A DNA stretch of 64,000 bases from Chloracidobacterium sp. (lineage in GTDB: Bacteria; Acidobacteriota; Blastocatellia; Chloracidobacteriales; Chloracidobacteriaceae), in contig JANWUV010000008.1 in assembly GCA_025057975.1 (NCBI GenBank), forward strand, positions 124,001 to 188,000, written 5' to 3'. The notes under the pieces are model-generated. The model did no database searches and was not told where the DNA came from. It saw nothing but the letters and a program-made list of their open reading frames with translations. The position numbers were made by a program, and so were the translations under genes. Positions 1-64,000 of this stretch are shown here, one piece after another. Position 1 is the first letter of the stretch. The number at the start of each line of letters is the position of its first letter.

Positions 1-698
1 CAGAGCCGTCGGCAATCAGGAATCAATGTCGCTTTCAGTGCTTTGAAGTGGCGCTCCGCCGCTGCCAGCAACCACTTGTAGCCGTCACTGGCTTTGAGTT
101 TCTGGGCTTCCGTCTTTGTTGGGGGACTGGAAACACTATGCGTCAGTGCCTCGATGGTTTTGAGAGCGCTTTCAAGCTTGGCTCGCTCATCAGGTTCGAT
201 TTCAGGCTTCTTGAGTTGCTCCCACAGTTGTTGAAGCAGGTTTCGATAAGTCGGAGCGGATTCGAGAAGTTGGCGTTGCTCCTCGGATTGGAAACTCTTG
301 TTGATTTTGGTGCGCGCCTTGATGGCCCGGATGACGGCATCCGCTTTGCTGATCTCATCCAGCAACTGGCGACTTGCCTCGATGCCGTCACGGAACCGCT
401 TGAATCGGTGCGCCGTTGAGTTCTCTAATGGGCACAGCCCATGATCATTCGCCTTGAAGAACCCACATCCCTTATTCCACGGCGAGAGCAGCGGCGTCGG
501 CTCGTACTGATTCAGGAAAAACGCTTCCAGTTCTTCCTTCGACAGCTTTGTGAGCAAGCAGAAGCGTTCGCCGTCCCACCAGCCGCGGGCTTGTGGGTCC
601 GCCTGTTCTCCGACCAGCCGCAGGATGCCGAGCGCTTTCAGATAATTTGCAAGGGGCATTGGGGCGCAGCCCTTTAGAACGTGCAAATGCATTCTCAT
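1..698 (-). CDS. csx17: Type I-G (I-U) CRISPR protein Csx17, N-terminal part
   Basis: The reading frame is open from an ATG at 698 to the left edge, giving 232 N-terminal residues with no stop. The start reads MRMHLHVLKGCAPMPLANYL, followed by KALGILRLVGEQADPQARGWW and, near residue 60-75, a Y-PTPLLSPWN-GCGFF block. This Gly-Cys/Pro-Leu-Ala-x-Tyr-Leu-Lys-Ala-Leu opening is the hallmark of Csx17, the large (Cas8-like) subunit of the type I-G, formerly I-U, effector complex, which is thought to take part in target recognition. Its ATG overlaps the stop of cas3 in an ATGA, so the two are translationally coupled. The rest of the operon (expected cas7/csb1, cas5-cas6/csb2, cas4-cas1, cas2 and the repeats) would lie left of the window. 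The protein is incomplete only because of the window edge. Confidence 0.9.
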   Translation of the reverse strand, partial: MRMHLHVLKGCAPMPLANYLKALGILRLVGEQADPQARGWWDGERFCLLTKLSKEELEAFFLNQYEPTPLLSPWNKGCGFFKANDHGLCPLENSTAHRFKRFRDGIEASRQLLDEISKADAVIRAIKARTKINKSFQSEEQRQLLESAPTYRNLLQQLWEQLKKPEIEPDERAKLESALKTIEALTHSVSSPPTKTEAQKLKASDGYKWLLAAAERHFKALKATLIPDCRRL

Positions 699-3367
699 GG
701 GTTGCTCTGTGCAGCCAAGGCTGGATCAAGGGCTGGATCAGATGTGGTCAACTGAGACGCCCGCGCATCGGCCGCCCGCAGGATCGCTTCAAGAAACGCC
801 AGCGCGGCCGGGCCGTATCGCTCCAAAAGCCCAATACACCGTTCCCGCCAACTGATTCCGGTTTTCAACGACAAACCAAGTTTCGCCGGTTCTAAAGTGA
901 GAGTCACTTCCGGGATTGGCTCTTGGTATGGCGCAAATTCGATACTCGGTAAGCGGTCTCCTTCACGAACGCCCCGGATCGGCAGCCCGCGGCCGTCGCG
1001 GTCCCGGTAGTCCTGATCCTTTGGGGCCGCGTGCAGGCCGACCCGTACCTTGCCGTGATGGCTGGCGACGAGATAGGCCACTAGGTCGAAGTCCTCTGCC
1101 GCACACTTCAGCAATCGCTCGACGAGGCAGATTGCCGGAGTTGGCTTGCCGTTGTTGGGCAAAGTGCCTCCCAGTTGGGGGAGCACACTCGCCCACCGGC
1201 CGAGTAGGGCTTCATGCGCCGGATCGTAGGTCTCCAGCAATGCGAACAGGCCAAGGGCACTGGCGAGTTCATGGCGAAACGCCGGCCGGGTTTCGCTGTC
1301 GTCGAGGTATTTATACAGACATTTCTTCGGCCAACAGTCACCGGGAGCCTTTGCCAAGTCCATCCGATCCGGCCTGGTGACGGTTCCGTTGCCGCGTATT
1401 GAGCCTTGAAATGCTGGATGAGCCTTGCCCCAGTCGTGCCAGAGGGCGGCCAATTCAAGAAGGTCTTCGAGCTTCGTAGGAAGCTTCAGTGCTTTGGCAA
1501 TCACTTTTACTTGTTCGGCGACTTCCTTGGCGTGAAACGCGATCGTCTTCCAAGTGTTGAAGCTCAACTGTTCGCCGTCTTGTTGATCGTCGGCTCCATC
1601 CAACAATATTCGTGGAGATGTGCCTTGTGGTCTGGCAATCGGAAGCACCGAAGCAGAGGATTGCGGATCGAATCCGCGCTTCGAACAATAGCCTCCCGAA
1701 TCCGCCGCCACACAGACCACCCGGCCGGGCAATAGCGCCTCGCGTGTCGCCGTCACCCACTCGCCGTCGAGCCAGTCCCAAACCCAAGCGCGTTTCGTCG
1801 CTTTCAGTTTGGACTGGCTTTTCTCACACAGCCAATCTCGGGCCTTCAGAAAGGGGATAGCACACAGTTCCTGTTGGTGTGGCTTGTAACTCTCAGGTGG
1901 CTTATGCGGTGGTTCACCTTTCGTATCGGGAGGAATCTCTAGCCAGAAGACTTGCAAATCTCGCTCCTCACCGGAGCGGATGAATCGGCTGATGTCGAGG
2001 TCGGCGCCGGTTAGATCCGGTGTAGTATCGAACAATTCATCGAACTCTTTCCGCAGCAATAGATGTGACGGAGCATAGTGGTAAAGCTTTCGCTTGGCAT
2101 CATCACTCAGCGATGCTTCATAGCTTTCCAGCGCCTTGATACCCACATCGTTAAGTTGCCGAATGGTTTCCCAAGCGCTCTCAAGTTCTGCGGGTTGATA
2201 GGGAACCGCATCGTCGGCCTTTTTCCGGCGATCAACCACTAGCGCCTTGCCGCTGCCGCCGTATCGCGCGCAGCGACCGAATCGCTGAACCAAGCTGGGC
2301 CACGGCGCGAGTTCCGTGACGAGGCATCCGGCGGAAATATCCACACCCGCTTCCACGACCTGCGTTGCGACAATGATCCGGTCTACGCCCGACTTGCAGG
2401 CATCTTTGTTCAAAAACTCCTCCCGCCAGCGTTTCCGATCCTCCGGGCGAAAACGACTATGAATCAGCCGAGTTTCTTCCTTGCGAAGCTTGGTGATCGC
2501 ATCAAACGTTTGGCACGCTCGTTCCACTGTGTTGCATACAACCAGAGTAATCCGACCAAAACCTTCGTCGTTCAACTGAGCATGTTGTGCGAGGATTAGA
2601 CGGGCGAATTCCTCGTGGGCGTCCGGCTTAATGTCGGCTGTTGTTGCCGACTTGGTAATGTCCCACAGTCCGCCCATCTGTTGCGCTGCCAAAACTTCGC
2701 ACGGATTTTGTACCCAAGTGTGGTGATACTCTTTGGTATCTACGCTATGCAACCAACTTGGTTGAAGCGTCGCGCTCATCCACCACGTGAAGCATGGGCG
2801 AAGATGTTTCGAGCAATCTTGGTCACGGAAAGCCTGAAGTTGCGCCGAGGTCGCCAGTCCGACATCCATCAACTGGACCTCATCCATGACCCAAAGGCAA
2901 TCTTGGTTCAACAGGCCGAACTCCATAGGCCAGCGGGCGCGTGGGGCGGCAAACCCGCGATTGAGCGCCCGCGACAGCAACATGTCCTGCGTGCCGATGA
3001 GCACCGCCGGCCGTTCGGGATACAGAAACCATTCTCCGCTGTCTTCACCGCCCATCGCCAGATGGATTGCAGGCCGAGTCGGTTCGGGGATTCGTGCAGC
3101 AAGTTGGCGGGCGACCTGTTCCGTCTGCTCCACAAGCGCGCGCATCGGTAGGCACCAGACCAAACGCCGTGGCCAAGCGTCGTCTCCGCGAGACAAGCGA
3201 TGGTAGCTCCAAGCAGCCAGCACGCCTTCTGTCTTTCCCAAACCAGTCGGTACGCGAATCATGCGGTTGCGACAGGTTTGCTCGGCAGCCAAGTTCTCTT
3301 GCCAAGGGTAAGGTTGGATGTCAGGCTTTAGCTTTGAGAACCATTCTGTGAAATTCGAATCACTCAT
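695..3367 (-). CDS. cas3: CRISPR-associated helicase/nuclease Cas3 (type I-G, helicase-HD order)
   Basis: Cas3 unwinds and degrades the DNA captured by a type I effector complex. From the chosen ATG (890 aa) the protein shows a Q-motif-like PWQ at residues 21-23, Walker A PTGLGKT near 40-46, a DEVQ box at 162-165 in place of DExH, SAT near 198-200, ATQVVEAGVDIS and the arginine-finger motif QRFGRCAR. The HD nuclease motif WHDWGKAHPAFQ is near residue 643, so the HD domain is C-terminal; this order is typical of type I-G and the reverse of most Cas3. The frame stays open up to an ATG at 3445, which would add 26 residues; I prefer 3367 because FTEWFSKLKP...PYPWQ matches the usual family start. 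No start has a good ribosome site. The stop overlaps csx17. Confidence 0.93.
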   Translation of the reverse strand: MSDSNFTEWFSKLKPDIQPYPWQENLAAEQTCRNRMIRVPTGLGKTEGVLAAWSYHRLSRGDDAWPRRLVWCLPMRALVEQTEQVARQLAARIPEPTRPAIHLAMGGEDSGEWFLYPERPAVLIGTQDMLLSRALNRGFAAPRARWPMEFGLLNQDCLWVMDEVQLMDVGLATSAQLQAFRDQDCSKHLRPCFTWWMSATLQPSWLHSVDTKEYHHTWVQNPCEVLAAQQMGGLWDITKSATTADIKPDAHEEFARLILAQHAQLNDEGFGRITLVVCNTVERACQTFDAITKLRKEETRLIHSRFRPEDRKRWREEFLNKDACKSGVDRIIVATQVVEAGVDISAGCLVTELAPWPSLVQRFGRCARYGGSGKALVVDRRKKADDAVPYQPAELESAWETIRQLNDVGIKALESYEASLSDDAKRKLYHYAPSHLLLRKEFDELFDTTPDLTGADLDISRFIRSGEERDLQVFWLEIPPDTKGEPPHKPPESYKPHQQELCAIPFLKARDWLCEKSQSKLKATKRAWVWDWLDGEWVTATREALLPGRVVCVAADSGGYCSKRGFDPQSSASVLPIARPQGTSPRILLDGADDQQDGEQLSFNTWKTIAFHAKEVAEQVKVIAKALKLPTKLEDLLELAALWHDWGKAHPAFQGSIRGNGTVTRPDRMDLAKAPGDCWPKKCLYKYLDDSETRPAFRHELASALGLFALLETYDPAHEALLGRWASVLPQLGGTLPNNGKPTPAICLVERLLKCAAEDFDLVAYLVASHHGKVRVGLHAAPKDQDYRDRDGRGLPIRGVREGDRLPSIEFAPYQEPIPEVTLTLEPAKLGLSLKTGISWRERCIGLLERYGPAALAFLEAILRAADARASQLTTSDPALDPALAAQSNP

Positions 3368-3700
3368 GATCGAATAAATCCAAGCGTCATCACTGCCCAA
3401 GCCGCTATGCATACGGATGGAGGGATGGACTGTACTGTGCCGCATTTGCTGTGCAATGTCGGTAGGTTGGCTTTTCTTAGCAGTTTTCGCTTGGATATGG
3501 CAATTATTCGTTCACTGTGCCAAAGCACGGCGCGGGCTTCGGACTACCAAGCCACGCCGTCACAAAGCAGCGGAACGCCCCCGCCCGTCACAGGCAGGTA
3601 TGACCTTGTGTCGCCTGCTTTGCGGGCGGAAAGGCATTGCTGCGGCGACTGTCAAGCCGCCGCATTCCAAACCGTTGACGCAGTTCACGTCAGGGCGTCG

Positions 3701-3716
3701 TTCCACTTACGTGGAA
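3701..3716 (-). terminator. Short hairpin just after the DUF1501 gene
   Basis: TTCCAC-TTAC-GTGGAA forms a 6-bp stem with a 4-nt loop, starting seven bases past the stop of the DUF1501 gene. There is no following T-run, so it is at best a weak or Rho-assisted terminator. It sits in the 3368-3722 interval between that gene and cas3, which holds no other gene; a loose promoter-like pair on minus (TTGGCA at 3523-3518 and CATATC at 3499-3494, 18 bp apart) is visible upstream of cas3 but is unproven. Confidence 0.35.
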
Positions 3717-3722
3717 ACTACT

Positions 3723-5018
3723 TTAGGCGGAAGGCGCGCCGAATAAACCCACGAAGCTTTTGCCGGCGTAGCCCGGCAAGACCGGAGACGGATCGGTCAA
3801 TCCCAAGTGCCGTACAATAATCTCCGCTAAAACAGCGCGAAAATCGGTCGTCACCGGCAGGTCGCGCCCGTCGGCCAGATTGGTCGGCGCCAGCTTCGGC
3901 ACGTCGCCATACACTCGTCCGCCGCGTACGCCGCCGCCCACCACGAACATGCACGACGCACGCCCGTGATCCGTACCGCCCGCGCCGTTCTGTCGTACGG
4001 TGCGTCCAAACTCGGTCATCGTCAGCACCACCGTATCGCGCATGCGCTCCGGACCCAAGTCGCGTACAAAGGCGGCGATCGCGCTGCCGAAGTCGCGCAG
4101 CAGCCGGTTGAGTTGCCCGAAAGGCTGTCCGGGCGCGCCCTGATTGGCGTGCGTATCCCAGCCGCCGCAGTCGGCAAAGGCAACCTCAAGCCCGACGTTG
4201 GCCTTGACAAGCTGCGCGATTTGTCGCAGCGCGTTACCCAGCGGCGAGTTCGGATACGTCGCGCCGTTTTCCGGTTGCAAACGCGACGGATTGGCGCGCT
4301 TGAGAAAACGAACGGCCTCCAGCGTATCCTGTCCCGTGCCGCGTAGGGCGTCGGCCGCCGCCTGCGCGTACATTTCCTCGAAACCGGCCGTCACCTTTCC
4401 CGTCGCGCCGCCCGCGCGTAGCTCAAACGTCCGCAAATCGGCCATGGCGACGACCTCCGCCTTGCCCTGCATGGCGCGCGGCGTCAGTTGCGTGAGCGAA
4501 ACAGCCCGAAACGGCGACGCCGACCTCAGCGGCGCGGCCTGTAAGTAGCGGTTCAGCCAGCCGTCCGGCGTCCCTTTGCGGCCGGGCGTCGCCGATTCCA
4601 TGTAATCCTGCGCGTCGAAGTGCGACCGCGTGCTGTCCGGCGAGCCGACCCCGTGAACAATCGCCAACTCACCCGCCTGAAACAGCGGCAGAAGCGCCGC
4701 CAGATGCGGACTCAGACCAAATCGGCCGTCAAGATCAAGGGCCGTCGTCTGGTCGCCGCGCTTGGGCGGCGCAACGGCCAGCAGCGGGCGAAGTTGACGG
4801 TAATGCTCATCTGTGAAGGGCGCGACGGCGCTGAGGCCGTCCATGGCCCCGCGCTGGAAAATCACCACCAGTCGCTTGCGGGGTTGCGTGACGTTGTTCT
4901 GTGCGGCGCTGACCCGCAAATGGAGCAGACGCTCGAACATCGGCAGCGTCAAAGCCGTCGCGCCAAGGGCGGTGGCACCAAAGCGCGCGAAGTGACGACG
5001 AGAAATCAGCATTGTCAT
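3723..5018 (-). CDS. DUF1501 family Tat-exported protein
   Basis: This 431-aa protein begins MTMLISRRHFARFGATALG, a twin-arginine signal followed by a hydrophobic stretch, so it is probably exported folded by the Tat system. The mature part carries the DUF1501 (sulfatase-like fold) landmarks RLVVIFQRGAMDGL near residue 50, a GGWDTH block near 280 and TEFGRTVRQNG...DHG near 335-350. Members are common in Acidobacteriota, Planctomycetes and some Proteobacteria; their reaction is not known. The ATG at 5018 is preceded by AGGA five bases upstream, which favours it over the ATG two codons later. It lies 45 bp behind the DUF1800 gene on the same strand, the standard pairing for these families, and the two probably act together outside the inner membrane. 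Confidence 0.9.
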   Translation of the reverse strand: MTMLISRRHFARFGATALGATALTLPMFERLLHLRVSAAQNNVTQPRKRLVVIFQRGAMDGLSAVAPFTDEHYRQLRPLLAVAPPKRGDQTTALDLDGRFGLSPHLAALLPLFQAGELAIVHGVGSPDSTRSHFDAQDYMESATPGRKGTPDGWLNRYLQAAPLRSASPFRAVSLTQLTPRAMQGKAEVVAMADLRTFELRAGGATGKVTAGFEEMYAQAAADALRGTGQDTLEAVRFLKRANPSRLQPENGATYPNSPLGNALRQIAQLVKANVGLEVAFADCGGWDTHANQGAPGQPFGQLNRLLRDFGSAIAAFVRDLGPERMRDTVVLTMTEFGRTVRQNGAGGTDHGRASCMFVVGGGVRGGRVYGDVPKLAPTNLADGRDLPVTTDFRAVLAEIIVRHLGLTDPSPVLPGYAGKSFVGLFGAPSA

Positions 5019-5063
5019 AGGCTTCCTGTTGCACCAAGGCGGGCGAACGCCCGCGCACCAAAC

Positions 5064-7163
5064 CTAACGACGTTGGAACTCCGGCGAGCCAAGAATCAAG
5101 CCGGTCAACTGCGCCGTCAGCGGCAAGGTTGCGCCGGGTTGCGCCAGCGCCTCCAGCGCCAAATCGTAGCGGCGTATCGCCGGTGTGACGCCGAGGCCGA
5201 ACGGCTTACCCGCCGTGCGCAGGCTCCGCCGCATCGCCGGCGTGTCGTCGCCTTCCTCAATGTCGTCATCCTCTTCTTCAGGGACAGCCATCGCGTCGGC
5301 GTCGGTCGCAACTGGTCTGCGCACCTTCAGCTGTGTTGGATCCGCGACGACTTCCAGCAGTGCTGTGCGCGTCATCGGCGAAACTTCACCGCCGACATAG
5401 CGCGCCAGCAGCGCGTCAACGAGCGCCGCCCCTTCGGCATTGACGGACGCCTCCGGAACTTTTACGCCAGGCAGCTTGCCGCTCGCCAACACCAACGCAA
5501 AGTTGAGCCGGTTGAGCAGTGCGCCCGTATTCACCCACGCTTCGGCGACATCCTTGTAGCCCGTCGGCGGCTGGCAGCCGTAAAGCGGCATGCCGAGTCG
5601 CGCCAACGCGCCGACCACTGCCTGCGCGTCGCTAATATCGGCGTTCACTGCGCGCAGCGCGGCGGCGACCAGTTCGAGCGGCGTTCTGACTTTGGCGCGA
5701 TAGGCTTCCGGCGCGAAAAACTCCGGCGCGTCAAAGATGGTTTGCAGGCAGGCGCGGATGTCGCCCTGTGTCCGCTCAAACGTCGCGGCGACCGCCGTCA
5801 CCAGCGACGCCGGAGGCTCGTCGGCTACAAATCGCCGGCACAACTTTGTAGCGATGAACTTCGCCGTCGAAGGATGCCGCGCCAGCAAGGTCAACACCGT
5901 ATCGCCGTCACGCTTGCCGCCGCCGGCCGGAATCTTGACGCCTAACACAACCTTTTCGCCCTGATCGTGCGCCCAGTCGCGGAAAACGAACGAGCCGGGC
6001 GGCAAATCCGGCGCGTCAAAGCGTCCGAGGCGGTTGCGCCGCTGGTCGCCGAACGGCTGATGGATGCTCCAGCCCGTAAAGCACCGGGCGACTTCCTGTA
6101 CGTCTTTTTGCGTATAGCCGCCGTCCACGCCCAGCGTATGCAGTTCCAGAAGCTCGCGGGCGTAGTTTTCGTTGACGCCCGGCCGGCGACGTTGCGCCGC
6201 GCCGGGATTGCCGGGATTGAGAGGCGGGCGCGCCGCCGGTGTGGTCGGCGGCGACGGGAACGGTCGGCGGACGCCGCTTCGCTGATTGAAGACGCCGCCC
6301 CGACCCAAACGGCCACGCCCGAAGCCGCCCCAACCCGGCGGCGACTGTCCAAGGCGTCCCATGCCGGGGCGTAGGCCGGCCGGTGAACGCCGCCCGTCGC
6401 TAGGCGGCTTGAGGTCAGGCGTCACAGATTGCCAATTGTCAAGATAAAACAGCATTGCCGGGCTGTGTGCTGTCGCGCGCAGCAAGTCCTCAAACCGACC
6501 CAAGGCATGCGGACGAATCACATCCCGCTCATACTCGCTCAAAAAGACCCGCACCAACCCTTTGCCAGCGAAAACATTGAAGTGGTTGAACCAGAAGTCG
6601 GTCATGACTTCCAGAAGCTGACGTTCGCTGTAGACGGCGCGCAAAACCTTTGCCTGCTGAAGATCGCTCACTATGCGGCGCGGCTCGCGACCGTCGCCGA
6701 ACGCCATGTGGTAGCGTTCACGTAACCGCCTGCGCTCTTCAGGGGAGCGCTTGACGGGTGAATCACCAGCCGCATTCAGCGGTTCGTCACCGTTCCTGCG
6801 AACAAGCTCGCGGCGCATTTCGCGCGCCTGCGCTTCGAGCTTGACCAACTCCGCCGTCGGAACGTTGAGCATCGGAAGCTTTTTCAGCCGCGCTTCCAGC
6901 GCGCTGTCGTCAATCATTTCCGGGTGAAGCTGTTGGGCGATGTATTGGCGCAACCCCATCCGACGAACACGCTCCACATCGCCGGGACGTGGGCCATACC
7001 CCAACCGATTGAGGACGTGAAGAATACGCTGGTCTTCCGTGAGCGTCGTCGTTGTCTTAACCAGGGACGCGTCGAGCGAAACCGCCGCCAACGGCGTCGG
7101 TGGAGCACAGAGACAAAGGAGGCTGGCAAAAGCAAAACCCAGCCTCTGGGACGGACGAGGCAT
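5064..7163 (-). CDS. DUF1800 family secreted protein
   Basis: A 699-aa protein with an N-terminal hydrophobic signal (residues 9-28). HVLNRLGYGPRPGDVERV near residue 50 and YIAQQLHP shortly after are the classic start of DUF1800, and the block NENYARELLELHTLG...GYTQKDVQEVARCFTGW near 330-370 is its most conserved part. Between them lies a Gly/Pro/Arg-rich stretch (about residues 250-325, PSDGRRSPAGLRPGMG onward) that looks disordered. A second acidic low-complexity run (EEEDDDIEEGDD) is near residue 630. Function is unknown, although DUF1800 and DUF1501 genes travel as a pair. The start is well supported by GAGGAGA eight bases before the ATG. The divergent gap 7164-7368 must hold promoters for this pair and the inositol synthase. 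Confidence 0.92.
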   Translation of the reverse strand: MPRPSQRLGFAFASLLCLCAPPTPLAAVSLDASLVKTTTTLTEDQRILHVLNRLGYGPRPGDVERVRRMGLRQYIAQQLHPEMIDDSALEARLKKLPMLNVPTAELVKLEAQAREMRRELVRRNGDEPLNAAGDSPVKRSPEERRRLRERYHMAFGDGREPRRIVSDLQQAKVLRAVYSERQLLEVMTDFWFNHFNVFAGKGLVRVFLSEYERDVIRPHALGRFEDLLRATAHSPAMLFYLDNWQSVTPDLKPPSDGRRSPAGLRPGMGRLGQSPPGWGGFGRGRLGRGGVFNQRSGVRRPFPSPPTTPAARPPLNPGNPGAAQRRRPGVNENYARELLELHTLGVDGGYTQKDVQEVARCFTGWSIHQPFGDQRRNRLGRFDAPDLPPGSFVFRDWAHDQGEKVVLGVKIPAGGGKRDGDTVLTLLARHPSTAKFIATKLCRRFVADEPPASLVTAVAATFERTQGDIRACLQTIFDAPEFFAPEAYRAKVRTPLELVAAALRAVNADISDAQAVVGALARLGMPLYGCQPPTGYKDVAEAWVNTGALLNRLNFALVLASGKLPGVKVPEASVNAEGAALVDALLARYVGGEVSPMTRTALLEVVADPTQLKVRRPVATDADAMAVPEEEDDDIEEGDDTPAMRRSLRTAGKPFGLGVTPAIRRYDLALEALAQPGATLPLTAQLTGLILGSPEFQRR

Positions 7164-7368
7164 AGGCGTTTCTCCTCAACACGAACCATCTTGGCGGTCG
7201 GCGGCCGCCGTCACCCTGTTATGAGGCCGTCGCCAGCGAAAAAGTTTGGCGGAGTGCGAGCGCCCTCTATCTGCGCGCGCTACGTGTTCATTCCCGTCCG
7301 GTCTGTGGTACTTACGCATCTTCGCGCACATGGCGCAGGCATTTCTTCCTTGTGAGGCTTCTTCATTC

Positions 7369-8709
7369 ATGACCGAAAAAAACAAAACTTCCGTACCTAG
7401 CCCTGCCCCTATTGCTGAACCCAAAGGCAAACTTGGCGTCCTGTTAGTGGGACTGGGCGCGGTCAGTACGACCTTCATCGCTGGCGTCGAAGCCGTCAAG
7501 CGTGGGCTGGCGTTGCCGATTGGCTCGTTGACCCAGATGGCCTGCATCCGGCTTGGTAAGCGCACCGAAAACCGCAACCCGCGCATCAAGGACTTCGTCC
7601 CGCTGGCGACGCTCGACGATCTCGTGTTCGGCGCATGGGACATCTTCCCCGACTCAGCGTACGAGGCGGCGCTGCACGCAGGTGTGTTGGAACGCTCGCT
7701 GATCGAAGAGCTCAAGCCAGTGCTCTCCACAATCAAGCCGATGCCGGCCGCGTTTGACCGCAACTACGTCAGGCGGTTGGACGGCTCGAACGTCAAGCCG
7801 GCTACTAACAAGTATGAACTAGCCGAGCAGCTCATCGCCGACATTGAGAACTTCAAGCGGCAGCACCAGTGTACGCGGCTGGTGATGATCTGGTGCGCGT
7901 CCACGGAAGTGTATCTTGCGCCGTCGCCTAAGCACCACGGGACGCTCAAGGCGTTTGAGACGGCGATGAAGGCCAACCACAAAAGCATCGCCCCCTCGAT
8001 GCTTTACGCCTACGCGGCGCTCAAGTGCGGCGTCCCCTTCGCCAACGGTGCGCCTAATCTGACGGTGGACATTCCGGCGCTCATTGAACTGGCTCAGGCG
8101 AACAACGTCCCCATTTGCGGCAAGGATTTCAAAACTGGCCAGACCTTCATGAAAACGCTTATCGCGCCGGGGCTAAAGTCGCGCATGCTGGGCTTGCAGG
8201 GTTGGTACTCCACCAACATCCTTGGCAACCGCGACGGCGAAGTGCTCGACGACCCGGAATCGTTCAAAACCAAGGAAGAATCCAAGCTGTCGGCGCTCGA
8301 ATACATCCTGCAACCAGAACTGTACCCGGAGCTGTACAAGAATTTTTCGCACGTCGTACGCATCAACTACTACCCACCGCGCGGCGACAACAAAGAGGGG
8401 TGGGACAACATTGATATTGTCGGCTGGCTTGGCTACCCGATGCAGATCAAAATTAACTTCCTGTGTCGGGACTCAATTCTAGCTGCGCCGCTGGTGCTGG
8501 ATTTGGCGCTCTTTCTGGATTTGGCGCAGCGCGCCGGGATGCGCGGCATTCAGGAATGGTTGAGCTTTTACTTCAAGAGTCCGATGGTCGCGCCACAGCT
8601 TTACCCGGAGCACGACGTCTTCATTCAACTGATGAAGCTCAAGAACACGCTCCGCCACCTGCGCGGCGAAGACCTCATCACGCACTTGGGACTTGAGTAC
8701 TACGACTAA
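7369..8709 (+). CDS. ino1: Inositol-3-phosphate synthase
   Basis: The enzyme converts glucose 6-phosphate to 1D-myo-inositol 3-phosphate using NAD as an internal redox cofactor. The Rossmann start GVLLVGLGAVSTTFIAGV is at about residues 23-40, and the blocks NKYELAEQLIADIENF, FANGAPNLTVDIP, GKDFKTGQTFMKT and NILGNRDGEVL are all characteristic. Length is 446 aa from the ATG at 7369 (MTEKNKTSVP), chosen over upstream TTG codons because the N-terminus then fits the family; GAGG lies about 11 bases before it. The gene is five bases ahead of lnt. In bacteria the product feeds inositol phospholipids or di-myo-inositol phosphate, a solute of thermophiles; which applies here cannot be seen from the window. 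Confidence 0.96.
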   Translation: MTEKNKTSVPSPAPIAEPKGKLGVLLVGLGAVSTTFIAGVEAVKRGLALPIGSLTQMACIRLGKRTENRNPRIKDFVPLATLDDLVFGAWDIFPDSAYEAALHAGVLERSLIEELKPVLSTIKPMPAAFDRNYVRRLDGSNVKPATNKYELAEQLIADIENFKRQHQCTRLVMIWCASTEVYLAPSPKHHGTLKAFETAMKANHKSIAPSMLYAYAALKCGVPFANGAPNLTVDIPALIELAQANNVPICGKDFKTGQTFMKTLIAPGLKSRMLGLQGWYSTNILGNRDGEVLDDPESFKTKEESKLSALEYILQPELYPELYKNFSHVVRINYYPPRGDNKEGWDNIDIVGWLGYPMQIKINFLCRDSILAAPLVLDLALFLDLAQRAGMRGIQEWLSFYFKSPMVAPQLYPEHDVFIQLMKLKNTLRHLRGEDLITHLGLEYYD

Positions 8710-8714
8710 CCGCA

Positions 8715-10310
8715 ATGGCGTCACCGTCCACGGCTCCCGTCGCTGCGTCTTGGCGCGTGCGGTTTCCGAACCTAACCCCGCTATATCCGTGGGCGCTCGC
8801 ATCGGCGACGGGCGGACTGATGCTTGCAGCCTTTCAACCATCCGGCCTGCCGTGGGCGCTTACGGCGCTCGCGCCGCTGCTGTGGGCGGTCGTCGCCGTC
8901 GAACGCACGACGACGGCGACCCTACTTGGCTGGTTCGCCGGGACGCTTTTCTATTACGGGTCAAGCTGGTGGGCGACCCATTCGCTCATCGTGTACGGTC
9001 ACCTGCCGACGCTCGTTGCGCACGTACTGATTATCATCGCTGCCGGGATTGCAGCGCTCCCAACAGCATTGTTTGCGTGGGGCGTCCACGTGACGACGCG
9101 CCGGGACACCCTGCTCGGCTGGTGGTGTGTTCCGGCATGGTGGTGCGCCGGCGAGTACGTGCGTGGCGAACTGATGGACTTCGGATGGAACCCGCTAGCC
9201 AACGCCGTCGCCTATGAGCTGTGGTTGGCGCGCACTGCGACACTGGGTGGACATTATCTGGTCGGGGCGATGCTCGCGGCGGCGGCCGCCAGCGTCGCCT
9301 ACGCTGGATGGTCTTGGCGGCAGCCGCGTTTCGCTGTCGCAGGTTTGGCGGCTGGCGCGTTGGCCCTGTTCATTCCAATGCTGGCGGCGAGGACTTTGAC
9401 GCCGCCCACCTCTGGCGCATCGCCGAGGCTGACGGTCGTGGCGGTGCAACCATGTGCGCCGCAGGGAACGGCGCAGGCTGACGAATACGCCCGCGCCTAC
9501 GCCCGGCAGCGCGCCTTGGCGGTCGAGGGGTTGCAGCAGGCTTCACCGGAGACTGTCAGACTGGTGGTGTTCCCGGAGTCACAGCTTGCGCCTGATTTGG
9601 GCGCGCCTAGCGCAGAAGCTGATTTCCTCCCGTTACTAGGCGAAGGGGCGTATGTTTTGACCAATGCGACACGCCCTGTCGGCGACGGTTTCGCCAACGC
9701 CGCCGTCCTCTATGCGCCAAACGGGCGACTAGCGGAGTACCAGAAAACGCATTTGATGCCGTTCGGCGAGTATGTCCCGTTCGGTCGTTACCTGCCAATC
9801 AAGCTGCCGACGCTGGCGACCGAAGCCGTCCCCGGCGCGCGCATTGAGACGCTGCCCCTCAACGCTGACATCCGGCTGGGGGTTGGCGTCTGCTTTGAGT
9901 CGGCTTTTCCGAGTCTGCACCGGATGTTTCGGCGGCAGGGGGCGAATCTCCTGATCAATCTGGCGAACGACGGCTGGTTCGGCCCGACGCCCGGCAGCGA
10001 GCGGCATCTGCGACATCTGGTCTATCGGGCGATTGAGACCGGCTGTCCGCTTGTCCGGGTGACGAATGATGGCGTGAGCGCACTAATTGACGCCGACGGT
10101 CGCCTGCGCGCCACGACGCCTAAGGGGCGACCGGAGGTTCGCGTGTGGACGGTGCAGCCAGCGTCGCCGGAAACAACGCCCTACGTTGTCGTAGGCGACC
10201 TGTTTGCATGGAGCTGTTTAGTGGTCGTCGCCGGAGCGTTGCTGTGGACGCTCTGGTTGCGCATTCAGTTTTACGCCGAAGCCGTCATTGATCTCGTGGC
10301 CGGTGAATAA
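8715..10310 (+). CDS. lnt: Apolipoprotein N-acyltransferase
   Basis: Lnt adds the third acyl chain to the N-terminal cysteine of lipoproteins in the inner membrane. The N-terminal half (to about residue 230) holds six or more hydrophobic segments, and the C-terminal half is a nitrilase-type domain. The three catalytic elements are visible: Glu in VVFPESQLAP (about residue 290), Lys in EYQKTHLMPFGEYVPF (about 345) and Cys in GVCFESAFP (about 395). The 531-aa length is normal. It starts five bases after the inositol synthase stop, so the two are co-transcribed. Presence of Lnt fits a diderm envelope. Confidence 0.96.
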   Translation: MASPSTAPVAASWRVRFPNLTPLYPWALASATGGLMLAAFQPSGLPWALTALAPLLWAVVAVERTTTATLLGWFAGTLFYYGSSWWATHSLIVYGHLPTLVAHVLIIIAAGIAALPTALFAWGVHVTTRRDTLLGWWCVPAWWCAGEYVRGELMDFGWNPLANAVAYELWLARTATLGGHYLVGAMLAAAAASVAYAGWSWRQPRFAVAGLAAGALALFIPMLAARTLTPPTSGASPRLTVVAVQPCAPQGTAQADEYARAYARQRALAVEGLQQASPETVRLVVFPESQLAPDLGAPSAEADFLPLLGEGAYVLTNATRPVGDGFANAAVLYAPNGRLAEYQKTHLMPFGEYVPFGRYLPIKLPTLATEAVPGARIETLPLNADIRLGVGVCFESAFPSLHRMFRRQGANLLINLANDGWFGPTPGSERHLRHLVYRAIETGCPLVRVTNDGVSALIDADGRLRATTPKGRPEVRVWTVQPASPETTPYVVVGDLFAWSCLVVVAGALLWTLWLRIQFYAEAVIDLVAGE

Positions 10311-10368
10311 GCTGCCAACCGGACGTGCGACGGTGTAGCATCTGGGTGTTCGCAGTGGAGAAACGGCG

Positions 10369-11775
10369 ATGAGCGTCCACTTTTTCAACTCCCTGACCCG
10401 AACCCGCGAGCCGTTCATCCCGCTCGAACCAGGGCGGGTGCGGATGTACGCCTGCGGGCCGACGGTGTACAACTTCGCCCACATTGGCAACTTCCGAACC
10501 TTTGTCTTCGTGGACATTCTCCGTCGCCACTTGAAGTGGCGCGGCTACGACCTGCTCCATGTCATGAACCTGACCGACGTGGACGACAAGATCATCCGCG
10601 ATGCGCGCGCCGCCGGTCAGTCGCTGCGTGAGTTTACGGAAAAGTACATCCGGTATTTCTGGGAGGACGCCGACGCGCTCAACATCGAGCGCCCAGAGGT
10701 CGCGCCGCGCGCTACGGAGCACATCCCAGAAATGATTGATTTGATTGGTCGGCTGGTGCGCTGCGGCTGCGCCTACCACAGCGACGGCTCGACCTATTTC
10801 CGCATTGCGTCGTTTCCGCGCTACGGCGTGCTGTCAGGCAACAAACTGGCCGGCAATATCGCCGGAGCGAGCGAGCGCGTTGAGGCGGACGAGTACGAAA
10901 AGGATGACGCCCGCGACTTTGTCCTCTGGAAGCGAACGCAACCGGGTGAGCCGACTTGGGATTCGCCGTTGGGGCCGGGACGGCCAGGGTGGCATATCGA
11001 ATGCTCGGCGATGGCGATGAAGTATCTGGGCGAATCGTTTGACATTCACTGCGGCGGCGTGGATTTGATGTTTCCGCACCACGAAAACGAAATCGCCCAG
11101 TCGGAAGGCGCGACAGGCAAGCCGTTTGTCCGGTACTGGCTACACGCTGAACATCTTCTCGTCAACGGGCGCAAGATGTCCAAGCGGGAAGGCAACTACT
11201 ACACGTTGCGCGACCTGCTGGAGCGCGGCTATGCGGCGCGCGCCGTGCGCTACGTGTTGGCGGCCGTCCCCTACCGCAAGCCGCTCAACTTTACGCTCGA
11301 AGGTGTCGAGGCGGCGGAGCGCCGGCTCAAGCGCCTAAATGAAACCGTCCGCCGCCTGCGGGAAGCACGGCCGGTCGCCGCCGAGGCGACGGATGATGCG
11401 ACCGCAACGATCGCCGCCATCCGCGACGCCTTTGGGGCGGCTATGGACGACGACCTGAATACAGCCGAGGCGCTGGCGGCGACGGCGCAACTGGAGACAA
11501 CGGTCAACATCGCGTTGGCGCACGGGGAACTGACCGAATCATTCAAAACAGCGGCGCTGGCGGCGTTTGACGACGTACAAACCGTGCTGGGAATTCTTGA
11601 TCCGCCGGAGACGCCGTTGCTGGATGCGACAATTGAAGCGCTCATTGCGGAGCGGTCGGCTGCCCGTAAGGCGCGAAACTTTGCCCGTGCGGATGAGATT
11701 CGGGCGCAACTGGCCGCGCAGGGGATTATTCTTGAAGACGGCAAGGATGGGACGACGCGCTGGCGGCGGGCGTAA
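10369..11775 (+). CDS. cysS: Cysteinyl-tRNA synthetase
   Basis: Class I synthetase charging tRNA-Cys. ACGPTVYNFAHIGNFRTF at residues 24-41 contains the zinc-ligand Cys and the HIGH-type signature (HIGN). The zinc-site block WHIECSAMAMKYLG...DIHCGGVDLMFPHHENE is near 205-240, and KMSKREGN, the KMSKS loop, is near residue 270. The C-terminal part has the alpha-helical DALR-like domain; total 468 aa is typical. The ATG is preceded by GGAG nine bases upstream, and the gene follows lnt by 58 bp. Confidence 0.97.
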   Translation: MSVHFFNSLTRTREPFIPLEPGRVRMYACGPTVYNFAHIGNFRTFVFVDILRRHLKWRGYDLLHVMNLTDVDDKIIRDARAAGQSLREFTEKYIRYFWEDADALNIERPEVAPRATEHIPEMIDLIGRLVRCGCAYHSDGSTYFRIASFPRYGVLSGNKLAGNIAGASERVEADEYEKDDARDFVLWKRTQPGEPTWDSPLGPGRPGWHIECSAMAMKYLGESFDIHCGGVDLMFPHHENEIAQSEGATGKPFVRYWLHAEHLLVNGRKMSKREGNYYTLRDLLERGYAARAVRYVLAAVPYRKPLNFTLEGVEAAERRLKRLNETVRRLREARPVAAEATDDATATIAAIRDAFGAAMDDDLNTAEALAATAQLETTVNIALAHGELTESFKTAALAAFDDVQTVLGILDPPETPLLDATIEALIAERSAARKARNFARADEIRAQLAAQGIILEDGKDGTTRWRRA

Positions 11776-12069
11776 GGCGCGCGGACGCATAGCGGATGGC
11801 TACCGCTTTCTAGCTAGAAGGTTGTCAGCGAACAACGTGGTGAACGGAGTGCAGGTCGCCTCCTTGCGGCCGCGCCCGGTGATAAGCGCCGGGCTCTCTT
11901 GGTTTTGCAGAGTCGCGTACGGAGTTTGCGCAGACGGGCTGGCTGACGGCTTCCGGCGTTGTCCTTATATCCGGCATGGAAAGCCGCATCGGATGGATGG
12001 TTCGTCGCGGCGTTGGGGTTGGCGTAAATTGCCAGCACAGACAGACCCGCCGATAAAAACTGAGAGAGA
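11776..12069 (+). other. 294-bp intergenic interval with one hairpin
   Basis: No convincing gene is seen between cysS and the M16 peptidase. A 6-bp GC stem (GCCCGG at 11874-11879 with CCGGGC at 11889-11894) followed by a T-rich stretch (tctcttggtttt) could act as a terminator for cysS. The frame that continues across it in one phase is Arg/Gly-rich without family features. Confidence 0.4.
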
Positions 12070-13368
12070 ATGATGACTATACCTGCCTCAACTTCGCTCC
12101 TCACCGCTGGCGTGCAACGCTACGTGTTATCCAATGGGCTGACGGTTTTGCTCAAAGCGGTACCATCAAACCCGATTGTGTCCACCATGATCTGGTATCG
12201 TGTTGGGTCGCGCAACGAGCCGTCTGGAAAAACCGGGCTGTCGCACTTCCTTGAGCATATGATGTTTAAGGGGACGCAGCACCTCGGCAAGGGTGAGATT
12301 GACCGCCTGACGCTCGTCAACGGCGGTCGCAACAACGCTTTTACGTGGATGGATTTCACGGCGTACTACTTCACCTTTGCCGCCGACCGCTGGGAAGTGG
12401 CGCTGGAGATTGAAGCCGACCGAGCGCAGAACGCAGCGTTCGACCCGGTTGAATTCGAAGCCGAAAAGCAAGTCGTTCTAGAGGAGCTGCGAATGTACAT
12501 GGACAGCCCCTTTGACGCGCTTGAGATGGAGGTTTGGGCGACGGCCTTTCGGCAGCATCCTTACCATGTTCCGACGATTGGGTGGCGCGAAGACGTGGAA
12601 CACCTTACGGTGGACGACATGCGGCGCTACTATGAAAGCTACTATGGCCCGAACAACGCCACGCTGGTCGTCGTGGGGGACATTCGCCCGGAAAAGGCGC
12701 TGCGCCGGATTGAAGCGACCTTTGGGGCGTTGCCAAGGCGTCCGCTTCCCGACCCGCCCCATGCTTGCGAGCCGCCTCAGCGCGGTGAAAAGCGGGTGAC
12801 CGTCAAAAAGCCGACGCCGCTACCGCGACTTACGATTGGCTATCACGCGCCGGAAGTGGCGCACCCGGATTCCTATGCCCTACACGTCGCCGCAATGCTG
12901 CTGTCCTACGGGCGCACATCGCGCCTTTACCGGCGTTTGCAGGAGCAGGACGAATCGGTGACGTTCGCCACGGCGCATTACGCCGAGCACATTGACCCGT
13001 CGCTGTTCACAATTTCAGCCGAGATCAAGCCCGACCATACCCCGGCTGAAGTCGAAGCCGCCATCACTGAAGAAGTGGAGCGGCTGGCTCAAGAGCCGCC
13101 GACCGACCTGGAGTTGGCCAAGGCTAAGCGCCAGACCGAAGCGCAGTTTATTCTTGGTAATGAGGAAATTCTCAATCAGGCGATGCTGCTGGGCGAGTAT
13201 GAAACCATCGCTTGCGGCCCGCGCGTAACTGAGGACGCGCGTGGGTATCGCTACCTTGACGCTTACTTGCAGCGTGTGCGGCAGGTGTCAGCCGAGGACA
13301 TCCAACAGGCGGCGGCGACCTACCTGCACCGCGACAATCGGACGGTTGGATGGTTGGTCAATCCCTGA
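12070..13368 (+). CDS. M16 family zinc metallopeptidase (pitrilysin/processing-protease type)
   Basis: A 432-aa single M16 unit. The inverted zinc motif HFLEHMMFKGT (HxxEH) is at about residues 60-64, and the distal glutamate lies in VVLEELRMYMD near 135. It starts LTAGVQRYVLSNGLTVLLKAVPSNPIVSTMIWYRVGSRNE, the standard M16B opening. No signal peptide is obvious. M16 proteins of this size usually work as a dimer with a second, inactive M16 subunit encoded next door; none is here, so it may be a homodimer or have a partner elsewhere. GAGAGAGA lies just before the ATG. The stop overlaps the next start (TGATG). Confidence 0.93.
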   Translation: MMTIPASTSLLTAGVQRYVLSNGLTVLLKAVPSNPIVSTMIWYRVGSRNEPSGKTGLSHFLEHMMFKGTQHLGKGEIDRLTLVNGGRNNAFTWMDFTAYYFTFAADRWEVALEIEADRAQNAAFDPVEFEAEKQVVLEELRMYMDSPFDALEMEVWATAFRQHPYHVPTIGWREDVEHLTVDDMRRYYESYYGPNNATLVVVGDIRPEKALRRIEATFGALPRRPLPDPPHACEPPQRGEKRVTVKKPTPLPRLTIGYHAPEVAHPDSYALHVAAMLLSYGRTSRLYRRLQEQDESVTFATAHYAEHIDPSLFTISAEIKPDHTPAEVEAAITEEVERLAQEPPTDLELAKAKRQTEAQFILGNEEILNQAMLLGEYETIACGPRVTEDARGYRYLDAYLQRVRQVSAEDIQQAAATYLHRDNRTVGWLVNP

Positions 13369-14204
13369 TGTACGACGGAGCGTATTTTGACTGGCACGGA
13401 CGGCGCTGTTTTTACCAAGTCGCCGGCGCTCCCGACGCGCCGCCAGTGGTGTTCATCCATGGTCACGCCACGTCGCATTTTACGTGGCGGTATCAGGTCG
13501 CGGCGCTCCAAGCGGACTTTCGGGTCTTTGCCCCCGATTTGCTTGGTTTCGGGCGTTCGGACAAACCGCGTGACACAGCCTACACGGTAGAACTTTGGAC
13601 AGCCCAAATCATTGCCTTCATCGAGGCGGTGATTGGACGACCGGCGCTTGTGGCCGGCAACTCGCTCGGCGGTCTCGTGGCGGCGCATGTCGCTGACCGT
13701 CGGCCGGATTTGGTATCACGGTTGGCATTGATTGCTTCGGCCGGCGCGTCAAGTTACTTGCAAAGCTTATTCGTCAACTTCCCGTTTCTACTGATGCGGA
13801 CGCCGCTGATTGGGCGCGCCTTGTTCGACGCACTGGTACAACAGCGTGTCGTCGAGTGGAACATTCGCCACCGGCTCTACGCCAATCCGGCCGCCGTTAC
13901 GCCGGAGGTCATTGCGCACTACCGGGAATGCTTTTTCGCGCCGGAAAACCGTGAGATTGTCTTCGAGGTGACGAAGCGGTTCTACGACTTCGTAATGGAC
14001 GACGCTATGGCGCGGCGCATCGCGCAGCCAACGCTATTGCTGTGGGGCGAACGGGATACCTTTGTCCCACCAATTCGGGGTCAGCAACTGGTCCGTGTAA
14101 TGCCGCAGGCACGGCTGGAAATTTTGCCGAACGCTTCACACTGCCCCCAGGAAGACCAACCGGAGCAGGTCAACGCGCTGCTGCGGGCGTTTCACCAAGA
14201 ATAA
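13368..14204 (+). CDS. Alpha/beta hydrolase
   Basis: A 278-aa cytosolic alpha/beta-hydrolase. The oxyanion region PPVVFIHGHATSHFTWRYQ is near residue 25, the nucleophile elbow is GNSLGGLVA (about residue 95), the acid is Asp in LLWGERDTFVPP and the base His is in NASHCPQEDQP. A cap region occupies roughly residues 125-205. The substrate cannot be told; the sequence resembles haloalkane dehalogenase/epoxide-hydrolase-like and 2-hydroxymuconate hydrolase-like members. I place the start at the ATG in TGATG overlapping the peptidase stop, rather than the ATG six codons upstream. Confidence 0.9.
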   Translation: MYDGAYFDWHGRRCFYQVAGAPDAPPVVFIHGHATSHFTWRYQVAALQADFRVFAPDLLGFGRSDKPRDTAYTVELWTAQIIAFIEAVIGRPALVAGNSLGGLVAAHVADRRPDLVSRLALIASAGASSYLQSLFVNFPFLLMRTPLIGRALFDALVQQRVVEWNIRHRLYANPAAVTPEVIAHYRECFFAPENREIVFEVTKRFYDFVMDDAMARRIAQPTLLLWGERDTFVPPIRGQQLVRVMPQARLEILPNASHCPQEDQPEQVNALLRAFHQE

Positions 14205-14258
14205 AGCGGCGACGCAAACGCAACCCCGGCGCAGCTTCGCCGTCAATAAAAAGTTGTA

Positions 14259-14288
14259 GAGGACACAGCTCTGGGAAGCTGTGTCCTC
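14259..14288. terminator. Perfect 12-bp hairpin between convergent genes
   Basis: GAGGACACAGCT and AGCTGTGTCCTC form a perfect 12-bp stem with a 6-nt loop (CTGGGA). It stands between the converging hydrolase and PilV-like genes, 54 bp past the former's stop and 28 bp past the latter's. There is no T-tract on either side, so termination may need Rho or rest on the stem alone. Confidence 0.6.
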
Positions 14289-14316
14289 CCAAAGCGTCGG
14301 CAAGTTCGTTGCCTAG

Positions 14317-15018
14317 CTAAATGCCGCGAATCTGCGAAGGCGGTTGTGTCAAAAGCGTCATAAGCTGAACGGTGCGCCGACCGCTGCCCGTCGCACGGGT
14401 GTAGGGATAACGAACCTGTACTATAACTCGCTTAACTATATCCCCGGGATTTTCTAGCGGGCAGTTGGATTCATCCGCTAAGTCATAGTTGTTGTCATAC
14501 TCACGGTCGAAACAGATAGGAAGCGGCGGCCCCGTCGGATTACCTTGGTTTGGCCGCGTTGCATCCGACGTGCGCACCAAAACGCGAATTTCAAAGCCCT
14601 CGTACCGCGGGTCAGGCGGCCCACTGTCATCATCGGTTGCCCGGATCATGTCCCAGCCGATATTCTGGTAGACCGGCCGGAAAACAGCGGGAAAAATGCC
14701 GTTGATCTCAGCGCGGTTACTCAGGCGGCGGAAGGTGTTGATGTTGCGGTTTTCCGGATCGGGAAGGCCGCCGAAGGCGTTCATCTCACGGATCATAATA
14801 ATCTGATTGAGGGTTTCTTCCGCAAGGTTGCGCGCCAGCAGCAGTTTGTTGGCGTTGAGCGAGCTAGTCAGCGCAATAGACATAAACGCCAAGGCACTGA
14901 ACATCCCAACAAACAGGATCACCAGCGCCAAAATAAGCTCAATCAGCGTTACGCCCGATTGCTGCGCCCGACGAAGCCGCAGGCGTCGGGCGGCAGGTAA
15001 AACAACAGACATCCGCAT
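14317..15018 (-). CDS. Type IV pilin-like protein (PilV type, prepilin N-terminus)
   Basis: This 233-aa protein has a long basic leader followed by QSGVTLIELILALVILFVGMF, a class III prepilin signal: cleavage after Gly, then methylation of the new first residue, with Glu at +5 and a hydrophobic helix. The rest has no repeats and looks like a minor pilin of the PilV kind. It would be processed by the prepilin peptidase at 26798-28030. The ATG at 15018 has GGAGGT ten bases upstream, which decides the start against the upstream TTG. It stands alone, without the usual pilW/pilX neighbours. Confidence 0.8.
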   Translation of the reverse strand: MRMSVVLPAARRLRLRRAQQSGVTLIELILALVILFVGMFSALAFMSIALTSSLNANKLLLARNLAEETLNQIIMIREMNAFGGLPDPENRNINTFRRLSNRAEINGIFPAVFRPVYQNIGWDMIRATDDDSGPPDPRYEGFEIRVLVRTSDATRPNQGNPTGPPLPICFDREYDNNYDLADESNCPLENPGDIVKRVIVQVRYPYTRATGSGRRTVQLMTLLTQPPSQIRGI

Positions 15019-15196
15019 CGCTGACAACCTCCACTGTACCAACCAAGCTCAACCGCATTCCCTTCAGGCAAAGCTCGTGCCATCCGAGCCTAGTCACCGG
15101 ATGCTTGACAAGAACGGCTTCAGGCGCAACATGGCGCGCTGGTCGCTTCGGCGACGTCGGGGAAGTGTTACGAGAAGTAACACTCAGGCGCTGTCT

Positions 15197-16504
15197 CTAC
15201 ATCGCCTTCGGCGGCGTTTCAAGAACCTTGATGACGACCACCGTCAGGTCGTCGTTCAGCGACGCCGGGCCGGCGAACGTCCGCGCCTCCTGATAAATCG
15301 TCTGAACCAGTTCCTGCGCAGAAGCGCGCCGATGGCGGCGGATTGTCTCCACAAGGCGCGCGAGGCCAAACTCTTCGCCGTCCTGCCCCGCCTCAGTAAC
15401 GCCGTCGGTATAGAGAACAACCACGTCGCCCGGCCGTAAGTTGCAGTAGCACTCCGTGTACTTGCGATCCTCAAAGAGGCCGAGCACGGTGTTGCCGCAG
15501 GAAAGCTCCTCATACGTACCGTCCGCATGCATCAGGAGCGCCGGATTGTGGCCGGCGTCACCGTAACTGAAGCGGCGGCTTACAGGGTCAAGGACGCCGT
15601 AAATGGCGGTGACGTACTGTGAGCTGTCCAAACTTTCCCAGAGCAGATAGTTGACCTTGCGGAGGATGACCCGGATGGAAAAGTCGTTTCGCACTTGGGC
15701 GCGCAGACAAGCGCGAAACGTCGCCATAATCAGCGCCGCCGGAATCCCTTTACCGGATACGTCGGCGATGGCGATACCGAGCTGATGGTTTGGGAAGGGG
15801 ATGAAGTCGTAGTAGTCGCCGCCGACGGCTTCGTTGGGCACGGTCAGACCGGCAATGTCAAATCCTTCTACCGTCGGAGCTTTGTCGGGAAGGAGGCTGC
15901 GTTGCACTTGGCGTGCAATAGCCAGTTCGCTTTCCAGGCGGCGTTTTTCAAGTCGTTCTTGGTGCAGGATGGCTTTTTCAATGGAAATCGCCGCCGCCGA
16001 AGCGAAGAGCGTAAGCACCTCCAAGTCGGCGGCTTTGTAGGCGTCCAGCGTCCGACTTTCGAGATTGAGCGCTCCAATGATGCGGTTGTTGGCGATGATC
16101 GGCACCACGATTTCCGACATCGTAAGCGGGTCGGAACTGATGTAGCGTTGGTCGTTGCGTACATCTGGAATGACGATGGCCCCGCCCGACTGCACCACCC
16201 ACCCGACAAAACCCTCGCCCAAACGCAGCAGCCGCTCCATAGACGCTTCATCGTACCCACGGTACACCGTCGCCCGGATGCGCCGGTCGCGGCCGTTCGT
16301 TTCAAGGACGTAGATGGCGGCGGCGTCGTAGGGAACAAACGACTTCACCGAATCAATGATGAGCGACAGCGTTTCATCCAAGTCGAGCGAGCGACTAATG
16401 GTGCGGGTGATTTCCAAGAGGAGCCGAAATTTTGTCTCGAACGAAAGGGCGTCTGGTGAGGCGTCCGTCGGCGGTGGGTCGGTATCGGTGGAAGACGTAG
16501 GCAT
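15197..16504 (-). CDS. GAF domain plus PP2C/SpoIIE-type serine phosphatase
   Basis: A 435-aa soluble regulator. Residues about 30-190 form a GAF sensor domain (LLEITRTISRSLDLDETLSLIIDSV onward), a short coiled linker (ERLEKRRLESELAIARQVQRSLLP) follows, and the C-terminal 230 residues are a PP2C/SpoIIE phosphatase with the metal-binding VGGDYYDF, ADVSGKGIPAALIM and YTDGVTEA motifs. RsbU-like enzymes of this build dephosphorylate anti-anti-sigma factors. No anti-sigma or anti-anti-sigma gene is adjacent, so the target is unknown. AAGGAA seven bases before the ATG at 16504 supports that start over the GTG 15 codons upstream. Confidence 0.92.
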   Translation of the reverse strand: MPTSSTDTDPPPTDASPDALSFETKFRLLLEITRTISRSLDLDETLSLIIDSVKSFVPYDAAAIYVLETNGRDRRIRATVYRGYDEASMERLLRLGEGFVGWVVQSGGAIVIPDVRNDQRYISSDPLTMSEIVVPIIANNRIIGALNLESRTLDAYKAADLEVLTLFASAAAISIEKAILHQERLEKRRLESELAIARQVQRSLLPDKAPTVEGFDIAGLTVPNEAVGGDYYDFIPFPNHQLGIAIADVSGKGIPAALIMATFRACLRAQVRNDFSIRVILRKVNYLLWESLDSSQYVTAIYGVLDPVSRRFSYGDAGHNPALLMHADGTYEELSCGNTVLGLFEDRKYTECYCNLRPGDVVVLYTDGVTEAGQDGEEFGLARLVETIRRHRRASAQELVQTIYQEARTFAGPASLNDDLTVVVIKVLETPPKAM

Positions 16505-16689
16505 AAGGCGATTCCTTTCCCTGACTTCTGACCATAGCGTTTTCAACACCGCCGCGCCATGGTTTCACAGCGCCGCAAGCATACCCCCTGAAGGGCGAGC
16601 GGTTGTTCGGAGAAAGTAAAGAACCGGCCAAGTGTTTGGACTTGGCTGCTCTCGCGTGTGTCGGGGGTGTAGGCGAGCGCCCAGAAAGC

Positions 16690-17679
16690 CTACGATGCCG
16701 ACCGGCGACGAGTCAGGGAAACAAGCGGCGGTGGGGATGGTGGAACGGCCGCCCTTGACGGAGCGACGGATACCGGAGCGCCGTCCGCTTCGGTCGCCTG
16801 TTCATGAGCGTGGTATGAACTCCGCACTAATGGGCCAGCCTCGACGTGTTTGAAGCCCATCGCCAGACCGATCTGCTTGAGTTCGGCGAATTCGTCGGGG
16901 TGGTAGAACTTTTCGACCGGTAAATGCCGCAAACTTGGCCGCAAGTATTGTCCGAGGGTGAGAATGTCACAGTCGTTGGCGCGCAGATCGCGCATGGTTT
17001 CCAGCAGTTCGTCGCGCGTTTCGCCCAAGCCCAGCATCACCCCCGATTTCGTCAGCAGGGGGTAATCGGCGGAGCGATATGCCGCCGCCCGCCGCAGCAG
17101 TTCCATCGAGCGGGCGTACACCGCATCGGGCCGGACACGCTTGTAGAGCGCCTTAACTGTCTCCGTGTTGTGATTGAGAATATCGGGACGCGCGTCCATC
17201 ACAACCGCCAACGCCTCCCAGTTGCCGCAAAAATCCGGGATGAGCACCTCGATGCGGCAGCCGGGATTCAAGCGCCGCACCTCCCGAATCGTCGCCGCAA
17301 AGTGGCGCGCGCCGCCGTCAGGCAGTTCATCGCGGTTGACGGACGTAATGACCGCGTGCTGCAACCCCAACTTGCGGACGGCTTCGGCGACATGGCGCGG
17401 CTCCTGCGGATCAAGCGGGCGCGGCGTCCCCTTCGAGACGGCGCAGAAGCCGCAGTGGCGCGTACAGATGTCACCCATCAACATGAAGGTTGCCGTCCGG
17501 TTCGAGAAGCACTCCCAGATGTTGGGACACCGCGCTTCCTGACAGACGGTGTTGAGCGAGAGATCGTCCACTAGGTGGGCGACTTCCTGGAACTTCTCAC
17601 GGGCATTGAGCCGGATTTTGAGCCAGTCGGGTTTGCGTTCCGGGCGGATGTCACGGCGAGTGAAAGTACGGTCGGCCAT
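16690..17679 (-). CDS. lipA: Lipoyl synthase
   Basis: A radical-SAM enzyme that inserts two sulfurs into octanoyl groups on lipoyl domains. Both iron-sulfur sets are present: [12 protein letters not shown] (CX4CX5C, the auxiliary cluster, residues about 46-57) and CTRHCGFC (CX3CX2C, the SAM cluster, about 72-79). The conserved terminal RSSYHAHEQ is also there. The last 35 or so residues beyond it are Pro/Ser/Arg-rich and are probably a non-essential tail. Total 329 aa. No lipB is adjacent; folC lies 96 bp upstream. Confidence 0.96.
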
Positions 17680-17775
17680 AGCACCGGCATCTTAGAAACC
17701 GCCCGCTGGCGAAACAAGTCGCCGAAGCCGCCGGCTTGGGGGTGAGCATCCCGCCGGAAGGCGCGATGGCGTGTG

Positions 17776-19092
17776 TCAGTGTAGGCTCAGGACTTCGCCA
17801 ATAAGATAAATCGAACCATAGACAACAATTAAGCCGTCCGGGGGCGTCAGCTGACGGGCCATGGCTAGCGCCGTCGCTGCATCCGCCGCTTGCATGACGG
17901 CGGACGGCAGCCAGTAGCCGAGCGCCATCACCTCCAAGCTATCACGCGGCGTCGTACGGGGCTGTCGGCTAACTTCGGTCAAAATAATCCGGTCAACCAC
18001 CGCTGACATCTGGGACAACAACTCAACAGCTGGCTTGTCGCGCATCGTGGCAAACACCGCCGTGATGGGACGACGCCGGCAGTCAGTGTGGAGAAAATAC
18101 GCCAATGCCGCCGCGCCCTGCGGGTTATGCGCCCCGTCCAGCAACATCGGCGGCGAGCCGTCCACCCACTGCAACCGGCCAGGCCAGACGGCGCGTTCGA
18201 GACCGGCAAGAACAGCCCTCCCGATGTCGCCGTCGCTATACCCAAGCGCAAGAAGATAGTCGGCGGCCGTCAGTGCGGCCAGCGCCGCATTCTGCGCCTG
18301 ATGTGCGCCGCGCAACGCAAGCTTGCCGACTTGCCCGCCAAGGCTTGGCAATCGTTCGTCGAAACGCACCCAAGGCAGGCCGGTTTCGTCGCACTGCGCA
18401 ATAGAAAACGGCGCAATCCACCTTGGCGCAAGCCCCTTTTCCAGCGCGACCTGGCTGAGCACCCACCGCGCCGCCTCCGGTTGCGTATCGGCGATGTACA
18501 CCGGTACGCCGGGCTTCATAATCCCGGCTTTCTCGCGTGCGATGTGCGCCATCGTCGGCCCAAGCCATTCACGGTGATCCTCGCCGATGTTGGTAATGAT
18601 GGAAGCCGCCGGCATGAGTACGTTTGTGGCGTCCAAGCGGCCGCCGAGGCCGACTTCGGCGACGACAACATCCACCTTTTGCGCGGCAAAGTAGGTGAAA
18701 GCGGCGGCCGTGAGGTGCTCGAAAAACGTTGGACGAGCGGCAAGCCGTCCGTCTTTCAGGGCTGCTTCAACGGCGTCGTAGACCTGGGTTGTGACCTGTG
18801 CAAAAGCTTCCTCGGTGATGTTCTCGCCGTTGATCTTGATCCGCTCCACTGGACTAATCAGATGCGGCGAGGTGTATAACCCGACGCGCAAGCCAGCCTG
18901 TTGCAGAATACTGGCCAGGAAGGCGCAGGTTGAACCCTTGCCGTTTGTGCCGGCGACGTGGAGTGAGGGAAACCGGCGCTCCGGGCGACCGAGCGCGTCA
19001 AGCAACGAAGTCACGGCGGCAAGGCCGAGCTTCATCGCCGTAACTTCATTGCCCAGCCCGTAAAGATAATCAACCGACGCTGTAAAGTTCAC
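17776..19092 (-). CDS. folC: Folylpolyglutamate/dihydrofolate synthase
   Basis: FolC joins glutamate to dihydropteroate or folates, an ATP-dependent Mur-ligase-type reaction. The P-loop HVAGTNGKGSTCAFL is near residue 42, with SPHLISPVERIKING (about 70-85), VDVVVAEVGLGGRLDATN (about 130-145), ITNIGEDH, and LLDGAHNP later. The likely start is a GTG at 19092 (NFTASVDYLYGLGNE), which matches the usual FolC opening; the frame runs 53 codons further upstream, but that part is Arg/Cys-rich and unlike the family. It follows accD, the common accD-folC order, after a 268-bp gap in which I see nothing. Confidence 0.94.
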   Translation of the reverse strand: MNFTASVDYLYGLGNEVTAMKLGLAAVTSLLDALGRPERRFPSLHVAGTNGKGSTCAFLASILQQAGLRVGLYTSPHLISPVERIKINGENITEEAFAQVTTQVYDAVEAALKDGRLAARPTFFEHLTAAAFTYFAAQKVDVVVAEVGLGGRLDATNVLMPAASIITNIGEDHREWLGPTMAHIAREKAGIMKPGVPVYIADTQPEAARWVLSQVALEKGLAPRWIAPFSIAQCDETGLPWVRFDERLPSLGGQVGKLALRGAHQAQNAALAALTAADYLLALGYSDGDIGRAVLAGLERAVWPGRLQWVDGSPPMLLDGAHNPQGAAALAYFLHTDCRRRPITAVFATMRDKPAVELLSQMSAVVDRIILTEVSRQPRTTPRDSLEVMALGYWLPSAVMQAADAATALAMARQLTPPDGLIVVYGSIYLIGEVLSLH

Positions 19093-19360
19093 AAATGTGC
19101 ACCGTCCGCACTTGGACTCACATCTCGCCGCCGAGAATTTTGCGCCCCTAGGACGACCGCCGTAGTCCCTTTGACTTCGCCTGCAACATGGGCAAAGTCG
19201 CAAACTACCGCCGTAGATTGGACTTCGTGCCTTGGCGCTGACGCTGATCACGCCCCGCCGCCTTCAGCCGCACGCCGCGTGCGTCGCCGTCGCCAAAGCC
19301 AACCGCGCCTTTACCCCGTGGAATGATGGGCATGGGTTGAAGCAACTCTCCCAGTCGGCG

Positions 19361-20209
19361 TCAACGCGCCATAAAATCCAGCGCGTCTATCAGAAAACGC
19401 CGCATGTGGCGGCGATCCACCACAGCGTCCAGCATCCCATGCTCTAGAAGAAACTCAGCGCGCTGAAAGCCGGGGGGCAGTTTCTGGCGGATGGTCTGTT
19501 CGATAACGCGCGGGCCGGCGAAACCAATCAATGCTCCGGGCTCAGCAATATTGATGTCGCCCAGCATGGCGAAGCTAGCCGTAACGCCGCCGGTGGTGGG
19601 GTCAGTGAGAACGGAAATGTACGGCACTCGCGCCGCGTCCAGTCGGGCGAGCGCGCCGCAGATTTTCGCCAACTGCATAAGGCTGTACGTCCCTTCCATC
19701 ATGCGCGCGCCGCCCGAAGCGGAGACAATGATCAGCGGGCGTTGCTTGGCGATCGCCCGCTCAATGGCGCGTGTGACCTTTTCACCGACAACCGATCCCA
19801 TACTGCCACCGATGAATTCCATCACCATAACGCAGCCGATAATCGGACGCCCACCTAGCTTGCCTTCGGCGCACACAATGGCGTCGTTGAAGCCAGTGCT
19901 CTGCCGGGCCTGCGCAATGCGGTCGGCGTACGACTTAGTGTCAAAAAACCCTAGAACATCGGTGGACACAATGTTGTCGTCGAAGGTCTCGTAGCGCCCT
20001 TCGTCGAACAGGTGCGCCAGCCGGTGCAGGGTCGGCCATTTCAGGTGATGGCCGCAGTTGGTACAGACGTTGAGGTTAGCTTCAAGGTCCTTCTTGAAGT
20101 GCGTCGTCCCGCAGGCGGGACATTTGACGAACAACCCCTCCGTACGCACTTTGCGGTCGGCAGGCGGCGTTTCGTCCGTGATGTTGCGTTTGCGTCTAAA
20201 CCAGGCCAT
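19361..20209 (-). CDS. accD: Acetyl-CoA carboxylase carboxyltransferase subunit beta
   Basis: Transfers the carboxyl group from biotin to acetyl-CoA in the first step of fatty-acid synthesis, together with AccA (not in the window). The N-terminal zinc ribbon is clear: CPACGTTH...CTNCGHH at residues about 30-55. The crotonase-fold region contains GGSMGSVVGEKVTRAIE, SASGGARMMEGTYSLMQ, TDPTTGGVTASFAMLGD and GFAGPRVIEQTI. The ATG at 20209 (MAWFRRKR) gives 282 aa, the family length; the longer frame upstream overlaps the divergent neighbour's leader and is not family-like. Confidence 0.96.
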   Translation of the reverse strand: MAWFRRKRNITDETPPADRKVRTEGLFVKCPACGTTHFKKDLEANLNVCTNCGHHLKWPTLHRLAHLFDEGRYETFDDNIVSTDVLGFFDTKSYADRIAQARQSTGFNDAIVCAEGKLGGRPIIGCVMVMEFIGGSMGSVVGEKVTRAIERAIAKQRPLIIVSASGGARMMEGTYSLMQLAKICGALARLDAARVPYISVLTDPTTGGVTASFAMLGDINIAEPGALIGFAGPRVIEQTIRQKLPPGFQRAEFLLEHGMLDAVVDRRHMRRFLIDALDFMAR

Positions 20210-20368
20210 AGGCGCGAGATACATCAGGCGGCCGACGACTTGGCGAAGCGCATCGGCGGTGATGTCATTGACAGCGACAACCATAGTAGGTTTGGCTGTG
20301 CGGCGTCCAGCCGGCAAAGTGTTCGGCGGCGTGAACTTTTCAAGCTCGATGATGGCTTGGTACACACG

Positions 20369-22870
20369 ATGAAACGACTTCAAAAAAACCTGCTTGCAGT
20401 TTGGGTGACAGGCTTGTTCGTCTTGCAACTCGCCGTCGGCGCGGCGCAAGCGCAGGAGTTCGCCGACTTCGGCCTCGTCCGTTCGGAGATTCGCGTGACG
20501 CTTCGGCCGGCGGACTACAGTGCGGATGTCACGGCTCTTCTTGAGCTGACTAACATCGCCAAGCAGGCCGAAGCTCGGACGCTCACCCTACGCCTGACCA
20601 AAGCGGCGAAGGTTACGGCTTTTACCGTCAACGACCGATCCATGCCGACAGATGAAAAGAAGCAACCGGGCACCGATACGGCCATTGCCGCTTACGTCGC
20701 CGAGCTTTCCCCGCCGCTGCCGCCGGGCGGCAAGGTGACGGCGCAACTGGTGTACAGCCTGACCTACCGTGAGAGCACCAACTACGCGGCGCTAACGCCC
20801 GGCGACAGCCTGCTGTTGCCGGAAGCGGGCTGGACGCCCTTCATCCACCTACCGCAAAGCAGCTACGGCCCTGATACTGCTCCCTACGTGCTAACAGTGA
20901 CGAGGCCAGCGGACGGCGAAGTGTGGTCGAGCGGTGTCCGGCAGGAAGTCGGTGAACATGTAGTCTTCACCTCTACGTTGGCTGGATCTCCGTGGCTGGT
21001 CGTGCAACCGTTCGCCACGTTGGTCAGTCGCCGCTTCTCTCCCGCCGCTGGGGCGCCGACGGTCATCGCTGTTTACGGTGCACAGGGCCTACCGGAGAAA
21101 AGCGCCCGCAACGCTGAACGGTTGGCGGAAGAGGTCGAACGGATGTTGTTGTTTTACCAAGCTTTGTGGGGCGAAGTTCCCATTCGTGAATTTCGCGTTC
21201 TCACCACACCACGGCGCATTGTCGCCGACCGGCGCAGTCCCGAACTGCGTGGGCGGGACTTCGACACCGACCGCGCTATTCGGCATGCCGCGCCCGGCGC
21301 GGCGCTGATGGAAACTGCGACGCTGCTGCGGCCAGCGCTTGATGCGGAAACCATTGAGTGGCTAACGGCCGCCGTCGCCCAAACGTGGTTGGGCGGCAAG
21401 GTTCGCTTGCGCGGCCGCGGATGGACGGTGCTAGCGGACGCTCTGCCGGCCTACCTGACCAGCCAGTATATTCAGCAACACTACGGTGCGGCGGCGGAAC
21501 GTGATTTCTGGCTGCGGCGAAGCTTTGCCTACAGCCGACTGGCGAACGTCCGGGTTTCGCAACAGGGGTTTGAGCGTGGGATTGACGCCATTCCCCTCCT
21601 GCAGCACCCGACTTTCCCAGACTACTACGTAAGTGTTCCGAACAGAGGGGCGCTGGTTTTCCGCCTGCTGGAACGCCTTGTCGGACGCGACACGCTGCTG
21701 GGGGCGGTCAAAGCGACCGTCGGTGACGCGAGCGGAACAGCGACCTATGACACTTTTCGTGCGCGTCTGGTTGGAACGCCGCCCGATGAACGCCGCGCTA
21801 GCTTTTTCAGGCAGTGGTTTGAAGAGCTAAGCGAGCCAGACTTTGTCGTCGGCATTCCTGTCAAGCGCGAGGACGGCCCAGGTTGGCGCTGTGCGCTACG
21901 TAATCTTGGTACGGGAGATGCCGTGCTACCGGTTGTCGCCTTGACGGACAAGGGCGAGAAGCTCACGGCAATAGTTGAAGTGCCGTCAAAGGGCTACGGA
22001 ACCGCCGTTTTTGAAACAACAGCGACGATTGTCGAGGTTGAGCTTGACCCGGAAAAGCTCTACCCGCAGGTGCGCTTCGGCTACGACCGCAACTCCAAAC
22101 AGTTTGACAACGATGCTCGCCCAGAACGGCGGCATGCTTTCAGCTTGCTCCTTGACGCCGAGGCGACGCTGACGCGCCGTCTGAAAGCCGACGAAACTGA
22201 AGCTCAACGTCAAGCGGAGGCTGAACGGCTGCTGCGTGAGGCCGTCACCCGTGAACCCGGTCTGGCGCTTGCTCACGCCTACCTAGCCCGGACGTTAGTG
22301 GCGCAGGGGAAGCTTGACGCGGCGCAGGAGGCCGTCGCCGCCGTCCGCCGCGCCAACCCGCCGTCGCGTTATCCGTTGGCTCTGGCGCTGCTGACGGAAG
22401 GCGACCTCGCGGCGGCGCGCAAGGAACACGACCGGGCGCGCGCCGCCTACAAGACCGCTTTTGAGATGGAAGCCGGCCCGACCCTTGATGAACAGGCGCG
22501 ACGAGGCCTGCTGGCGAGTGAAAACGCCGCTGGCCGGTCGTTTCCGCCGGACGACGAGATACGCGCCTTCCTCTCAACTATGGATAAGGCCATTCGTGCC
22601 AGTACGTCTAAAGCTCTAGAAAGCTGCTTCATTCGTCCCGACACGTCGAAATTCGTCCTTGGCATCGTCGTTTCCAAACCTGACTCATGGACGACGCAGG
22701 CCTTCCGCATGGAGCGCCTTGACGCCCAGCGCGTTCTGCTGGACGTCAACGTCGCCGTGGTTTCGGCGACCAAGGAAGCGCAAGCCGGGACGGGACTGCT
22801 GACGCTGCGCCGCGTCGGCGCCGGCTGGATGGTGGAGCGTCTAGACCAGTTTGTTCTATCCAAACGGTAG
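20369..22870 (+). CDS. Secreted M1-peptidase-like protein lacking the zinc motif, with C-terminal TPR
   Basis: An 833-aa protein with a signal peptide (MKRLQKNLLAVWVTGLFVLQ, cleavage probably after AQA at 26-28). The N-terminal 250 residues look like the beta-rich N-domain of M1 aminopeptidases. Near residue 330-350 the stretch AAVAQTWLGGKV...GWTVLADALPAYLTSQY aligns in spacing with the M1 block HELAHQWFG...WLNEGFATY, but both zinc histidines and the catalytic and third-ligand glutamates are replaced. Residues about 610-720 form TPR-like helices (LLREAVTREPGLALAHAYLARTLVAQGKLDAA). The last 100 residues are of unknown type. I infer a non-catalytic envelope protein. It is divergent from accD, 159 bp away. 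Confidence 0.75.
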   Translation: MKRLQKNLLAVWVTGLFVLQLAVGAAQAQEFADFGLVRSEIRVTLRPADYSADVTALLELTNIAKQAEARTLTLRLTKAAKVTAFTVNDRSMPTDEKKQPGTDTAIAAYVAELSPPLPPGGKVTAQLVYSLTYRESTNYAALTPGDSLLLPEAGWTPFIHLPQSSYGPDTAPYVLTVTRPADGEVWSSGVRQEVGEHVVFTSTLAGSPWLVVQPFATLVSRRFSPAAGAPTVIAVYGAQGLPEKSARNAERLAEEVERMLLFYQALWGEVPIREFRVLTTPRRIVADRRSPELRGRDFDTDRAIRHAAPGAALMETATLLRPALDAETIEWLTAAVAQTWLGGKVRLRGRGWTVLADALPAYLTSQYIQQHYGAAAERDFWLRRSFAYSRLANVRVSQQGFERGIDAIPLLQHPTFPDYYVSVPNRGALVFRLLERLVGRDTLLGAVKATVGDASGTATYDTFRARLVGTPPDERRASFFRQWFEELSEPDFVVGIPVKREDGPGWRCALRNLGTGDAVLPVVALTDKGEKLTAIVEVPSKGYGTAVFETTATIVEVELDPEKLYPQVRFGYDRNSKQFDNDARPERRHAFSLLLDAEATLTRRLKADETEAQRQAEAERLLREAVTREPGLALAHAYLARTLVAQGKLDAAQEAVAAVRRANPPSRYPLALALLTEGDLAAARKEHDRARAAYKTAFEMEAGPTLDEQARRGLLASENAAGRSFPPDDEIRAFLSTMDKAIRASTSKALESCFIRPDTSKFVLGIVVSKPDSWTTQAFRMERLDAQRVLLDVNVAVVSATKEAQAGTGLLTLRRVGAGWMVERLDQFVLSKR

Positions 22871-23020
22871 CCTGTCTTTTGCCGACCCGTCCCGCCGTGA
22901 GACGGCGGAACCCTAGGCTTGCCGGCGACTCTCGCCGCGTGAACAAGAAGCCGGAAAAGCAAACAATCTGTCCGCCCACGTCAGCGCCCCCGACCGGAGC
23001 CAAAACCCCGCTGGCGAGCG

Positions 23021-23974
23021 TCATTCAACCGCCAGCGATCGCCGGACACCGGAACGCTGGAAATAACGCTGTGCCCAAGCGACATCGCGGGCGATTTGCG
23101 CCCGGAGTTCTTCTAGTCCAGCGAACTTTCGCTCTGGGCGAAGCCGGTGCAGAAAGCGCGTCCGTAGCGACATGCCATAAAGATCGCCGTCGAAGTCCAG
23201 AATGTGCGTCTCAACCACACGTTGCCGGCTGTCGCCAATGGTTGGACGGAAGCCGATATTGGTGACGCTGCGCCGCCAGACACCCTTGATAAGCGTCGCA
23301 GTGACGTAAACGCCGTCGGCCGGCAAAACGCGGTTAATCACAGCGATGTTGGCGGTTGGGAAGTTGATGGTTCGTCCCAGACGGCGACCAACCACAACTT
23401 CACCCTCTACACCATACGGACGCATCAGCATCCGCCGCGCCCAATTGACTCGCCCGGCTTGAATGGCTTCGCGCAAGAGGGTTGAGCTGACGCGCTTGCC
23501 GCGCAGTAGCACAGCCTCGACTTCGTATGCCGCACAGCCGTAATCCGCGCCCAGACAACGCAGCGTAGTGATATTGCCCTGCCGGGCGCGACCGAACACG
23601 AAGTTTTCACCTAAGTGGATTTCGCGCGGTCGCAGCGCCGTAAACAAGATCGTCCGCGCAAATTCGGTCGCCGACAACGCCGCCAGTTCCCGATTGAAGG
23701 GAAGCACCAATGTCTGCCGGATGCCCAGAATGCGCAACGCCTCCAGCCGTTGCCCGAGCGTTTGCAACAGCGGTGGCGCGGTCTCCGGATACAGGACAGC
23801 GCGCGGGTGCGGGTCGAAGGTCACAACGGTCGGCGTACACGCCAGCGCGGCGGCGCGCTCCACAACACGCCGAATAATGGTTTGGTGGCCCACATGCAGG
23901 CCGTCAAAAACGCCCATCGTCAGGACGGTGGGCGTCTGGAGCTGAGGCGACCGCCAATCGTGAAAAATGTTCAT
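23021..23974 (-). CDS. ribF: Bifunctional riboflavin kinase/FAD synthetase
   Basis: Makes FMN from riboflavin and then FAD. The N-terminal nucleotidyltransferase domain opens with MGVFDGLHVGHQTIIRRVVE (residues about 20-39) and has LVLPFNRELAALSATEFARTIL and VGENFVFG-like VHLGENFVFGRARQGN. The C-terminal flavokinase domain has the GRTINFPTANI motif (about 205-215) and GVYVTATL. Total 317 aa. It is the last gene of the minus-strand run that begins with the prepilin peptidase, 91 bp behind the Sua5 gene. Confidence 0.96.
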   Translation of the reverse strand: MNIFHDWRSPQLQTPTVLTMGVFDGLHVGHQTIIRRVVERAAALACTPTVVTFDPHPRAVLYPETAPPLLQTLGQRLEALRILGIRQTLVLPFNRELAALSATEFARTILFTALRPREIHLGENFVFGRARQGNITTLRCLGADYGCAAYEVEAVLLRGKRVSSTLLREAIQAGRVNWARRMLMRPYGVEGEVVVGRRLGRTINFPTANIAVINRVLPADGVYVTATLIKGVWRRSVTNIGFRPTIGDSRQRVVETHILDFDGDLYGMSLRTRFLHRLRPERKFAGLEELRAQIARDVAWAQRYFQRSGVRRSLAVE

Positions 23975-24065
23975 GCGGGCGACCGGGCCGGCGCAAGTCG
24001 AGATGGAGCCTAGCAGCGATCATACCACCGCCTTTCCAAATTTGGCGTGTGGAAGTTGCGGAGTT

Positions 24066-25085
24066 TCACAGGGTTCCCGCCGAGGGCGCATAAGCCGCGC
24101 GACTAAGCCGGTCGCGGAGGCCGTCCCAAGCCGGGTCGTCGGGGACCTGCTCCACCACAATGACTTCCACAAACTGTGCGTCAAGGTCATGCAGGGCGGC
24201 GTAGAGCTGTCGGGCGTAAGCCGCAACGTCAAGCGGCAGGCGAATCAACACGACATCGGGCGCAGCGGTCACGTCTGACATCACCAGCGCCCCAGTTCGG
24301 CGCTTCTGCGCTTGGTGATCCGCCAGTCGTTGTTCAAGCCCTGTGACATCCCCAAACGGCAGCAATTCCACGCGGGCGCGCGGGGCGTAGTGGCGTGGGA
24401 ACTGACCGGGGCTAGGTGCGACGGTGACCGGCGGCGCTGACTGCAACGGCCGGCGGGCGACGGCTTCCAGCACGGCTTGCGACAACACACCCGCCCGCCA
24501 AAGCGTTGGCGGGTCCGTCGTCACATCCACCACCGCCGACTCGATGCCGACTGGACAGGGGCCGCCGTCAAGCACAGCGGCGATCCGACCGCCGAGGCTT
24601 TTGAGAACATGGTCGGCGGTGGTCGGCGACACTTCCGTAAAGCGGTTGGCGCTGGGCGCGGCGAGCGGCGCTCCCACCGCCCGAAGAAGCGCCTGCGCAA
24701 CAGGGTGGGACGGCCACCGCACCCCAACGGTCGCGCCGCCGGCCGTTACATTGGACGGCACGCGCGGGTGTTTTGGCAAAATGAGCGTCAGTGGTCCCGG
24801 AAAAAAGGCGTCCATCAACCGGTACGCTGCCGGCGGAATCTCGACGGCGACCCGTTCAAGCCAGTCGCTTTCCGCAATGTGGACAATCAGCGGATTGTTT
24901 GGCGGCCGGCCCTTGGCGGCGAAAATCCGCGCGACAGCGACTTCGTCGAACGCCGGTGCGCCAAGGCCGTATACGGTTTCTGTCGGGAACGCCACTAACT
25001 GACCGCTGCGAAGTAGCGCCGCCGCCTTAGCGATAGCTTCCGGGTTGGGACGTGTGGAGTCGCAGAAAATTCGTTCCGTCCGCAT
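24066..25085 (-). CDS. L-threonylcarbamoyladenylate synthase (Sua5 type)
   Basis: Makes threonylcarbamoyl-AMP for the t6A37 modification of ANN-decoding tRNAs. The YrdC domain shows LVAFPTETVYGLGAPAFDE (about residues 30-48), IFAAKGRPPNNPLIVHI, FFPGPLTLIL and APSANRFTEVSPTT. The linker SPGQFPRHYAPRARVELL (about 230) leads into the extra C-terminal Sua5 domain, so this is the long Sua5 form and not the short TsaC. Two ATGs are possible, 25085 and 25097 (four codons longer); neither has a strong ribosome site. Confidence 0.95.
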   Translation of the reverse strand: MRTERIFCDSTRPNPEAIAKAAALLRSGQLVAFPTETVYGLGAPAFDEVAVARIFAAKGRPPNNPLIVHIAESDWLERVAVEIPPAAYRLMDAFFPGPLTLILPKHPRVPSNVTAGGATVGVRWPSHPVAQALLRAVGAPLAAPSANRFTEVSPTTADHVLKSLGGRIAAVLDGGPCPVGIESAVVDVTTDPPTLWRAGVLSQAVLEAVARRPLQSAPPVTVAPSPGQFPRHYAPRARVELLPFGDVTGLEQRLADHQAQKRRTGALVMSDVTAAPDVVLIRLPLDVAAYARQLYAALHDLDAQFVEVIVVEQVPDDPAWDGLRDRLSRAAYAPSAGTL

Positions 25086-25164
25086 CAGACATCCCATCCG
25101 TCAATCGGCGGCGAAGAAGACGCCTCACCAAGCCGTCTGTGGAACGCCTACGTATGGACCGGTC

Positions 25165-25668
25165 TCACGGCAAGCCCATCATAGTCGCCAAACTGATTTT
25201 GAGCGATTTCGGCAAATCGTCCAGTGACCTACCAGGACTGTGCTTCCAGTCCTGCAGGACCTCGCGCCGGCCGTCCGACCTGACGACTTCTTGATAGTAC
25301 ACAGCGTGCAGGTCGGTGTTCTGGAGTGGGACGACGATGATCAGCCGTCGTTCGTCGTCAATCCGGTGACCATTGGGATAGAGTCGCAGCACCAGATAGT
25401 CGCCGACCAGCTCGATCTTTTCCTCAAGGTAATCGTCCGCCTCAACGCTGGCGAGGAAAGCCTGCCCAAGCAACTCGGCCAGGGGGCCGCGAATGGCCGG
25501 CAGCTTGAAAAAGCTGATTCGCTGAACCCGTCCACGCGATCCTTTGACTTCGTGGTGGGGATAGCGTCCCTGCCAGACGCGGAGCAGCGCACGGTCGCCG
25601 GTCTGCGCCCAGACGGACAGGCTTAGGACGGCGCAGAGAACCAATACAGCCGGTACACAAAGCTTCAT
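25165..25668 (-). CDS. Small secreted protein of unknown function
   Basis: A 167-aa protein with a clear signal peptide (MKLCVPAVLVLCAVLSLSVWAQ). The mature part is a mixed alpha/beta sequence ending in LPKSLKISLATMMGLP; I do not recognise a family. GGAG eight bases before the ATG makes the start secure. It lies 29 bp behind pheS and 79 bp ahead of the Sua5 gene on the same strand, so it is probably co-transcribed, but nothing links it to translation. Confidence 0.75.
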   Translation of the reverse strand: MKLCVPAVLVLCAVLSLSVWAQTGDRALLRVWQGRYPHHEVKGSRGRVQRISFFKLPAIRGPLAELLGQAFLASVEADDYLEEKIELVGDYLVLRLYPNGHRIDDERRLIIVVPLQNTDLHAVYYQEVVRSDGRREVLQDWKHSPGRSLDDLPKSLKISLATMMGLP

Positions 25669-25697
25669 ACATTGTCTCCAAGACGCGCCGCCCGGCC

Positions 25698-26783
25698 TCA
25701 GAACTGACTCAAAAACCGCAGATCGTTTTCAAAGTACAGCCGGATGTCGTCAATGCCGTAGAGCAGAGCGGCCATACGGTCTATGCCAAACCCAAAGGCG
25801 AAGCCGGAAAATTCCGTCGGATCAATCCGGCAGGCGCGCAGGACGTTTGGATGCACCATGCCCGAACCGCCCAACTCGATCCAGCCGGTGTGCTTACATA
25901 CGCGACAGCCGGTTCCGCCGCAAAAAATACACTGAAAGTCGGTTTCCGCCCCCGGTTCGACAAAGGGGAAGTAGCTAGGCCGGAAGCGCAGCGTGACAGG
26001 GCGCTCAAAAAGCCGGGTCAAAAATACCTGCAGCGTCCCCTTGAGGTCGGCCATGGTAATCCCATGCCCAACGTTGAGGCCTTCGACCTGAAAGAACATC
26101 GGGCTGTGGGTGGCGTCCGGTTCGTCGCGGCGAAAGACACGCCCCGGCGCAATGACACGCAGCGGCGGACGGCGGCGCTGCATAGCGTGAATCTGGACGT
26201 TTGAGGTCTGCGACCGCAGCGCCAGTTCGTCGTTGATGTAGAAGGTGTCCGTCAGATCGCGCGCCGGATGGTCGGGTGGGATGTTGAGCGCGTCGAAGTT
26301 ATAAAAAACTGTATCCACTTCAGGACCGTCCTCGACGGCGTAGCCCATCGCCACGAAGATGTCTTCAATCCGCTCCCGAATCTGGGTCAATGGGTGAGCG
26401 CGTCCGCGTCGGCGGACTAGCCCCGGCAGCGTCACATCCACGGCTTCGCGCCGAATGGTTTCGGCTTCCTCAAAAGCTTTGAGGTGACGCTCCAGTTCCG
26501 TCAGCGTCGCCTCCACTTCCGCTTTGAAGGCGTTGAGCGCCGCGCCGCGCGCCGGACGCACGTCGGGCGGCAGAGTTCCAAGCTCCTTGAGTTTCAGCGC
26601 CAACGCGCCCTGCTTGCGGGCTAGCCAGTAGTCGTTGACCGCCTGCCAGTGGCGGCGCGGTGGTGCGGCGGCATCCGCCGTGAACGGTGGCAGCACCCAC
26701 TCTGGAAAACGCTCGAGGAACAGAGCTGTGAGACGGTGGTGGGCGTCAGTGATGGCGGCGTGAAGTGATGGCGCGTCAGTCAT
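25698..26783 (-). CDS. pheS: Phenylalanyl-tRNA synthetase alpha subunit
   Basis: Catalytic alpha subunit of the alpha2beta2 synthetase. A coiled-coil N-terminal arm (about residues 40-115) is followed by the class II core: [19 protein letters not shown] (motif 1 region), [48 protein letters not shown] (motif 2) and [22 protein letters not shown] (motif 3). The cysteine cluster [12 protein letters not shown] near 290 is usual in this family. 361 aa. The beta subunit gene pheT is not next to it, which is unusual; downstream is a small secreted protein. Only 14 bp separate it from the prepilin peptidase gene. Confidence 0.96.
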
Positions 26784-26797
26784 AGCGGTGAGGCGAA

Positions 26798-28030
26798 CTA
26801 GGGTATCAAACTGGAAATAAAATCAAGATAAGTCGTCAGCCCTTTTTCTCCGAAAAAGAGCGCTAGAAGCGTCGCCACCCCTAGCATTACGCCGAAGGGC
26901 AGCGGATGTTGCAAGGCGGCGTGCCCGCGTAGGATGATGCGCGGCGCAGCCACCAACGCCCCTATGACCGAGGCGACTAGCAGCACAAAAAACGTCATTC
27001 CGCCGCCCAGAAATGCGCCGACAAACAGCATCATTTTCACATCACCTAGCCCCATCCCTTCAAGGTTGCCGGAAGTGATGGTATCGCCGGCTTCGAGACG
27101 ACCCTCCACCGTTTGTTCAAGGTTGTTGGGAATGCTCGTGATGCGCACGCCGTGTTCACCGGTCTCTACCAGCGCGCCGTCGAGCGCCGTCATGCTGAGT
27201 TCGGGCGAACCGGTGTTGGATGGGGTAAACTCAGCTTCGGCTAGTTCTTCCGGGGACAGTTCGCTGAAGTCGCCGCCGAGGACATACACCACGCCGCGCT
27301 TGCCGTCGGCCCGCCGAACCTTGAGGCGCGCTAGCGTCCCCACAACGCAGCGCCGCTTGAGAAAATCCGTCAGGTCTTCGGGCGTCCGAATGGGAAAGGC
27401 GCGCAGGCGGAAATAGCCGACGCCAAGCGCCCACAGTGTTCCCGCGCCAACAGCCATCCCCAGTGCGGCGTTGACCAGTGAGCCGGAAAGCCCAGTCATC
27501 GGCAACGGCCGGCCGGTCAAGCCCTCGAAGAAGAGGTTTATCCACGACAGGCCGACCAAGTTGTGGTCAACCATTCGTGCGGCCAAAGCCAGACCGGTTC
27601 CAGGGAGAGTGATGGCATCCGGCAGGACCTGCTCATTGAAGTCAGTGACGATGAGCGCTAGGACAGCCGCCCCAAAGGCGCAGTTGAAGAGGCACTGGAG
27701 GGTAGGGCCAAAAACCAACAGCGTCCCCAAAAACAGCAGGCCGGTCGCCAGCTCAACCAGCGGATACTGCCACGAAATCCGTGCACCACAGGCGCGGCAC
27801 CGACCTCTCAGGATGAAAAAGCTGATGATGGGCAGGTTGTCGTACCAAGCGATGGTCGTCTGGCAGCTTGGGCAGTAGGAACGCGCCGGTGAGTTCACCG
27901 AACCGCCGCGCGGCAAACGGTAAATGACCACGTTGAGAAAACTGCCGACACAACTTCCGAGGACAAAGGCCCAGATCGCCCAGAACCAGAGCGGAATACT
28001 CTCGTGGAGTTCGACGATGGAAATCAACAT
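26798..28030 (-). CDS. Prepilin leader peptidase/N-methyltransferase with a large insertion
   Basis: A PilD/A24-type membrane protease that cleaves and methylates prepilins. From the ATG at 28030 (410 aa) it has the first transmembrane helix with [20 protein letters not shown], the zinc-binding pairs CPSC (53-56) and CRAC (78-81), the first aspartate region [10 protein letters not shown] (about 130-138), and the second, [10 protein letters not shown] (Asp at 330). Residues about 210-325 are a soluble, acidic, beta-looking insertion between transmembrane segments; ordinary PilD is about 260-290 aa, so this accounts for the extra length. It could process the pilin at 14317-15018. First gene of the run with pheS. 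Confidence 0.92.
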
Positions 28031-28199
28031 GCGCAACACCGCCCAAAAAACGACGCATCGTTGGGCTTGCCGGATGTGCGGCTTTTACGCTGAACGGTGG
28101 GGCAAAGACAAGTGGGGTTGGTTCTGTTATTGTGCACGCACGGTTATGCTTTAGGTATGATTTCTCGTCGCCGGCCGCTCGGACGGCGTTTTAGAGTTT

Positions 28200-29780
28200 A
28201 TGACGACCATCGCCCCTTCCCGCGCGCTGCTGAGCGTTTCAGACAAAACCGGGTTACTTGATTTTGCACGTGTTCTCCACACGCACGGACTCGAACTGGT
28301 TTCTACTGGTGGTACGGCGCGGGCGCTTGCCGACGCTGGATTGCCTGTCCGAGATGTCGCTTCGGTGACGGGGTTTCCAGAGCTGCTGGACGGGCGCGTC
28401 AAGACCCTCCATCCGCGCATCCACGCCGGCATTTTGGCGCGGCGCGACCTACCGGAGCACCTCGAACAGCTCGCGCTGCATGACCTTGACCGCTTTGATT
28501 TCGTCATCGTCAACCTGTATCCGTTTGCCGACGCCGTTGTTCGTCCTGACGTGACGGTTGAGGAAGCCATTGAAAATATTGACATCGGCGGGCCGGCGCT
28601 AATCCGGGCGGCGGCGAAGAACTTTCGGCATGTCGTCGTCGTCACCGACCCGTCTGACTATGACGCAGTGGCGGCGGAACTGGCGCGTACTGGAGCCGTT
28701 TCGGCTGCGACTCGTCATCGGCTGGCATGTAAGGCTTTTGATTATACGGCGCGCTACGACGCCCTCATCGCCGACTTTTTCGCCAACCGAACAGTGTTTG
28801 ATGAGACGATGGATGAAGTCGGCTTGCAACCGACCGAACCTTTCCCACCGCGTATCTCGCTCCGGCTGATGCGGCGGCGGTCTCTCCGATACGGTGAAAA
28901 TCCCCATCAGGCGGCGGCGCTCTACGTCGCGCCAGAAAAAACCGGTGGGATCGCCGCCGCGCGACAGTTGCAGGGAAAAGAACTATCGTTCAACAACCTG
29001 CTGGACGCCGACGCCGCATGGGGGCTGGCGCGGGAATTCCGCGAGACGGCGGCCTGCGTCATCGTCAAGCACACCAATCCCTGCGGCGTTGGGTTGGCGG
29101 CCGTACCGCTTGAGGCTTTTCGGCTGGCGCGGGAAACCGACCCGACGGCGGCCTTTGGCGGCATTGTGGCGTTCAATCGAACAGTTGACGCCGGAACGGC
29201 GACGGAACTGGCGGAAATGTTCCTCGAAGTCATTGTCGCGCCCGGCTTCGACGATCCCGCGCGGCAGGTCTTGGCGGCGAAGAAAAACCTGCGTTTGTTG
29301 GTCGTAACCGACGACGCCGACCACGGCATGAACGTGCGAACGATTTCCGGCGGCTTCCTACTGCAATCAGCCGACGACCAGCTGGTGACGCCGGCGGAGA
29401 TGCGTGTTGTGACGCGGCGTGCGCCTTCCGAAGACGAGTGGCGCGATCTGCTGTTTGCTTGGACAGTTTGTAAGCATGTGAAGTCGAACGCCGTCGTTTA
29501 CGCGCAACATGGGCGGTTGGTTGGGATCGGCGCTGGGCAGATGAGCCGGGTGGACGCCGTCAAAGTGGGGGCGCTGAAGGCTCGTGCGCCGTTAGCCGGC
29601 GCAGTTATTGCTTCGGATGCCTTTTTCCCATTCCGTGACAGCTTGGACGAGGCGGCCCGATATGGCGTCCGGGCGGTGATTCAGCCGGGTGGTTCGATTC
29701 GTGATGAAGAAGTTATCGCCGCCGCTGATGAACACGGCATGGCGATGGTTTTGACAGGGCTGCGTCATTTTCGTCACTGA
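28200..29780 (+). CDS. purH: Bifunctional AICAR formyltransferase/IMP cyclohydrolase
   Basis: Catalyses the last two steps of IMP synthesis. The N-terminal cyclohydrolase (MGS-like) domain begins ALLSVSDKTGLLDFARVLHTHGLELVSTGGTAR and has GRVKTLHPRIHAGILARR and NLYPFADAV. The C-terminal transformylase has LRYGENPHQAAALY, KHTNPCGVGLA and GIGAGQMSRVDAVK. 526 aa, full length. It stands alone on plus, divergent from the prepilin peptidase (gap 28031-28199, where a promoter must lie; TATGAT at 28156 is a possible -10 without a good -35). Confidence 0.97.
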   Translation: MTTIAPSRALLSVSDKTGLLDFARVLHTHGLELVSTGGTARALADAGLPVRDVASVTGFPELLDGRVKTLHPRIHAGILARRDLPEHLEQLALHDLDRFDFVIVNLYPFADAVVRPDVTVEEAIENIDIGGPALIRAAAKNFRHVVVVTDPSDYDAVAAELARTGAVSAATRHRLACKAFDYTARYDALIADFFANRTVFDETMDEVGLQPTEPFPPRISLRLMRRRSLRYGENPHQAAALYVAPEKTGGIAAARQLQGKELSFNNLLDADAAWGLAREFRETAACVIVKHTNPCGVGLAAVPLEAFRLARETDPTAAFGGIVAFNRTVDAGTATELAEMFLEVIVAPGFDDPARQVLAAKKNLRLLVVTDDADHGMNVRTISGGFLLQSADDQLVTPAEMRVVTRRAPSEDEWRDLLFAWTVCKHVKSNAVVYAQHGRLVGIGAGQMSRVDAVKVGALKARAPLAGAVIASDAFFPFRDSLDEAARYGVRAVIQPGGSIRDEEVIAAADEHGMAMVLTGLRHFRH

Positions 29781-29896
29781 GCGCTCTCATACAGCCAGAG
29801 AAGCGCCCGGCGCGCACTCCCGCTTGTGCCGTCGCCGTCCAGTAGCCGCCGCCTATAAACCCGCATAGGGCCGCTGCGCCTAGCTCGGAAAGTACG

Positions 29897-31123
29897 CTAG
29901 TCGGCGCGGAGCGCCTGAATTGGATCGAGTTGCGCCGCCTTGTTGGCTGGATAAATCCCGAAAAACAGCCCGACGCTGCCCGAAACCACCACCGCCAAGG
30001 CGACCGCCCAGAAGGGAAGCGCTACCGGCAGACCCGAAAAGTGCGACACGATCAGCATTGTCACGTAGGCCAACGCTAAACCGACCACGCCGCCAATCAG
30101 CGACAACAGGGCCGACTCGACCAAAAACTGCCGTAGGATGTCGCGCCGCCGTGCGCCGAGGCTTTTCCGAATACCGATTTCGCGCGTCCGTTCCGTCACC
30201 GAAACTAGCATAATGTTCATGATGACAATGCCGCCGACTACCAGCGAAATACCGGTGATGGGCAGAACAATGGCGCTAACCATCGTCAAAAGCGTCGTGA
30301 AAATCCCCTGCGTCGCCGGGTCGCTCGTAATACTGAAGTCGTCCTCGTCGTTCGGCGACAGGTGATGGCGGGTGCGGAGAATCATCCGAATTTCGTCCTC
30401 GACAAGCTCGCTTGGGACGCCCCGGCGCGGCTTGACGTACAGCGTCAGCGACCGTCGTTCGCCGTACACTTTGTGAAACGTACTCAGCGGAATCTGTACG
30501 TAGTTGTCCTGGGATTGACCAAGAAACGTCCCCAGGGGTTTGGCGACGCCGATGACCTCATACGGATCGCGGCCGATTTTGACCGTCTTGCCGACGCCGT
30601 CGCCCCGTGGGAAAAGCTCCTTGGCGATGTCCGCTCCCAGCACGCACACCGCGCGGCGGTTTTCCTCATCAAACGGGCTGATGACACGTCCCTGCGCCAA
30701 CTCGATCGTCGAAAGATTATTGAAGTTGGCCGTCACGCCCTGTATGCCCACCGTCGGCACGACCGTATTGCCGTAGCGCACATCCGCCGCCGAGCCGTCC
30801 TGCGCAGCGACTTCATCCGCCAGCGTCAACTGTTCGCGCAGCGCCAGCAGGTCGTCCGTGGTCAGATCGGGATTGCGCTGAAGCGCGCGCAGGAACTTCT
30901 CAAAGTCGGCGAAGCCCTGAAAGGCTGCCTTTTCCACCGTAAGCGCCCCGGCTCCGTATACGGCGACTTTCTCGTTGACGTACTCGCTAAAACCTTCGAT
31001 AACCGTCGCTACAGCGGTGACGCTCGCCACGCCGATGATGACGCCGAGCAACGTCAGAAACGACCGCAGCTTGTGCGCCCAAATGGCGTCGAAGGCCAGG
31101 CGGAAAACCTCGTACCAACTCAT
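29897..31123 (-). CDS. MacB/FtsX-type ABC transporter permease
   Basis: A 408-aa inner-membrane permease. One transmembrane helix near residues 20-42 (SFLTLLGVIIGVASVTAVATVI), a periplasmic domain of about 240 residues (the MacB periplasmic core), then three helices from about 285 to the end, with the conserved ERTREIGIRKSLGARRRDILRQFLVES loop and the terminal YPANKAAQLDPIQALRAD. Such permeases move lipoproteins, peptides or drugs by mechanotransmission with a LolD/MacB-like ATPase and often a MacA-like adaptor. No ATPase or adaptor gene adjoins it. Confidence 0.93.
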   Translation of the reverse strand: MSWYEVFRLAFDAIWAHKLRSFLTLLGVIIGVASVTAVATVIEGFSEYVNEKVAVYGAGALTVEKAAFQGFADFEKFLRALQRNPDLTTDDLLALREQLTLADEVAAQDGSAADVRYGNTVVPTVGIQGVTANFNNLSTIELAQGRVISPFDEENRRAVCVLGADIAKELFPRGDGVGKTVKIGRDPYEVIGVAKPLGTFLGQSQDNYVQIPLSTFHKVYGERRSLTLYVKPRRGVPSELVEDEIRMILRTRHHLSPNDEDDFSITSDPATQGIFTTLLTMVSAIVLPITGISLVVGGIVIMNIMLVSVTERTREIGIRKSLGARRRDILRQFLVESALLSLIGGVVGLALAYVTMLIVSHFSGLPVALPFWAVALAVVVSGSVGLFFGIYPANKAAQLDPIQALRAD

Positions 31124-31300
31124 AGGCGCTACTGTAGCAGGGGGTGTGCCGCCGCCTATGTGTGATTACCGGCGACGGTCCACATCTTGCCGTCAGGCGG
31201 TCGCACAGCGGAGGCCCAAAAGCGAAGACAGCGCCGAGGCGGCCGCTCCCGACGCTGTTTGAGTGGGTTGATTGTCGTCCCGCCGACTCGCGGCGCGACT

Positions 31301-32587
31301 TCACTGCACGAAAGCCGGCGCGCGCAGCGACGGCTTGAGGTTACAGACAATCCCTCTGGGCTTGCCGGACGCGCCGGCATTTGACGGGCGAGTTCGCCGC
31401 GTCGGAGGCGTCGTCGGACGCGCCTTCTTAGGTTGGCCGTTGAGCGGTACAATTTCCACGTCAAGCGTATTTTCACCATACCCGACGACCGGAGCCTTGA
31501 ACTTCACGCCGCCCGCCTCAAACGTCTGGTCATTGAAGAAGTTGTAGAGGTCGAGTACATCCATCGTTGTTTCCACCGTCATCCGGTCGCCGACCCCTCC
31601 GACGCCTAGCGTCACGTAGGCGTTTTGCGCCTGAAGCGCCTTGATGATCGCCTGTGTTTGCTGGGGCGAAGTTTTGAAATAGACCGTCAGTGTAATGTTG
31701 TTTTTGAGCTGCTTTTGGTCGTAAATCACGTCGCTGTCGGCGAAGATAGCCTGATAAAGTTGCCCGACGGCGCGGTTGATGAGCATCGGCGCAGCTTCGT
31801 CCATCGCCTTGCCGAAGGCGACTAGGGCGGAGTTGGCGCTGCCGCGCGTTGTGACGACGCCCTCGCCCAGAATGTGATTGTCGTTCGGACGCATGACGGT
31901 GTAGATGAAGTTTGCGTCACAGATATAGCCGCCGATGCTCGCCGGCCGATTATCCGTTTCCGAGTCAATGTAAATCAGATAATCCGCGCCGTACTGAAGC
32001 GCCTGCTTGGCGAGCAGGCGCACGCCGTTAGGCGATTGTTTGATCTGAACGGACGTAATTTCCGTGACGCCCTCAAACGCCACGGATTGCAGTCCCGCCT
32101 GACGCATCTGTTCATAGACCAGTGCGCGCAGCGTCTTGGCGGCTTTTGGGTCGTCGAAGCGATTGGACGGCATGACCATCACGCGCGGCGGACGCTCCCC
32201 GAAGCTCAAGACTTTGTTTTGCACCAGCGCCGCGACCATCGCCGGCAGGTTCACATCGCCTTCGACTGTGAGAATGATCTTGGTTTCGTCGTCGTTGTAG
32301 CGCGTGTTCGTGATTTTGAAATCGGTCAAAAACTCATCTGGCGGGTCGAGCGCCACGTCAATTTCTTCCGCAAGGCTTTCAATAATGGACCGCGAGAACT
32401 TCGACTCCAGAAAGTCCGCTAGAAACTGCTTGCGGGCTTTGGCCTTAGCGCGCGCTTCCGACGCCGCCCGCGTCGCCGGGTTGTAGTCAAACGTGTAGCG
32501 TTTTTTGAGCGTCTCACCGTGCGCCGTCAGCGGCGCGACAAAGAAACAGCCGTAGAGGAGTGTGGCAAGGCAGAGCGCGAATTTCAC
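31301..32587 (-). CDS. Secreted FlgT-like/unknown envelope protein
   Basis: A 428-aa protein starting at GTG 32587, which has AGGAGGT about six bases upstream. A signal peptide covers residues 1-23 (MKFALCLATLLYGCFFVAPL). From about 120 to 240 it has alternating segments reminiscent of the FlgT middle/CsgG-like fold (RVMVMPSNRFDDP...TLRALVYEQMRQAGLQSV...YGADYLIYIDSET), and the last 70 residues are basic and Pro/Thr-rich. I infer a CsgG/FlgT relative but not a function. It lies 84 bp behind the CsgG-family gene on the same strand, and the two probably form one transcript and one envelope assembly. Confidence 0.65.
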   Translation of the reverse strand: MKFALCLATLLYGCFFVAPLTAHGETLKKRYTFDYNPATRAASEARAKAKARKQFLADFLESKFSRSIIESLAEEIDVALDPPDEFLTDFKITNTRYNDDETKIILTVEGDVNLPAMVAALVQNKVLSFGERPPRVMVMPSNRFDDPKAAKTLRALVYEQMRQAGLQSVAFEGVTEITSVQIKQSPNGVRLLAKQALQYGADYLIYIDSETDNRPASIGGYICDANFIYTVMRPNDNHILGEGVVTTRGSANSALVAFGKAMDEAAPMLINRAVGQLYQAIFADSDVIYDQKQLKNNITLTVYFKTSPQQTQAIIKALQAQNAYVTLGVGGVGDRMTVETTMDVLDLYNFFNDQTFEAGGVKFKAPVVGYGENTLDVEIVPLNGQPKKARPTTPPTRRTRPSNAGASGKPRGIVCNLKPSLRAPAFVQ

Positions 32588-32671
32588 AGGCGACCTCCTG
32601 GGAAGCTCAAAAGACTTTTGAAGAACAACCCGGCGGTTGTCGTCCCGCTGGGGGCAGTGCAGACAGCCTGG

Positions 32672-33652
32672 TTATCGCTGGCGCGGTGGTAGGGCGGCTG
32701 TGCGCGCCACCTGCCGGACAGTCATATCCGTCTGAATGCGTGCGAGGTTCGGCGTCGGGTCAGCCGCCTTGGAGTTGGGGTCGTAAGTCTGCACGACATC
32801 GCAGTAGGTGACTCGTTCGCTGACCTTCGCCGCGCGCAGCGTCGCCACACGAGTGGTGATGCGTTCGAGGATGGTTCCGTCAACGTCGCGGATCGGTTCG
32901 CCTTCAAGAATGACATCAAACTGAACGCCTTCCTTCACGCCGTCGGCTGCGCCGCAGCGAATGATGACCTGTCCGTCCCGCACCAGCGCCACCGTCGTTT
33001 CAAGCGGCACTTCGAGACTTACAACTTCGGCGAAACGCTGCGCGAAGGTTTTCATCATCTTGGTAAACGACTCCTGCCCCGGCGCATCGCTGGTGTTGCC
33101 GCCCAAGTTGCCCAGCCGGGTTGAGGCTGTCGAATCGCTCGCGTCGTAGTTTTCCGACTTGATGACTGAGCCGGTTTCGGCGTTGATAAGTTGCATGTTG
33201 ACCTTGGTGGTCATTTTCTTTTCGCGCCGACCGAAGCCGCCGATGTTGATGCCGCCTTCTTTGACATCCACCGACACGCACTTAGCGACGATGATGTACT
33301 GCGCCGAACCCAGTCGCCCGACCTTGATGGCGTTGTTGGGGTCGGCTAAATCGGAGTTGGCAAGCTTTTGCTCGGCGATGATGGAGTCGAGGGAGTCGCG
33401 GGACAAAATATCAAACCGCCCGCCGGTCAACGCCGTTTCCAGTTCGGCCACCATGATGTCTTTCGTCCAACCGCGCTGGTTATCCTGCGGAATAATGGCG
33501 ATCCTGATTTTGCCTTTTTTGGGTTGGTTGTCGCGCATGCTGGTTGACGGGGGGCTGCTCGTCTGACGCTGCGCGAACACCGTTGTAGGGATAAGCATTG
33601 CTATCAACAGGCTGCTCGTCATGAGCGCCAACAACAGTCTACGGTTGTGCAT
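32672..33652 (-). CDS. CsgG-family secreted protein
   Basis: A 326-aa exported protein (signal MHNRRLLLALMTSSLLIAML). Residues about 50-190 match the CsgG/TolB-N-like core: KIRIAIIPQDNQRGWTKDIMVAELETAL, FDILSRDSLDSIIAEQKLANSD, GRLGSAQYIIVAKCVSV and VNMQLINAETG. The part after about 220 resembles the beta-barrel C-terminal domain of FlgT (VRDGQVIIRCGAADGVKEGVQFDVI). No lipobox cysteine is seen, so it is not an obvious CsgG lipoprotein pore. It is followed by another secreted protein, with no curli subunit genes nearby. AGGAG lies 12 bases before the ATG. Confidence 0.8.
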   Translation of the reverse strand: MHNRRLLLALMTSSLLIAMLIPTTVFAQRQTSSPPSTSMRDNQPKKGKIRIAIIPQDNQRGWTKDIMVAELETALTGGRFDILSRDSLDSIIAEQKLANSDLADPNNAIKVGRLGSAQYIIVAKCVSVDVKEGGINIGGFGRREKKMTTKVNMQLINAETGSVIKSENYDASDSTASTRLGNLGGNTSDAPGQESFTKMMKTFAQRFAEVVSLEVPLETTVALVRDGQVIIRCGAADGVKEGVQFDVILEGEPIRDVDGTILERITTRVATLRAAKVSERVTYCDVVQTYDPNSKAADPTPNLARIQTDMTVRQVARTAALPPRQR

Positions 33653-33723
33653 ACAGGAATTGTGTCTCCTAACGTAGGACTATGGCGTTTTCTAGCTCGA
33701 CGGCCGGCAGGTGAGATAAAGTA

Positions 33724-33739
33724 ACACAAACCGTTGTGT
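33724..33739. promoter_or_regulatory. Operator-like palindrome in a divergent promoter region
   Basis: ACACAA-ACCG-TTGTGT is a perfect 6-bp inverted repeat with a 4-bp spacer, in an AT-rich patch between the divergent CsgG-family and chorismate mutase genes. Its size and place fit a repressor site, but the regulator is unknown and chance cannot be excluded. Confidence 0.35.
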
Positions 33740-33812
33740 AGTGTGATAAAACATACGTCTTTCTCGAGAGCCAAGCCAAAGGCTTTTTGGGTGCACAGCG
33801 CCGGTGCCGCTC

Positions 33813-34115
33813 ATGGTTGCTGAAACGACCCTCGCCGAATATCGCCGTCTCATTGACGAAACCGACGCCCAGCTCGTCGCCCTGCTCAACCGGCGGGCGG
33901 AGTTGGTCATCGCCGTAGCGCACGTCAAGCAAGCCAGCGGGCTTCCGATTCACATCCCAGCGCGCGAGTTAGAAGTGCTGACGCGCGTGACGGCGCACAA
34001 TGCCGGGCCGCTGGAGGACGCCGCTATTCGGCGATTGTTCGAACACATCATCGCCGAGTCACGCCGCCTTGAGCAGGCCGTGCTAGGAATCTCTGAAGAC
34101 GCCCCCGCCGCCTGA
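33813..34115 (+). CDS. Chorismate mutase, AroQ type
   Basis: A stand-alone all-helical chorismate mutase of 100 aa that converts chorismate to prephenate for Phe/Tyr synthesis. YRRLIDETDAQLVALLNRRAELVIAVAHVKQASGLPIH holds the usual catalytic arginine and lysine positions (first-helix Arg, RR and the VKQ lysine), followed by the RELEVLTRV and IRRLFEHIIAESRRLEQ helices. The ATG at 33813 is preferred to a GTG three codons upstream. No prephenate dehydratase is fused or adjacent. Confidence 0.88.
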   Translation: MVAETTLAEYRRLIDETDAQLVALLNRRAELVIAVAHVKQASGLPIHIPARELEVLTRVTAHNAGPLEDAAIRRLFEHIIAESRRLEQAVLGISEDAPAA

Positions 34116-34231
34116 AACTGTCGGCGCTACGTGTGGAGCGTCCTAGGCGACGCAGGATGGATGCCGGTCGCTTTGGTGTCGTTGTCTCTGCAAAGACTGT
34201 GCTACAAACAGGGTTTGTTTGTTGTCGGTTG

Positions 34232-34265
34232 GCGTTTTTGACCGGGACGGTGGTCGCCAAAACGC
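34232..34265 (+). other. Bulged hairpin ahead of the LOG-family gene
   Basis: GCGTTTT (34232-34238) pairs with AAAACGC (34259-34265), and GACC (34240-34243) with GGTC (34252-34255), leaving an 8-nt loop and a small bulge. It sits 60 bp before the ATG at 34325. It could terminate the chorismate mutase transcript or act in the leader; there is no T-run after it. Confidence 0.3.
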
Positions 34266-34324
34266 TTACCGGCGATAGGAGCAACACTAAAGTTCAACCC
34301 ATTTTTCGTAAGTGGAATGACTCG

Positions 34325-35149
34325 ATGACGCAAAGCTTAAGGCGATTGGTCAAACCTCCTAAGGCCTATCGCAATCAAGAATTTCTTGAGAGCCGCGCTG
34401 CGCGTATCATCCGCATTCAAAGTGAGTACCTTGAGCCGGCTGTCCGGCTGCGTGAGCATAACGTCCGTGACACGATTGTGTTTTTCGGTTCGGCGCGGAT
34501 TCATCCCAACCAAAACAGCAAGTACCCGCCGGAGTACGAGAGCGAACAGCCTAGCGACGGTGTGACCGATCCTGCCCTGGCACGCTTCTATGACGACGCC
34601 GTGGACTTGGCGCGCATGCTCACCACATGGGCGATGAGCCTGCCGACGACACAGCGGCGGTTTCTGATTTGCTCCGGCGGCGGCCCCGGCATCATGGAAG
34701 CCGCCAATCGGGGCGCGGCGATCGCTGGGGGCAAGTCGGTGGGCTTCAACATCAGTCTGCCATTTGAGCAGTACCCAAATCCCTACATCTCGCCGGAACT
34801 ATGCTTTGAGTTTCACTACTTCTTTATGCGGAAGTTCTGGCTGGTGTATCCCGCCAAGGCGCTGGTGATTTTCCCCGGCGGCTTCGGAACGCTCGACGAA
34901 CTGCTGGAAGTGCTGACCCTGCTTCAGACACGCAAGCTCAACCGGCGCATACCGATTGTCATCTACGGCGAGGCCTACTGGCGTGAGGTCATTAACTTTG
35001 AAGCATTGGTCAAATGGGGCATGATTTCAGCCACCGACTTAGACTTTTTTCGCTACGCCGATACGCCAGAGGAGGCGTTTGCCTATCTCCGCGACTGTCT
35101 GCTGGAAATTTATGGCCAGCCAGAGGAAGGGCCGGCGTTTAGCGACTAA
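34325..35149 (+). CDS. LOG-family nucleotide 5'-monophosphate phosphoribohydrolase
   Basis: A 274-aa Rossmann-fold protein of the TIGR00730/LOG family, often mislabelled lysine decarboxylase. IVFFGSARIHP starts the core, CSGGGPGIMEAANRGA (about residue 118) and FPGGFGTLDELLEVLTL (about 185) are the two signature motifs; the PGGxGTxxE glutamate is catalytic in cytokinin-activating relatives. The family removes ribose 5-phosphate from nucleotides. The ATG at 34325 (MTQSLRRLVKPPKAY) was chosen because the 64 codons upstream in frame do not look family-like. Confidence 0.9.
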   Translation: MTQSLRRLVKPPKAYRNQEFLESRAARIIRIQSEYLEPAVRLREHNVRDTIVFFGSARIHPNQNSKYPPEYESEQPSDGVTDPALARFYDDAVDLARMLTTWAMSLPTTQRRFLICSGGGPGIMEAANRGAAIAGGKSVGFNISLPFEQYPNPYISPELCFEFHYFFMRKFWLVYPAKALVIFPGGFGTLDELLEVLTLLQTRKLNRRIPIVIYGEAYWREVINFEALVKWGMISATDLDFFRYADTPEEAFAYLRDCLLEIYGQPEEGPAFSD

Positions 35150-35201
35150 TCCACGGGAATCCGCCGTGACGACCAAGCGTTGCGGCGCTGGAACATGGAG
35201 T

Positions 35202-35987
35202 ATGTCATCGGTTGCGGCGCTTTTGGCGATTAAGTCCGCAACAGTACGCTTTGGCGGTTTGGTGGCTGTCAAAGACCTTGATTTGACGGTGGCGGCAGGG
35301 CAGGTTTTTGGGCTGATCGGGCCGAACGGCGCTGGTAAAACAACCATCTTCAACGTGCTGACCGGCGTATATCGGCCGACGTCCGGCGATGTCGAACTAG
35401 AGGGGAAGAGCATCCTTGGTTTGTCACCCCACGAGATTGCGCGGCGCGGTGTCGTGCGGACATTTCAGAACATTCGACTCTTTGGAGAACTATCCGTTTT
35501 GGAAAATGTGATGACGGCCTGCCATCCACGCAGCCGCGCCGGTTTGTTGGCGACGGTGCTGCGGACGGCGCGTTGGCAAGTTGAAGAGCAGGAACAACGT
35601 GACTTTGCGCTGTCGCTGCTAGAGCGGTTCGGTCTGGCAGCGTACCGGCATGCGCCGGCTAAGGGGTTGTCATACGGCGATCAACGCCGTCTCGAAATTG
35701 CGCGCGCGCTGGCGACGCGGCCCAAAGTGCTGCTGCTGGATGAACCCGCCGCCGGTTTGAATCCTCAGGAATCGCTGGCGCTTATGCGACAAATTCAGCG
35801 ACTCCGAGATGACTTCAAGCTGACAATCGTGCTGGTCGAGCACAACATGCGTGTTGTGATGGGCGCGTGCGAGCGAATTCAAGTTGTGGAGCAGGGACAA
35901 ACCATCGCCGTTGGCTCGCCCGATGACATCCAACGCGATCCGCGCGTCATTGCGGCTTATCTTGGCAGCGCCCAAGCTTCCAGGTGA
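35202..35987 (+). CDS. livG: LivG-type ABC transporter ATP-binding protein
   Basis: A 261-aa ATPase of the branched-chain amino acid/urea (HAAT) class. Walker A GPNGAGKTT is near residue 39, the Q-loop lies in VVRTFQNIRLF, the signature is LSYGDQRRLEIARALA (about 155), Walker B is VLLLDEPAAGLN, and the H-loop is VLVEHNM. The N-terminal RFGGLVAVKDLDL and the C-terminal QVVEQGQTIAVGSPDDIQRDPRVIAAYLG are LivG-type. A LivF partner follows, but a methyltransferase gene lies between, and no LivH/LivM permease or binding protein is in the window, so the substrate is unknown. Confidence 0.92.
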   Translation: MSSVAALLAIKSATVRFGGLVAVKDLDLTVAAGQVFGLIGPNGAGKTTIFNVLTGVYRPTSGDVELEGKSILGLSPHEIARRGVVRTFQNIRLFGELSVLENVMTACHPRSRAGLLATVLRTARWQVEEQEQRDFALSLLERFGLAAYRHAPAKGLSYGDQRRLEIARALATRPKVLLLDEPAAGLNPQESLALMRQIQRLRDDFKLTIVLVEHNMRVVMGACERIQVVEQGQTIAVGSPDDIQRDPRVIAAYLGSAQASR

Positions 35988-35994
35988 CCCCCCT

Positions 35995-37077
35995 ATGGCC
36001 TCCACCAACCCTGAGGACGACACCAAAATCGACTCGGAAAACAACCCCGAACTGACCGCCGCCGGACGCCTTCCGCTTGATACTATTCTTTGCGGCGACA
36101 GCCTGTTCATCTTGCAGAAACTGCCCTCGGCGTCGGTGGATTTGGTGCTGACTTCGCCACCCTATTTTCGTCAGCGCGACTACGGGCGCGGCATCGGCAA
36201 TGAAGCGGCGTTGGAAGACTACCTTGTGGCGCTGTTGGCGGTGTTTGGCGAATGCTTACGGGTCGTCAAGCCAACCGGTAGTTTGGTGTTCAACGTTGGC
36301 GACAAGTATGAGGGGCGAAGTCTGCTGTTGGTTCCGTACCGCTTTGCGACAGCCGCACTAGAACGGTTTCCCGTCCGGCTCGTCAACCACGTGACCTGGG
36401 TCAAGCGCAACCCGACGCCGCGCCATTTCCAACGCCGTTTGGTGTCGAGTACGGAGCCGTTTTTCCATTTCGTTGTGTCCGATGCGTATCAGTACTTCCC
36501 GCAGTGTTTTCTCCTCCGACGCACTCCGGCAGCCGAACAGGAGCGGCGCGGGACGCGCATTGGGCGGCGGTATTTCCAACTTATTGAGGCTTCAACGCTG
36601 ACGCCGGAGCAAAAGGCGCGGGCGCGGGCAGCACTGGAAGCCGCTATTGCCGAAGTTCGGGATGGCGCCATTCGGGACTTTCGGATGAAAATTCGTGGGT
36701 TGCACTCCGCACCCTTTGGCGGACGGGAAGGCGGGCGCAACATTCATCTGGAACGGGACGGCTTCACCATCATTCGCATGCATGGCGAACGGCTCAAGCG
36801 CGATGTGATTGAGACGCCGGTGGAGTCCCTCAAAGGGTGTCCCCATCGAGCGGTCTTTCCTGAAGCCGTCGTGACGGAGTTTATTCACCTGCTAACGCGC
36901 CCCGGCGATGTCGTTCTCGATCCGTTTCTGGGATCGGGGACGACCGCCGTCGCCGCCAAGAAGTTGGGGCGGCGTTACATAGGGATCGACATCAACCCAG
37001 ATTACTGCGCCTATGCGCGACGGCGTGTGGCAGGAACAGCCTACCAAAACTCACTGCTGGAAGCCGCCGCGTGGTGA
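35995..37077 (+). CDS. DNA methyltransferase (N4-cytosine/N6-adenine, beta class)
   Basis: A 360-aa site-specific methyltransferase. The catalytic motif IV is LTSPPYF (about residues 52-58), and the SAM-binding motif I, VVLDPFLGSGTTAVAAKKLGRRYIGIDI, is near 305-330. Motif IV before motif I is the beta order, and a Ser-Pro-Pro-Tyr motif is commonest in N4-cytosine enzymes, though adenine methylation cannot be ruled out. The middle part (160-290) is the likely target-recognition region. AGGTG eight bases upstream supports the ATG at 35995. There is no restriction endonuclease nearby, so it is an orphan. It is seven bases behind livG and ends at or inside the start of livF. Confidence 0.93.
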   Translation: MASTNPEDDTKIDSENNPELTAAGRLPLDTILCGDSLFILQKLPSASVDLVLTSPPYFRQRDYGRGIGNEAALEDYLVALLAVFGECLRVVKPTGSLVFNVGDKYEGRSLLLVPYRFATAALERFPVRLVNHVTWVKRNPTPRHFQRRLVSSTEPFFHFVVSDAYQYFPQCFLLRRTPAAEQERRGTRIGRRYFQLIEASTLTPEQKARARAALEAAIAEVRDGAIRDFRMKIRGLHSAPFGGREGGRNIHLERDGFTIIRMHGERLKRDVIETPVESLKGCPHRAVFPEAVVTEFIHLLTRPGDVVLDPFLGSGTTAVAAKKLGRRYIGIDINPDYCAYARRRVAGTAYQNSLLEAAAW

Positions 37078-37100
37078 CGCCAGTAGAAAGCGAGCCGCGA

Positions 37101-37844
37101 ATGGACGAACAACGCCGCCGCGCCGCCGCTGCGCCGCCGCTCTTGACCGTGGAAAACCTGTCTGTCGCTTACGGAGCGATTGAAGCGCTGCATGGCGTGT
37201 CGCTGACGGTTGGGAAGGGGGAAATCGTCACGCTCATCGGGGCGAACGGAGCGGGGAAGACGACGACGCTCAAAACGGTTGTCGGCCTGCTGCGCCCAAA
37301 ACATGGGCGGGTGCTCTTCAACGGCGTGGACATCACCGGACGCCCAACCCACGAGATCATTGGGCGCGGCGTCGCCTTGTCGCCGGAAGGACGCGGGATC
37401 TTCCCAGAGATGACGGTGCTGGAAAACCTTGAACTCGGCGCATATCGGCAATCTGACCGAGCCCAGTTTCAGCGCGACCTCGATCGAGTCTGTACACTGT
37501 TTCCGCGCATCGAGGAGCGCCTTCGGCAGCGTGCTGGGACGCTGTCCGGCGGCGAACAGCAGATGGTAGCGATTGGGCGGGCGTTGATGAGTCGTCCGAC
37601 GTTGTTGTTGTTGGATGAACCGTCGTTAGGCCTAGCCCCGCTGGTCACGCGAGCGATTTTTGATGCGCTAAGCGAACTCAACCGTGACGGCCTCACCATC
37701 TTACTGGTTGAACAAAACGCGCATCTGGCGCTGGCGCGCTCGCATCGCGGCTACGTCCTCGAAACCGGTCGCGTGGTCATGAGCGGTGCCGCAACGGAGT
37801 TGGCGCAGGACGCGCGGGTGCGAGAGGCGTATTTAGGTTACTGA
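37101..37844 (+). CDS. livF: LivF-type ABC transporter ATP-binding protein
   Basis: The second HAAT-class ATPase, 247 aa from the ATG at 37101. Walker A GANGAGKTTTLKTVVGLL is near residue 44, LSPEGRGIFPEMTVLENL follows, the signature is LSGGEQQMVAIGRALMSRP (about 146), Walker B is LLLLDEPSLGLAP and the H-loop VEQNAHLAL. A GTG at 37071, overlapping the methyltransferase stop, would add ten residues and couple the genes; the choice is open. It should form a heterodimer with the LivG at 35202. Confidence 0.92.
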   Translation: MDEQRRRAAAAPPLLTVENLSVAYGAIEALHGVSLTVGKGEIVTLIGANGAGKTTTLKTVVGLLRPKHGRVLFNGVDITGRPTHEIIGRGVALSPEGRGIFPEMTVLENLELGAYRQSDRAQFQRDLDRVCTLFPRIEERLRQRAGTLSGGEQQMVAIGRALMSRPTLLLLDEPSLGLAPLVTRAIFDALSELNRDGLTILLVEQNAHLALARSHRGYVLETGRVVMSGAATELAQDARVREAYLGY

Positions 37845-37989
37845 AAAACCCCGCTTGAACAGTGGTGACAGTGGCTCGAAAGCGTCGCGCACGCCGGAGA
37901 GGATGGCGGTATAAAGCGGAAGTTTTCCGGCGCGGAACGCGCCGCACGCCAAAAACGGATAACTTGTCAACATTTGCCCGTAAATCAGG

Positions 37990-39180
37990 CTAATCAATGA
38001 TTTTGATATCGCCCTCAAACTTTCGGTAGTTCCGAAATTCGCTGATGTTCCGAAAAGCTTGCCGGTAGGCGTCGCTGACTTGAATGGTCTCTGCCGTACG
38101 CGGCATCCAGTACCGTCTGCCGAGAATCGTCACCCAGTCATAGTCCACGGCGGATTCCACCTGCGACATTGGAAAACCCGGCGGGATGTCGGTCGCCGTA
38201 TGCTCAATGCGGACGATTCGTTTGGTTTCTTCGTCAACCCACAGGCTGCCTTGGTAGCCGACCTGAATGCGCTGCGGGCGGCCGTCGGAGAGGCGTACCG
38301 TCAGGGTGTAGCCGGAGTTCGCCTGCGGCACGGTGAAGTCGTAAACCCGACACAAACGGCCCCGGTAGCGTTCTTGTTTGACCTCGGTGAAACGGGTGTT
38401 GGTCGCTGGGAGAAACGGCGCAGCCAGTTGACCGGAAAAATCCCCGATGGAAGTCGCGCCGCCGATCTCCTCAAAGCGCTGGTTTGTTGGACGGCCATTG
38501 ATGGACAGCAGTTCAACCCGTTCCCGACCGCCTTCGACGCGCACTTCGGTTTCAAGTACATCGCGCAGTCGCCAACGGCCATCGCTGTCGCGGGTCATGC
38601 GGCGAATGGTTTGCGTGACGAGAAAATCCGGCAAGTCATCGGCGCTTTGCAGGGCGTAAAACCGCGCCTGTTCAATCAAGGGCAGCTGGCGCAAACGCTG
38701 CTCTATGTCGCCGTCGAGGGGCGCGTCATTAGACAATGCTGACGCTTCAGTCGGCGCGGTGGTGGTTGGACGTGACGCCTCCGGAAGTGTCCCCGACGGT
38801 ATGCCTCCCGTTGGTCGCGGACGCACGGTGGGAGGAGATGGTTCGGCGCGTTGAAGGTCCAGCTCGATGAGCGCCGTCAGCAGGTCGTTTGGCGCACCCA
38901 GTTGGCGGGCGCGCGCCAGCACCTCGTCCGTCACTTCAAAGGCGATGCCGCGTTGACGTAACTCCTGAATCGCTGCTTCCGTCGTCGTTTGTCGTTGGCG
39001 AACGCGCTGCACCAGCCGGTAAAAGTTGACTTCCGACAACGGCTCAGTTTGCACGGCGTCCGCCGTCGGCGGTGACGTTCGGGGCGCACGGACGGTAGCG
39101 GAGACTCCGAAGCTGAAACTGAGCAGCGCCGTACTAGCTACGCTGAAAAAGTACTTGAGCAAGGCGGGTCGAGCTGCCAT
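37990..39180 (-). CDS. Secreted envelope protein, LolA-like C-terminal half
   Basis: A 396-aa exported protein. The N-terminus MAARPALLKYFFSVASTALLSFSFG is a signal or anchor. Residues about 45-100 are a helical segment ending LGAPNDLLTALIELDLQ, then comes a Pro/Thr-rich linker to about 165, and then a beta-rich part with LYFYALQ-like RFYALQSADDLPDFLVTQTI, the YRGRLCRVYDFTVPQ strand and WVDEETKRIVRIEHTATDIPPGFP, which resembles outer-membrane lipoprotein carrier-type folds. I do not know its role. The ATG at 39180 replaces a TTG 11 codons upstream. It is divergent from dcd. Confidence 0.65.
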   Translation of the reverse strand: MAARPALLKYFFSVASTALLSFSFGVSATVRAPRTSPPTADAVQTEPLSEVNFYRLVQRVRQRQTTTEAAIQELRQRGIAFEVTDEVLARARQLGAPNDLLTALIELDLQRAEPSPPTVRPRPTGGIPSGTLPEASRPTTTAPTEASALSNDAPLDGDIEQRLRQLPLIEQARFYALQSADDLPDFLVTQTIRRMTRDSDGRWRLRDVLETEVRVEGGRERVELLSINGRPTNQRFEEIGGATSIGDFSGQLAAPFLPATNTRFTEVKQERYRGRLCRVYDFTVPQANSGYTLTVRLSDGRPQRIQVGYQGSLWVDEETKRIVRIEHTATDIPPGFPMSQVESAVDYDWVTILGRRYWMPRTAETIQVSDAYRQAFRNISEFRNYRKFEGDIKIID

Positions 39181-39248
39181 ATCATCCGGTTTCGGTGTAA
39201 CGTTACCGACCAAAAGTGTGAGTTTCTGAAACGCTGTGGACGTTGAAC

Positions 39249-39836
39249 GTGATCAAATCCGACAAGTGGATTCTTCGCATGTGCGAAGAGCAGGGCCTGA
39301 TTACTCCGTTTGAGCGGCGACTCATCCGCCAAGTCGAAGATCGCCGCATCATTAGCTGTGGCCTGTCGAGCTACGGCTACGATTGTCGGCTGGCTAAGGA
39401 CGAATTCAAGGTCTTTTCGCCGATTCAGGGGACGGAGGTGGACCCGAAAAACTTCAACCCCGACAACCTGCTCGACATTCCGCTGCGAACAGCCGCTGAC
39501 GGCAGCCAATACTGGCTGCTTCCGCCGCACTCCTATGCGCTGGGCGTGACCATTGAACATTTCAGGATGCCTCGCAATGTCACGGCGATTGCGTTGGGGA
39601 AGAGCACCTACGCACGGTGTGGTCTGATTCAAAACACCACGCCCCTTGAGGCCGACTGGCAGGGGCGGCTGGTAATTGAACTCTACAACGCCGCCAACCT
39701 GCCGGTGCGGCTCTATGCCGAGGAAGGCTTCGTCCAGATCATTTTCTTTGAATCGGACGAACCCTGCGCTGTCTCGTACAGCGACCGCGCGGGCAAGTAC
39801 CAGTACCAGTCGGGGCTGACCTTGGCCAAGGTTTGA
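39249..39836 (+). CDS. dcd: dCTP deaminase
   Basis: Deaminates dCTP to dUTP, feeding thymidylate synthesis. The opening IKSDKWILRMCEEQGLITPFE is characteristic, as are GLSSYGYDCRLA, LGKSTYARCGLIQNTTPLEADWQGRLVIELYN with the catalytic glutamate, and QIIFFESDEPC near the end. The start is probably the GTG at 39249, which fits the family N-terminus (195 aa); a TTG two codons upstream is the alternative. pyrC begins nine bases after the stop. Confidence 0.95.
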   Translation: MIKSDKWILRMCEEQGLITPFERRLIRQVEDRRIISCGLSSYGYDCRLAKDEFKVFSPIQGTEVDPKNFNPDNLLDIPLRTAADGSQYWLLPPHSYALGVTIEHFRMPRNVTAIALGKSTYARCGLIQNTTPLEADWQGRLVIELYNAANLPVRLYAEEGFVQIIFFESDEPCAVSYSDRAGKYQYQSGLTLAKV

Positions 39837-39845
39837 AGGCGGCGT

Positions 39846-41189
39846 ATGGCGCTTGTGATTCGGAACGGCCGGGTGTGCGATCCGTCCCAGCGTTTGGACG
39901 CCGTGATGGATGTCCTCGTTGTGGACGGGCGCATTGCGGCGCTTGGCCCGAACTTGGAAGCCCCGCCGGACGCCGAAACGGTGGACGCAACGGGATTGGT
40001 GGTTGCGCCGGGGTTCATTGATGTTCACGTACACCTGCGCGAGCCGGGGTTCACTGCCAAGGAAACGATTGCCACCGGCGCGCGCGCCGCCGTCGCTGGC
40101 GGGTTTACCGCCGTGTGCTGCATGGCAAACACCTTGCCCGTCAACGACTCCCCTGTGGTGACGCGCTACATTCTCGACCGGGCGCGTGAGGCGGCGGCTT
40201 GTCGGGTGTATCCGATTGGGGCGGTTACGAAGGGCTTGCAAGGCGAAGCGTTGGCCGACATCGGCGGGATGGCGGCGGCTGGCATCGTCGCCCTCTCCGA
40301 CGATGGTCACAGCATCGCCAACGCCAACCTGCTGCGGCGGGCGTTGGAGTACGCCAGTGACTTCGGTTTGCCGGTGGTTGACCATTGTGAGAACCGCGAC
40401 TTGGCGGCAGGCGGCGTCGTCAACGAAGGCTTTGTGTCTACGCAGTTGGGCGTACGCGGAATGACGCGCGCCGCCGAGGAGGTGGATGTGGCGCGTGATG
40501 TCGTACTGGCGAGCGTGACCGGCGCGCACATTCACATTGCGCATCTAAGTACGGCGGGGTCACTGGAACTGGTGCGACGCGCGCAGGCCGAAGGGTTGCG
40601 CGTCACTTGTGAAGTCACGCCCCATCATCTGACGCTAGACGAGTCGGCTGTCCTTACGTTCGGGACGCTCGCCAAGATGAATCCGCCGCTGCGCACGGCG
40701 GCCGATGTGGAAGCTCTGCTCGAAGGGGTCGCCGATGGGACGGTGACGTGCATTGCGACGGATCATGCGCCCCACACAGCGCTTGAAAAAGACCAAGTGC
40801 TAACGCATGCCCCCTTCGGCGTCGTCGGGTTGGAGTGCGCTGTGAGCCTGATGCTGGATCAGCTTTACTGGCGGCAGGGCATTTCGTTGATGCGCGTCAT
40901 CGAACTGTTCTCGACCGGCCCAGCGCGGGCGTTCAACCTGCCCGGCGGGACATTGCAAATTGGGCGTCCAGCGGATATGACAATACTGGACATTCACCGT
41001 GAAACCGTGGTGGATGTGCGTCGGTGGGCGTCAAAAGCGCGGAACAGCCCGTTTGACGGCTGGCGGCTCAAGGGTGCGCCGGTGATGACGCTGGTCGGCG
41101 GCGTCTGTGTGTCGGCCGGCGTTGCGGCAGAGGAAGCGACCTTTTGGCCGCCAAGAGAAACGGTTGCGGCAAGGCCGCGGACGGGTTAA
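39846..41189 (+). CDS. pyrC: Dihydroorotase, class I
   Basis: Third step of pyrimidine synthesis. The zinc motif DVHVHLREPG is near residues 58-67, the next metal-site block is CCMANTLPVNDSP, the His of VVDHCEN and HIHIAHLSTAGS are the later ligands, and CIATDHAPHT contains the catalytic Asp near 305. 447 aa, with the last 20 residues beyond the family end. GAAGGCGG before the ATG is a good ribosome site. Together with dcd next to it, the pair serves pyrimidine nucleotides. Confidence 0.95.
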   Translation: MALVIRNGRVCDPSQRLDAVMDVLVVDGRIAALGPNLEAPPDAETVDATGLVVAPGFIDVHVHLREPGFTAKETIATGARAAVAGGFTAVCCMANTLPVNDSPVVTRYILDRAREAAACRVYPIGAVTKGLQGEALADIGGMAAAGIVALSDDGHSIANANLLRRALEYASDFGLPVVDHCENRDLAAGGVVNEGFVSTQLGVRGMTRAAEEVDVARDVVLASVTGAHIHIAHLSTAGSLELVRRAQAEGLRVTCEVTPHHLTLDESAVLTFGTLAKMNPPLRTAADVEALLEGVADGTVTCIATDHAPHTALEKDQVLTHAPFGVVGLECAVSLMLDQLYWRQGISLMRVIELFSTGPARAFNLPGGTLQIGRPADMTILDIHRETVVDVRRWASKARNSPFDGWRLKGAPVMTLVGGVCVSAGVAAEEATFWPPRETVAARPRTG

Positions 41190-41273
41190 CGTGCGCCGAT
41201 TTTGTCGGCGGCGACGTGTTCCGAAGCACGTTCGTCCCCGTTCAATCCATACAGAGAGAGGATTTGTTCGCTC

Positions 41274-41516
41274 ATGGCGGAGCAATCAATCGAAGAAAAA
41301 GTCAAAGCCATTATTGTCGAGGAACTTGGCGTGGACGAGAGCGAAGTGACGATGGAAGCCAAGTTCATTGAAGATTTGGGGGCGGATTCACTTGACACGG
41401 TGGAACTCGTCATGCGCTTTGAAGAAGACTTCGGCCTTGAGATTCCCGACGAAGACGCCGAAAAAATCCTGAGCGTCAAGGACGCCGTCAACTACATCCA
41501 GTCCAAGCTTGGGTAA
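41274..41516 (+). CDS. acpP: Acyl carrier protein
   Basis: An 80-aa acidic helical protein whose serine in [10 protein letters not shown] (about residue 37) receives the 4'-phosphopantetheine arm. The rest, with [13 protein letters not shown] and [13 protein letters not shown], is standard ACP. AGAGAGAGGA about 11 bases before the ATG ([11 protein letters not shown]) decides the start, 24 codons inside a longer open frame. It is followed by fabF 42 bp on, the usual acpP-fabF pair. Confidence 0.97.
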
Positions 41517-41558
41517 GCTTGTTTCCTGTTACGGTATCGGCGGCGGAGGATGCGTCTC

Positions 41559-42794
41559 ATGAAACGGCGTGTCGTCGTGACCGGCATCGGCATCGTCAGC
41601 CCGCTTGGGTTGAACGCCGCTGCGACATGGGCGGCGCTTCTGTCTGGGACAAGCGGTGTCGGGGTGATTACGCGCTTTGACGCCTCGGCCTTTACGGTGC
41701 GCATTGCCGCTGAGGTGCGCGGTTTCGATCCGGCGGCCTTCATCGAGAAAAAAGAGATCAAAAAAATGGATCCGTTCATCCAATATGCGCTGGCGGCGGC
41801 GCAGGAAGCGATGGACGAAAGTGGGCTGCGTATCACGGACGACAACGCGACGCGGGTCGGCGTCCATATTGGGTCGGCGCTGGGCGGCCTCACCATTGTT
41901 GAACGTGAGCATGCCAAATTGCACCGCGAAGGGCCACATCGGGTGTCGCCGTTCTTCATTCCGGCGGCGATCATCAACTTGGCGAGCGGGCAGGTCTCGA
42001 TTCGCTTTGGCGCAAAGGGGCCGAATTCCGCTCCGGCGACTGCCTGCGCTTCCGGGGCGCACGCCATTGGCGAGGCCTTTCGCATGATTCAATGCGGCGA
42101 CGCCGACGCTATGCTGTGCGGCGGCGCTGAGGCCGCCGTAACCCCGACCGGCATTGGTGGGTTCGCCGCCATGCGGGCGCTTTCAACCCGTAACGATGAA
42201 CCGACGCAGGCGAGTCGCCCATTCGACAAGCGCCGCGACGGTTTTGTCATAGGCGAGGGGGCGGCGATTCTTGTTCTAGAAGAACGTGAGCAGGCGCTGG
42301 CGCGCGGCAAGGCTCCGCTGGCTGAAATTGTCGGGTTTGGACAATCGGCGGATGCCTTTCACCTGACGCATCCAAGTGAGGTTGGGGACGGAGCTGCGCG
42401 CGCGATGCAGCAGGCGCTTGCCGATGCAGGGGTCACCCCGGCGGAGGTGGGGTATCTCAACGCCCATGCGACGGGGACGCCTGCTGGAGACGCTGCCGAA
42501 GCCGCCGCCATTCGGCAGGTCTTCGGCGAGGCGGTTTCATCTTTGGCGGTGAGCGCCACAAAGTCAATGACCGGCCATCTACTGGGTGCGGCGGGTGCAC
42601 TAGAAGCCGCGATCACCGTCCTTGCGTTGCGGGACGGACGCATCCCACCTACCCTAAATCTTGACGAGCCGGATGTGGACTTTGACTGTGTGCCGCACGT
42701 CGCCCGCGACAAGGCGCTGAACTACGCGATGAGCAACGCCTTTGGCTTTGGTGGAACCAACGTCTCCCTGGTTTTTAGTCGCGCCGAAGCGTGA
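41559..42794 (+). CDS. fabF: Beta-ketoacyl-ACP synthase II
   Basis: Elongating condensing enzyme of fatty-acid synthesis. The catalytic Cys is in ATACASGAHAIGE (about residue 163), the two His are in NAHATGTPAGD (about 303) and TKSMTGHLLGAAGALE (about 340), and the GFGGTNVSLVF end is typical. 411 aa from the ATG at 41559: GGAGG lies nine bases before this one but directly abuts the ATG at 41550, so the inner start is right. It works with the AcpP encoded just upstream. Confidence 0.97.
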   Translation: MKRRVVVTGIGIVSPLGLNAAATWAALLSGTSGVGVITRFDASAFTVRIAAEVRGFDPAAFIEKKEIKKMDPFIQYALAAAQEAMDESGLRITDDNATRVGVHIGSALGGLTIVEREHAKLHREGPHRVSPFFIPAAIINLASGQVSIRFGAKGPNSAPATACASGAHAIGEAFRMIQCGDADAMLCGGAEAAVTPTGIGGFAAMRALSTRNDEPTQASRPFDKRRDGFVIGEGAAILVLEEREQALARGKAPLAEIVGFGQSADAFHLTHPSEVGDGAARAMQQALADAGVTPAEVGYLNAHATGTPAGDAAEAAAIRQVFGEAVSSLAVSATKSMTGHLLGAAGALEAAITVLALRDGRIPPTLNLDEPDVDFDCVPHVARDKALNYAMSNAFGFGGTNVSLVFSRAEA

Positions 42795-42823
42795 GATTTT
42801 TAAGCGATGGGAGGAGCCTGGCT

Positions 42824-43840
42824 GTGAAGTGTGTCGAAATTGCCGAAAAGTTCGGCATTGAGCATTTGACTGTGAAGGAACGACCGCACCCAGAGTTAGG
42901 GTATGGCGAGGTCTTGGTGCGAGTACGGGCGGCTTCGCTCAACTTCCGTGACCTAATGACGGTGACGGGCGTTTACAACCCAAAGCAACCGCTGCCGTTG
43001 ATACCACTTTCGGATGGCGTTGGGGAAATCGTTGCCGTTGGCGACGGCGTGACGCGGGTGGCGGTCGGGGACCGCGTCGCTGGCATTTTTGCGCAGGGAT
43101 GGATTGCTGGTGAACCGTCTATTGAGAAAATACGGGGAACAACGCTAGGCGGGCCGTTAGACGGCATGTTGGCGGAGTATCGAGCGCTGTCGCAGGAGGG
43201 CGTGGTCAAAGTTCCTGACTACCTCAATGACGAAGAGGCGGCGACACTGCCTTGCGCGGCACTGACGGCTTGGAGCGCGCTGATAACGCATGGTCAGCTT
43301 AAGCCAGGCGACACGGTACTGGTACAGGGAACAGGTGGTGTGTCCATCTTCGCGCTTCAGTTTGCCAAGGCCGCTGGGGCGCGCGTCATCATCACGTCCG
43401 GCAGCGACGAAAAGCTGGAACGCGCCAAGGCGCTTGGCGCGGACGAGATTATCAACTACAAACAAGCGCCGGACTGGGACAAAGCCGTTCGCGAAATGAC
43501 CGGCGGGCGTGGTGTGGATCACGTCGTTGAGGTCGGCGGCATTGGGACGCTTGCCAAGGCGATTCGGTCAGTGCGGTTTGGTGGACAGATCAGTTTGATC
43601 GGCGTGCTGTCGGGACGCACCGGTGAAGTGGATATTGCGCCAATTCTGATGCAAAACATTCGTGTTCAGGGGATCATCGTCGGTTCACGGGAAATGTTTG
43701 AAGCGATGAACCGCGCGCTAGAGCAGAACCGCATCCGCCCGGTTGTAGACAAAATCTTCCCGCTTGAGGAGACGCAGCAGGCGTTTCAGCTGATGGCTCA
43801 GGGTGGACACTTCGGTAAAATCTGCATTCGGCTCGACTGA
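42824..43840 (+). CDS. Zinc-independent NAD(P)H:quinone oxidoreductase/MDR-family alcohol dehydrogenase
   Basis: A 338-aa medium-chain reductase. The N-terminal GroES-like part has SLNFRDLMTVTGVYNPKQPLPLIPLSDGVGEIVAVGDGV; the Rossmann part has VLVQGTGGVSIFALQFAKAAGARVIITSGSDEKLERAKALGADEIINY. The usual zinc cysteines are absent, so it is of the quinone-reductase branch. Substrate unknown. The start is a GTG at 42824, with GGGAGGAG eight bases before it. It follows fabF closely and may be part of the lipid operon. Confidence 0.92.
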   Translation: MKCVEIAEKFGIEHLTVKERPHPELGYGEVLVRVRAASLNFRDLMTVTGVYNPKQPLPLIPLSDGVGEIVAVGDGVTRVAVGDRVAGIFAQGWIAGEPSIEKIRGTTLGGPLDGMLAEYRALSQEGVVKVPDYLNDEEAATLPCAALTAWSALITHGQLKPGDTVLVQGTGGVSIFALQFAKAAGARVIITSGSDEKLERAKALGADEIINYKQAPDWDKAVREMTGGRGVDHVVEVGGIGTLAKAIRSVRFGGQISLIGVLSGRTGEVDIAPILMQNIRVQGIIVGSREMFEAMNRALEQNRIRPVVDKIFPLEETQQAFQLMAQGGHFGKICIRLD

Positions 43841-45617
43841 CGACGGCTTACCCGAAGCTGCCGCGTCATACCGACGGCAAGCTGCCCCGTGGCTTGCCGT
43901 TTGTCTTGTGGCGGTCGGCGCGGGCGCGGTGCATCAGTGGCAGACGACGCGCATCGGGGTGCTGGGTGATTTCGCCTACATCATGGACACTGCGTGGCGG
44001 ATTGCGCAGGGCGAGGTGATGTACCGCGACTTCGTGCTGCCGCACTCGCCGCTGACATTCCACGTGCAGGCGACGCTCATCAAGTTGTTCGGGTTTAGCT
44101 ACCGGCTGACGGTGTGGTACTGCACGGTGGTCAACGTAGCGTATGTCCTGTTGACGTACCGGCTGTTGCGGGTATTGCTGCCGCCGTGGTCGGCAGTGGG
44201 GCTGTGTTTGCCTCTGATGTGGCTAGCGCCGCACTGCATTTACCCACATCCGTTTTACGACCCAGACACCTGCCTATTGATTCTCCTGAATTTGAACTTG
44301 CTGCACTGGGTGACGAGAGGGCGGGTGAGTGCAGTTACAGCGGTGATGTGTGGGATGACGACAGTGTTGCCGGCGCTGGCGAAGCAGAACGTGGGTTATC
44401 CGTATTTGGCGTTAGTGGTCTTTGGAGTGGTGTGGTGGGGATGGCTGCGGCGTTGGTGGGTTGGTGTGGAGGACAGTTCGGGGGTTGATGCGAAAGATGG
44501 CGGCGAAGTGGGGGTAAGATGGTTTGGGGTTGGGATACTAGTTGGGCTGGCAGTGGCGGTGTTATGGTTGGGCGCGACATGTGGGTTGGACAATTACTGG
44601 TTCTGGGTGTTTGTCTCGGCTAGTCAGCGCTTGGCACGCCCCACCATAAAGGAAACCTATGGTGATTGGGCACCTTGGGTAACTGGGGGATTGCTGACTT
44701 TGGGTTGGTGGCTTTGGAAACGGAAGCCAGCGTCGCCGGCATCTCCAAGAAGTATCTTGTTTGGTACAACGCTTTTACTCGGACCGTTTGTCGTTGTCAC
44801 TGCAACAACGGTTTTCTTTGATGCTTACTTCGTCGAGTTTGACTACCCGTTGTTGTGGTTGTGGGTGCCGGTAATGAGCCTCACTTTTGTTGGCGGTATC
44901 TGGCGCTTACTGAACATACTTCACTCGCCTTGCTTGGTATCCGAATTGTTGCCATGGTTTGGGCTTAGCCTGACTTTTTTTTCATTTCTTTCGCAGGGGT
45001 ATGTTCGGTCATCTTATGGGATATGGGCTCTTTTTGTTCTAATGATTGCGTTTGCTTTGCAATCATTAGGCAGTAGTCGTTGCCGAGCAGCCTTGTGTTG
45101 GGGAATGGGGCTTGCCTTGGTAACTGCTGCAGTTCCATACATCCAAAACAATGTTCGTCTCCGTTACACTGACCAGAGTGGAGCGACTCGGCAAACAGCT
45201 TCCACAGGCCCACTTCGTGGCTTGACGGCTTTCAGCCCTCAACTTAGCAACTTTGCTGAGTTGCTGAGCTTTGTTGGGGAGCACATTCCTGAAGATGAGC
45301 CAGTGGTGTGTATTCCACAGGAAGACCCCTTCTACGTAATGACTGGACGGCGGCCTCCCCTCCCGATGGTGATCTTTGATCGAACCGCTAATCCCTTTCC
45401 CCCGGAGCAAATTGTGCAAGAAGCGGAACGTCGTCGGGTAAAGTGGGTTATTATCAAGCAGCACCTTCAGATGGGGTGGTTCTTGAGACGGGAAATCATG
45501 GGGATTCCAGAGCGCTTTCTACAGCGCTACAAAGTGATAGCGAGTTTGAGTGGCTATGTAATTCTGTATCAGCCTGCCTTGGAGCAGCCTGCTGCGGAGA
45601 AAGTTGGTTCACTCTGA
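43803..45617 (+). CDS. Polytopic membrane glycosyltransferase-like protein (GT39/PMT type)
   Basis: A 604-aa membrane protein with about ten hydrophobic segments and a soluble C-terminal portion from about residue 490. After the first helix, GDFAYIMDTAWRIAQGEVMYRDFVLPHSPLTFH carries an acidic loop like the catalytic loop of lipid-linked-sugar glycosyltransferases of the GT39/ArnT group. The donor and acceptor are unknown. It is a distant paralogue of the protein at 52520-54466. The GTG at 43803 overlaps the preceding gene by 38 bases, and no later start keeps the first helix. Base use from about 44.3 kb on is visibly poorer in G+C than the neighbours, suggesting transfer or relaxed constraint. 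Confidence 0.8.
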   Translation: MDTSVKSAFGSTDDGLPEAAASYRRQAAPWLAVCLVAVGAGAVHQWQTTRIGVLGDFAYIMDTAWRIAQGEVMYRDFVLPHSPLTFHVQATLIKLFGFSYRLTVWYCTVVNVAYVLLTYRLLRVLLPPWSAVGLCLPLMWLAPHCIYPHPFYDPDTCLLILLNLNLLHWVTRGRVSAVTAVMCGMTTVLPALAKQNVGYPYLALVVFGVVWWGWLRRWWVGVEDSSGVDAKDGGEVGVRWFGVGILVGLAVAVLWLGATCGLDNYWFWVFVSASQRLARPTIKETYGDWAPWVTGGLLTLGWWLWKRKPASPASPRSILFGTTLLLGPFVVVTATTVFFDAYFVEFDYPLLWLWVPVMSLTFVGGIWRLLNILHSPCLVSELLPWFGLSLTFFSFLSQGYVRSSYGIWALFVLMIAFALQSLGSSRCRAALCWGMGLALVTAAVPYIQNNVRLRYTDQSGATRQTASTGPLRGLTAFSPQLSNFAELLSFVGEHIPEDEPVVCIPQEDPFYVMTGRRPPLPMVIFDRTANPFPPEQIVQEAERRRVKWVIIKQHLQMGWFLRREIMGIPERFLQRYKVIASLSGYVILYQPALEQPAAEKVGSL

Positions 45618-45693
45618 GCCGGTAAACCGTTATGCTGTACCTCCCCAGTGAACTTCCAAGCTTGGTTAGAGCCTTTCGTAAGGAGTTATCCCC

Positions 45694-46026
45694 ATGAAGT
45701 TACCCGGTTTGGATCGCCTGCCCGGTTTTGAGCGGGCGATGGAGCAAATGCGGCAAAAACAAGAGGAAATCAAGCGAGCCTTGGAAAGCGCACGCTGTGA
45801 AGGTTCCGCCGGCGGCGGGATGGTGCGCATCACAGTCAACGGCCTCAAACAGGTCATCTCGGTCAAACTCGACGCCGAAGCCCTGGCCGACAAGGAAATG
45901 CTTGAAGCCCTCATCGCCGCCGCCTTCAATGAAGCTGTTCGTCGCGCCGATGAAGTCACTGAACAGCACATGCAGCAGCAAATGTCGTCCCTGTTGGGCA
46001 ATCTAAAAATCCCCGGCACGTCCTAG
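45694..46026 (+). CDS. YbaB/EbfC family nucleoid-associated protein
   Basis: A 110-aa DNA-binding protein of the YbaB/EbfC kind, which forms dimers that clamp DNA. The helical arm EQMRQKQEEIKRALESARCEG is followed by the core GGGMVRITVNGLKQVISVKLD and a C-terminal helix. AAGGAG eight bases before the ATG fixes the start. It precedes recR by 24 bp, the usual ybaB-recR order, although dnaX, the common third member, is not upstream. Confidence 0.95.
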   Translation: MKLPGLDRLPGFERAMEQMRQKQEEIKRALESARCEGSAGGGMVRITVNGLKQVISVKLDAEALADKEMLEALIAAAFNEAVRRADEVTEQHMQQQMSSLLGNLKIPGTS

Positions 46027-46050
46027 GTCAAGCGACTCGTACAGCGCCCT

Positions 46051-46656
46051 ATGGCGGAGTTTGCCGAACCCATCGCGCGGCTCATTGATGAGTTCAAACG
46101 GCTACCGGGCATCGGTCACAAGTCGGCCCAACGGCTGGCGTTTCACATCCTGCGGAGCGCACCCGAAGACGCCGCGCGCCTTGCCGCCGCGATTACCGAA
46201 GTCAAGACGCGCATCACGTTTTGTTCGGTCTGCCACAACCTGACCGATATTGATCACGACCCTTGCGCCTACTGCACCAGTCCGGCCCGCGACCGGCGAC
46301 TTCTGTGCGTCGTCGAAGAACCGCACAACGTCTTCGCTATTGAACGCACCGGCGAATTCAAGGGGCTGTATCACGTTCTGCACGGCGCATTGTCGCCGCT
46401 GCGCGGCGTCGGCCCCGACGAGCTGCGCATTCGCTCTCTGTTGGAGCGGCTACGGACGCTGGACATTACGGAAGTCATCTTGGCGACCAATCCAACGACG
46501 GAAGGCGAGGCGACGGCGAACTACATCGGGCGCTTGCTCAAACCCATCGGCGTACGCACAACGCGCTTGGCGATGGGGCTGCCGGTCGGCGGCGACTTGG
46601 AGTACGCCGACGAAGTAACGCTGCATAAAGCTTTGGCCTACCGACGCGAACTGTAG
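46051..46656 (+). CDS. recR: Recombination protein RecR
   Basis: A 201-aa RecFOR-pathway protein that helps load RecA at gaps. The helix-hairpin-helix start is [22 protein letters not shown] (residues about 11-32), the zinc finger has [18 protein letters not shown] (about 57-74), and the TOPRIM domain has [14 protein letters not shown] and [16 protein letters not shown]. Full length. It is the last gene of the plus-strand run that starts at dcd. Confidence 0.97.
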
Positions 46657-46690
46657 CCGCCGGCCCAAGCTGAAGCGCGCCTAGCGGCAT

Positions 46691-48043
46691 TTATGGTACT
46701 TGCCGAGGAATCGGTAGGGCGTAGCCGCGTCGGCGTGCCCGCGCTTCGCCGCGTTTACGCTCCTTCTTTAAGTCAGCCAAGTAGTCGTCGAAGTCCACCT
46801 GCATCGTGTGGCGCTTGGACTTGACGTAGCGCGCAAACATCCGCTCCCGCTCGCGCCTCATATCCGCCTCCATCTCTTCGCGCGGCGGCAGCGCATACTC
46901 GCCTTTCAAATAGCTTGCCACCCACTGCCCCTGCGCCTCCGCCAACGGCATAATCGCGCCTAACGGCTGCAGTAATCCGATGAAGAACACATTGGGAATG
47001 TCCGGCTTGAATACGCGCCGAAACAGCGGCAGGTCGTTGTCTGGGGCAGCGATGAAGTCTTCGTCAAAGAAGGGGAACGTCACCTTGTAACCTGTGCAGT
47101 AAACAATTACGTCCACATCCTCTACGCTACCATCCAAGAAGCGCACCTGTCCGCCAAGGAGTTCCGCAATGTTGGGTTTCGGCGTAATGAGGCCGTGCGT
47201 GATGCGGTCAAGAATGCGACTGGAAATTGTCGGATGCGCTTCCCCAAGGCGGTGATCTGGTTTCGGAAGACCGTAGTCTTCCATCCGCCCAACAGCCAAC
47301 CGGAGCGCCCACTCAAACAATCGCTGCCGCACCACCCAGGGGATTTTGGCGGTCGTTATGATTTGGTCAACCGGGCGACCAAAAAGGTACTTCGGAATAA
47401 TGTAGGCTCCGCGCCGCGCCGCAAGAAAGGTCTTGTTGGCGACTTCGCAGGCTTCGCAGGCGATGTCCATAGCGCTGTTGCCCATGCCAACGATGACCAC
47501 GTTTTTGTCGCGGAAAATGTCATTGTCCACGTAGTAGTGCGAGTGGATCGCCAGTCCGTGGAACTCACCCGGAAACGGCGGCTCTGGGTAGCGCGGATCC
47601 CAGTGGTGGCCGTTGGCGACAATGAGGGCGTCGTAGCGCCGTACGCGGCCGTCGTCCAGCGTAATCGCCCATGTTCCGTCACCCAACAGCTCGGCGTGCT
47701 TGACGCCGGTTTCAAACTGAATCCGCGAGCGAAAGCCGAAGTGGTCAACATAAGCGTCAAAGTACGCTGCAATCTGCGAGTGATGAGGAAAGGTTGGGTA
47801 GTGTTTCGGCATTGGGAAGTCGGAATACTGCATGCGTTCGCGGGATGTATTGATGAAAAGCCGCCGATACGCCGACGACATCCCATTTTTGTTGCCGAAG
47901 ACCCAGTTACCGCCGACCCGGTCACTTTTCTCGTAGCAGTCGAAATCAAACCCGTGTTCGTGCAGCGCCTTTGCCGCTGTGATGCCAGAACAGCCGGCGC
48001 CAATGATGCAGACCTTGGGAAGTTCGGAAGCTGTGCGTCTCAT
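46691..48043 (-). CDS. Flavin-containing monooxygenase (FMO-like)
   Basis: A 450-aa flavoenzyme. FAD-binding CIIGAGCSGITAAKALHEHG is at residues about 12-31. The FMO fingerprint FxGxxxHxxxY is seen in FHGLAIHSHYY (about 168-178), and the NADPH-binding GMGNSAMDIACEA follows near 190. Two-thirds along, YCTGYKVTFPFFDE is the usual FMO-type stretch. Such enzymes oxygenate nitrogen, sulfur or ketone substrates; which one here is not visible. The ATG at 48043 (MRRTASELPK) was preferred to an upstream TTG. Divergent from metG. Confidence 0.92.
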   Translation of the reverse strand: MRRTASELPKVCIIGAGCSGITAAKALHEHGFDFDCYEKSDRVGGNWVFGNKNGMSSAYRRLFINTSRERMQYSDFPMPKHYPTFPHHSQIAAYFDAYVDHFGFRSRIQFETGVKHAELLGDGTWAITLDDGRVRRYDALIVANGHHWDPRYPEPPFPGEFHGLAIHSHYYVDNDIFRDKNVVIVGMGNSAMDIACEACEVANKTFLAARRGAYIIPKYLFGRPVDQIITTAKIPWVVRQRLFEWALRLAVGRMEDYGLPKPDHRLGEAHPTISSRILDRITHGLITPKPNIAELLGGQVRFLDGSVEDVDVIVYCTGYKVTFPFFDEDFIAAPDNDLPLFRRVFKPDIPNVFFIGLLQPLGAIMPLAEAQGQWVASYLKGEYALPPREEMEADMRRERERMFARYVKSKRHTMQVDFDDYLADLKKERKRGEARARRRGYALPIPRQVP

Positions 48044-48245
48044 GGTCGTTGAAGTTTGAGAAAGCCGTAGAGTCCCGCGTTTGAGTGCAGAGGGCGCAGC
48101 CAATCGCTTCAGGCATTGGAAGAAACATCAAGTGTAGAGCATCTTCCGTGTCTCGAACACGCGACGGAGCAGGTAGTCGCCCACCCACGAATCGGCCTCG
48201 ATCTCCGCGTTGCACTCGACCGTCGGCTATGTCATCCATGCGCAT

Positions 48246-50246
48246 ATGACTGACCGCCGCTTTTACGTTACGACGCCGATTTACTACGTCAATGCGCGTC
48301 CGCACTTGGGGCATCTCTACACAACGCTGCTGGCTGACACGCTGGCGCGGCATTATCGCCAACGCGGGTTTGAGACCTTTTTCCTTACCGGAACGGACGA
48401 GCACGGCCTCAACATCGAGCGCGCTGCCGCCGCCGCTGGATGTCCGGTCAAAGACTACGTGGATGCTGTCGTTGCCGAGTTCAAGGCGACGTTCGCTGCT
48501 TTCGGACTAGAGCCAGACGATTGGATTCGAACCACCGACGACGCCCACATTCAAGGGGCGCAGGTGCTGTGGCGACGGGTGCGCGACCGTGGCTACATTT
48601 ACAAGGGACACTACGAAGGCTGGTATTGCTCAAGTTGCAACGAATTCAAAGACGAAACGACGCCGGGCGAAGCGCCGGTGTGCGACATTCACCTGCGTCC
48701 GACCGAACGTGTGGCGGAAGAAAGCTACTTCTTCAAACTGTCGGCTTTCCGTGACCGTCTCTTGTCTTTCTACGCCGAGCATCCCGACGCGATTCAACCT
48801 GACGCACGCCGCAACGAAGTCGTCAGTTTTGTCTCCGCCAATCTGCGTGACCTTTCCATCAGCCGTGTTTCGGTCAAGTGGGGCATCCCCGTACCGGACG
48901 ACCCGGCGCACACGATGTATGTCTGGTTTGACGCGCTCTCGAACTACATCACGGCGCTCGGCTTCGGCAACAACGCCCGGACGGGGTTCGATAAGTTCTG
49001 GCCGCATGTCCTGCATCTTGTCGGCAAGGATATCCTGCGCTTTCACGCCGTTTACTGGCCGGCATTCTTAATGGCGGCTGAACTGCCGCCGCCGCGCCGC
49101 GTCTTCTCGCACGGGATGTGGTTGTCGGGCGGGCGGAAGATGTCGAAAACGCCTGACGCAAGCGGACGCTCGAACGCCATTGACCTTGCCGTGTTGCGCC
49201 GCTACTTCTCCAATGATGTCGTCCGATATTTCTGCCTGCGCGAAATGGCCTACGGCCAAGACGGCGACTTCACCTACGAAGCCCTCATTGATCGCGCCAA
49301 CGGCGACCTTGCCTCCGGCTTCGGCAACTTGGCCAGCCGCACGCTGACGCTGATTCGGAAGGCGTTCGGCGGCGTCGCGCCGAATGTGCCGCCGGACGCG
49401 CCGGCGGACGCCCGTGAAGCGGCAGCGGCCATCGCCGAGCGGTTCATCGCACAACGGGCTGCGTTTCTGGCGCACGTCGAGCGTTTGGCGCTCAGTCGCG
49501 CCCTGGAGTCCGCTTGGGAGTTGGTCGCCTTGCTGGACAAGTACCTGAGCGACACTACGCCGTGGAAGCTGATCGGCGATCCCGAAGCCCGGCCGCGATT
49601 GGCGACGATCCTCCACACGGCGGCCGAAGGCCTGCGGCATTTGACCGTTTGGCTGTATCCGTTTTTGCCGGAAGCGACGACGACGCTCTGGACACGGTTG
49701 GGACTGCCCGGCCGACCGGCGCAGGTTGCCCCAGAGAGCCTGACATGGCAGCGTTTTGAAAACGCCGTTGTCGGCGACGGCCCGGCGCTTTTCCCGCGAT
49801 TGGATAAGACAACCATCATGAACGACATCGAAGCAACAACTCAGCCGACCGCTGCCCCGCCTGCGAACCCGGCTTCATCCGCCGCGCCGGAAGCGCCGGC
49901 CGCGTCGGAAACCGGCTACATCACAATTGACGACTTCGCCAAAGTCGAGCTGCGGGTCGGGCAGGTGCTGGAAGCCGAGCGCGTGCCGAAAGCGGATAAG
50001 CTTCTGCGCCTCCAGGTGGATGTCGGTGAAGCGACGCCGCGCCAGATTCTCGCCGGCATCGCGCAGTACTACGCCCCGGAAACGCTCATCGGACGGAAAA
50101 TCGTTGTGGTGACGAATCTTGCGCCGCGCAAGCTGCGGGGCTTGGAGTCAAACGGGATGCTGCTGGCGGCCTCGGTCGGCGAACAGGGACGCCCCGTCAT
50201 TGCGACCTTTACCGAAGACGTACCCAACGGCGCGCGGCTCAAATGA
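48246..50246 (+). CDS. metG: Methionyl-tRNA synthetase with C-terminal tRNA-binding domain
   Basis: Charges tRNA-Met. YVTTPIYYVNARPHLGHLYTT holds the HIGH motif (HLGH, residues about 19-22), KMSKTPDASG is the KMSKS loop near 300, and CSSC...CDIH supply zinc-type ligands near 130-150. After an Ala/Pro-rich linker (about 530-560), residues about 565-666 form an OB-fold EMAP/Trbp111 domain (DFAKVELRVGQVLEAERVPKADKLLRLQVD). 666 aa from the ATG at 48246. Confidence 0.97.
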   Translation: MTDRRFYVTTPIYYVNARPHLGHLYTTLLADTLARHYRQRGFETFFLTGTDEHGLNIERAAAAAGCPVKDYVDAVVAEFKATFAAFGLEPDDWIRTTDDAHIQGAQVLWRRVRDRGYIYKGHYEGWYCSSCNEFKDETTPGEAPVCDIHLRPTERVAEESYFFKLSAFRDRLLSFYAEHPDAIQPDARRNEVVSFVSANLRDLSISRVSVKWGIPVPDDPAHTMYVWFDALSNYITALGFGNNARTGFDKFWPHVLHLVGKDILRFHAVYWPAFLMAAELPPPRRVFSHGMWLSGGRKMSKTPDASGRSNAIDLAVLRRYFSNDVVRYFCLREMAYGQDGDFTYEALIDRANGDLASGFGNLASRTLTLIRKAFGGVAPNVPPDAPADAREAAAAIAERFIAQRAAFLAHVERLALSRALESAWELVALLDKYLSDTTPWKLIGDPEARPRLATILHTAAEGLRHLTVWLYPFLPEATTTLWTRLGLPGRPAQVAPESLTWQRFENAVVGDGPALFPRLDKTTIMNDIEATTQPTAAPPANPASSAAPEAPAASETGYITIDDFAKVELRVGQVLEAERVPKADKLLRLQVDVGEATPRQILAGIAQYYAPETLIGRKIVVVTNLAPRKLRGLESNGMLLAASVGEQGRPVIATFTEDVPNGARLK

Positions 50247-50286
50247 GCGTGCCGGGTAAAAAAATAAAAACGGAGTATAGGCATGA

Positions 50287-50499
50287 GAGCAGAGGTTCAC
50301 AGCGATGATAGAGCCGGCGCCGGAAGGCGGCTATTGGGCTTACTGCGCCGAAATTCCCGGCGCGAATGGATAACGCGAAGGCGCGTCTCACACTGTTTGG
50401 ATTAATCCACGGGACGGTCATATCGAGGCCGTTCCCTGTCAGGCAGAAATCAAAGATAACTTAGCGAAAAAGATACTGAAGAAGCTTGACGCAGAGTGA
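50287..50499 (+). pseudogene. Fused remnant of a hicB-hicA toxin-antitoxin pair
   Basis: In one reading frame, the stretch IEPAPEGGYWAYCAEIPGA is followed by NG, a TAA stop (50371-50373) and, after R-E-G, ASHTVWINPRDGHIEAVP continuing to KILKKLDAE and a TGA at 50497. The first half is the N-terminal strand and the Pro-Glu-Ile-Pro-Gly turn of HicB antitoxins; the second is the C-terminal half of HicA with its catalytic Gly-x-x-His. The HicB C-terminus and HicA N-terminus are gone, so an internal deletion has joined the two. The result cannot make a complete toxin or antitoxin. Translation of the upstream 50247-50286 and downstream 50500-50644 parts shows nothing else. Confidence 0.75.
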
Positions 50500-50644
50500 C
50501 GTTGATGAGAACCAGCCACACTCTGCCGACACTGTCATGAGGCTGTCCCACGGCTCGACATTGCTTTCGGACGGCCTCTGGATGACTCTTCTGTAAAGCA
50601 AAAGCATAGAAAACTATCTGAACCATTTGACGAGGCGCACCGCG

Positions 50645-51916
50645 ATGCAGACGAAGCTGCTAACGAAACGCTTTGACAGGCCGGACTCACAGAGTATCCG
50701 CTCGTATTTGGCCGACGGCGGCTATGCAGGCTTAAGAAAGGCCCTGACGGCGATGCAGCCGTCTGACATCATCGAGGAAGTCAAGAAGTCCGCCCTACGC
50801 GGGCGTGGCGGCGCGGGCTTTCCGACCGGCATGAAGTGGGGCTTCGTACCAGTCAACTCTCCAAAGCCGAAATACGTTGTGTGCAACGCCGACGAGAGCG
50901 AGCCGGGGACGTGCAAAGACCGCGAACTCATGGAGAAGGACCCGCACCAACTCATCGAGGGTTTGCTCATCGCCGCTTACGCGCTGCTGTCCAAACAGGT
51001 GTTCATCTACATTCGCGGCGAGTACTGGTACTTGATTGAGATTCTCGAACGCGCCATCGCCGAAGCGCGTGAACACGGCTTTGTCGGCAAACGCATCTGT
51101 GGGACGGATTTCGAGTGTGAGATTGTCGTCCATCCGGGCGCCGGGGCGTATATCTGCGGCGAAGAAACCGCGTTGCTCAACTCGCTGGAAGGCTATCGCG
51201 GGCATCCGCGCATCAAGCCGCCGTTCCCAGCCGTCGCCGGCCTTTATGGCTGTCCAACAGTTGTTAACAACGTCGAGACGTTCTGCGCTGTGCCGCACAT
51301 CGTCGTCAACGGCGGCGACTGGTATCGCGCTTTGGGGACAGAAAAATCCGGTGGCACGAAAATCTTTTCCGTTAGTGGGCACGTCAACCGGCCTGGTAAC
51401 TATGAAGTCCGGCTAGGCTACCCGCTGAAGCAGCTGATTGAGGAGGAAGCTGGCGGCGTCCGCGGCGGGCGCAAACTCAAGGCGGTCATTCCAGGTGGGT
51501 CGTCAGTGCCGATTCTGACGGCGGAAGAGGTCGAAAATGCGACGCTTGATTATGAAGGCATGATGAAAGCTGGCTCAATGCTGGGGTCAGGCGGCGTCAT
51601 CGTCATGGATGAGGCAACCGACATCTTTATGACAACCTACAATCTGATTCGATTCTACAATCATGAGTCCTGCGGCTGGTGCACGCCGTGCCGGGAAGGG
51701 ACGGATTGGTTGCTCAAGCTCTTCAAGAAAATTGCGCGTGGCGAGGGGACAACGGCCGACCTCGATACCATCAAGCGGCTGTGCCCAAACATTGAAGGGC
51801 GGTCACACTGTCCACTGGGCGATGCGGCGGTGTGGCCCATCACAAGCGCGATGAAGAAGTTCCCGGAGGACTTTCTCAAGCATGTGAAGCCGGTCGCCGC
51901 GCCAGCGGCGGCTTGA
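50645..51916 (+). CDS. nuoF: NADH-quinone oxidoreductase subunit F
   Basis: The NADH- and FMN-binding subunit of complex I, with the N3 4Fe-4S cluster. GRGGAGFPTGMKWGF is near residue 57, CNADESEPGTCKDRE near 85, GAGAYICGEETALLNSLEG near 170, and the cluster block ESCGWCTPCREGT near 338 with the fourth Cys in GRSHCPLGD. 423 aa from the ATG at 50645, preceded by GAGG. No nuoE, nuoG or membrane subunits adjoin it; a formate-dehydrogenase or hydrogenase diaphorase role is possible. Its stop overlaps the gmhB start. Confidence 0.93.
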   Translation: MQTKLLTKRFDRPDSQSIRSYLADGGYAGLRKALTAMQPSDIIEEVKKSALRGRGGAGFPTGMKWGFVPVNSPKPKYVVCNADESEPGTCKDRELMEKDPHQLIEGLLIAAYALLSKQVFIYIRGEYWYLIEILERAIAEAREHGFVGKRICGTDFECEIVVHPGAGAYICGEETALLNSLEGYRGHPRIKPPFPAVAGLYGCPTVVNNVETFCAVPHIVVNGGDWYRALGTEKSGGTKIFSVSGHVNRPGNYEVRLGYPLKQLIEEEAGGVRGGRKLKAVIPGGSSVPILTAEEVENATLDYEGMMKAGSMLGSGGVIVMDEATDIFMTTYNLIRFYNHESCGWCTPCREGTDWLLKLFKKIARGEGTTADLDTIKRLCPNIEGRSHCPLGDAAVWPITSAMKKFPEDFLKHVKPVAAPAAA

Positions 51917-52536
51917 TGCTGATGTGCCCCCACGAAGCTATGACGGACGCTGTGCGCCGCGCCGTCTTTTTTGACCGCGATGGCACGCTGAATGAAGAAG
52001 TCGGCTACATCAACCATCCGTCGCGCTTCCGGTTGTTGCCGACGGCGGCAGCGGCCGTCCGTGCCGTCAATGCGGCTGGATGGCGGGCAATTGTGGTGAC
52101 GAATCAGGCTGGGGCGGCGCGCGGTTACTTTCCTAGTTGGCTGATTGAGGTGGTGAATCAGCGGCTTCAGGAGGCTCTTGCCGCTGAAGGCGCGCAGCTT
52201 GACGCGATCTACGTCTGTCCACATCATCCGACGGCGGGCGACCCACCCTACCGAATGGATTGTGATTGTCGAAAGCCGAAACCCGGTTTGTTGCTGCGGG
52301 CGGCGCAGGATTTTGGGCTGGATTTGACGCAGTGTGTGGTCGTCGGCGACCGCTACAGCGACGTAGCCCTAGCGCATGGTGTTGGCGCGCGCGGCGTACT
52401 GACCCTGACAGGATATGGGCGAGGTGAGTATGAGTACCAGCGCGAGCAATGGCCCTGCCCGCCGGACTTTGTGGCCGAGGATGTGCTTTCGGCGGTGACG
52501 TGGGCGCTGTTTGAGGCTCATGCCGCCCCTCGTTGA
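51916..52536 (+). CDS. gmhB: D-glycero-manno-heptose 1,7-bisphosphate 7-phosphatase (HisB-N/GmhB HAD family)
   Basis: A 206-aa HAD phosphatase. The catalytic FFDRDGTLNEEVGYI is near residues 16-30, VTNQAGAARGYF is motif 2, the zinc loop CPHHPTAGDPPYRMDCDCRKP is near 104-124, and VVVGDRYSDVALAHGVG is motif 4. The zinc loop and insert make it GmhB rather than plain HisB. GmhB works in ADP-heptose synthesis for lipopolysaccharide or S-layer glycans; gmhA and hldE are not here. The ATG in TGATG overlaps the nuoF stop; ATGs at 51922 and 51940 are alternatives. Confidence 0.9.
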   Translation: MLMCPHEAMTDAVRRAVFFDRDGTLNEEVGYINHPSRFRLLPTAAAAVRAVNAAGWRAIVVTNQAGAARGYFPSWLIEVVNQRLQEALAAEGAQLDAIYVCPHHPTAGDPPYRMDCDCRKPKPGLLLRAAQDFGLDLTQCVVVGDRYSDVALAHGVGARGVLTLTGYGRGEYEYQREQWPCPPDFVAEDVLSAVTWALFEAHAAPR

Positions 52537-54466
52537 AATTCGTCATGACCGTTTCATGCCTAAAGCGGATGCTCTGGCGCGTTGGGGCTGTCCGCTGATC
52601 CTCAGCTTGACCTTCGCATGGTTGACCTGGGACACGTGGCGGAAATGGGGAGACCCATTCGTTGACTTCGGTATTGAGCTGTATGTGGCCTGGCAGCTTG
52701 CTGAAGGAAAACATCTTTACCGCGACATCATCTGGCTGGGAGGGCCGCTGTCGCAGTACGCCAACGCTCTATGGTTTCGGCTGTTTGGTGCGTCATACCT
52801 CACGCTGGCCGTCGTCAATCTGGCGATGCTCGCCGGTCTGACAGGCGTGGTCTACCGCTTCTTTGCCCAAACTGTCGGGCGGTGGACCGGCCTGGCGGTT
52901 GGGCTGACGCTGTTAATCGCGTTCGCCTTTCAGCTTTATGAAACCAACGGAAGTTGGAGCTACGTTGCCCCATATCGGCATGAGGCTGTCCACGGACTAG
53001 GGCTGGCGATTTTGGCCCTGGCTCTTTTGCGCGGCTATCTCATCTACGGGGGAGCCCGGCGCGCTTTTATGATTGGGCTGTGTTTTGGGGCAGTCAGCCT
53101 GACAAAAATTGAGCCGACCGTTGCGCTGGCCGGCGCGCTCGCTACTGGCTATGGGGTGAGCTTGAGACGGGTGGCGGCGCGGCGCGCCGAATGGCGGCGG
53201 GATGCGGCGCGCTTTGCCGCCGGGGCGCTTGTCCTGCCGGTTGGGTTTGGGTTGTACCTTGGGGCGCAAATGCCTCTCGATGTAACCGTCACAGGACTGC
53301 TAGGCAATTGGGCGGCTGTGATTCGTGTGGAGGCCGTTGGTCAGGCATTTTACCAGCGCGTGATGGGCCTATGGCGCTGGCAGGAGAATCTGACGCGGGT
53401 CGCGGCGATGACCGGCGTCTTGCTTGGCGGAGCAGCAATTGGCATCGGCTTGGAGCTTAAGCTGCGCGAGGTTGCACGGGGGCGTCTTGTCTGGCGCGGC
53501 GCGTTGTTTGGCGGGCTGTGGCTTTTGTCGTCCGAGTTTATGCCGTGGCCAATTTTCCTTCGCCCGCTGCCTGCGTTGACGGCGCTCATCGCGGTCTACT
53601 TGGCGTGGCGGGCGATGCGCAGTCAAGATTTGGTGGCGGTTGTCGAGCGATGGATTCCGCTTGCCGCCTGGAGCGTCTTCGCGCTCCTCCTTTTGGGAAA
53701 GATTGCGTTGGCGGCCCACGCCGGGAGCTATGGCTTCACGCTGGCGCTGCCGGCAACGGCGCTCGTAGCAGCGGCGGCGCTAGACTTGCTGCCGGAAGCT
53801 CTGGCGACGCGCAGTTGGGGACAAGGCGATCTGTTACGTTCCAGTGCCGCCGGTGTCATGATCGCTTTCTGGCTGGCCGCCCTAGAAAGTAGCAGCTATT
53901 TCTACGCCGCTAAAACGACGCCTTTGGGTGACGGACGTAACCGGATGCTCTGCTTTGCGCCGCCTCTGAGCGATAAAGCCGTCACGGTTGGGCCGGCTGT
54001 GGAAGACATGGCGCGCCTTTTACCGGCTGACGCGACGCTGGCCGTTATCCCGGATGGCATGGTCATCAACTATTTGCTCCGCCGGCCAAACCCAACGCCG
54101 TATGTTGTCTTTGATCCGCTGATGCTGGCGGCGTATGGTGGCGAGGCGCGAGTTGTTGAGCAGCTGGCGGCGCATCCACCTGATTACATCGTTTTCGTAC
54201 AGCGTGACTTTCCAGAGTATGGGCTTGGCCGCTTTGGTCAGGATATCCGCTGCGGGCGCTTGATAACAACGTGGGTCGCAGAGCATTACGAGGCGATTCG
54301 CATTTATGGCGGCCCGCCGGCTGGCGAACGGTTCGGTCTGGCACTGCTGCGGCATCGAAAACCTACCACAACGACCAGCCAACTTGAATCCGTGGTGCCT
54401 GCTGCGCTCCATAAGATGGAGGCGGATAGCCTTCTGACCCTTTATGAGCCTGTCGGAGGTGGCTAA
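52520..54466 (+). CDS. Polytopic membrane glycosyltransferase-like protein (GT39/PMT type), second copy
   Basis: A 648-aa membrane protein with about eleven hydrophobic segments. FVDFGIELYVAWQLAEGKHLYRDIIWLGGPLSQYANALWF after the first helix parallels the same loop of the protein at 43803-45617, and DFG/YRD acidic residues there may be catalytic. It has normal high-G+C codon use, unlike that paralogue. Donor and acceptor are unknown, but its place behind gmhB fits envelope glycan synthesis. The ATG at 52520 overlaps gmhB by 17 bases; ATG 52556 is an alternative. Confidence 0.82.
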   Translation: MPPLVEIRHDRFMPKADALARWGCPLILSLTFAWLTWDTWRKWGDPFVDFGIELYVAWQLAEGKHLYRDIIWLGGPLSQYANALWFRLFGASYLTLAVVNLAMLAGLTGVVYRFFAQTVGRWTGLAVGLTLLIAFAFQLYETNGSWSYVAPYRHEAVHGLGLAILALALLRGYLIYGGARRAFMIGLCFGAVSLTKIEPTVALAGALATGYGVSLRRVAARRAEWRRDAARFAAGALVLPVGFGLYLGAQMPLDVTVTGLLGNWAAVIRVEAVGQAFYQRVMGLWRWQENLTRVAAMTGVLLGGAAIGIGLELKLREVARGRLVWRGALFGGLWLLSSEFMPWPIFLRPLPALTALIAVYLAWRAMRSQDLVAVVERWIPLAAWSVFALLLLGKIALAAHAGSYGFTLALPATALVAAAALDLLPEALATRSWGQGDLLRSSAAGVMIAFWLAALESSSYFYAAKTTPLGDGRNRMLCFAPPLSDKAVTVGPAVEDMARLLPADATLAVIPDGMVINYLLRRPNPTPYVVFDPLMLAAYGGEARVVEQLAAHPPDYIVFVQRDFPEYGLGRFGQDIRCGRLITTWVAEHYEAIRIYGGPPAGERFGLALLRHRKPTTTTSQLESVVPAALHKMEADSLLTLYEPVGGG

Positions 54467-54868
54467 AACGAAATACGATCCAGCGCCGACGCAGACGCCC
54501 GCTGGGTGTCGGGAATCTGGCTTCTCGCAGAGAACCTACAGAAAGCAGCCGCAACGCCATGCACTTGCCCCGCCTCAGGCTGACATCTACGCCTGTGCCG
54601 CCAGCAACCAGGTAAGCGGGGTCTCAGCATCCGACTCAATCACGGTATGCCCGGCGCGTTACTACCAGGCGCTGGGACTGACGCGCGCTACGCCGAAACA
54701 GGTTCGGCGAATGGATTCGCGTCCATCTGGATTGACTCAGTCGTCGCCGTGCCCTGCTCAGGCGTCAACCGGCCTGACTTGCGCGACTGATTTGCCAGGC
54801 TGCAGCGACTTGCCTAGTATCCGCGTCCGAGAGCTTCATGCGGACAACGGCTTCGGGCAGCTAGCTCT
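54467..54868 (+). other. 402-bp interval without a recognisable gene
   Basis: An open frame of 142 codons starting inside the preceding gene crosses it, but its product is Ser/Pro/Thr/Gln-rich with no family features and no ribosome site, and other frames are broken. A short frame from an ATG near 54649 (MPGALLPGAGTDARYAET) is not recognisable either. It may be a decayed gene or the long leader of mtnA. Confidence 0.4.
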
Positions 54869-55909
54869 ATGAATACAGTGGCATGGACGCCTGCAGGCGT
54901 GCGGATGATTGATCAACGCGCGCTCCCGAATGAAGAAATCTACTGCACCTATACGACTTACCAAGAAGTAGCGGAAGCTATTCGGGCAATGGTCGTACGT
55001 GGCGCTCCAGCTATCGGCGTAGCGGCTGCGTTTGGGATTGCACTTGGCATGCAGGCGAGCGTTGCCGCTGGAGAAGACCTTCCCACAGCCTTTGAGCGTA
55101 TCTGCCGGACAATGGCCGCGACGCGCCCAACGGCCGTCAATCTGTTCTGGGCGATTGACCGCATGCGCCGGCGGTTTGAGAGCCTTTATGCGGCAGGCGT
55201 CACTGGCGATGCATTAGCGCAGGCGTTGGTTGCAGAAGCGCAGGCGATCCACGCGGAAGATATTGCTGTTTGCCGTCAGATTGGCCGCCACGGGGCAGAG
55301 CTAATTCCTGACGGCGCCACCGTACTGACGCACTGCAACGCTGGCGCACTGGCGACGGCTGGCTACGGGACGGCGCTGGGCGTTGTACGTGCAGCTGTCG
55401 AACAGGGGAAGCGCATCGCTGTCTATGCCGACGAGACGCGCCCGTTCCTACAAGGCGCTCGTCTGACGGCTTGGGAGTTGATGCGAGACGGTATCCCGGT
55501 CACGTTGATCTGCGACAACATGGCGGGGCACTTCATGAAGCTGGGTCGGATTACCTGCGTCGTCGTCGGTGCGGATCGGATTGCCGCCAACGGTGACACT
55601 GCCAATAAGATTGGAACGTACATGGTCGCCGCCCTTGCCCGGCGACACCAGATTCCGTTTTATGTAGCTGCACCGATTTCAACGCTCGACCTAAAGCTCG
55701 AAACCGGCGACAGCATTCCGATTGAAGATCGCGCGCCGCAGGAGGTGACACACATCGGGCCGTATCGGATCGCCCCGCCGGATGTTGGCGTCGCCAATCC
55801 GGCCTTCGATGTCACTCCACACGAGCTGATTACAGCAATCATCACAGAACGAGGCGTCGCTTATCCTCCCTTCACGGCGGCGCTGCGCCGGTGGGCGGCT
55901 GACGCCTGA
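54869..55909 (+). CDS. mtnA: S-methyl-5-thioribose-1-phosphate isomerase
   Basis: Methionine-salvage isomerase converting methylthioribose 1-phosphate to the ribulose form. [18 protein letters not shown] is near residues 43-60, the catalytic Cys is in [19 protein letters not shown] (about 155), and the catalytic Asp is in [19 protein letters not shown] (about 233). 346 aa, full length. No other methionine-salvage gene is nearby. Confidence 0.96.
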
Positions 55910-55930
55910 CCTTTGTTGTTCAAACACGCC

Positions 55931-57022
55931 ATGTTTTCGCTGGAACAAAAAATTGGGCAGTTTTTGTTTATCGGCATACCGGGACCGACGCTTGACGCGG
56001 ACACCCAGCACCTCATCAAGACCATTCAACCGGGTGGAATCATTCTTTTTGCCCGCAACCTAGAATCGCCGCAGCAAACCGCAGAACTTACCACTGATAT
56101 TCGGCGCTTCAGTCGCGTTGTCCCGCTCATTGCCATTGATCAGGAAGGTGGGCGAGTCGACCGTTTGCGTAACTTGGCCGGTCCAACGCCATCGGCGAAG
56201 CAAATTGTGCGCGCGGATGACGCCAAGTTGGCCTTTGAGTTGGGCGTCGTGACCGCCGACCTGCTGCGCTTGCTCGGCTTTAACATAAACCTTGCGCCTG
56301 TCCTTGACATTGAGGTCCCAGGCGACCAGCCGAATGGTCTGGAGGAACGTTGTTGGGGCAGGCAGGCGATGACGGTGATCCGCTTCGCCGGGACTTACCT
56401 TGAGGGCCTTCAGAATCACGGGATTCTTGGTTGTGGGAAGCATTTTCCTGGCCTTGGCGGCGCCAGTGTGGATTCACATCACGCACTGCCGATAGTGAAT
56501 CGTTCCGAGAAACAACTCTGGGCTGAAGACCTACGGGTGTACGCCGACCTCTTCGGGACGCTTTACACGCGCGTCCCAGCTGTGATCATCGCTCACGCAA
56601 GCTACCCAGCCTTTGACGGCCATGGCGGTATCCCGGCGTCGCTGTCCCGCAACATTGTGACCGACCTGTTGCGCAAGCGAATGGAGTTTTCGGGCGTTGC
56701 TATCTGCGATGATCTCGAAATGGGGGCGATTCAGAAAACCGTTGAGTTTTCTGAAGCCGTCGTCCGCGCCATTGAAGCGGGTAATGACATGATTCTCATC
56801 TGCAGCCGACCGGATTTAGTTCGGGAGGCGCAGGCTGCGCTCATTCGCGCCGTTGAGTCAGGACGGATTACCCGCCCGCGCTTGGAGACTTCGATTGACC
56901 GCATCGCTAAGGTCAAAGCGATGGTGATGGCGCCGCAGCCGTACAGCGTGGAGGCGTTCCGACGGGCGACAGAGCGATTGGCCGTCATTTATCGTGCGGC
57001 GATGGAATCTTCTGCACTTTAG
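55931..57022 (+). CDS. nagZ: Beta-N-acetylhexosaminidase (NagZ-type, GH3)
   Basis: A 363-aa GH3 enzyme that removes N-acetylglucosamine in cell-wall recycling. AIDQEGGRVDRL (about residues 68-79), GKHFPGLGGASVDSHHALPIV (about 171-191, the general acid loop His) and CDDLEMGAI (about 259-267, with the nucleophile Asp) are the signatures. No signal peptide, so it is probably cytosolic. The ATG at 55931 (MFSLEQKIG) fits better than the TTG six codons upstream. Confidence 0.93.
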   Translation: MFSLEQKIGQFLFIGIPGPTLDADTQHLIKTIQPGGIILFARNLESPQQTAELTTDIRRFSRVVPLIAIDQEGGRVDRLRNLAGPTPSAKQIVRADDAKLAFELGVVTADLLRLLGFNINLAPVLDIEVPGDQPNGLEERCWGRQAMTVIRFAGTYLEGLQNHGILGCGKHFPGLGGASVDSHHALPIVNRSEKQLWAEDLRVYADLFGTLYTRVPAVIIAHASYPAFDGHGGIPASLSRNIVTDLLRKRMEFSGVAICDDLEMGAIQKTVEFSEAVVRAIEAGNDMILICSRPDLVREAQAALIRAVESGRITRPRLETSIDRIAKVKAMVMAPQPYSVEAFRRATERLAVIYRAAMESSAL

Positions 57023-57034
57023 GGTAAGGCTGTC

Positions 57035-59263
57035 ATGACACCTGCGGCGCAGCGTTGGCTGCGGTTTTTGGCGCTAACCGGCGGGTTGGTGATGACCGCC
57101 TATGTGGCGTCGTATCTTGTCCTTCGCCGTACGCCATCTAAGCCGCTCCCTGAAGTGCGCCGTGATCTCACGCCGGATATTGAGGTTGTCTCCAATGACT
57201 TCCAGTACCTGCACAAGGAAGGCGATGTGACACGGCTGCTGCTGCGAGCGAAGCGGGACACTGCTTATGTGAGCGGCCGACACAAACTGGAGGGCATTGA
57301 GCTGCAAATCTTCGACGCTCGCGGTCAAGCCACCGGCAAGTTAACAGCCGACGCCTGCGACTACGACCCCACAGCACGAGTTGCAGAGTTCAAAGGGCGA
57401 GTCGTCATCGCCACGACGCAGGGATTGACCATTGAAACTGAGACCGTACGCTATGACCGCGAGGCGGAAACCGCCGCCACATCCGATCCGGTGCGGTTTG
57501 CGCGTGGTCGCGTCAGCGGCGAAGCCGTCGGAGTGCATTTTGACGGCAAGACGGATCGGCTGACGCTGGAACAAGCGGTTCGCGTTACGGTTGCGCCTGA
57601 AAAGTCCAACCGCCCAACAACCGTCATCACGGCCGGACGCGGCGAGTATACGGCGCAGGATCAGCGCATTGTGCTGAGCGGCGGTGCAAAGATTGTCCAC
57701 GGGGGGGATATGTTGTCCGCGCGGACAATGGCGGCTCAACTTGATGACGCCCAGCGATTACGGCGCGTCGAGGCGCACACAGCCGCCACACTGCACAGCT
57801 CGGAAGCTGACAGTATCCTCACAGCGCAGACGTTGACGTTTGATTTCGACTCGTCGGGCGGTCTCACGCGCGCAGTTGGACTTGGGCAAGCCGTACTCCG
57901 TCGGCAGGCTGAAGGCGAACGGTGGGAAGTGAGCGGTGACCGTTTGGAAGCCGACTTCAGGCGCGGCGCAAACAGCAGTGAGATCACAACCGCGCAGGCG
58001 ACGGGCGGCGCTCGTCTGCACGTTGAGCCGGTCGGCGCGGCGTCCGCCGTCTCACCGGAACAAAAGACGTTGCGCGCCCACACCTTGCGGGCCGCTTTTG
58101 CTCCCGGTGGGCGCGTCTTGCAGACGGCCGTCGCCGAGGGTGAAGCGATGCTTACGGTGACGCCGGCGGCGGCGACACATGGGGAACGAAAAACACTCCG
58201 TGCGCCGCGCTTCGACGCCGCCTTCTACCCGGACGGCAAAGTGCAAACCTGCGTCGCCTCGGGCGGAGTCGAGGCGCTAGTGGAGCCGGCGTCGTCCGGC
58301 GAGCAGAGGCGGCCGCGCAAAACAACCAGTGAACGCGCCGAAGCGGATTTTGACGCTGTCAGCGGCGAGTTGACGCGCTTGGTGCAAACAGGCAACGTCG
58401 TCTTTGAGGACGGGCTGCGTCAGGCGCGAGCCGAACGTGCGACCTTGATTCGGGCGCGGGAGGTGATCGAACTGCGCGGCGAGCGGCGGCGGCCGGTTGT
58501 CTGGGATGACACGGCGCGTGTTGAAGCGCGTGAACTCGACCTTTCAACGGCAGGACGTCGGCACGCGGCGCGCGGCGAGGTGCGCACGACCTACTACGAC
58601 GCCCGTCGGACAGGTAACGCTGGCGTTTTTGGGCGGCCGGACGCCCCTGTGTTCATCACGGCCCGAGAAGCGCACGCCGAGCTGGGGCGGGCGGTTTTCA
58701 TCGGCGACGCGCGTTGTTGGCAGGGTGACAGTTTTGTACGCGGTGACCGATTGGAGCTGTTCCAAGCCGACCGCCGTTTGACGGCGATGGGCAATGTTGC
58801 GACGGCGTTTTATCGCGCGGGGCGTCCGGCGGCGGGAAGCAGCGGCTTGGCGTCCAGTTCCGATGCGCTGATGTTTGGTACGGCGGGAATGTTCACGTAC
58901 AGCGACGTAGAGCGCCGCGCACGTTACGCAGAAAACGTCAAGCTGGTGCAAGGTGACGCGACGCTGACAGCCGAGACGGTGGAGGCGGAACTGGCTGCCC
59001 GCGAAAGTCGTCTTGAACGGCTGATGGCGACGGGAAAAGTGGTCATCGTCCAACCTGGCCGCCAGGCGACGGGTGACGCGGCGCGATACACGGCCGCCGA
59101 TGACCGCTATGTGATCACGGGCAATCTAGCGCGAGTCGAAGACGCCGTACGGGGTGTTTGCATCGCCCCGGAATTGTCTTTTGTCAAAGCGGAGGGTGTT
59201 GTCCGGGCGTTGAGCAGCGGCAATGCGCAGCGCGTCCGTACGACATACCGGCTCAAGCCGTAG
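57035..59263 (+). CDS. LptC fused to LptA/OstA-like repeats
   Basis: A 742-aa membrane-anchored periplasmic protein. One transmembrane helix is at residues about 8-30; residues about 45-190 are LptC-like (DIEVVSNDFQYLHKEGDVTRLLLRAKRDTAYVSG...ELQIFDARGQATGKLTAD). The rest is a long succession of LptA/OstA-type beta-segments with LTADACDYD, LEADF, AEADFDAVSGELTRL and AETVEAELAARESRLERLMATGKV repeated at about 80-100-residue intervals. LptC-LptA forms the bridge that carries lipopolysaccharide to the outer membrane, so this single chain may be both. AAGG precedes the ATG. lptB is not in the window. Confidence 0.83.
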   Translation: MTPAAQRWLRFLALTGGLVMTAYVASYLVLRRTPSKPLPEVRRDLTPDIEVVSNDFQYLHKEGDVTRLLLRAKRDTAYVSGRHKLEGIELQIFDARGQATGKLTADACDYDPTARVAEFKGRVVIATTQGLTIETETVRYDREAETAATSDPVRFARGRVSGEAVGVHFDGKTDRLTLEQAVRVTVAPEKSNRPTTVITAGRGEYTAQDQRIVLSGGAKIVHGGDMLSARTMAAQLDDAQRLRRVEAHTAATLHSSEADSILTAQTLTFDFDSSGGLTRAVGLGQAVLRRQAEGERWEVSGDRLEADFRRGANSSEITTAQATGGARLHVEPVGAASAVSPEQKTLRAHTLRAAFAPGGRVLQTAVAEGEAMLTVTPAAATHGERKTLRAPRFDAAFYPDGKVQTCVASGGVEALVEPASSGEQRRPRKTTSERAEADFDAVSGELTRLVQTGNVVFEDGLRQARAERATLIRAREVIELRGERRRPVVWDDTARVEARELDLSTAGRRHAARGEVRTTYYDARRTGNAGVFGRPDAPVFITAREAHAELGRAVFIGDARCWQGDSFVRGDRLELFQADRRLTAMGNVATAFYRAGRPAAGSSGLASSSDALMFGTAGMFTYSDVERRARYAENVKLVQGDATLTAETVEAELAARESRLERLMATGKVVIVQPGRQATGDAARYTAADDRYVITGNLARVEDAVRGVCIAPELSFVKAEGVVRALSSGNAQRVRTTYRLKP

Positions 59264-59461
59264 CCTTTTTGAGCCGCAGTTCTTGTCTGTGTCAGCCGTT
59301 GCCCGCGCGCTTTCAGTTCTCGTGAGTGCGCAGCCGCGCAGCGGTGATCACCGAAGTGGTGAAGGTGGCGCGGCGCTTCTCATCGGTGCGTTCCACCAAA
59401 AACATCGCCCCCGTGGCTTAGCTGCACACAGGGGCGGCTAAAAACAGTCTGTTCAAGTGGG

Positions 59462-61390
59462 TTACGCTGTTGCGGGGTTGTCGCCCGCCGCCACCGGCGG
59501 AATGAGCGGTTTGACCACCGCCGGTCGGACCGCGTCGGCCTTGGCCTCCTCACGCTCAAGGCTGTTGCTTGTTGTCGGTTCTTCATCGTCCAGCGGCAGA
59601 CCAGCAACCAAACGGCGTACCTGAATGGCGTCTAGCGACTCACGCTCTAGCAGCGCTTCTGCCAACCGTACCAGCGCGTCTTTGTTATCCAGAATGATCT
59701 GCCGCGCCCGGTTGTACTGCTCCATGATGATCCGCTTGACTTCCTGATCAATCTTGATGGCCGTGTCTTCGCTGTAGTCCTGATGCTGCGCAATCTCACG
59801 TCCCAAAAAGATTTGTTCTTCTTTCTTGCCGAAGGTCAGCGGTCCGAGCTGCGACATCCCAAACTCGCACACCATTCGCCGGGCCAACTCTGTCGCTCGC
59901 TCAAGGTCGTTAGCGGCGCCCGTTGTGACATGGTTGAGGAAAATCTCTTCCGCCAGTCGCCCGCCCATCAGGATGGCGATTTGCCCCTCAATGTACTCGC
60001 GAGTGTGCGAGTACCGGTCGGCTTCCGGCAACTGCTGCGTCAGTCCCAACGCCATGCCGCGCGGAATGATGGTGATCTTGTGAATTGGGTCTGCATTCGG
60101 CACTTTGATGCCAACCAGCGCGTGGCCAGCTTCGTGGTACGCCGTGTTGCGCTTTTCCTCATTAGACATCACTAGCGAACGGCGCTCGCTGCCCATGATG
60201 ACCTTGTCCTTGGCCCACTCGAAGTCGCGCATTGTCACGCACTTCTGGTTGTTGCGCGCTGCGTTGAGCGCCGCCTCGTTGACCAAGTTAGCCAAATCCG
60301 CCCCTGTGAAGCCGGGCGTCCCGCGCGCGATCACGGAAATGTCCACGTCGTCGCCCAGCGGAATCTTGCGCGTGTGCACCGCCAAAATCCCCTCACGCCC
60401 CTTGACATCGGGACGATTGACGACCACCCGCCGGTCAAACCGCCCCGGACGCAACAGCGCCGGGTCAAGCACGTCCGGCCGGTTGGTCGAAGCGATCAGA
60501 ATCACGCCGTCGTTAGACTCAAAGCCGTCCATCTCAACCAGCAGTTGGTTGAGCGTCTGCTCCCGTTCGTCGTGACCGCCGCCCAGTCCGGCCCCGCGAT
60601 GGCGGCCCACGGCGTCAATTTCATCAATGAAGATGATGCATGGCGCGTTTTTCTTACCCTGCTCAAACAGGTCGCGGACACGTGACGCCCCAACGCCGAC
60701 GAACATCTCAACGAAATCCGAGCCGGAAATCGAGAAAAACGGCACATTCGCCTCGCCTGCAACCGCGCGCGCCAGCAGCGTTTTCCCCGTACCGGGCGGA
60801 CCCATCATCAAAATTCCCTTCGGAATCCGTCCGCCAAGCTTCTGGAACTTCTGCGGCTCTTTGAGGAACTCGATGATTTCTTGAAGCTCTTCCTTTGACT
60901 CTTCAACACCGGCCACGTCCTTGAACGTAATGCGCTTGGCCTGGTTGGAGAGCAACCGCGCCCGACTGCGGCCAAACGACAGGGCTTTGTTGCCGCTGCC
61001 CTGCATCTGGCGCATCATCAAGAAAACAAATCCAATCAGCAGAAAAACCGGCAAATAGTACAGCAGGATGGTCAGCCAGATCCCGCTGGTGGCAGGTTTG
61101 CCCTGCACCTTGATGTCCTTTTCCCGCATGCGGTTCATCAACTCGCCGGCGACGCCGCTGATGATGTCCGTGCGGAAGGGTTTACCGTTGGTGTACTTTC
61201 CCGTCACTTCCGTTTCTGAGATGACGGCCTCTTGAATTTCCCGCGCCTCGATCTTCTTGACCAGCGTCGCATAGTCGGGGTTGTCTTCCTTGAGCGGCCC
61301 GTTGCGGTGGAGCAAACTCCAGAACAGCACGCCGCCGGCGATGATGACGATCCAGAGGACGACTTGTCGGACTGCCGTATTCAACGTCAC
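59462..61390 (-). CDS. ftsH: ATP-dependent zinc metalloprotease FtsH
   Basis: A 642-aa membrane-bound AAA protease that degrades misfolded and regulatory membrane proteins. Transmembrane helices are at about residues 8-26 and 100-123, Walker [19 protein letters not shown] is near 198, Walker [13 protein letters not shown] near 260, the arginine-rich second region of homology ends [15 protein letters not shown], and the zinc site HEAGH is near 418. The start is taken as GTG at 61390 ([14 protein letters not shown]), with AAGG close upstream; the frame continues 27 codons further to a TTG. It follows tilS, the conserved tilS-ftsH order. Confidence 0.96.
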
Positions 61391-61584
61391 GCCTGCCTTT
61401 CCGTGTCGGTCGTTGTGATTTGATGAGGATGACCGGAAAAACGGTTGAGTAAGCCGTCGGGGCGGTGACAAACGGGCCGCCCCGCCTTGGACGCCAAGTT
61501 TACACGAACGACTTTTTTGAAGAAAAGTCGTCCTGTCATTTCTTGGACGGCGGTTCCGGCCACCACCTAGCCGTCAATATAAGC

Positions 61585-62601
61585 TTAGGTAAAAACCAAC
61601 GCATCCGCCACGCGGCGTACCCGCCGGCCGCCCGTCAAATCCAGACATTTGCCAACGCCATCGTCCGGGAGGAGTGTCGCCTCAATGGCTTCTATGTGGT
61701 GGAACGCTACCGCCGGATACGCCTGCTCTTGGGCGACGGTGTGCAACACTCGCCGGCGGATAGCTGGCGGCAGCGCCGTCAGTTCCGCTACGGGCAACGC
61801 CCATCGCCGACCAACCTGCCGCGCGTGCCGGTGCAGCCATTCGGCGACAACAGTTCGCAAATAATCGCTGTCCTCACGCGCCAGTTGCGCCAACCGCGCC
61901 AAGGCGGTGCCCAGCTGCGGATTGAGCCGTTCCAGTTCCGGTATGACGAGATAGCGCAGTCGGTTGCGGGCGCGCGTTAGGTCGCGGTTGGTTTCATCCT
62001 CCCGGAACTGGATTCCACACTGCTGCACGTACTCGGCGATGCGCGGACGCGGCGTCGCCAGCAGAGGGCGGATGACCTGTATGGGCGAGTCGTCTGCGAC
62101 GGGGCGCAAGGGAGCAATCGCCGTCAAACCGTCGGGGCTAGCGCCGCGCACCAACCGTAGCAAGACAGTTTCCGCCTGATCGCTCTGGGTATGCGCCGTC
62201 GCAATGAACGCCGCGCCGACCTGCTCCGCCGTCCGCTGCAGAAATGCATATCGTATCCGCCGCGCTACCGCTTCCAAGTTGCCCTGTTCAGCCGTGGCCG
62301 CCTGAGCGACATCCACCGTTTCCACCGTCCACCGTAAGCCCAGCCGCGCGGCCGTCTCGGCGACCAAGTGGGCGTCGGCGTCCGCCGCCGCGCCGCGCAG
62401 ACCATGGTTGAGATGCGCCACGTGCAGACACTGTGCAGCTTCTACACCGCACCAATCCCAAAGGGCGTGCAGGAGCGCCATGGAGTCCATACCACCCGAC
62501 ACCGCAACCACCACCCCGCGCGTCGGGAAGCCTTCCACAGTCCGCAGCCAACGCCTGTTGAGAATGGCTTCGGCGTTTGGTTTTGATTCTAACACGGCCA
62601 C
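61585..62601 (-). CDS. tilS: tRNA(Ile)-lysidine synthase
   Basis: Modifies C34 of tRNA-Ile(CAU) to lysidine, needed to read AUA. The PP-loop VAVSGGMDSMALLHAL is near residues 32-47, with HLNHGLRGAAADADAHLV (about 82) and ATAHTQSDQAETVLLRLVRGA (about 135); IRPLLATPRPRIAEYVQQCGIQFREDETN is also typical. 338 aa, so the short C-terminal form. The start is GTG at 62601, or GTG at 62595 with GAGGTG close before it. Only 12 bp separate it from the upstream gene. Confidence 0.95.
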   Translation of the reverse strand: MAVLESKPNAEAILNRRWLRTVEGFPTRGVVVAVSGGMDSMALLHALWDWCGVEAAQCLHVAHLNHGLRGAAADADAHLVAETAARLGLRWTVETVDVAQAATAEQGNLEAVARRIRYAFLQRTAEQVGAAFIATAHTQSDQAETVLLRLVRGASPDGLTAIAPLRPVADDSPIQVIRPLLATPRPRIAEYVQQCGIQFREDETNRDLTRARNRLRYLVIPELERLNPQLGTALARLAQLAREDSDYLRTVVAEWLHRHARQVGRRWALPVAELTALPPAIRRRVLHTVAQEQAYPAVAFHHIEAIEATLLPDDGVGKCLDLTGGRRVRRVADALVFT

Positions 62602-62613
62602 CTCGGCGGACGG

Positions 62614-63963
62614 TCACTCGTCATCCAGTTCGGGATAGTCGAACGGATGATTAGCCAACACGGCGCGCATATTGATTTGTCCCAGCAGGGTTTCAAGGAA
62701 AGTTGCAAGCAGGTGAACCGTTTTAATCAGTTCTTCGAGATTGCGCGCCGACTGTACCTCATCCAGAAAACGGTCGTATTCATCCCAGTCTTTGTACATC
62801 AGGAACCGCAGCGACGTGTCCCGGAACAGCGTGATGCGTTCAATCAGTGGGGCGACGGCGGTTTTGTCCGGCCGTGATTCAAAACGGCGCAAGTGACGCA
62901 GTAGCCGCCAGATGTCTTCGCGCAGGTGCAGAGATTGTTCAAGTTTGGTCTGGAACATTTCAAACGCCGTGGCGCCATCAAACGTTGGATCAAAGACCGT
63001 CGCCAGCGCCACCAGCGACTGTTGAAAGCAGTCGCGGAGCAGGCCATGCGCATTTTCAACACGTGCGTAAATCGGCGGCGCTTGGTGCAACTCGGCAAAC
63101 CCGACCAACTCCCGCCCGTAGATTTTTTGCAGTTCCATTTCTAGGGCGTACACCGTCGCGTCGAAGGCGTCATGTACATCCGGCAGTAGGTCAGGCAGAC
63201 GCATAGGCCGGGTTTCAATAAACTCGATCAAAGCCTCCGTTTCGGCACGAATCAGAATGAAAATCAACAGGGCGCTTTTGAGCGGACGATCCTGCCGTAG
63301 GTCATCCTGCACAAAGTCCAAATAGCGCAGAAACCGATAAAAACAACTGAAAATATGGCGTAGGTCTTGGCGCAACGCCGGGTCCGGCAAAGCAGCAATT
63401 AGCCGGCGGAGGGCTTCAGATTTGATCTCCGGCGTCGGCGTGACCAAACCGCCCCGCACTGCCCGAAACAACCCGCTCCGCTCAATGGACTGATTAAGCA
63501 ACCGGCCGACGGCCGTAAAGGTGTGATAGCCGACCGGTTTGGCGCGAATAAGGTCGTCTACGAGCATGCGGAGGTCGAAAAGCGACTCAAGCAGCTGGTA
63601 CAGCGTCGCTGCTAGCGGGGATTCATGGGGGGATTGACTGAGCCCACTACCGGACGAGACCTTTGGCGCTACCGTTTGTAGTGAAGCCAAAGTTTCGGCG
63701 GACAGATAGTTCATCCGTAGCAACGCTTGACGGATGATGCGCAGTTCTTCTGTAAAGTCGCGCTGTCCCAGCGTTGTTCGATCCGACTCTGAGAGCGGAT
63801 GCAATTCAAGCCTGAAAAAGTAAGCTAGGCTCTGCGCCAGCATTGTCAGCTCGAACAACCAACGTTGTTCCGCGCCGGCCGTCGTTGTTTCTCGCAGGGA
63901 CGCCGCTGTGTCGGACGCGCTGGAGGTGTCAGTGACGGAAGTCATCGGCTGACCATCATTCAT
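62614..63963 (-). CDS. Alpha-helical protein of unknown function
   Basis: A 449-aa protein, soluble, rich in predicted helix and with a Ser/Thr-rich first 30 residues. I do not recognise a family; LFELTMLAQSLAYFFRLELHPLSESDRTTLGQRDFTEELRIIRQALLRMNYLS and HLRRFESRPDKTAVAPLIERITLFRDTSL are representative of its make-up. It sits 12 bp upstream of tilS on the same strand, and the whole set runs on to ftsH, so it is probably the first gene of that operon. The window ends 37 bases beyond its ATG, so its promoter is not visible. Confidence 0.8.
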   Translation of the reverse strand: MNDGQPMTSVTDTSSASDTAASLRETTTAGAEQRWLFELTMLAQSLAYFFRLELHPLSESDRTTLGQRDFTEELRIIRQALLRMNYLSAETLASLQTVAPKVSSGSGLSQSPHESPLAATLYQLLESLFDLRMLVDDLIRAKPVGYHTFTAVGRLLNQSIERSGLFRAVRGGLVTPTPEIKSEALRRLIAALPDPALRQDLRHIFSCFYRFLRYLDFVQDDLRQDRPLKSALLIFILIRAETEALIEFIETRPMRLPDLLPDVHDAFDATVYALEMELQKIYGRELVGFAELHQAPPIYARVENAHGLLRDCFQQSLVALATVFDPTFDGATAFEMFQTKLEQSLHLREDIWRLLRHLRRFESRPDKTAVAPLIERITLFRDTSLRFLMYKDWDEYDRFLDEVQSARNLEELIKTVHLLATFLETLLGQINMRAVLANHPFDYPELDDE

Positions 63964-64000
63964 GAGGCAAGGTTACCCTACGGACAACGGAAAAACCCAA

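Follow-up and report, generated by a model that had tools for sequence, protein, structure and literature searches.

The 64-kb window, by which we mean the whole stretch of DNA analysed, belongs to a draft genome of Chloracidobacterium sp. (3.52 Mb, 86 contigs). Between the housekeeping genes metG and nuoF it carries what are almost certainly the remains of two small genes, laid out as follows:

48210..50246, forward strand: metG, methionine--tRNA ligase, the left flank, start codon not settled (NCBIfam NF008900, 740.9 bits)
50283..50285, forward strand: ATG, likely the old hicB start codon, read from the sequence and one base out of the hicB frame
50287..50370, forward strand: hicB relic, 28 N-terminal codons (HicB profile positions 2-29 of 71, 29.3 bits)
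50371..50373, forward strand: TAA, with the deletion junction at or beside it (in the profile alignments the HicB Gln codon of PGANGQG or the HicA residue before R-E-G)
50374..50499, forward strand: hicA relic, 41 C-terminal codons and a stop (HicA profile positions 18-59 of 64, 50.5 bits)
50500..50644, forward strand: remaining spacer before nuoF, with no recognisable content in Pfam, plasmid and Rfam searches
50645..51916, forward strand: nuoF, NADH-quinone oxidoreductase subunit F, the right flank (TIGR01959, 635 bits; ATG at 50645)

Translated in frame 1 of the forward strand, 50287-50499 gives 28 residues, a TAA, 41 residues and a TGA, and a GGAG stretch and an ATG lie 5' of the hicB part. 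An earlier note on this DNA had described the start of a HicB and the end of a HicA standing in one frame with a single TAA between them, and both the description and its coordinates are right.

Behind these remains, positions 50500-50640 hold an open frame, about 55 codons long, that runs into nuoF; its best non-self match (E 0.052) provides no convincing relative, and genus mates hold no counterpart of the stretch except for a short part adjoining nuoF. No Pfam family exceeded its cut-off over 50500-50644 in five of six frames tried, and plasmid sequences gave no match to the same interval. The sole Rfam match in the spacer, to SAM-SAH at 15.4 bits against a gathering score of 40, is taken as chance.

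Used alone as a query, the HicA half finds matches in 60 of 396 genomes sampled from the phylum, the window's own included, and its best non-self match in that sample reaches 56% identity at E 3.0e-10. The search returned 25 loci, one being the window itself, and the other 24 were read. A small HicB with a PGAN-Q-G-like motif lies directly upstream of hicA in 22 of the 24 (the motif was not shown upstream in L160 and L164), a count in which intactness was not checked for every pair: the HicB start of L163 was not seen, and L168 has no usual HicA start. The HicA proteins of these relatives have about 60-66 residues. The Gln codon of the HicB motif is CAA or CAG in all 22 pairs and stands 179-195 nt from the HicA R-E-G (once R-Q-G), the distance being 179 bases in 15 of them and 185, 186, 188 (twice), 193 and 195 (twice) in the others; in the window it is 0. 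hicB and hicA differ in frame in 19 of the 22 pairs.

Subfamily profiles were made from 24 relatives for HicA and 22 for HicB and searched against six-frame translations of the window in which stops were read as X. In this test, which is not fully independent, given that the window's own HicA half served to collect the HicA relatives, that the HicB partners were selected by a motif chosen after the window had been seen, and that the HicB set includes three front-shortened entries (L157, L163, L170), each profile has a single clear match in the 64 kb: HicA at E 1.5e-15 and 50.5 bits (next best E 0.89), HicB at E 6.7e-9 and 29.3 bits (next best E 0.14). Across 1000 dinucleotide-shuffled versions of the metG-nuoF spacer, the highest scores were 14.0 bits for HicA and 5.8 bits for HicB. 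The homology of the second half to HicA thus follows from its profile score together with the identity to its relatives, and that of the first half to HicB (PF15919 / PF21748) from the subfamily profile.

Curated models behave differently. Pfam HicA_toxin (PF07927) gives the second half 15.7 bits (E 0.017), below its cut-off of 27, Pfam has no HicB match to the first half, and NCBIfam matches neither. This weak result may be explained in part by the subfamily itself, since one of the two subfamily pairs scanned, L154, also stays below every cut-off (HicA 24.2, HicB_lk 17.4 and UPF0150 22.3 bits); the other, L166, passes for HicA (34.1) and UPF0150 (32.2), with HicB_lk at 23.1 below the cut-off. 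The earlier note had made its reading hang on both halves matching HicA and HicB profiles: formally the curated models go against it, but the subfamily profiles bear it out. Among PDB entries the HicB half recovers two HicB antitoxins at E 0.31-0.32, amid unrelated proteins at 0.39-4.8. The HicA half matches eight designed repeat proteins (Cake) there with E down to 1.6e-9, and these are taken as chance, because E adds up over the repeats and no single stretch passes by itself. A search of plasmids gave one match for the HicA half (Gemmatirosa, 46%, E 8e-4) and none for the HicB half.

The TAA joining the halves does lie at or beside the junction, but it is not a neutral spacer: it falls both on HicB profile position 29, the Q of PGANGQ, and on HicA profile position 18, which is mostly K. 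It is probably the old HicB Gln codon, and could alternatively derive from the Lys codon that precedes R-E-G in HicA; a TAG-GGC in the same-genus genome G002 favours the Gln origin without settling between Gln and the HicA residue. Because the Gln codon and R-E-G touch in the window and are separated in the relatives, some 180-195 bases are missing. As the two genes are so often in different frames in the relatives, the frame shared by the remainders most simply results from the deletion, an outcome to be expected of one random deletion in three. A slip at GCGAA, a string that can be common to the HicB G-Q-G-E and HicA R-E-G codons (as in L166), is not supported at the junction, the base before GCGAA in the window belonging to a HicA codon.

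Both proteins are truncated at this one junction, as the earlier note stated, but the damage extends further. A complete HicB reading frame is absent: besides the stop after 28 codons, the frame is lost just behind the likely start, the ATG at 50283 being out of frame with the rest. Many relatives have M and three residues before F-T, which fits the window given one extra base, and such an insertion is what we infer. The HicA domain lacks about its first 18 profile positions, and the P-R-H motif of 23 of the 24 HicA relatives reads P-C-Q (counted by eye), so this half is altered beyond truncation. The His common to all 24 HicA relatives, which we take to be the catalytic His, is still present, in agreement with the earlier note.

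Further hicA loci were seen in the same genome. At L172 (G000:C4:231900-233200) a second broken hicA, its HicA part at C4:232360-232494, scores 25.2 bits, under the cut-off, with a TGA inside the match and what looks by eye like a change of frame close to the end; an open hicB comes next and narrowly misses its cut-off (HicB_lk 26.0 bits). At L173 (G000:C2:251300-252500) a hicB (HicB_lk 48.4 bits) precedes a hicA whose match starts only at profile position 15 and whose front stands, by eye, in another frame; upstream lie a Phd/YefM-like match, weak at 15.7 bits and short of the cut-off, and a small frame without a Pfam match, which to the eye begins like a PIN toxin and then breaks off. The hicB-hicA pair at L174 (G000:C10:3200-4100) is open by eye (HicA 76.5 bits, HicB 26.5 bits). 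Should these readings of L172 and L173 be right, broken copies make up three of the four hicA loci seen in the window's genome.

Chloracidobacterium has two chromosomes, and three of the same-genus genomes consist of two contigs each, the larger of 2.64-2.68 Mb and the smaller, in G001, of 1.01 Mb. A NuoF search of genome contigs kept 80 loci (the best at 67%), which play no part in the comparison of the site. metG and nuoF adjoin in all six same-genus genomes found, with spacers of 168 nt in G004, 144 in G003, 143 in G002, 65 in G001, 62 in G006 and 61 in G005, against 398 in the window. The earlier note had proposed looking here for an intact pair; all six relatives proved negative, so that none of the seven same-genus genomes, the window's included, has an intact hicB-hicA pair at the site. 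Window positions 50311-50372 align to the G002 spacer with a score of 62, reached by none of 1000 shuffles (maximum 38), and positions 50311-50359 to the G004 spacer with a score of 34, reached by 5 of 1000 (maximum 36). The G003 score of 30 is reached by 30 of 1000 shuffles, and hicB likeness is not claimed for it; in the alignments, the spacers of G001, G005 and G006 (61-65 nt) hold nothing like the window's hicB stretch.

Judged by DNA likeness to the window, the one basis for their hicB identity and a weak one for G004, it seems that a worn stretch resembling the window's hicB part survives in G002 and, with less certainty, in G004. Neither stretch matches the HicA or HicB profiles (HicB 0.4 bits or less). 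G002 and G004 align with each other at a score of 51, reached by none of 1000 shuffles; this alignment covers their whole spacers and was set aside as hicB evidence. The G002 TAG falls on the window TAA in two alignments, in one by its first two bases only and in the other under MAFFT; the G004 TAG is nearby, outside the TAA column of the MAFFT alignment. Single-base gaps break the frame between the window and G002, and no ATG precedes the like stretch in the G002 or G004 spacer. No HicA remainder was found in either spacer: compared with the window's hicA part, the sequence after the TAG scores no better than 929 of 2000 shuffles in G002 and 121 of 2000 in G004, and compared with the rest of the window's spacer it aligns only over a short stretch by nuoF (22 and 26 of 2000 shuffles, respectively). 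HicA_toxin matches are absent throughout the genomes of G002, G003 and G004. A tree of the metG and nuoF flanking DNA (939 columns) groups the window with G002 and G004 at 80/87, a moderate support below the tree program's mark of good support.

Among the 14 classes into which HicA loci have been sorted (PMC10865869), Class 2 comprises small hicBA pairs whose HicB has no DNA-binding domain and Class 12 fused small HicBA proteins; the same paper mentions that pseudogenes may stem from a stop codon truncating hicB. The relic resembles Class 2, as described there, in its B-A order, which 22 of its 24 relatives share, in the small HicB of those relatives and in the match of both halves to them. 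The back of the relic's own HicB is missing, and two relatives scanned with Pfam show no DNA-binding domain. The relic differs from Class 2 in that its genes are truncated, joined and interrupted, with no product expected. With Class 12 it has in common that its HicB and HicA parts share a frame, but it does not comprise two whole domains and has a stop between its parts. A literature search on Chloracidobacterium toxin-antitoxin systems listed one paper, an unrelated one, and we do not claim that the relic is absent from print.

The shared frame and the B-A order would also suit a broken fused HicBA gene of Class 12 in place of a scar of two separate genes, but we regard this as very improbable, given that in the window HicB lacks its back and HicA its front, and that 22 of the 24 relatives are separate neighbouring genes, mostly in different frames. 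Slighter still is the likelihood that the old hicB now yields a short working leader or peptide whose stop is kept on purpose. Such a product could account for the MAFFT placement of the G002 TAG on the window TAA and for the GGAG stretch and ATG before the hicB part; against it, the single-base gaps in the G002 alignment destroy the frame, the ATG is wanting in G002 and G004, the G004 TAG lies off the TAA column, and the G001, G005 and G006 spacers have nothing alike. That an intact module is hidden by an assembly error we consider scarcely credible: although the genome is a draft, the like stretch occurs at the same site in other assemblies, in G002 and more weakly in G004, and the lesions are several and separate.

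The interval is thus almost certainly a decayed Class 2-like hicB-hicA toxin-antitoxin operon whose middle has been deleted. A small operon with HicB first would once have stood between metG and nuoF in the ancestor of the window's species, and probably also in that of two sister species; such a past module, already proposed in the earlier note, is supported by the subfamily profiles and by the gene pairs of the relatives. The deletion would have run from about the 29th hicB codon to about the 18th hicA codon, leaving two remainders in one frame, and the stop codon at the join and the frame break behind the hicB start would have added to the damage; neither a working antitoxin nor a working toxin is expected. 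Both the ancestral state at the site, for which none of the six relatives offers an intact pair, and the order of events in the decay are what we infer. Most simply, the module arrived once, before the species of the window, G002 and G004 split, and then decayed in each. The module probably came from elsewhere, as the 60 genomes matching the HicA half include none of G001 to G009, the other members of the window's family; G001, G005, G006, G007 and G009 are the family members among the genomes listed as searched without a match.

It is tempting to ask whether G002, and perhaps G004, share with the window a stop in the HicB Gln codon that is older than the window's deletion. On that view truncation of the antitoxin would have come first and loss of the front of the toxin gene in this lineage second, and the toxin would already have been inactive, silent or tolerated. 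We hold this order of events to be unlikely, because the G004 TAG lies off the TAA column and the TAA may have a Lys origin.

The earlier observation is confirmed as real, and its reading is supported in the main. What it records is ordinary pseudogene decay, an ordinary gene fossil, and the relic alone changes little. It does show that decayed genes of this sort can escape curated family models. It also offers a readable example of toxin-antitoxin decay in a spacer between housekeeping genes, one or two sister species having a worn form and others short spacers, and would be useful to a survey of toxin-antitoxin loss.
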